DNA of 23,259 nucleotides from a virus, in the IMG/VR virus record IMGVR_UViG_3300030333_003615, positions 1-23,259 of that record; one strand, written 5' to 3'. The position numbers were made by a program, and so were the translations under genes. Below are positions 1-23,259 of the stretch, piece after piece (positions within the stretch are counted from its first letter, which is position 1; each line of letters starts with the position of its first letter). The notes beneath the pieces were generated by a model, which was given only the letters and a program-made list of their open reading frames with translations, searched no databases and had not been told where the DNA came from.

Positions 1-750
1 GCGACCGTAATATTCAGGATCAAGGTTCTTAATATTCTCAGCCTTCTCATTAATCTCGTATCCGGTGATATCACCGTCGCTGCTACGCTGCTCCACCATC
101 CCCGGCGGCTGCGTAAAAAACTCCCAACCATCAGGCGCAACCAACGATAACTGCTCTTCCTGCGTCAGCCACTCAGGGGCCGGCATATCCCCCGACATAA
201 TCGCCCACCAGTGGTCGTCCTCGGGACTGTTCGTGTCCATGATGCAACCACTCCATGAACACCCCCCATCCTTCACCGCCGGGAACCGCCCCACGCGCAT
301 GGTCACAGCATCAACAATGCTCTTCCCACACTCCCTCGCCTCATTGATAAACGCACCCGTCAACTCCAGACTCAGCAACTTCTTCACATCGTCCGGGCGA
401 TCCAACGCCAGAAACAACACCTCCATCTCCATGTCGGCAAAACGGATCATGTGCGTGAACGGCGGCTGCCAATTGAACTTCCCGAAAATATCCTCCGGAA
501 ACCAATCCAGCCATGTCTTCACCGTCGTCGTCCGTAACTCCGGAAACGTATTCCGTATAATCGCAAACCGGGTATGACGCTTGCCCGTCAAAGGATTGGG
601 CGCCTGCTGGCTCCCGCGACGAAACAATTCCACACAACACGCCGCAGACTTCCCAGACCCAACCGGACCCCGAATGCCGCGAACAAACTTGTCACTCTTC
701 ATAAACTGGCGGGATATCTCACCAGACGGCTTATACCTAATTTCCGGCAT
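1..750 (-). CDS. terL: Terminase large subunit, N-terminal part (cut by window edge)
   Basis: This frame is open from the ATG at 750 through to base 1, giving 250 codons with no stop, so the C-terminal nuclease part lies outside the window. The large terminase is the ATP-driven motor that packages DNA into the prohead and cuts concatemers. A Walker A motif, GPVGSGKS, is at residues 28-35. A Walker B-like segment, ELTGAFINEARE, lies near residue 130, with the NE variant found in many podophage terminases instead of DE. The start overlaps the preceding small gene by 14 bases and has only a weak Shine-Dalgarno (GAG), which suggests translational coupling. Family assignment is firm; the exact subfamily is not determined. 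Confidence 0.93.
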   Translation of the reverse strand, partial: MPEIRYKPSGEISRQFMKSDKFVRGIRGPVGSGKSAACCVELFRRGSQQAPNPLTGKRHTRFAIIRNTFPELRTTTVKTWLDWFPEDIFGKFNWQPPFTHMIRFADMEMEVLFLALDRPDDVKKLLSLELTGAFINEARECGKSIVDAVTMRVGRFPAVKDGGCSWSGCIMDTNSPEDDHWWAIMSGDMPAPEWLTQEEQLSLVAPDGWEFFTQPPGMVEQRSSDGDITGYEINEKAENIKNLDPEYYGR

Positions 751-979
751 CTAGCTCGTAACTCGTCCCTTCCATGTGCCAATAAAGAAAACCCTTCTCA
801 GACCTCTCCTTATTCAGATACATGCGCCGACGCTCAACCTTAATTCCATAACGACGCTCAACCTTATTCAAACCAAGGTTAAGCCAAGCACGAAGCTCTT
901 CCTTCTGACGACCATCATCACGCTCAACCGCATACCACTTGCGTACACGGTACTTCGCTTTCGCATGAGGATACGTCAA
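737..979 (-). CDS. Hypothetical 80-aa basic protein upstream of terL
   Basis: An 80-residue protein rich in Lys, Arg, Glu and Tyr, with no membrane segment and no motif I recognise. The start is TTG at 979, supported by a GGAGG Shine-Dalgarno five bases upstream. Its end overlaps the terL start by 14 bases, so it is translated just before the terminase and is probably coupled to it. Position suggests an accessory role in packaging or simply a small late/early-late phage protein; function is unknown. Confidence 0.75.
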   Translation of the reverse strand: MTYPHAKAKYRVRKWYAVERDDGRQKEELRAWLNLGLNKVERRYGIKVERRRMYLNKERSEKGFLYWHMEGTSYELDAGN

Positions 980-993
980 AACAACCTCCGGTC

Positions 994-1209
994 TCAGCTT
1001 GCCAAGCCCCGGTCAATGCCAGTCTTCAATTGAAACATCGCCGTCTCCGGACCCAACGCCTCAATCAACTTATCCGCTTCCCAATCCGTCACATACTCAT
1101 TCGGATAATGACGAAAATGAACGCGCTTCACAACCTGACGCAGACGACGCAAATCCTCGTACTTCAAACTCGCTATCCAACCCGCATGAGGGTTATTCGT
1201 CGGGTCCAT
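994..1209 (-). CDS. Hypothetical 71-aa protein in terL operon
   Basis: A 71-residue, probably helical protein with many charged residues. It contains LKYEDLRRLRQVVKRVHFRH and then a WEADKLIEALGPE stretch; it may be a small DNA- or protein-binding helical domain, but I recognise no family. The ATG at 1209 overlaps the end of the upstream gene by 17 bases and is followed 14 bases after its stop by the next gene, so it belongs to the same minus-strand operon as terL. Confidence 0.7.
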   Translation of the reverse strand: MDPTNNPHAGWIASLKYEDLRRLRQVVKRVHFRHYPNEYVTDWEADKLIEALGPETAMFQLKTGIDRGLAS

Positions 1210-1399
1210 CCTTCTTACTCCGAGGCTTCCGAACAGGCTTCAGCGGCTCAATCTCACGCTCCAACTGATCCACGATCCGCTCCAAACCCTTTACATGGCT
1301 CAGCAAACGATGCGCGTAATTCACCTGACCCATCAACGGAACCATCCGAGACGAAACAGACTGAATGCGCTTCTTTAAATCAGCGATGTCCTGCTTCAT
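1193..1399 (-). CDS. Hypothetical 68-aa coiled-coil protein in terL operon
   Basis: The start chosen is the ATG at 1399, which overlaps the TGA of the upstream 25-aa gene as ATGA; the longer open frame back to 1525 would run through that gene and has no good ribosome site. The 68-residue product begins MKQDIADLKKRIQSV and shows heptad-like Leu/Ile/Val spacing across residues 4-50, then a basic tail (KPVRKPRSKKD). It looks like a short coiled coil with a basic tail. Function is unknown. Confidence 0.72.
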   Translation of the reverse strand: MKQDIADLKKRIQSVSSRMVPLMGQVNYAHRLLSHVKGLERIVDQLEREIEPLKPVRKPRSKKDGPDE

Positions 1400-1473
1400 T
1401 TCTTCTTCCGCCTCTTCTTCATCGGCTTCGTTCCCCGGGGATAAGGGGTCTTCTTTCCCTTGCTGTACGGCAT
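1396..1473 (-). CDS. Tiny Lys/Arg-rich peptide (25 aa), first gene of terL operon
   Basis: A 25-codon gene beginning MPYSKGKKTPYPRG and ending in KKRRKKK. It has a near-ideal Shine-Dalgarno (AAGGAG, five bases before ATG 1473) and its TGA overlaps the next ATG, both good signs that it is real despite its size. About half of the residues are Lys or Arg, so it should bind nucleic acid or another acidic surface. Small basic peptides of this look occur in other podophages; the function is not known. It is the first gene after operator O1. Confidence 0.7.
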   Translation of the reverse strand: MPYSKGKKTPYPRGTKPMKKRRKKK

Positions 1474-1509
1474 ATGAACTCCTTTTTGATATCGCCATAA
1501 GCGAAATCG

Positions 1510-1527
1510 AGGTGCATTGCTGCAACG
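1510..1527. promoter_or_regulatory. Operator O1 (TGGTGCA-N4-TGCACCA family)
   Basis: AGGTGCA-TTGC-TGCAACG matches O3 upstream of the HTH regulator at almost every position. It lies 37 bases upstream of the first gene of the minus-strand terL operon. Read on the minus strand, a TTGCAG within it could be a -35 box, with a poor -10 (GCTTAT) 17 bases on, the same arrangement as at O5. The binding protein is inferred. Confidence 0.6.
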
Positions 1528-1947
1528 TACCTTTGTGAGAAATTTTGTGGGGAGAGGGTTAGTTACGGTGAAGGTGGCGCAATTTTGGACCCCCCGGCCC
1601 CCATAAGTAACGTCTTGCCGCTTGGTGGCGGTGGGGTGCCTCAAGGTAACGGTTATCGTACGGGCGTCAGTGGGATCGCATGTAACACCACAGAACCACA
1701 ACACCCGTAGACACAACGAACAGCTATCGATAATCGCAACTCTTATACACTCACGAAACCCTGCTCGTATCCCACCTCTTATTTACAAACCAACAAACTA
1801 TTAACAAATCCCATTAGACAGAATCGGCCGCAAGCCTCGCCCCATGACGGTGTGCCTCACTTATGGGGGTCAGTGCTTGGAGGGCTCGACGAATATGTGC
1901 TTTCGTTCTGGCCGACCTGTGGTTTTCTCTCGGCTACCTGATTCATG

Positions 1948-1993
1948 GTGCCTGTTGGTGTCGCTTGCCTCGAGAAAACAGTGCCTGTTGGTG
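1948..1993. repeat. Direct repeat GTGCCTGTTGGTG x2, period 33 bp
   Basis: The 13-mer GTGCCTGTTGGTG occurs exactly at 1948-1960 and 1981-1993. The 33-bp period is close to three helical turns, which would suit a protein binding on one face, but it is also a multiple of three and could reflect a duplicated peptide (VPVG) in a 45-codon frame. Only two copies are present. Confidence 0.6.
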
Positions 1994-2101
1994 ATACCCG
2001 TCCGCAGAACGAAGAGCACATTTCGCGCCATCGATTCCGTCTTCGGTATGTGTGGGCAGAAGAAAACGCTCACTTAACTTAACCGAACTACGGAGATTAA
2101 A

Positions 2102-2623
2102 ATGCCTAAGAAAAGCACAGCAACGAAACTTTCTGAAATCATCATTGAAGCACTGGATTCGATCTCAGATGCACCGGAGACAACAGACGGACATCCGGGC
2201 AACTCACTCAGCCACGGATACAGCAACGAGTATCACAATTACAGCGTTAAGCTCTTCATGGAACGCAATCTTATGAAACAGCTTATGTGCGACAACGTGG
2301 GCAAAGACGGGAAGGTTTATCTCGGCGGATATAACTGGCTCGTCCAAGCTCACGCGAAAGCCAAAGCTGATGCCGCTGCTACCATCTCCGCATTCCACAA
2401 TCCGGGCGATGATGACACACGGCCAACGCGCTCTAAGCTGATCTCTACTGCACGCAAGGCAGACCGCATGGAACAGCAAGTCGCCGTTGCAGAGACCTTC
2501 ATGGAGGCTTTCCAAGCCGCCTACATTCACTACATGGGAACACCCTTCGAGCCGACAGAAGCTCAGCCTGAAACGGCAACCGACGAAGAACTCGATGCGC
2601 TGATGAAGAAATACGCATCCTAA
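2102..2623 (+). CDS. Hypothetical 173-aa protein
   Basis: A soluble, mixed-charge protein of 173 residues with no family I recognise. The ATG at 2102 has a GGAG six bases upstream. Residues 1-20 are basic and helical, the middle contains NKYSNEYHNYSV-like polar sequence, and the region around residues 110-145 is Ala-rich and helical; the C-terminus is acidic, then ends KKYAS. It is alone on the plus strand, flanked by minus-strand packaging genes, and ends in a hairpin shared with the convergent terS. This isolated, opposed position suggests an independently expressed accessory gene. Confidence 0.8.
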   Translation: MPKKSTATKLSEIIIEALDSISDAPETTDGHPGNSLSHGYSNEYHNYSVKLFMERNLMKQLMCDNVGKDGKVYLGGYNWLVQAHAKAKADAAATISAFHNPGDDDTRPTRSKLISTARKADRMEQQVAVAETFMEAFQAAYIHYMGTPFEPTEAQPETATDEELDALMKKYAS

Positions 2624-2638
2624 CTTCTCAACTCAACA

Positions 2639-2680
2639 GCACTGGCGCTCTTCACGGGGCGTCAGTGCACATTCTTCTCT
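2639..2680 (+). terminator. Hairpin terminator-like structure after 2102 gene
   Basis: GCACTGGCGC (2639-2648) pairs with GCGTCAGTGC (2659-2668) with one G-U wobble and a 10-base loop. The following bases are only pyrimidine-rich (ATTCTTCTCTATTT), not a clean T run. It lies between convergent genes and could stop transcription from either side. Confidence 0.5.
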
Positions 2681-2772
2681 ATTTCCACCAAAACGGAATG
2701 CTCGTACCTCGCATAAGTTAAGGGACGATCAGGGGGCCGTGATTGTTTGTGGCGTTTTAATTTTCTGTGGCG

Positions 2773-3180
2773 TTAATCCAGATCGATTCTTACGCTCACA
2801 TCGCCCTGTACGGTGACTTGTTTTCGTTCAGGTGGCTGCCAACCAGCACGATTTGCCATGTCTTTTGCGGCTTCTAACCTGACGTACTCACTCTTAGCTC
2901 CGGTCATTAACCGTTCTATAGAGCTTAAAGCCTTTGCTCCTCGCTCAGCAAAGCAAGACATCGTGAGTGCCTGCAAGTAAGCCTGAACGTGTGGTTTTGC
3001 TAGGGTTTTGGAAGCACTGACCACAGCCGAATGTTCTTTATAACCTGCTTGAATCGCAGCGGCTGTACCGGACATTCCCTCATATACAACATTAGCCACG
3101 AGCCGCCGCTGCTTGTGCGTTAAAGGTAACGCTAGTTCTTCAAGCTCGTTTTTGCTTGGCGCGGAGATCGGTTGGTTCAT
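2773..3180 (-). CDS. terS: Terminase small subunit
   Basis: A 135-aa protein that I assign to the small terminase (Terminase_2-like) family, the DNA-recognition partner of TerL. The N-terminal half carries the typical helix-turn-helix core: LTHKQRRLVANVVYEGMS followed by AAIQAGYKEHSA, then ASKTLAKPHVQAYLQ. The C-terminal part is helical with a short tail (TVQGDVSVRIDLD). The ATG at 3180 has no strong Shine-Dalgarno. A TTGACA lies upstream on the minus strand at 3241-3246 but I see no good -10 at the right distance. Unusually it is separated from terL by an opposed gene and by the region 1474-2101. Confidence 0.85.
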   Translation of the reverse strand: MNQPISAPSKNELEELALPLTHKQRRLVANVVYEGMSGTAAAIQAGYKEHSAVVSASKTLAKPHVQAYLQALTMSCFAERGAKALSSIERLMTGAKSEYVRLEAAKDMANRAGWQPPERKQVTVQGDVSVRIDLD

Positions 3181-3385
3181 ACAGAGAAGAAACCTACTGA
3201 ATGCTTAGGTCTATAACATAGGGAACCCTCAATTTCTTCGTGTCAACCCCCTAAATTATTTCTTTAATATCAATTCTTTATAGCTCAATTTAGAATGATT
3301 CACTCTTTTTCTCGGTGAATTTTAACATCACAGAGTGGGTCGCCATGGTCAGTAATGCTGACCTAACAACAGGAGAAACGTATCC

Positions 3386-3520
3386 ATGAAAACATCTGAG
3401 ATTATCGCACTCATTGATGATTGTGATAAACGCATCAAGGCGCTGATACTCACTCAAAAGATACGATCGCTGCCATTTCGGCAAGCATTGATGATTGTAA
3501 AAAAAGAAATGAGCGGCTGA
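3386..3520 (+). CDS. Small 44-aa protein, possibly frameshifted
   Basis: The ATG at 3386 has AGGAG ten bases upstream. The product starts MKTSEIIALIDDCDKRIKAL and is predicted helical. The DNA word ATTGATGATTGT occurs twice (about 3414 and 3488), but the second copy codes the same IDDC peptide only in the -1 frame, where the sequence reads ISASIDDCKKRNERLT and stops at about 3522. Joining the two frames near 3457 gives a more regular coiled-coil-like protein of about 45 residues, so a frameshift (real or from sequencing) is likely. No function is recognised. Confidence 0.5.
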   Translation: MKTSEIIALIDDCDKRIKALILTQKIRSLPFRQALMIVKKEMSG

Positions 3521-3540
3521 CCTGATACAACCACGACATC

Positions 3541-3611
3541 ATGACCGATCTGCGCGCCCGGCCCCGGCCCGAGGGGAGGGCCGGGCTTGCATCCCGGTCA
3601 TTCTTTTTTTT
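3541..3611 (+). terminator. Rho-independent terminator upstream of first early operon
   Basis: Outer stem ATGACCG (3541-3547) pairs with CGGTCAT (3595-3601); a very GC-rich inner stem GCCCGGCCC (3556-3564) pairs with GGGCCGGGC (3578-3586). A run of eight T follows at 3604-3611. It insulates the operon starting at 3650 from upstream transcription. Confidence 0.8.
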
Positions 3612-3619
3612 AACATAAC

Positions 3620-3637
3620 TGGTGCATTTATGCTCCA
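3620..3637. promoter_or_regulatory. Operator O2 upstream of first early operon
   Basis: TGGTGCA-TTTA-TGCTCCA is one base short of the perfect inverted repeat seen at O4. It lies just after the terminator and 12 bases before the ATG at 3650. A possible promoter is TTGCAT (3587-3592) and TAACAT (3611-3616) with an 18-base spacer, which would put the operator over the transcription start; this promoter overlaps the terminator stem and is uncertain. Confidence 0.6.
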
Positions 3638-3649
3638 CTGGAGGTTACA

Positions 3650-3757
3650 ATGGCAATTATGAAACTTGTTAAAGAAACGCTCATACCGACCGTTTTGCTC
3701 GCCTTAATGTGTCTGATCCTTCTTGTTGGCAGCGAAGCATTCTTCGGTGATTTGTAA
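3650..3757 (+). CDS. Small single-pass membrane protein (35 aa)
   Basis: The ATG at 3650 follows GGAGG with a five-base spacer. The 35-residue product has a short basic start (MAIMKLVKET), then one hydrophobic segment (roughly residues 11-27, LIPTVLLALMCLILLVG) and a short acidic end. It should sit in the inner membrane. It is the first gene after operator O2, so it is probably expressed early. Its end overlaps the next gene by 11 bases. Function is unknown; small early membrane peptides in phages often target host membrane processes, but nothing here proves that. Confidence 0.7.
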   Translation: MAIMKLVKETLIPTVLLALMCLILLVGSEAFFGDL

Positions 3758-3923
3758 TTTCTGCGAAAACACCGGTGCGATTTCCATCAGCATATACGGA
3801 AAGCTGCGGCCCGGTATCGATCAGAGATACAACATCGTTGATGCGTGTCCTGTCTGCACACGAACCGCTGAGAACCAATACCAGGAATACCTGAAGCAGT
3901 TACCTCCCAGGCAGTCTGAATAG
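3747..3923 (+). CDS. Small zinc-ribbon-like protein (58 aa)
   Basis: The start chosen is GTG at 3747, inside the end of the upstream membrane-peptide gene; TTG codons at 3723 and 3726 are alternatives. The product begins with a Cys-x2-Cys pair (CNFC) and has a second pair (CPVC) about 32 residues later, the spacing of a small zinc ribbon or treble-clef knuckle. The C-terminus is polar. The role is unknown; a structural zinc site and nucleic-acid or protein contact are inferred. It is the last gene before a strong terminator at 3958. Confidence 0.7.
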   Translation: MICNFCENTGAISISIYGKLRPGIDQRYNIVDACPVCTRTAENQYQEYLKQLPPRQSE

Positions 3924-3957
3924 GGGCAACCCACTCTCCTTTTCTGACTGCTAACTC

Positions 3958-4011
3958 GGCCGTGATGACTCTGCTTATCCCTTTCTCAGAGTTGTCACGG
4001 CCATTTTTTTT
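3958..4011 (+). terminator. Strong intrinsic terminator directly before ardC
   Basis: GGCCGTGATGACTCTG (3958-3973) pairs over all 16 positions, including two G-U pairs, with CAGAGTTGTCACGGCC (3987-4002). The loop has 13 bases and eight T follow (4004-4011). The T run merges with the ribosome site of ardC, whose ATG is at 4023, so there is no room for a promoter between them. Confidence 0.88.
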
Positions 4012-4022
4012 AAGGAAAAACG

Positions 4023-5009
4023 ATGCCTAACTACGGAGAAAACAAATTACACGAAGCGTGTAATGAAATCGCTGAAGAATTTATTGCCCAGCTCGAGGCA
4101 ATACAAAATTCAGACGCTAAATGGACAGCCCCTTGGTCAACCTCGGATCAGCGGCCTATCAATTATCTCACCACCACTCCTTACCGCGGCTTCAATGTCA
4201 TCCGACTGGCAATGACACAGGTTCGGCATGGCTACCGCTACCCTTACTGGCTGACCTTCAAACAGATGATGGCTGTCGCTTCAAAGATCGGCACGCCGCT
4301 CTCGAATAAAGGCACCAAGGGTACACTCACAGTTCACTACGGACGGCAGTTCAAAAAAGGCTGGCGCAAGCACGGCACCAGCATGGCAATACATTCTAAC
4401 GGCAGCGTCGTACCGATCGACAAAGCTACATACTTTGGCGTCAACGTCTTCCATCTCTACAACGTTGATCAGATCGAAGGCTGGCCTGAAGGCACGTTTG
4501 TAGATCCCGAACCGAAACCTGAAGTTCCTTTCACGAATGAACGCTGCCTTGCATGGCAGGAAGCAGCGCGAGGCAAGCTACCTCCCATTCTGGACAGTAG
4601 TCAGGCAGCATATGCAATGGAGCCTGACGTTGTTTATATGCCGAAACTGAATGAGTTCATCACGGATCAGCCGGAAGAAAACTGGTGGGCAACAGCACTA
4701 CACGAATATGTGCATTCAACCCGCCATGAAGATCGGGTCGGCAGACCGAAAGGACTGACCACCAAAGATTACGCACTTGAAGAACTCGTTGCTGAGTTCG
4801 GCGCTTCATTCCTTACCGGCTTCTTCGATTTCAAAAGCGACCTTCAACACCGTGAATATATCGCCGGCTACGCGAAGGCTATTCGCAATGATCCAAAGCA
4901 GATGTGGCACTGCGCCAAGGCAGCGGATCAGGCAGCAACTTGGCTGCTCGAAGCAGGCGGCCTCACATGGCCGAACCCACTCAAACAAGAGGAGAAACAA
5001 GCCGCATGA
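4023..5009 (+). CDS. ardC: ArdC-like antirestriction protein (ssDNA-binding domain plus zincin)
   Basis: A 328-aa protein of the ArdC/TraC-like family. ArdC proteins come mostly from plasmids and conjugative elements, bind ssDNA and protect incoming DNA from host restriction. The N-terminal half (about 10-150) is the ssDNA-binding DUF1738-type domain, with WTAPW near 34, INYLTTTPYRGFN at 46-58, YPYWLTFKQ near 73-81 and FGVNVFHLYNVDQ near 138-150. The C-terminal half is a metallopeptidase domain with HEYVH at 227-231 and a downstream EELVAEFGASFL (253-264) supplying the third ligand. The ribosome site AAGGAAA precedes ATG 4023. Length is normal and both domains look intact. Expression must pass the terminator at 3958-4011. 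Confidence 0.9.
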   Translation: MPNYGENKLHEACNEIAEEFIAQLEAIQNSDAKWTAPWSTSDQRPINYLTTTPYRGFNVIRLAMTQVRHGYRYPYWLTFKQMMAVASKIGTPLSNKGTKGTLTVHYGRQFKKGWRKHGTSMAIHSNGSVVPIDKATYFGVNVFHLYNVDQIEGWPEGTFVDPEPKPEVPFTNERCLAWQEAARGKLPPILDSSQAAYAMEPDVVYMPKLNEFITDQPEENWWATALHEYVHSTRHEDRVGRPKGLTTKDYALEELVAEFGASFLTGFFDFKSDLQHREYIAGYAKAIRNDPKQMWHCAKAADQAATWLLEAGGLTWPNPLKQEEKQAA

Positions 5010-5218
5010 ATATCACCAGCTTTGGATACGAATTTGAGGCGCACGCAACATGCGACTGCGGATCAGGTGAATATCCCCGAGCGATTTCAGATGCTCGCGG
5101 GATCTACATCTGCCGTGCCTGTCATGTTTGCGAAGACCGCAAGCTCTCTGGCTATAGACCAGAGATTTTTACCAACCCCCAGTATGCAGCAGACGAAAGG
5201 ATAGAGGACGATTTCTGA
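5006..5218 (+). CDS. Small cysteine-rich zinc-ribbon protein (70 aa)
   Basis: The ATG at 5006 overlaps the ardC stop as ATGA, so the two are translationally coupled. The product contains CDCGSGEYPRAI (16-27), then DARGIYICRACHVCEDRKL (29-47), with five Cys in two clusters, and ends in SGYRPEIFTNPQY. This pattern recurs in small hypothetical proteins of alphaproteobacterial phages and plasmids as I remember them; it predicts a structural zinc site. The role is unknown, possibly with ArdC during establishment. Confidence 0.8.
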   Translation: MNITSFGYEFEAHATCDCGSGEYPRAISDARGIYICRACHVCEDRKLSGYRPEIFTNPQYAADERIEDDF

Positions 5219-5228
5219 TACCGACATC

Positions 5229-5549
5229 ATGACACAGATCATCTCGCACGAAAACATGATGCTGCACTTTCGTGAAGCGAGATGGTTTGTGGCAGGTGAA
5301 AACATCCCTTTTCGAATGGACAAAGCAACGTTCTGGCGGCTGCTGCGACAGCACCGGGCATATCTTATTCGAAATAACATCCCCTTTAAAATCCGACAGG
5401 AGGCCATTGATGCAGACACAAGAGATTCCCTTATCAGAACTCATTTCCAGCTCGCTGAATCCGCGATCGAACGTGGAGACCGCGTTTCGGGATCAATTGA
5501 AGACCTCGATCTTGAACTCGGGTTTGATGACTCCCCTAACAGTTCGTAA
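5229..5549 (+). CDS. Hypothetical 106-aa protein overlapping the parB-like gene
   Basis: An open frame filling the gap between the zinc-ribbon gene and the ParB-like gene. Its first 60 residues look like a real protein (WFVAGENIPFRMDKATFWRL, then RAYLIRNNIPFKIRQ), but the last 46 codons run in another frame through the clearly real start of the ParB-like gene. No Shine-Dalgarno precedes ATG 5229; the ATGs at 5256-5261 are alternatives. Either it is a genuine gene with 140 bases of dual coding, or only an open stretch with a leader function. No family is recognised. Confidence 0.5.
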   Translation: MTQIISHENMMLHFREARWFVAGENIPFRMDKATFWRLLRQHRAYLIRNNIPFKIRQEAIDADTRDSLIRTHFQLAESAIERGDRVSGSIEDLDLELGFDDSPNSS

Positions 5550-6954
5550 GAACGGCAAGGGATACATCGTTCTCGACGGCAACACTCGGCTCAGCGTACT
5601 CCAAGAACTAATGCCCGACTTAACGAACCGCGCACCATGCGTTGTCCTCGATGAGGATGAAGAAGTTGATGACGTAGAGTATGCCTTGCTCGTCAACCAA
5701 CTGCGCCGGCCAATTGACCCTTGGGATGAGAGTGCTGCTTACCACAGCATGATTATCACTGACGGGAAATCCTTCAATGACACAGCGAAAGCATTCGGTG
5801 TGACGGAGAAGCATGTGCGTCAGCGCATAGCGTTAGCTGAGCTTCCCGCTCAGGCACGGGAATACTGGAAAGCCGGATTGATCGACGCCGAAGCGTTGAC
5901 CTACATGACAACGCTCGAGGATGACGTTATCGAACGGTTTTTTGAAGACCTTTCGGAACATCAAGACTACATCCGCGGATGGGACGTAAAATCCTATGCA
6001 CGCAAGTTCGTTTACAATCCGGACGATGCGATCTTCACAGAAAAATTAGAAACCGTGTTGTCACAGGATCTCTTTGACGATGTGCAATATGTCGCTGACT
6101 CCGACGCATTCCGCCGTCTTCAACTGAAAGCTATCGATGATTTAAAACACGCATGGTCAGAATGGTTTCCGTTAGCGGAAGTCGAACACATTAAGACATC
6201 CGAAGATCTCTGGTCGGTACACGACAGCTTTCAAAAACAATACAAAATGATCGCCAGTTATAATATCGATAGCCGATATGACTGGTCTGAACCAGACCTG
6301 CACATCCAGCAAGCGATGCCCGATGTCATTCAGATTTATTCTGATGATCGGATGCGAATCAAGCTGCTGATCGGAAAGCTCACCTCTGATGAGGTCGTAC
6401 CTCAGACAGACGTCACGGTTCGAACTTACTCCGGTTTGCTGTTGGCGACAGCTCAGTCTTATTGGCGACTGACATTTTGCGAATATCTGGCAACCTCGGA
6501 GCTAAAGGTTTCCGTTCCGTATCTCCAACAAATGCATTGGATGAGCGCATCGCCCAGTAATTTTCTTAATTTCAAGGATTACGGCAATGATCGTGAATTG
6601 GAAAAGCGGGTTGATCGATTGAACAAACTGCTCTCCAGCAAAATGAAATGCCGGAATCATGAACAGGCTGTAGCTGCATTTGCTGCTAAATGTGCTGCGT
6701 CTATTGATTGGGGTAGGCTTTATCCTCACCTCAAAGAGGATAAAAAGTTTCATCAGGTCCGTGCAACCATAGATGCAACACCCGCTTCCCTATATCTTTT
6801 CACAAAGATGAAGAAGCCATTGCTCATAGAAGTTCTCGATGAACTTGAGCCTGATGAAGAGCATGCTCACATGAGCAAGATCGAACTGGTTACAGCCAGT
6901 CGCAAGGCAGCAGAAGCCCACAACTGGCTCCCGCCACTTGATCTTTTAAACTAA
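5410..6954 (+). CDS. Large ParB/Spo0J-like nuclease-fold protein (514 aa)
   Basis: The start is ATG 5410 after GGAGG with a six-base spacer; the open frame upstream to 5272 is not protein-like. Residues 1-95 form a ParB N-terminal domain: QEIPLSELISSSLNPR, then LKTSILNSGLMTPLTVRKNG and VLDGNTRLSVLQ, equivalent to the ParB nucleotide-binding GxxR box. A helix-turn-helix follows (FNDTAKAFGVTEKHVRQRI, about 120-140). The C-terminal 340 residues match nothing I recognise and are rich in Trp, Asp and aromatic residues. ParB-like proteins bind DNA sites for partition or regulation, and some are CTPases or nucleases. No ParA neighbour is visible. Proteins of this size are typical of plasmids and mobile elements that also carry ArdC. 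Confidence 0.82.
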   Translation: MQTQEIPLSELISSSLNPRSNVETAFRDQLKTSILNSGLMTPLTVRKNGKGYIVLDGNTRLSVLQELMPDLTNRAPCVVLDEDEEVDDVEYALLVNQLRRPIDPWDESAAYHSMIITDGKSFNDTAKAFGVTEKHVRQRIALAELPAQAREYWKAGLIDAEALTYMTTLEDDVIERFFEDLSEHQDYIRGWDVKSYARKFVYNPDDAIFTEKLETVLSQDLFDDVQYVADSDAFRRLQLKAIDDLKHAWSEWFPLAEVEHIKTSEDLWSVHDSFQKQYKMIASYNIDSRYDWSEPDLHIQQAMPDVIQIYSDDRMRIKLLIGKLTSDEVVPQTDVTVRTYSGLLLATAQSYWRLTFCEYLATSELKVSVPYLQQMHWMSASPSNFLNFKDYGNDRELEKRVDRLNKLLSSKMKCRNHEQAVAAFAAKCAASIDWGRLYPHLKEDKKFHQVRATIDATPASLYLFTKMKKPLLIEVLDELEPDEEHAHMSKIELVTASRKAAEAHNWLPPLDLLN

Positions 6955-6975
6955 TTTCTTTGTGACGTAATTGAC

Positions 6976-7005
6976 CCGGCCTCCGATTACGATATTGGAG
7001 GTCGG
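6976..7005 (+). other. Hairpin after the parB-like gene
   Basis: CCGGCCTCC (6976-6984) pairs with GGAGGTCGG (6997-7005) over nine positions with one wobble and a 12-base loop. No T run follows, so it is not a standard terminator. It lies between the ParB-like gene and operators O3/O4 and may reduce read-through, protect the 3' end, or be a binding site. Confidence 0.45.
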
Positions 7006-7024
7006 TGTCAGTACGGAGTCGTGC

Positions 7025-7042
7025 TGGTGCATTGATGCAATC
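7025..7042. promoter_or_regulatory. Operator O3
   Basis: TGGTGCA-TTGA-TGCAATC has a perfect left half and a degenerate right half. It lies 30 bp upstream of O4 (same register, close to three helical turns) in the region before the HTH regulator. Confidence 0.65.
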
Positions 7043-7054
7043 ATGATTGACAAG

Positions 7055-7072
7055 TGGTGCAGTTATGCACCA
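7055..7072. promoter_or_regulatory. Operator O4, perfect inverted repeat over the regulator start
   Basis: TGGTGCA-GTTA-TGCACCA is a perfect 7-4-7 inverted repeat and contains the candidate start codon ATG at 7065. A TTGACA is at 7047-7052, without a good -10 at the usual distance. The position suggests autoregulation by the product of the gene it overlaps. Confidence 0.72.
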
Positions 7073-7262
7073 GTTTGTTGCCATGTACGATTACCTTTCT
7101 CAAATGCGTGACGAAGCAAACCGTTTAGACATTGATCTGATCCAAGCAGTCAAGTCGGCCGGCATTCCAACCTCCACTTACTGGAGGTGGATGAACGGTG
7201 TCGCACCAACGGAGGCGCTAACAAGACGTGTCCTTGACGCAATGTATGAGGACAACTCTTGA
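7065..7262 (+). CDS. Small helix-turn-helix regulator, candidate phage repressor/Cro
   Basis: A 65-aa protein from ATG 7065 (alternatives TTG 7047 and ATG 7083). The core IDLIQAVKSAGIPTSTYWRW reads as a helix-turn-helix, with SAGIPTSTYWRW as turn and recognition helix, followed by a short C-terminal helix (TEALTRRVLDAMY). It has no dimerisation or peptidase domain, so it resembles Cro-type regulators. None of the candidate starts has a Shine-Dalgarno, which would fit a leaderless message as for lambda cI. It overlaps operator O4, making it the best candidate for the protein that binds all six operators. It overlaps the next gene by four bases. Confidence 0.75.
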   Translation: MHQFVAMYDYLSQMRDEANRLDIDLIQAVKSAGIPTSTYWRWMNGVAPTEALTRRVLDAMYEDNS

Positions 7263-7624
7263 AGCCTCACATGCAAGACAAACCAGAAAACTACCAGACG
7301 GTTATAGGGCAGTTGGTCGCTCAGCGTAAAAGCTTGGGCATTTCACAAGAAGAAATGTCCTATCGGCTAAATGTATCAGAGCGGCTAATTAACAATTGGG
7401 AATGTGGGTTCAAACAACCCTCTTCTCATATGCTTTTTAAATGGCTTGCAGCATTGGGCGGCATGATTCGTTTTTCAGCCGCGCCATTTGATCCCCGTGA
7501 TCTCGTCTTAGCATTTCCCGTTAGTGAGAAAAAAAAGAGTGCATACGAACTGATCGATTTCATTTGTTCCACACATGCACAGGTGTGCTTTGAAGAGAAA
7601 CAAGTACAAGTCCAAGTGGACTAA
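7259..7624 (+). CDS. XRE-family helix-turn-helix protein
   Basis: A 121-aa protein with a classic HTH_3 domain at about residues 14-70: LVAQRKSLGISQEEMSYRLN followed by VSERLINNWECGFKQPS and LFKWLAALGG. The C-terminal third is not a peptidase and ends in a basic KKK then an acidic/polar tail. The start chosen is TTG 7259 with GAGG seven bases upstream, overlapping the previous stop; ATG 7271 is the alternative. It is probably a transcription regulator acting with, or against, the neighbouring small HTH protein. Its last 50 bases overlap the DUF1064 gene. Confidence 0.8.
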   Translation: MKPHMQDKPENYQTVIGQLVAQRKSLGISQEEMSYRLNVSERLINNWECGFKQPSSHMLFKWLAALGGMIRFSAAPFDPRDLVLAFPVSEKKKSAYELIDFICSTHAQVCFEEKQVQVQVD

Positions 7625-8048
7625 GGTTGATGGCATATCGTTTCCTTCAAAGTGGGAAGCGGAATACTGGCGAGCCTTACAGATTATAGAGAAGGCTGGC
7701 TGGATCGAACGCCTCGAACGACAGGTACGCTACCCCCTTATTGTAAACGGTGAGCGTGTCGGAACATCCGTTATCGATTTTCGATTTACCGAACTGGATG
7801 AAGAAGGAAAAGCAATCCGTGTTCGGCTGCAAGATACCAAAGGTTTCATAGGCAAAGACACAAACACCCAACTCTGGAAGCTGAAGCATTCAATTGTGAA
7901 AGCAACAACAGGGCTGCCTGTCGAAATCATTTTGCGAAAAAATTTCCGGGAGGTCGGGTATGAAACGGATCAATCCATATCGCCTATGGACAGGCGCTTA
8001 TGTGCCCAACTGGTTGCTATGTCAGGGCGAAGTAAGTCACGGCGCTAA
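7575..8048 (+). CDS. DUF1064 family nuclease-like protein
   Basis: A 157-aa protein with the DUF1064 pattern: a basic start (KYKSKW), then VDGISFPSKWEAEYWRALQ, then an aromatic/basic stretch (ERLERQVRYPLIVNG), TSVIDFRFTEL and RLQDTKGF. The conserved E (in KWEAEYW), D (in VIDFRF) and D-x-K (DTKG) fit a PD-(D/E)xK nuclease fold, and such proteins occur in phage replication and recombination clusters, perhaps as junction nucleases. The start may be ATG 7575 or TTG 7590, which has a better AGGTG ribosome site. The last 89 bases overlap the next gene. Confidence 0.8.
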   Translation: MHRCALKRNKYKSKWTKVDGISFPSKWEAEYWRALQIIEKAGWIERLERQVRYPLIVNGERVGTSVIDFRFTELDEEGKAIRVRLQDTKGFIGKDTNTQLWKLKHSIVKATTGLPVEIILRKNFREVGYETDQSISPMDRRLCAQLVAMSGRSKSRR

Positions 8049-8667
8049 GCTGATCTATGCCCGTCTCTCTCAATATACGGAAGAGAAGGGCTACGCACAG
8101 CCTACCAGAGAAGTTCTTGCAGCCGAAGTTGGTGCGAGTGTTCGTCAGCTTGACCGTTACCTGACAGAACTGGCGCGTCACAACTTGATTGAAGTTGAGC
8201 AGGTTGGTAAGAAAAAACCGAATAAATACTGGTTCTTAACTCACAAGTGGATGCAATCACCTGTTCCGGATGGGTCGCCACAAATGGCGATACAGGTCGA
8301 CCTCAAGCCCGACCTCGAGCATGAGTTTCATACCTTCTTTTACCCGGCCTATCCAAAGAAACGAGATCCCCGTGCAGCCCTTCACAGTTTTGTCCGTGCG
8401 CGCAAGCGTGGCGTTAGCTTGGAGGAAATTATGGACGGTCTCGAAGCTTACATTCACCTCGAACTGACCATCAAAAAGACGCCACTTCAGTACATCAAAG
8501 GACCGGCACCGTGGCTCAACCAAGACGGATGGACATCAGATTATCAAACGGAGATTGAAGATGCCGAACGAAATAACCCTGACACACGCGCAGCTACCAA
8601 GCGACGTGACGAAACGGAACGACTGGCTGCTATCGCGCGCGAGGAGTTCGATCGAACAAAGCACTAG
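7960..8667 (+). CDS. Phage replication initiator/replisome organiser-like protein
   Basis: A 235-aa protein with a strong ribosome site (GGGAGG, six bases before ATG 7960). Residues about 25-85 form a winged helix of the replication-protein N-terminal type: GAKLIYARLSQYTEEKGYAQPTREVLAAEVGASVRQLDRYLTEL contains the HTH. The C-terminal half has FFYPAYPKKRDPRAAL and RKRGVSLEEIMDGLEAYI, a pattern common in phage replisome-organiser (DnaD/O-like) proteins, then a polar tail. It probably opens or marks the phage origin and loads host helicase. No helicase or loader gene follows in the window, so the phage would rely on host proteins. Confidence 0.78.
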   Translation: MKRINPYRLWTGAYVPNWLLCQGEVSHGAKLIYARLSQYTEEKGYAQPTREVLAAEVGASVRQLDRYLTELARHNLIEVEQVGKKKPNKYWFLTHKWMQSPVPDGSPQMAIQVDLKPDLEHEFHTFFYPAYPKKRDPRAALHSFVRARKRGVSLEEIMDGLEAYIHLELTIKKTPLQYIKGPAPWLNQDGWTSDYQTEIEDAERNNPDTRAATKRRDETERLAAIAREEFDRTKH

Positions 8668-9031
8668 CCTTTCAATCACGCTCAGCAAACAGATCACACC
8701 CCTTGATCTCGAATATGTGACACGGGAAACCGACGCCGCAAAATACGCACGCTCTGACAAACTTTCTGTTTTCATTCGATACATCACAGACGGCTTGAAC
8801 ATTGAGCAGATGCCCGACGCTACGATCCGCGTTTATATGCAGCAGCTCCAATTATTTGAAGGCGTCCTTGAGCAGCTTGCCACACGGATATTGCGTAACT
8901 GGAAATATAAATCCTTTCCATCCATAGAATTTATTCAATCGACGCACCAATCACTGCCCGAAAGTCAGAGGCTTCTCCGTCTGGGCATGCTCAAAACAAA
9001 ACTCGAAAACATACTAGACGACGAATCCTAG
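8561..9031 (+). CDS. Hypothetical 156-aa protein overlapping the replication gene
   Basis: ATG 8561 is preceded by GGAG with a seven-base spacer, preferred over the TTG at 8555. The first 107 bases overlap the end of the replication gene in another frame. The product starts MPNEITLTHAQLPSDVTKRN, is mostly helical with Leu/Ile-rich segments (YITDGLNIEQMPDATIRVYM), and has no motif I recognise. Being the last gene of the replication operon suggests a partner of the initiator. Its stop codon lies inside the hairpin at 9027-9068. Confidence 0.75.
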   Translation: MPNEITLTHAQLPSDVTKRNDWLLSRARSSIEQSTSLSITLSKQITPLDLEYVTRETDAAKYARSDKLSVFIRYITDGLNIEQMPDATIRVYMQQLQLFEGVLEQLATRILRNWKYKSFPSIEFIQSTHQSLPESQRLLRLGMLKTKLENILDDES

Positions 9032-9068
9032 CGCGCCGCCCGGCCCTCGTGAGGGCGGTCGCGCTAGG
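9027..9068 (+). other. Long GC-rich hairpin spanning a stop codon
   Basis: CCTAGCGCG (9027-9035) pairs with CGCGCTAGG (9060-9068) and CCGCCC (9036-9041) with GGGCGG (9053-9058), one base bulged, giving a 15-bp stem. The TAG of the preceding gene (9029-9031) is in the stem. No T run follows. A second smaller hairpin, TGGGCA/TGCCCA, is at 9085-9109. Confidence 0.6.
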
Positions 9069-9130
9069 CTCCGTCGCCTTAACCTGGGCAACTCCTAAGG
9101 AAATGCCCACCCCTGAAACCGACAGCAATA

Positions 9131-9167
9131 ATTGCATCGATGCAATGACTGGTGTATAAACGCACCA
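9131..9167 (+). promoter_or_regulatory. Promoter of the recombination operon with operators O5 and O6
   Basis: A sigma-70 type promoter, TTGCAT (9132-9137), 17-base spacer, TATAAA (9155-9160), lies before the gene at 9180. Two inverted repeats cover it: ATTGCA-TCGA-TGCAAT (O5, 9131-9146) over the -35 and TGGTGTA-TAAA-CGCACCA (O6, 9150-9167) over the -10. Their starts are about 20 bp apart, two helical turns, so a bound repressor would block polymerase directly. Confidence 0.78.
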
Positions 9168-9179
9168 AAGGAGATACAT

Positions 9180-9431
9180 ATGAACCCATCTATCCAAATC
9201 CATGGCAGAAATTATGCTGGAAAAGATGACCAGCTCGACTGGATCAAAGAACAATCTTTGGCAGACATCCGTGATCTGTACACGCTGATCCATGCGCTGA
9301 AAGCGCAGCTTTCTCAGCTACCTCGGCAACCTGCAACGCCGATTATTGAGGCGCAAATTGATTCCCTATCCGAACGGATTGGGGAATTGAAAACGTTTCT
9401 CGAAATTGAAGTGGATGGAGTGGTGTTTTAA
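9180..9431 (+). CDS. Hypothetical 83-aa helical protein, first gene of recombination operon
   Basis: ATG 9180 has an ideal AAGGAG six bases upstream, right after operator O6. The 83-residue product is helical, with heptad-like Leu/Ile spacing (LADIRDLYTLIHALKAQLSQL and IIEAQIDSLSERIGELKTFL) and a short acidic/hydrophobic tail, so it may be a small coiled coil. It is translationally coupled to the exonuclease (TAATG). Function is unknown; an accessory or inhibitor role in host recombination is only a guess from position. Confidence 0.78.
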   Translation: MNPSIQIHGRNYAGKDDQLDWIKEQSLADIRDLYTLIHALKAQLSQLPRQPATPIIEAQIDSLSERIGELKTFLEIEVDGVVF

Positions 9432-10237
9432 TGAGCCGGGACCTGAACATGACAAGCTTTCATCACATGACAGACGATGAATATTTCGATCTGCCTCACT
9501 ACAATCGTTCTGTTATATGGGATGCCTACAAGCGCACACCCGCACATTCAAAAATCGGCATCACATCAACGGCAGCTATGGATTTCGGGACTGCGGTGCA
9601 TCGCATGATCCTTCAGCCGGAAGTCTTTCAGAAATCTTACGGTGTACTCGATGAGGATTGGGTTCGTGAATCCAAGAAACCCAAAGCCACCAAGAAATGG
9701 AAGGAAGCGCAAGCAAAGCTAGAGAAGGATGGCGTCACTCTCATCACACAAAAAGAGTACGATCAATACAGCGCCTGCCTCACCTCGGCTTACGACCATC
9801 CTTTCGCTTCCAACCTCCTGTCCGACAGTAGTGCCGACCGTGAAGTCGTCACAACATGGACAGACGATTTCACCGAATTGGATCTCAAATGCAAATACGA
9901 TTTGATTTCTACGGTAGGCGGTTACGTTGTTGACGTTAAGACAACCAAGGATGCCAGTCCGGAAGGCTTCGCCAGATCAGCCGCCAATTTTGGATATCCA
10001 TTCCAAGCCGCGTTCTATCTTCAGACCTGTCCTGACTATGACTATTACATCATAGCTATTGAGACGTCGCCGCCGTATCCGACTGCGGTTTATACCTTTC
10101 CCAAAGAAGTTATGAGCCATGCACGGGTTCAGCTTTCCGAAGCCTTGGATCGGTTCTCTTCCTGTGTGTCGTCTGACATCTGGCATGGCTATTCAGATGC
10201 CGCTGAAGAGCTTGAAATGCCGGGGTGGTGGTCATGA
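9431..10237 (+). CDS. RecE/exonuclease VIII-like PD-(D/E)xK nuclease
   Basis: A 268-aa protein of the RecE-type exonuclease family (DUF3799, Cas4/RecB nuclease fold). It should resect double-stranded DNA to give 3' single strands for the annealing protein encoded downstream. Expected active-site elements are in order: FGTAVHRM with His57, acidic Glu138 (DREVV), Asp157 in KYDLIS, Asp168-Val-Lys170 in VVDVKTT, and a Q-x3-Y helix (FQAAFYL, from 191). The protein is close to the length of the isolated nuclease domain rather than full RecE. The start ATG overlaps the previous stop and has GGAG ten bases upstream. Confidence 0.9.
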   Translation: MSRDLNMTSFHHMTDDEYFDLPHYNRSVIWDAYKRTPAHSKIGITSTAAMDFGTAVHRMILQPEVFQKSYGVLDEDWVRESKKPKATKKWKEAQAKLEKDGVTLITQKEYDQYSACLTSAYDHPFASNLLSDSSADREVVTTWTDDFTELDLKCKYDLISTVGGYVVDVKTTKDASPEGFARSAANFGYPFQAAFYLQTCPDYDYYIIAIETSPPYPTAVYTFPKEVMSHARVQLSEALDRFSSCVSSDIWHGYSDAAEELEMPGWWS

Positions 10238-10566
10238 GGCAGGACATTCAAGACGAATGGCTTCGCTACCACGAACAAAACCCCCACGTTTACGCAATGT
10301 TTGAAAAGTTTGCTCTGCAAGTAGCCGAGCGCGTCGACCACTACAGCGCGAAAGCAATTGTTGAGCGCCTGAGATGGCACTACCGTTTCGAAGTTGTCGG
10401 AGATTGGGAATTCAAGATTACCAACACCCATACCACGCCCATGGCACGGCACTTCATCAACCGGAACCCGCACCTTGAAGGGTTCTTCTCATTTAAAACT
10501 CACGAAGAAAAGGAGACACAGTTTGCCTACGAAACAGACGAAAGCGGACAACACTCGTTTATCTGA
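10234..10566 (+). CDS. Conserved phage hypothetical protein (110 aa) between exonuclease and annealing protein
   Basis: The ATG at 10234 overlaps the exonuclease stop as ATGA; a GTG at 10225 is also possible. The sequence EWLRYHEQNPHVYAMFEKFA, then IVERLRWHYRFEV and a further FKITNTHTTPMARHFINRNP belongs to a small family seen in many phage recombination and replication clusters that I recall only as hypothetical; it looks like a compact helical DNA-related domain. The C-terminus is acidic and polar. It overlaps the next gene by 44 bases. Confidence 0.8.
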   Translation: MRQDIQDEWLRYHEQNPHVYAMFEKFALQVAERVDHYSAKAIVERLRWHYRFEVVGDWEFKITNTHTTPMARHFINRNPHLEGFFSFKTHEEKETQFAYETDESGQHSFI

Positions 10567-11197
10567 TGCTATCAAGCAAGTTCGATCCATTCGCAACCAA
10601 TATGCTATCCCGCAGAAGGGCGGCAAGAAATACCTCCAGGTTCAGGATCGGCTTGAGGTTTTCCGAAACGTGTTCGATCTCGACTTTGCCATCCACACAC
10701 ATTTGGTTGAGGCGACAAACAACACCGTTGTTATCAAAGCGGAGATTGTACGCGTCGAAGACAATGCGATCCTTGCGACAGGTTATGCAGAAGAGAACCG
10801 CAACCAAGGCTATGTCAACAAGACATCAGCCGTTGAGAACGGTGAGACTTCGGCCATTGGCCGGGCGCTTGCCAACCTCGGCATGCATGGCGGCGAGTAT
10901 GCAACGATCAATGAGATCGTAAACGCCAATGAGGATCGGGAAACAGGCAACACAACAGCAGCCGCCCGAAAAGCAGATCACAAGTTTGAAGCCGCCAATA
11001 AGTATTTGAATTCGATGATCGAACAGATCAACGGTGAAGAAGATCGTGATGCCCTTGAAGGCTACTGGAAAACCACCGTCGACAAACTGACAACCGGAAA
11101 ACGGTTGGAATATTTCAGCTCAAACAAAAAGCTGAAAGAAAAATGGGCAGAAGTGAACACTGCCTATGTGACCAAAATTGAAACCCTCATGAATTAG
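10523..11197 (+). CDS. Erf/Rad52-like single-strand annealing protein
   Basis: The start is TTG 10523 with AAGGAG upstream; the longer open frame from 10394 runs through the previous gene. The 224-aa product has a core of the annealing-protein type: KYLQVQDRLEVFRNVFDLDF, a beta-rich middle (NNTVVIKAEIVRVEDNAILATGYAEE), and the hallmark ENGETSAIGRALANLGMHGGEYA near residues 110-130, shared with Erf and related phage annealing proteins. The C-terminal third is helical and charged. With the exonuclease before it and SSB after it, this is a two-component recombination system equivalent to RecE/RecT. Which sub-family it belongs to is not settled. Confidence 0.78.
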   Translation: MPTKQTKADNTRLSDAIKQVRSIRNQYAIPQKGGKKYLQVQDRLEVFRNVFDLDFAIHTHLVEATNNTVVIKAEIVRVEDNAILATGYAEENRNQGYVNKTSAVENGETSAIGRALANLGMHGGEYATINEIVNANEDRETGNTTAAARKADHKFEAANKYLNSMIEQINGEEDRDALEGYWKTTVDKLTTGKRLEYFSSNKKLKEKWAEVNTAYVTKIETLMN

Positions 11198-11207
11198 GAG
11201 AAGAAAA

Positions 11208-11642
11208 TTGCCTAGCGTTAATTACGTCGAGCTGATCGGCAATGTCGGGAAAGATCCCGAAGTTATGACCTTTGCCAATGGCGGCAAGGTCATAAAGTTT
11301 ACCGTCGCTACCTCCAAAAGCTGGAAGAATAAAGAGACCGGCGAAAAACAGCAAAAGACTTGCTGGCATAATATCCAAGCCCCGGTTCGCGAAGGCGGCC
11401 CCGGATGGTTTGCCGAACAGTATGTTCGCAAAGGTGATCTTGTTCGCATTGTCGGTGAAATAGACAACAGCAAATCAGAGAAGGACGGTGTGACCCGTTA
11501 CTTCTCATCGATCAACATCCCTGCTTATGATGGGAAAATCGATAAATTCTTTAAGCATTCGGATGATAACGCGCCGGCCAATCAATCGGCCGCACCAAAT
11601 CCGGACACCGACATTCCCTTGGATGACGACATTCCTTTTTAG
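11208..11642 (+). CDS. ssb: Single-stranded DNA-binding protein
   Basis: A 144-aa SSB with a full OB fold: VNYVELIGNVGKDPEVMTF at the N-terminus, then FTVATSKSWKN, TCWHNIQ and YVRKGDLVRIVGEI, and a disordered linker ending in the acidic tip DDDIPF that binds partner proteins. The start is TTG 11208 with GGAG seven bases upstream. It ends the recombination operon and coats the ssDNA made by the exonuclease and in replication. No odd feature in the protein; all strands of the fold are present. Confidence 0.93.
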   Translation: MPSVNYVELIGNVGKDPEVMTFANGGKVIKFTVATSKSWKNKETGEKQQKTCWHNIQAPVREGGPGWFAEQYVRKGDLVRIVGEIDNSKSEKDGVTRYFSSINIPAYDGKIDKFFKHSDDNAPANQSAAPNPDTDIPLDDDIPF

Positions 11643-11806
11643 GAGGGGTGGATCTCAGACGGTGACAGGAGGGATGCCGGGAAAAGCAAGATGCGTTTTT
11701 ATGAGACGTTAAAGCAGGGCCACCCCCTGTCACCGCAACGTTGGCAGTCAAAACCCTGTAATCTTGCACCCTCCCATTACTCAAACTGATTGGGGAAAAA
11801 CGAGTA
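11643..11806 (+). other. Structured intercistronic RNA between ssb and the arfA-like gene
   Basis: This 164-base gap holds three inverted repeats. GGGGTGG (11645-11651) can pair with CCACCCC (11720-11726); GGTGACAG (11661-11668) can pair with CTGTCACC (11727-11734); because the 3' arms adjoin, the two are alternatives or a strained pseudoknot. CATTACTC (11775-11782) pairs perfectly with GAGTAATG (11802-11809), burying the arfA-like start codon. The layout suggests a regulatory leader. Confidence 0.55.
11691..11789 (+). CDS. Possible 32-aa peptide upstream of the arfA-like gene
   Basis: A short frame beginning MRFYETLKQGHPLSPQRW and ending SHYSN, with no convincing Shine-Dalgarno at usual spacing (an AGGAGG lies about 18 bases upstream). 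It could be a leader peptide whose translation alters the hairpins around it, or only chance. No family recognised. Confidence 0.25.
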   Translation: MRFYETLKQGHPLSPQRWQSKPCNLAPSHYSN

Positions 11807-11962
11807 ATGAAACGCCGCGAGCCACCAAAGCGGCGCAACCCGAGTGCGGCTGCGCTACGGCACTATGGCCGAAAGGTCGAAGCCCCGAAGAAAGGCGGGA
11901 AGTTTTCCCGCAAGATCAAACACAAGAAGGAGGAGAGCGAATGTTGCAAGCAGGTGTTTTGA
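11807..11962 (+). CDS. arfA: ArfA-like alternative ribosome-rescue factor (51 aa)
   Basis: A 51-codon gene whose product contains NPSAAALRHYGRKVEAPKKG followed by KFSRKIKHKK. Against E. coli ArfA the pattern N-x2-A-x-A-L, R-x-V-E-x2-K-K-G, aromatic-x-R-K-x-K-H is kept, which covers the ArfA segment that contacts the ribosome decoding region and recruits RF2. ArfA frees ribosomes stalled on messages without a stop codon when tmRNA is lacking. The C-terminal 11 residues after KHKK are not ArfA-like. The ATG is in the stem of a hairpin, and the last codons and the stop are in the arm and loop of the terminator at 11933-11983, much as the arfA message of enterobacteria has a hairpin near its 3' end. 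Assignment is from motif recall. Confidence 0.6.
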   Translation: MKRREPPKRRNPSAAALRHYGRKVEAPKKGGKFSRKIKHKKEESECCKQVF

Positions 11963-11983
11963 GATCAGTCGCTCTCGTTTTTT
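11933..11983 (+). terminator. Terminator between convergent early and late operons
   Basis: GAGAGCGA (11933-11940) pairs perfectly with TCGCTCTC (11969-11976), loop 28 bases, followed by GTTTTTT (11977-11983). The arfA-like stop (11960-11962) and the stop of the minus-strand lipoprotein gene (11965-11967) both lie in the loop, so the two operons meet within the hairpin. Confidence 0.75.
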
Positions 11984-12321
11984 GCAGCTTTGATTTTTGC
12001 TCTCAAATCACCGTAATCAAGAATCATACGCCCAAGCGTTGAGCATGTGTCACTCGGTTCATCTTTTGCACAAGGCCGCTTTAAATATTCAAGCTCAAGT
12101 GCAGCACGCATCATAAATTCAGAACTGTATTCCGCTGTGGGCGGCGTTACGATTACAGGTTCAGCTTTTTCTGAAGTCTTGTAATCAAAATACGCCCCAG
12201 CCGACGAAGCCGATGCAGACGCAATAGCGGCAATTTCAGAAATTCCCGCTCCGCAGCCTTGTAATAGTATGAGGGCGGTCAGAAGGCTGCACTTTGTCCA
12301 TGCGTTGCCGCGCTTCCTCAA
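11965..12321 (-). CDS. Small lipoprotein, candidate outer-membrane spanin (Rz1-like)
   Basis: The start chosen is TTG 12321, with GAAGG upstream; it gives a lipoprotein signal: basic MRKRGNAWTK, hydrophobic CSLLTALILL, lipobox LQGC with Cys23. The 118-aa product continues with an Ala/Ser-rich segment, then a TPPTAEYSSEF stretch and a helical charged end with two further Cys. Its first part is encoded in a different frame of the preceding small membrane-protein gene, the nested layout typical of Rz/Rz1 spanins. It is last in the lysis cassette. It lacks the Pro-rich region of lambda Rz1, so spanin is a positional inference. Confidence 0.65.
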   Translation of the reverse strand: MRKRGNAWTKCSLLTALILLQGCGAGISEIAAIASASASSAGAYFDYKTSEKAEPVIVTPPTAEYSSEFMMRAALELEYLKRPCAKDEPSDTCSTLGRMILDYGDLRAKIKAAKNESD

Positions 12322-12427
12322 CAGCCTTCGCTGCCTCACCCTTCTGGAGACGCCGCCCCACCCAGATGGCGCCACCAATCGCGGCGATGATTCCGACAAG
12401 CGCCCCAATAACAAGCCAAGCATTCAC
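12236..12427 (-). CDS. Small membrane protein, candidate inner-membrane spanin partner
   Basis: A 63-aa protein from GTG 12427, immediately after the stop of the holin-like gene and preceded by AAGGCGAG. The N-terminal hydrophobic segment (residues 4-23, LVIGALVGIIAAIGGAIWVG) is followed by a charged helix (RRLQKGEAAKAVEEARQRMD) and a short polar end. It overlaps the lipoprotein gene in another frame, as Rz overlaps Rz1. At 63 residues it is short for an inner-membrane spanin, so it may instead be a second holin-type or regulatory membrane protein. Confidence 0.65.
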   Translation of the reverse strand: MNAWLVIGALVGIIAAIGGAIWVGRRLQKGEAAKAVEEARQRMDKVQPSDRPHTITRLRSGNF

Positions 12428-12601
12428 TTATTGCTCGCCTTTTTCTTTTAAGAAAAACCCAGCAATACCAGCAATAGCTGCCAACGCTGTGCTGATCTGC
12501 TGCATCAAGCCGGGATCTACATTGATGCCAACAAGAGCAAGAACACCTGTTAATGCAGCGTAACTCGACGGCTCTTTAAAGCGAGAGAGGATTGCGTGCA
12601 T
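12428..12601 (-). CDS. Holin-like small membrane protein (57 aa)
   Basis: The start is ATG 12601 after GGAG; the longer frame back to 12694 overlaps the endolysin. The 57-residue product has two hydrophobic segments, AALTGVLALVGINV (15-28) and ISTALAAIAGIAGFFL (36-51), separated by a short turn, and a charged KEKGEQ tail, a usual class II holin layout. It lies directly downstream of the endolysin gene. It would open the inner membrane to let the endolysin reach the cell wall. The call rests on topology and position, not on a matched family. Confidence 0.68.
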   Translation of the reverse strand: MHAILSRFKEPSSYAALTGVLALVGINVDPGLMQQISTALAAIAGIAGFFLKEKGEQ

Positions 12602-12602
12602 A

Positions 12603-12998
12603 TTAGTAACTCCAAATGTTAGGGCGCGGCCCTTCATCCATAATGTCGAAGTGGAGAAACCTATCGTCGTGTGGACCCTTCTGCTGAACGCCAATCCCTT
12701 TAATCATCGGGTGGTCTAAAGCAATTCGCAGAAGCTCAAGGGCTTCTTCACCAGAACACTGAATGTCTGCCGCAAGACCCTTGTTGTGTGATCCCGGTTT
12801 ACCGCCTCGATCAATCTTCCTTCGTTCAGCCGAATGAGCTGCGCTTCGATAACCGGATGTAACATTCATTACGCGGCCGTAGGACGTACGAATCTCCTGC
12901 ATCGTTTCAAGCAATCGCGTGTCAATCTCTAGTTCACCAGTTTCCCTGCACTTAAATTCTCGCTCACTAAAATTGGGGTAGTTGCGCCAATCAATCAT
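12603..12998 (-). CDS. Endolysin, M15-type D-Ala-D-Ala peptidase
   Basis: A 131-aa protein of the peptidase M15 family (M15_3 type) that cleaves peptidoglycan peptides. All expected zinc elements are present: SGYRSAAHSAE (48-58), the S-x-H-x2-G-x2-A-D pattern as GSHNKGLAADI (69-79; His71 and Asp78), and LHFDI (115-119; His116). No signal peptide or membrane anchor is present, so it needs the holin to reach the wall. ATG 12998 overlaps the upstream gene by eight bases; the purine-rich AGAGGAAAA is the likely ribosome site. Confidence 0.9.
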   Translation of the reverse strand: MIDWRNYPNFSEREFKCRETGELEIDTRLLETMQEIRTSYGRVMNVTSGYRSAAHSAERRKIDRGGKPGSHNKGLAADIQCSGEEALELLRIALDHPMIKGIGVQQKGPHDDRFLHFDIMDEGPRPNIWSY

Positions 12999-13365
12999 TT
13001 GTTTTTTCCTCTAATGACGGCACTGGCAAATGGCGTCCATTGTGTGCGCTTAAATACTCTGCCCTGTGTGCGTCGAGATCGCGCCGCATTTCTTCTAACA
13101 AAACCATCTGCCTCTCAGAACGCCGATGTTCTATCTCACGTTCTTTGGGGTCCATCATGTTGGCAATGACATGCAATTTCTGCCCGACCAAATCTGTCGC
13201 GGTATCGTTTTTATCCAAGCGACTGTCTAACGCCGCTAACCGTTTCGTCGCGTCTTTTACGTGTTCGTCCAAGTCTTGCACCTTAGTTTTTGTCACAACA
13301 AAACTTGTTATAACACTAGCAAACAAAGCACCAATGCTCACGATCATTTCGAGCGAAAGTTCCAT
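12991..13365 (-). CDS. Membrane-anchored coiled-coil protein in lysis cassette
   Basis: A 124-aa protein with one N-terminal membrane segment (about residues 7-25, MIVSIGALFASVITSFVVT) followed by a long charged helix with heptad-like spacing (VQDLDEHVKDATKRLAALDSRL, then RRSERQMVLLEEMRRDL). The short N-terminus and polar body suggest the bulk lies on one side of the inner membrane. It could be an inner-membrane spanin, a pinholin-like protein or an accessory of the tail. ATG 13365 overlaps the stop of the DUF4376 gene (TAATG), so the two are coupled. Confidence 0.75.
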   Translation of the reverse strand: MELSLEMIVSIGALFASVITSFVVTKTKVQDLDEHVKDATKRLAALDSRLDKNDTATDLVGQKLHVIANMMDPKEREIEHRRSERQMVLLEEMRRDLDAHRAEYLSAHNGRHLPVPSLEEKTND

Positions 13366-14003
13366 TACTCACCGGGATCACTCGGAGGAATGTTTGCCCA
13401 ACCTGCTGTCAAATCAATTGCCCGTAGCGCACTCACGCTGTCGGCAGCGTTAATCGCAGACATCAACAAGGCTTCACGAGCATAGCACGCTGCAACGTGT
13501 GCTGCGACTGCGGTGCCTACGGCATCCATATCGCTGTTGGCAAATTCGGCAGAGCCAACGCACACAGTGTCAACGTCATCAATGTTGCGCGTCACAGTAG
13601 CATTGCATTTCCAAGACACGGTGCCAGATGCCCGTGCTATCGCCGCCTGACTGTCGCGATCAGTCGAATAACACTTACCGCTGACAATCACGCCGCCCGT
13701 TTCAACTGCGTAACGTGTCGATGCAATTTCGGACAGTGCTTGCGCCTTCGATTGATCGAGCGACATATCTTTCGCTGCCACGGTAATTTTCCAGACATCG
13801 CCGTCGAGCGCGCCGGACTCTGAGCCGTCGCGTTGGTATGCGAGCAACGATGGCTTGACGTACTCAACTGCGCGCAAGGTGCCAGCAGCAGTTGCATGAG
13901 GCAGCGGTGGTTGCTTATTGCCAAGCAAGCCGGTTATTTCTTGTAAGCGGCGTGTCCATGTACCTTGGTATGTGACGTTGCCATCTTGTTCGAGTGCTAT
14001 CAT
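13365..14003 (-). CDS. DUF4376-containing tail protein
   Basis: A 212-aa protein with a DUF4376 domain in its second half: SLDQSKAQALSEIASTRYAV (about 81-100), ETGGVIVSGKCYSTDRDSQA, and the C-terminal AVAAHVAACYAREALLMSAI. This domain is found in phage tail-fibre and tail-fibre accessory proteins. The first 80 residues form a separate, Trp/Tyr-containing domain that probably attaches to the fibre. GGAAGG lies upstream of ATG 14003. It sits directly downstream of the fibre gene, fitting a fibre tip or assembly role. Confidence 0.8.
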   Translation of the reverse strand: MIALEQDGNVTYQGTWTRRLQEITGLLGNKQPPLPHATAAGTLRAVEYVKPSLLAYQRDGSESGALDGDVWKITVAAKDMSLDQSKAQALSEIASTRYAVETGGVIVSGKCYSTDRDSQAAIARASGTVSWKCNATVTRNIDDVDTVCVGSAEFANSDMDAVGTAVAAHVAACYAREALLMSAINAADSVSALRAIDLTAGWANIPPSDPGE

Positions 14004-14009
14004 TTGTAA

Positions 14010-16448
14010 CTACCTTCCTAGTATGGGCGGCAGAGTGCCGTTGCCAGCTATCTGGCTAAGAGCGACATATAAAAAGCTAATACCACTTTGATTCACGTTG
14101 CCATGCGACGCGCGCACCTTAAAACCATCGGCCAAAATATCACCACAAGTTAGTGAATCAGTCTCTTCAGCTTGATTAAGGTTTGGGTGCAAACGACGAG
14201 TCGTTGCGTTGATTGTATCTCGAGCAGTATCTGTGATTGTCCAAGGATTCGAAGCACCTATGGGCTTGACCATAACCCAGCTAGGCGTGAACCCCGTAAC
14301 GACGTAGGGTCCATCTGCGTTGCCATTTCCGACGTAGCTGCCTACTTTGCACACACCGGGAACGCTTCGAAAACAATACGCCACCATCCCATTCGTAGAA
14401 TTGCTCTGCGCTGCCGCGCCAAGTCCAATGACCGTTGACGACATAGCAGATTCATCCCAGATAGTCGTGCCAGCCGTGCCTTGAGCGTTGTTCTCGTTGA
14501 TCTTCAAATGGTCGGTATCTGCTGTCATGAATTTGTGATACACTGGCTTATTTTCGCCAGACTCATTGCGCGCAATCGCAATAATAAATTCCGGTGTACC
14601 GCCCAGCCCATGCCCGACAGTAGCACCGGCAGTCGTATTTCCTGTCCAACTTACAATTGAAAAGTGACCCGGCGCGGCGGCAGAGACTGAACTTGTAATT
14701 GACCCGCTGCCATTTGATGATGCGCTACCGCCTGCCTTAAAGTTCCAAGAGATAAAGTCTTCGGAAGAGGTGTTGACTTCTGCCAAGCTCCCCAAAGTGA
14801 AGCCATCTGAGCCAAAGACGCTTAGACCCTCGGCTTCTGTAGTCTCGATAGCAGTCGTGTCTGTTTCAACTTGCTTTGTCGTTCCTCGTACAACGTCGTA
14901 CAGAGCGTTGCTATCACTTGTATCTCGATTTTTTATCCAGACCCAAGAAGGTGAAAACCCAACGCCCGTGACTGCCTTGCCACCGCTGCCAATCGCTGTA
15001 CCATTTCCGGCATACTTCACAGCGTTGAAGTGATCGATGCCTTGGTGCGTCGGTGCGGTGAGATTGGCAGTATTGAGCGTCAGAAAATTGCTGTCGTTTG
15101 GCGTGTAGTTGAATTCGGCGGTTACATCGATCGCGCTTCCGTTGCTTCCGTCTTGAACCAGGAAGACGACGGTGCCTGTGAATGTTTTACTGATTGTGCC
15201 TTGGGCCGATCCATTGATTAGAAATTCAACAGTGTTGCCGTCCATATCAAGTTCAACTTCGACGGTATTTCCGGCTGAGACGGCTGAACCATAACTTGAA
15301 GAAGAACCGTCAACATACTTTTGACCGTCCATTCTCAAGCCAACGGAGTCGCTAGTGCCAGTGAACGCATTTACAAAAGCGTTTGATCCTTCAATGTCGT
15401 ACACGCCAATCACCGGGTAGATTCCGCCAAGCGTGTTTACAGTGAATTTTGCGGCGTACTTTCCAGACCCGGCAGGCATTACAAGCGTGCTTAAAGTGAC
15501 GCTATAGTTACTCGTAGAACTCGCTAGCCTTAAATTTCCTTCGGATAAAGTTGCTGTTTGGGCATGTCCCATTGTTGGGGGATAAAGAGGATTCCACGTT
15601 GAATAAACTAAGCTCGGGGTGTTGCTCGATTGATTTGACGATCCGACTGTCGATGTAGACCAGTCGTTATTTTTGCTACTAGCGTCGTTGTCGATGTCAG
15701 ACGCATTCGAGTACAGAAGCAAACTGGACTGGTCACCACCGGCGTTGGCGATGGCTGTGATTTCCGCATCAGACTTTGGTGTTATCTGGGACCCATTCGT
15801 TCCGAACGTAAAAGGCGTTCCTAGAAAATCAGTAATCGCGTAGTCACCGGCAGCGATACTCTTATTGTCGAGGAATAGTGTCTGGCTTAAATAACAAGAC
15901 GCGTGATAATTCGGCGTTGAACTCAAGTCTTGTCCGATTCGATGCGTCTGCCCTGATACATTGACATTTATATGGTTGCCACTGCCCGGTCGCGTGCCGC
16001 TGTTCACTCCGGTTTTTACTCCGTTGACATACAGACTAATCCTGTCGGCCGCCGTGCTGTTTGCGGAATCGTAATCGACCAGAAGGTGTATCCATCTACC
16101 CAAATCACGATAGCTTTCTGTGGTATTGATCGCGCCTTCGTTACCCGCGCTGTCCCTGTGGAAAATGCCAAACGTGGAATCGTTTGACGTGTGGATTAAG
16201 TAAAATCCGTTTGATCCGGAGCCGCTCGCAAAAATGTTACCGCGATTGCCGGTGCTGTCCGCTTCACGAAGCGGGCAATACCAAGTCGCCCAAATCCATC
16301 GGTCTTCGTTGCTCGGCGTGCCCCAGCTTCGCGTTAGGCTGTCGCCGCTGGTTCCGCTGCCGTCCAGCCATATTGAGTTCGAGATAAGGGTCGTGTCGAA
16401 ACCCGCCGCTGCGCTATGACCACCCTGCACAATTGGGATTAGGCTCAT
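14010..16448 (-). CDS. Large receptor-binding tail fibre with lectin-like and repeated C-terminal domains
   Basis: An 812-aa Gly/Ser/Thr/Asn-rich beta protein. Residues about 25-205 look like a LamG/concanavalin-type lectin domain (WIHLLVDYDSANSTAADRIS and LYVNGVKTG). Residues about 300-450 resemble a SPRY-like beta sandwich (KYAAKFTVNTLGG; GNTVEVELDMDGNTVEFLING). Residues about 480-805 carry three related modules: GFSPSWVWIKN (498-508), LGGTPEFIIAIARN (615-628) and GFTPSWVMVKP (719-729), as in DUF7483-type fibres of marine phages. It should bind the host surface. ATG 16448 overlaps the previous gene stop by four bases. It lacks a T7-type N-terminus, so it must dock on the neighbouring fibre. 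Confidence 0.85.
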   Translation of the reverse strand: MSLIPIVQGGHSAAAGFDTTLISNSIWLDGSGTSGDSLTRSWGTPSNEDRWIWATWYCPLREADSTGNRGNIFASGSGSNGFYLIHTSNDSTFGIFHRDSAGNEGAINTTESYRDLGRWIHLLVDYDSANSTAADRISLYVNGVKTGVNSGTRPGSGNHINVNVSGQTHRIGQDLSSTPNYHASCYLSQTLFLDNKSIAAGDYAITDFLGTPFTFGTNGSQITPKSDAEITAIANAGGDQSSLLLYSNASDIDNDASSKNNDWSTSTVGSSNQSSNTPSLVYSTWNPLYPPTMGHAQTATLSEGNLRLASSTSNYSVTLSTLVMPAGSGKYAAKFTVNTLGGIYPVIGVYDIEGSNAFVNAFTGTSDSVGLRMDGQKYVDGSSSSYGSAVSAGNTVEVELDMDGNTVEFLINGSAQGTISKTFTGTVVFLVQDGSNGSAIDVTAEFNYTPNDSNFLTLNTANLTAPTHQGIDHFNAVKYAGNGTAIGSGGKAVTGVGFSPSWVWIKNRDTSDSNALYDVVRGTTKQVETDTTAIETTEAEGLSVFGSDGFTLGSLAEVNTSSEDFISWNFKAGGSASSNGSGSITSSVSAAAPGHFSIVSWTGNTTAGATVGHGLGGTPEFIIAIARNESGENKPVYHKFMTADTDHLKINENNAQGTAGTTIWDESAMSSTVIGLGAAAQSNSTNGMVAYCFRSVPGVCKVGSYVGNGNADGPYVVTGFTPSWVMVKPIGASNPWTITDTARDTINATTRRLHPNLNQAEETDSLTCGDILADGFKVRASHGNVNQSGISFLYVALSQIAGNGTLPPILGR

Positions 16449-17608
16449 TGCAGCGCCTTCACGGTAAGCGCGCTGAAGCTAGTGCTGCCATCGTTGTAGC
16501 GCGTGATGTACAGGAAAAACTCGTCGCCGTTTGTCGTGCTGAGATCGTCGCCGTCGACCTTGGTATATCCGCTCGTTGTCAGCGTTCCGGCGCTAGAGTT
16601 GTTCTTCATTAAAAGAACCATCGCGCAATTTTTTGCTGGGACGCCCAGCGTGTGCGCGCCGCCGTTTACGAAATGCTGAAAGTTTCCGCCGTCCGGTGAA
16701 GGCGTGAACGTGCCGCTGCTCTTGGTGCCAGCGTCTTCCGCCGCAGAACTAAAGCCTGCGGTTAATTCATCGGCGGTGTCGGCTTTGAGCGTATCCGCAT
16801 CAAACGCTTGAACAGTCGTACCGATGTCGGTTGCCAAAATCCCATAACTATCTACGGCCTGTTTAACCCGCAGCGGCGTCATGCCTTTTGTGTTATTGGT
16901 GCCTGTTTCTGCTTCAGATTGATTGGCAAATGTAAGAGATGCAGCAGAAGTTGCCGCATCAGATGCCGATGACGCCGCCGCTGTAGCCGAAGACGCCGAT
17001 GCGGTAGCCGAAGTTGCTGATGCAGTAGCCGAAGATGCGGCCGCGGTGGCCGACGCAGCCGCCTCCGTAGCCTTGGTTGCCGCATTTGATATATCACCTG
17101 TCGAAACAGTCGCCTCAAGGGCGTTTGCTGACGAGTTCCATGAAATAACCTTGCTGGCACTTGCCGCCGGGAAGGTAACGGGAAGCGATAACGTTGTGTC
17201 ATCAGCCAGTCGAGGTGACTTCTTGATCGTGTCGATACTCTGATGGATCATCGTAATGACCCGATTAAGATCCTTGTTTAGCAGATCAATATCGAGCGGA
17301 CCCGTTGCTGCTAAATTCGACAGCCGACTATTAGGCGTACTACCCTCAATGGTGACAGTTGTGTTAGAAACGCCTGATGCCAGAGTACCAGTTAGCGTAA
17401 CCGTACCCCCATCAAAACCACCATCTGTCCCAGAGTTCCCTGCTACAGAAAAAGTGGTCCCATTTACAAGCTCAGTTGCGCCATTCCAGACACGAATGTC
17501 TGTCGCCGTATCAAAAATCACCCAATCAAAAGTAAATGATGTTTGAGCAGAAGAACCAACAACCACCTGTTTGCGGCGTGACTCGTCTGGAACTGTAATT
17601 GTCGCCAT
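16445..17608 (-). CDS. T7 gp17-like tail fibre protein
   Basis: A 387-aa fibre with a T7 gp17-type N-terminal domain (about 1-155), which anchors to the tail: VPDESRRKQVVVGSSAQTSF-type start, then VWNGATELVNGTTFSVAGN, TPNSRLSNLAATGPLDIDLL and LNRVITMIHQSIDTIKKSPR. Then comes a long Ala/Ser/Thr repeat stretch (about 177-222), a typical trimeric coiled coil, and a short beta-rich C-terminal domain. It lacks a large receptor-binding tip, so the larger fibre encoded next probably provides that. AGGAG is five bases before ATG 17608, immediately after the stop of the internal virion protein. Confidence 0.88.
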   Translation of the reverse strand: MATITVPDESRRKQVVVGSSAQTSFTFDWVIFDTATDIRVWNGATELVNGTTFSVAGNSGTDGGFDGGTVTLTGTLASGVSNTTVTIEGSTPNSRLSNLAATGPLDIDLLNKDLNRVITMIHQSIDTIKKSPRLADDTTLSLPVTFPAASASKVISWNSSANALEATVSTGDISNAATKATEAAASATAAASSATASATSATASASSATAAASSASDAATSAASLTFANQSEAETGTNNTKGMTPLRVKQAVDSYGILATDIGTTVQAFDADTLKADTADELTAGFSSAAEDAGTKSSGTFTPSPDGGNFQHFVNGGAHTLGVPAKNCAMVLLMKNNSSAGTLTTSGYTKVDGDDLSTTNGDEFFLYITRYNDGSTSFSALTVKALQ

Positions 17609-17610
17609 TG

Positions 17611-20600
17611 TTACTCCTCGCCTTCAGCCATTTCGCCCAAGCCCCTCATAAATCCTGGGAAAAAGTTTGCTGGATGATTCATCCATGGAACGAAACGGGT
17701 GGCCGCTTTAGTGATCTCTCCAAGGTCACCTTCGGGCAACGTACCGCCTAATCTGAGAACAGACCCTCCAACCGGCCCAAGGAACGGACCAAATTGCTCG
17801 GCAACATTGACGTCTCGAAGAACGCTTTCGCTTCCAAACAGGGGGCGCATACCAACTGTGCCGGCGGTTAAAAGCTCGGTGATATTGTTGATTTCGCTGA
17901 AGAGCGGAACGACACCGGAGTAATCCACAACACGCATATATTTGTCGATGTCATCCTCATCGAAAGGAGATGCGCGAAGATTTTGAACAAGGAATCCGCC
18001 AGCCAACATGCCAAGTGCCATGCGCCTAATACGCTTTTCTTTTGGCGACTGAATCATTCGTGCCGTCGCCGCAAACGAAGCCGCGATCGGGAAGCTCTTG
18101 AACTGAAGAAGATACGACCAGAGGTTTGTACTCATAAACTTCGGACGTGTCGTTATATTTGGTGTGATTATGATCTTGTTGATCTCTTGACTAACCGCAC
18201 CCCGAAAGAGATCAATAACTTCTTGGTCATCCCATTTCTCGCTATTGGCGATAAATAAATGATCCGCGCCATTTCCCGGCCCTTGAGACCCGGCCTTTTC
18301 CCATTGTTCGTTAATACGCCGTGCGAGGTCGTCCGTAATGCCAAGTTCCTTGAGACGGTCCGCCATATCAATTTCACCCTTCTCCGGAGGGTTGTGATAA
18401 GGCAGCCGATTGAAGGCTTCTTGGTTAATTCGATTTTCGTATGCCTTTATGCTTTCCCCTCTATCGCGCGGGAACTTTGTGTGCATCCATTCATGCAAGA
18501 GAACATGACGCATCCAATGCTCTTCGGTTTTAAAAGCGTCTACCGGCATTGGATCGGGCGCACCTTCGTTGTTCAGGTAATCTTGTGACGCCCATCTTCG
18601 TTCTTTGTAAGCCGCCCGGATCTTATCTTCGTCGTAATAGATTATTTTTTCGTTGGGATTGGCTCGCGCATACGGGCCAAGCTTTTTCCCACGCTGCGGA
18701 GGAATGCCTTTCATGGAAACAATCGTCCACTCGCCTATCGTATTTGGCAATTCCTTGGACATCAGGCCAATCGTACCTTCAGCATGTGCTTTACTGAGGC
18801 GAATAATCTCGGACATTGTGTGAACGCCCGTAATCCCTTTGAGCATATCCGTACCGGGAGCCAGACCAGACACAACAAAGGTCGGTCCCGTTAGTCGCTG
18901 CCAGAAATTTTCAAAAGCAGAAGCTCGCGCCATTGAGCCGCCTGTTGCATCAAGCAACCAACCTGTCCTCAGGTTTGAACGTGCCTCTGCAATCTCGCCC
19001 ATCATTTTGATCTCGTTCCAAGCAAGACCAAACTCTTGAGGATTCTTGAAGGCCATCAGCCCCATATCCCCAAGCTCTTTGAGCTTCATGGCAAGCATCA
19101 GCCGCCCGGCATCAGCCGCAACCATTTGACCTGAACGACCCATAAGCGTGACAACGCCAATGTTCTTAGCTGTGCGAAGCGTTCTTGCACTCAGCGTCGT
19201 TGGATCTTCATGGAAACCCCAAGTGCCAAGGACACCATCCCGCAAGTCAGTCAAGGCTGCGACTTGCTCGCGACCCTCTCTCTCAATCTTTGCCGCGGTT
19301 TCCCAATCGCCCTTTTTCATAGCTTCAATCGCAAGGTCTTCCGCATCGTAATCAATCTCACGAATGGCTCGCCAAGCAGAAGGATCACCATACTCCCGCG
19401 TCATCGACATCGAGGGGCCAACACGGTTCAAGTAGGCATTCATCACAATGCGAGGATCAGTCTCGAGAACACTGTTGCCCGGACCATCCATAAGAAGTGT
19501 GCGATCGCGTAACGGATTGCGGCGAGACATCTCATGCTTTGGCACAAAAGGCGAAAGCCCGGTATCCTCATCGAGCAAGCCTTCAGTATCGGCTCGGACG
19601 CCCCTACGACGCATGTTGTTTATCGTGTTATCAACACGCTCTTTAATGGCGTCTTCTTTTTGACTAAGGGTTTTGCCTCTTAATGTCGGATCTTCCTGAA
19701 ACGCCCGAAACATTTCTTCACGAAGAAACTTATCAATGCTTGGATCATCTATAATGTCAGGACGAAGTAACCGGGCGAAATAGTGTGGGTCTCTGCGAGG
19801 CATATCGCGACCCTGCTTGATCGTGGAGTGGAATAACATTGTCTCGAGTTCTTCAAGGCGCTTGTTGAATTCGCGCATTGTCCACTCATCCGGATTATTG
19901 CCATCATACCGCCGGTCAATAATGATTGCGGAATCCGCTGTATCTATACCCTCGACCTGAAGCGTCTCATCCAGAATCTTCCGCATCTTGACGGCATCCT
20001 GTGGCGACTTTGCGTCCAGCTTTAAAGCGTCTTCAATTCTTGTAACGGGGTTGTCAGGTCTGGGTTTTGGTTCAAGACCAGCTTTCTGTGCCGGCGTTAA
20101 ATACTCAGCTTCAATTGCAGCGTATATAGGTCTGAGCGTTTCCAGATGTTGTTTTAATGCAACACGAACGAGACTCGCATACATCGTTGCTGCAATTTCA
20201 GGATCCCCCGCTGCAAGGCGTTCAGAGATTGCAGCCGCATCAAACTCTAAGGACTCAGCAAATGCCACGCGATCCTTTTCAGTCAGAACTTTAAACGCTT
20301 GTTCATTATCCCTGACAGTTTCGCGACTTTTACCATGCTTCACGGCACGCTCACGAAGAAAAACGGCATAATCTTCATATTGTTCAGCACGCTTTAAGGC
20401 CGCAGCCGATCCCTTCATGGCATCGGCATCCATCATCTCACCAATCTTTTCAAAGAACCCAAGTGCCTCTTGCGATCCTTTGCTAAGAACGTCCCACTCT
20501 GCCTGACCCCATCCCTCTTCCGCAAAACGCTCACGGATTGTTTTCAAGCCGTAAGACATAGTGGCATCAAAATCGAAATTGTAAGCAGCCGGATACCAAA

Positions 20601-23259
20601 TCCAGTTCATGTAGTCTTCATGGGTGAATTTAACGCGGGACTTTTGCCCTTCACCTTGCGCCCGACCTTTTAGGTTTTGGTAACTGTCAGCCACCTCGCT
20701 CATCATCATGCGCGCAGCACCACCCTTTCCGGCAGTGCGGCCTCGATGTGCATTATAGATTTCAGAAATCTGTGTCAGGTGATCGTCCATCAGCTTATAA
20801 AGCTGATGATGTCGGTACATAAGACCGATCTCGGCTTCACCGTTCTTGTTCGGGAGAAGCGTGCCACCAAGTTTCTGGGCTGTTTGTGAAATCTTGTTGG
20901 CAAGAGGAATTGCATCCTCTCCCATTTCAAAGAACTGGTTTTCAATGTTCTTCATGTAAGGGAACTGGCGACCCTGCTGAGCCGCCAATCTGGTAAGCGG
21001 ATTCTTTTTAGGCTGCCATAAGCCGCCGTCATCTTTTTCTATTGGTGTAAACTTGGAAGCTGGTGCGGGTCTGAATGAAGAACCATCCGCTTCAGGCGCA
21101 GCCATCTCAAAGCTCTCTGTATCCGGATCGGCACCACGCGGCACTTCCTCCCAAGGTGGAGGCTCTTCATCAGAGCGCCGTTTTGCTCCAGCAGCTAAGG
21201 TTTCAAGGTTCCTTAATGTTGCGTAGTTGTCTGCACCTTCAATCACAAGATCATCACCAACGAGGACACCGTATTTCCTTCCAAGCCTAGCGATCTTAAT
21301 GGCCTGTCGCATAATTGCGCTTGAATTAGCATTAACAAGATCAATGTAAAGTTTCTTTGCAGAATCGATTTCTTCCTCGTTGAGTGCTCTGCCTTTCACA
21401 CTTTTGTAGTACCCGAAGTAGTCAAGTTCTTGAAGAACTTCGTTTAAAGCGACCTCATCTTCGGCATCAAGAACGGTCTCAGGCTCTGATCTTGCAGCAG
21501 GTTCTTCTATACCACTCTGGCGAAGGAACTCTTTCTCTCGATTTGAGAGCGCTGTTCCCGATTTAAGCTTCAATAAAATTTTTTCAGCGGTCTTCGGCCC
21601 AACACCAGGCACGGCTATTAACGCTTCTTTATCAAAGAGGTCATCTTGCGGCTGCGGACCATCTCCTAATTCTGCTGCCCTAGGGCCATAACCTCTTCTG
21701 CTTTTAAACTTAGGCAGCTCATCGATTGAAATATCAAATAAAGGTTTTACTGGTTTATATGATGGTCCCGCGCCACTTACATCAGCAAAATTTTTAAAGT
21801 TGTCAGGTAGATCAGAAGCAAGGAATACATACACCCGATCTCCATAGCCATAGTCGTCAACAGGTCTTCCCGGTTGAATCCCGCCAGCAGTCAATCCATC
21901 CCTGTAAATAATTTCTTTATTACCTGAAGAGCCTACATGAAAAACATATTCCGGCTGATCCACTCCATCTTCGATACCTTTTAAGGCGTCCTTATATTCG
22001 GCATCTAAAGCTAGTATCTCGTCAGAAGGATCGGGGCCACGCGATGCCTGCTCCGCGTCAGCTTTTTTCTTTTTGAGAGCATTGGCAATATTTGCAGGCG
22101 TTGTCGTATTGGTTACCTCAATTCCATTTTCTTTTGCTACCTTACGCATCCATGGTGTTACAAACGTCGGCTTGTAATAGTAATGTTCTTTTAATGCTTC
22201 AGGTCCGTGAAGCCTCTCATAGGCTGCGAGAACTTGATCTGTTTCATTTATCAACTTCTCAGCTTCATCTGTTAAGACAGAGTCCTTTGCTCTAGATGCC
22301 AGCGCGGCGGCAGCTTTTTTCTTTTTAAGAGCATCGACAACATCTTGAGGTGTTGTCTTATCAGTTATTTCAATGCCCTCTTTCTCTGCTATGCGGCGCA
22401 GCCTTTTTGTCACCATTGCTGGCATACCCGCTTCCGCAGCAGATAAATAGTCTTCTGCTTCTTTAGATAGAGGGCTAACATCCTCATCTAAAATACGCCG
22501 TACCTCTGCCTCCATAGGGCCAATATCTTCAGGCCGCGGCTCCGGTCTTGGTCCCATGTCATTATGATGAAGTGTCTCTTCATACACTTGATCCATACTG
22601 TCAGCGGCTTTTTCTATATCTCCTTTTGTTACAGACTTAGACGCTAAGTCTTCCTGCGCTTTAATCGTATCGAACGCATTCTTACCCTTCATGCGTCCTA
22701 TAGCACCACCAAACGCACCGCCAATTAGAAGCGCAGATGATGCATATAATATTTCGTCAGGCTTAGCTTCCGGGTCCATTGAGATACGCGCTGTTTCTGT
22801 AGCGCCTGTCGCAACTCCCGTATATGCCGCACCCGTTACTGCGCCTCTTACAAACCCAATACCCTTCGTCACGCCCAATGGTGCCAAGGCATCGATATCA
22901 AACATCGAAGAAATAAAAACCGTTGCCGGGTTCGCATCTGAAAGCTCGTCCCGGTAAAACCCATTTGCCGCTTTTACCAAACGATACTGTTCAAGCTGCT
23001 CTGGGGTTCGCAACGCAGACAACTCTTCATAGCCTGACGCTCGAGCCGCTGCTTTTTCCGAATCCGTTAGATGCTCCCATAAATCCCAATCTGGATCATA
23101 ATTATTTTCTTCATTAACGAGCTGCGCTGCTTCGTATGCCGTTGCCATCTGTCCGACAAAAGTATGAGCGCGCCACGCTGCATTGACGTTTCGATATGTG
23201 GAGTTGAAAGAGTTAATCCCCGTTGTAAACGGATTACGAATATCAAAAGACGTGTCGGG
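17611..23259 (-). CDS. Giant internal virion (ejection) protein with zinc-protease, HhH and ART-like regions, cut at right edge
   Basis: The frame is open through the right edge; 37 sense codons lie upstream of the Met at 23148 (for example FDIRNPFTTGINSFNS), so the true start is outside. Numbering from that Met: hydrophobic segments at 92-118 and 134-150; a duplicated module at 244-289 and 329-373 (each with GIE[IV]T then TTP and ALKKKKA); an ADP-ribosyltransferase-like stretch at 401-445 (YVFHVGSSG, RVYVFLASD); a helix-hairpin-helix at 509-531 (IAVPGVGPKTAEKILL); a HEWMH metalloprotease motif at 1552-1556; a conserved-looking C-terminus (LLQFKSFPIAA, 1680-1690). Size, place before the fibres and hydrophobic segments fit a T7 gp16-like ejection protein that enters the cell with the DNA. 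No lytic transglycosylase motif is seen. Functions of the sub-domains are inferred. Confidence 0.82.
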   Translation of the reverse strand, partial: PDTSFDIRNPFTTGINSFNSTYRNVNAAWRAHTFVGQMATAYEAAQLVNEENNYDPDWDLWEHLTDSEKAAARASGYEELSALRTPEQLEQYRLVKAANGFYRDELSDANPATVFISSMFDIDALAPLGVTKGIGFVRGAVTGAAYTGVATGATETARISMDPEAKPDEILYASSALLIGGAFGGAIGRMKGKNAFDTIKAQEDLASKSVTKGDIEKAADSMDQVYEETLHHNDMGPRPEPRPEDIGPMEAEVRRILDEDVSPLSKEAEDYLSAAEAGMPAMVTKRLRRIAEKEGIEITDKTTPQDVVDALKKKKAAAALASRAKDSVLTDEAEKLINETDQVLAAYERLHGPEALKEHYYYKPTFVTPWMRKVAKENGIEVTNTTTPANIANALKKKKADAEQASRGPDPSDEILALDAEYKDALKGIEDGVDQPEYVFHVGSSGNKEIIYRDGLTAGGIQPGRPVDDYGYGDRVYVFLASDLPDNFKNFADVSGAGPSYKPVKPLFDISIDELPKFKSRRGYGPRAAELGDGPQPQDDLFDKEALIAVPGVGPKTAEKILLKLKSGTALSNREKEFLRQSGIEEPAARSEPETVLDAEDEVALNEVLQELDYFGYYKSVKGRALNEEEIDSAKKLYIDLVNANSSAIMRQAIKIARLGRKYGVLVGDDLVIEGADNYATLRNLETLAAGAKRRSDEEPPPWEEVPRGADPDTESFEMAAPEADGSSFRPAPASKFTPIEKDDGGLWQPKKNPLTRLAAQQGRQFPYMKNIENQFFEMGEDAIPLANKISQTAQKLGGTLLPNKNGEAEIGLMYRHHQLYKLMDDHLTQISEIYNAHRGRTAGKGGAARMMMSEVADSYQNLKGRAQGEGQKSRVKFTHEDYMNWIWYPAAYNFDFDATMSYGLKTIRERFAEEGWGQAEWDVLSKGSQEALGFFEKIGEMMDADAMKGSAAALKRAEQYEDYAVFLRERAVKHGKSRETVRDNEQAFKVLTEKDRVAFAESLEFDAAAISERLAAGDPEIAATMYASLVRVALKQHLETLRPIYAAIEAEYLTPAQKAGLEPKPRPDNPVTRIEDALKLDAKSPQDAVKMRKILDETLQVEGIDTADSAIIIDRRYDGNNPDEWTMREFNKRLEELETMLFHSTIKQGRDMPRRDPHYFARLLRPDIIDDPSIDKFLREEMFRAFQEDPTLRGKTLSQKEDAIKERVDNTINNMRRRGVRADTEGLLDEDTGLSPFVPKHEMSRRNPLRDRTLLMDGPGNSVLETDPRIVMNAYLNRVGPSMSMTREYGDPSAWRAIREIDYDAEDLAIEAMKKGDWETAAKIEREGREQVAALTDLRDGVLGTWGFHEDPTTLSARTLRTAKNIGVVTLMGRSGQMVAADAGRLMLAMKLKELGDMGLMAFKNPQEFGLAWNEIKMMGEIAEARSNLRTGWLLDATGGSMARASAFENFWQRLTGPTFVVSGLAPGTDMLKGITGVHTMSEIIRLSKAHAEGTIGLMSKELPNTIGEWTIVSMKGIPPQRGKKLGPYARANPNEKIIYYDEDKIRAAYKERRWASQDYLNNEGAPDPMPVDAFKTEEHWMRHVLLHEWMHTKFPRDRGESIKAYENRINQEAFNRLPYHNPPEKGEIDMADRLKELGITDDLARRINEQWEKAGSQGPGNGADHLFIANSEKWDDQEVIDLFRGAVSQEINKIIITPNITTRPKFMSTNLWSYLLQFKSFPIAASFAATARMIQSPKEKRIRRMALGMLAGGFLVQNLRASPFDEDDIDKYMRVVDYSGVVPLFSEINNITELLTAGTVGMRPLFGSESVLRDVNVAEQFGPFLGPVGGSVLRLGGTLPEGDLGEITKAATRFVPWMNHPANFFPGFMRGLGEMAEGEE

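Follow-up and report, generated by a model that had tools for sequence, protein, structure and literature searches.

On a 23,259-nt contig of an uncultured phage (IMG/VR record IMGVR_UViG_3300030333_003615; this whole stretch is called the window here), a 51-codon ORF ends inside a hairpin between two convergent genes. Does this ORF encode a phage-borne relative of the ribosome rescue factor ArfA, and is it expressed, as arfA is in E. coli, from a message that has lost its stop codon?

A small basic protein with an ArfA-like core

The 51-aa ORF described in the earlier note is present in the sequence, with its ATG at 11807 and its TGA at 11960-11962, and encodes MKRREPPKRRNPSAAALRHYGRKVEAPKKGGKFSRKIKHKKEESECCKQVF (Table 1). 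Lysine and arginine account for 18 of the 51 residues of this protein, many of them in the tail KKGGKFSRKIKHKK. The codon score of the ORF (0.03) lies between those of coding and non-coding frames (true 0.19 ± 0.11, false −0.21 ± 0.14). All three motifs of the claimed ArfA core pattern were found, namely N11-P-S-A14-A-A16-L17, R22-K-V24-E25-A-P-K28-K29-G30 and R35-K-I-K38-H39. The agreement is incomplete in detail, as the first motif reads NAIEALL in E. coli and the window protein is gapped at E. coli positions 22, 23 and 36.

The plus strand upstream of the ORF carries an exonuclease VIII-like gene, an uncharacterised gene and the gene of a single-strand DNA-binding protein (SSB), while spanin-like frames, an M15 endolysin and tail genes occupy the minus strand downstream. 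The tail and nuclease genes resemble those of aquatic phages that infect SAR11, Roseobacter, Methylophilales and cyanobacteria. In the collections searched, neither the contig nor its 1845-aa virion protein had a close relative. Likewise, no ArfA-like ORF was found beside relatives of the SSB and virion-protein genes or in the whole genomes of the distant phages MEP301, CRP-811, CRP-821, HTVC204P, CBW1004C-Prop1 and PB15. Positions 4023-5009 of the window encode an ArdC-type anti-restriction protein with a zincin-like peptidase domain.

Table 1 Features at and around the ArfA-like ORF, in coordinates of the window
Feature	Position	Strand	Basis or remark
SSB gene, upstream	11208..11642	+	Pfam PF00436, 74 bits; PHROG 44
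Strong hairpin in the leader, 3' of the SSB gene and 5' of the ArfA-like ORF	11660..11735	+	MFE −34.9 kcal/mol, z −4.8
Possible upstream ORF, 32 aa (MRFYETLKQGHPLSPQRWQSKPCNLAPSHYSN), reading through the 5' arm of the repeat	11691..11789	+	Codon score unsupportive
8-bp inverted repeat CATTACTC/GAGTAATG, in which the start codon would be paired; loop with G-rich GGGGA	11775..11809	+	
ArfA-like ORF, 51 aa	11807..11962	+	pI about 10.6, 18 K/R
ArfA-like core, codons 11-40 (NPSAAALRHYGRKVEAPKKGGKFSRKIKHK)	11837..11926	+	Profile alignment
Hairpin with arms 11933-11940 and 11969-11976 (8 bp) and a 28-nt loop containing the stop	11933..11976	+	
Stop codon TGA, within the hairpin loop	11960..11962	+	
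T6 tract 3' of the hairpin, downstream of the stop	11978..11983	+	Probable long-loop intrinsic terminator
Convergent o-spanin-like gene with lipobox (LILLQGC)	11965..12423	−	ORF and lipobox; 3' end contains the 3' arm of the hairpin
i-spanin-like frame overlapping the o-spanin-like gene	12236..12427	−	Weak PHROG Rz match

Profile evidence for ArfA ancestry

A search with the curated ArfA family model, proposed earlier as a check, did not support the assignment: the window protein was unmatched at E values up to 10 and thus falls short of the gathering cut-off of Pfam PF03889 (25.5 bits), while E. coli ArfA as a control scored 89.5 bits. Nor was the protein matched by any other curated model of Pfam, NCBIfam, PHROGs or PADLOC, including DUF7230 (PF23876), or by any solved structure. 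Protein-level searches of viral contigs, of bacterial genomes and of phages for close relatives returned chance matches only.

The case for ancestry comes from an extended profile built from 67 distinct sequences (E. coli ArfA, phage ArfA-like proteins and their relatives), from which the window protein was left out. This profile gave the window protein 22.7 bits, a score reached by none of 10,000 composition-matched shuffles (best 14.4 bits). Among 13,113 real six-frame ORF segments, the window ORF was the top non-member at 20.3 bits, and the next unrelated segment scored 7.6 bits. Chance carriers of the motif KKGGKYSRK scored at most 8.5 bits on the profile, indicating that the short motif alone is insufficient to account for the score of the window protein.

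A DNA pattern for KKGxKxxRKxKH led to an intermediate sequence on three contigs, MRSPIHKSLFVKDSPFRQRVVKNKKGGKYTRKIKHRQREN (the L094 protein), which scores 25.7 bits in Pfam ArfA against the cut-off of 25.5 when started at an internal ATG, and 20.8 bits as a longer GTG-started frame. Its best match in the phage collection was Salmonella arfA (49% over 44 aa, E 0.1). L094 and the window protein share the shortened core KKGGK(F/Y)xRKIKH in an alignment of about 37 residues. As a single query, L094 gave the window protein 19.7 bits (best shuffle 14.0), and its addition to the extended profile raised the score to 27.3 bits. The related IMG/VR proteins L093, L094 and L097 resemble the window protein in this core, which is one residue shorter than KKGKGSY, but differ from it in retaining the FRQRV of ArfA and in starting with SPIHKSL rather than NPSAAAL. 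Beyond this set, the pattern KKGGK(Y/F)xRK occurred only in chance frames with low profile scores. One genome match (L109) was rejected as a chance match within a membrane protein.

A profile made from four gamma-type ArfAs alone gave the window protein 11.3 bits (best shuffle 10.8), and the direct link to E. coli-type ArfA, with other phage sequences omitted, is accordingly weak. The idea of a phage-borne ArfA-like protein thus gains from the extended profile, the shuffle and real-ORF controls and the intermediate sequence, while the curated model is silent. Taken together, the sequence comparisons suggest that the window protein is very probably a divergent ArfA homologue.

The tunnel segment is kept and the RF2-facing segment is altered

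In E. coli numbering, the window protein retains A18, L20, F25 (as Y), V29, E30, K33, K34, G35, G37, Y39 (as F), R41, K42, K44 and H45. A18, at which a change to T is inactivating in E. coli, corresponds to A15 of the window protein. It shares with E. coli ArfA (arfA/yhdL, PF03889) the helix start N-x2-(E/A)-A-x-L, V-E, KKG, an aromatic residue, the basic tail RK-x-KH and a core of about the same length, but unlike it scores below the Pfam threshold, has a short N-terminus and lacks residues at 22 (D22), 23 (P23) and 36; the placement of these gaps is uncertain as the protein is very short and divergent. L19 and L24 are replaced by A and H, respectively. The basic C-terminal tail K34-G35-x-G37-x-Y39-x-R41-K-x-K-H45 is kept with a one-residue deletion at 36 and the changes S38 to K and Y39 to F.

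Trp319 of RF2 is bound by Leu19, Leu24 and Phe25 of ArfA in the E. coli complex, where Pro23 packs into the decoding centre and the mRNA tunnel is filled by residues 31-48; ArfA truncated after Asn47 remains functional (PMC5378476). The window protein extends to the point equivalent to Asn47. Its RF2/decoding-centre patch is not kept, with A, H and Y at 19, 24 and 25 and a gap at 23, and positions 19 and 24 also differ in most of the phage ArfA-like family. These roles, read onto the alignment, indicate that the tunnel part is conserved and the RF2-facing part is altered; we therefore call the protein an ArfA-like homologue rather than ArfA proper.

ArfA-like proteins in other phages

The presence of ArfA in phages is already known by annotation, in Citromicrobium phage RXM (published, PMC8953757) and Pseudoalteromonas phage J2-1, and the literature searched contained no functional study of any phage ArfA. 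What is new is the compact variant missed by the models, together with some 60 distinct ArfA-like proteins encoded by viral contigs. E. coli ArfA as a query against phage genomes yielded small ORFs, of which those of Citromicrobium, Erythrobacter, Roseobacter, Brevundimonas and Pseudoalteromonas phages and of Pseudomonas phage pf16 exceed the Pfam ArfA cut-off. The proteins of RXM (g10), J2-1, Erythrobacter phage XM05, Roseobacter phage CRP-212 and Brevundimonas phage Marchewka score 29.6-41.3 bits, whereas the window protein is sub-threshold. Like the window ORF, they are small stop-terminated phage ORFs with a basic tail and, in most, an NPxA start; unlike it, those from alphaproteobacterial phages have KGKGS(Y/F) without a deletion. 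The ORFs of XM05, CRP-212 and Marchewka are not annotated as ArfA, and that of CRP-212 (L008 2489-2614) was left unannotated because it lies within the span of a larger annotated gene (hypothetical protein gp38).

An alignment of four phage ArfAs led to 80 IMG/VR loci (L013-L092, e.g. L063 2980-3123) of the form NPxAKxxRTPKYxxRVVKPKKGKGSYxR. This family comprises 63 distinct sequences, including the four from isolated phages, and all four of the IMG/VR proteins tested passed the Pfam ArfA cut-off. The identified carriers are phages of Alphaproteobacteria, with Roseobacter, Citromicrobium, Erythrobacter or Brevundimonas as hosts. According to a published survey, arfA occurs in Gammaproteobacteria, in some Betaproteobacteria and in a few Bacillus, but was not found in any of the 2,376 alphaproteobacterial genomes covered (PMC11633108).

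Four records that resemble host DNA, "Pseudomonas phage Y3" and three from Salmonella, were excluded from the count of phage ArfAs. The stretch of the first (OQ572405.1) is likely mislabelled bacterial chromosome, with leuS, lptE, holA and arfA recognised by eye and a strong hairpin inside arfA. PF23876 (DUF7230) is matched weakly by E. coli ArfA and above its cut-off by the ArfA of phage J2-1 (L007 2483-2638), and by sequence similarity DUF7230 may be a sister of ArfA.

The hairpin at the stop codon

The earlier reading of the 3' end proved accurate in its geometry: codons 43-45 (GAG AGC GAA) lie in the 5' arm of a hairpin with eight perfect pairs, codons 46-51 and the TGA lie in its loop, and one G and then T6 follow (GTTTTTT). 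The fold is moderately better than those of shuffled sequences (z −1.2 for 71 nt, −1.8 for 100 nt and −2.3 for 62 nt), and the 8-bp stem is lengthened solely by A-U/G-U pairs across a mismatch. A terminator scan that accepted loops of 3-8 nt did not list this hairpin with its 28-nt loop, and Rfam gave nothing on the window at the curated threshold.

The E. coli arfA hairpin lies wholly before the stop and has more than 20 bp, and RNase III cutting and early termination each remove the stop (PMC3989581). Its fold reaches −38 kcal/mol (MFE) with z −3.7, and the Pseudomonas arfA hairpin found in record Y3 has z −3.3. An in-frame hairpin before the stop, the feature by which non-stop-message regulation is recognised, is not what the window contains, since the stop lies in the loop. 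Moreover, the U-tract occupies the positions 16-21 nt after the stop codon, and termination there therefore yields a normal message that retains the stop. A GC-rich hairpin with a T-run over the stop is found in almost no other phage relative, and L082 and pf16 have other stems at the stop-codon region. In pf16 (L006 2537-2638), the stop codon of an unannotated ArfA of 72 bits in Pfam overlaps a 9-bp perfect stem.

The two convergent genes end 2 nt apart (stop codons 11960-11962 and 11965-11967). The simplest reading is that the hairpin is mainly a transcription terminator squeezed between two convergent genes or operons.

Proposed role and alternative explanations

The explanation that we favour, and consider probable as a whole, is that the ORF encodes an ArfA-descended phage rescue protein made from an ordinary message, with a hairpin that serves mainly as a terminator. 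The protein would be translated from the 3' end of the SSB transcript, on a message that includes the stop codon and ends at the terminator between the convergent operons. It would then enter ribosomes stalled at the ends of truncated messages in the infected cell, place its K/R-rich tail in the empty mRNA channel and assist peptide release by a release factor of the host, probably RF2. We judge such rescue activity reasonably likely from the sequence. Because the stretch corresponding to E. coli residues 21-26 is shortened, the contact with RF2 must differ and the activity may be reduced or altered. A benefit of ArfA-like rescue to the phage, as previously suggested, is plausible.

Three other explanations were weighed. 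The basic composition of the protein, with over a third of its residues lysine or arginine, and the silence of the curated models are what an unrelated nucleic-acid- or ribosome-binding phage peptide, ArfA-like by composition, would give. We regard this as improbable, since the window protein outscored the composition-matched shuffles and the real ORF segments and aligns over some 37 residues with L094, with which it has a variant core in common. About equally improbable is an ArfA-derived binder of stalled ribosomes that does not activate RF2, either a remnant or an inhibitor that blocks rescue by the host. The shortened and changed segment for RF2 and decoding-centre contact speaks for it, but A18, L20, the aromatic residue at 25 and the entire basic tail are retained, and positions 19 and 24 vary in other phage ArfA-like proteins too.

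The remaining alternative concerns expression. RNase III might cut within codons 43-45, so that the stop is lost and the protein accumulates only if tmRNA fails, as in E. coli. Consistent with this, the 5' arm begins just past the core, a cut there would still leave, as in E. coli, a protein long enough to work, and the 100-nt fold forms an extended imperfect stem of −30.7 kcal/mol. Against it stand the U-tract 3' of the stop, an uninterrupted stem of just 8 bp with z values short of those of the E. coli and Pseudomonas hairpins, an arrangement that is not conserved in phage relatives, and a C-terminus (SECCKQVF) that has no hydrophobic degradation tail of the E. coli kind. Hence the suggestion that stem cleavage would give the same nonstop message as in enterobacteria is weak, non-stop-message regulation of this ORF appears unlikely, and this explanation as a whole is to be doubted to the same degree. 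If such cutting did occur, it would leave the core intact.

If the protein is active as a rescue factor, phages supply their own stop-codon-independent release helper, and the window protein shows how far ArfA can be shortened. The wider family matters more, with about 60 distinct ArfA-like viral-contig proteins whose identified carriers infect Alphaproteobacteria, a class without arfA in the survey (PMC11633108). A bolder and rather speculative proposal is that the compact ArfA-type factors that phages bring into arfA-less hosts form a large and mostly unrecognised class, with the window protein as an extreme form whose shortened decoding-centre segment entails a different contact with RF2, or the use of RF1. 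The phage proteins are small and testable, and would point to the rescue of stalled ribosomes as a limit on phage production.

The nearest functional parallel is phage-encoded tmRNA, e.g. in methylophage Melnitz (PMC9004378), which also represents phage-supplied ribosome rescue but acts by RNA-based trans-translation and not as a release-factor recruiter. BrfA of Bacillus and ArfT of Francisella are likewise small proteins for release-factor-dependent rescue (PMC6881298), a source that classes them as separate families.

The leader upstream of the ORF

The leader hairpin that closely follows the SSB gene has no T-run, and its role is possibly in RNA processing or control. For the inverted repeat at the start codon, pairing of 8 bp arises in 8 of 5000 shuffles and the fold z is only −0.8. 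The 32-aa ORF that runs through this repeat could provide translational coupling with the ArfA-like ORF. The starts of these two ORFs are each preceded by a similar GGGAAAA-(G/A)C(A/G)AG stretch.
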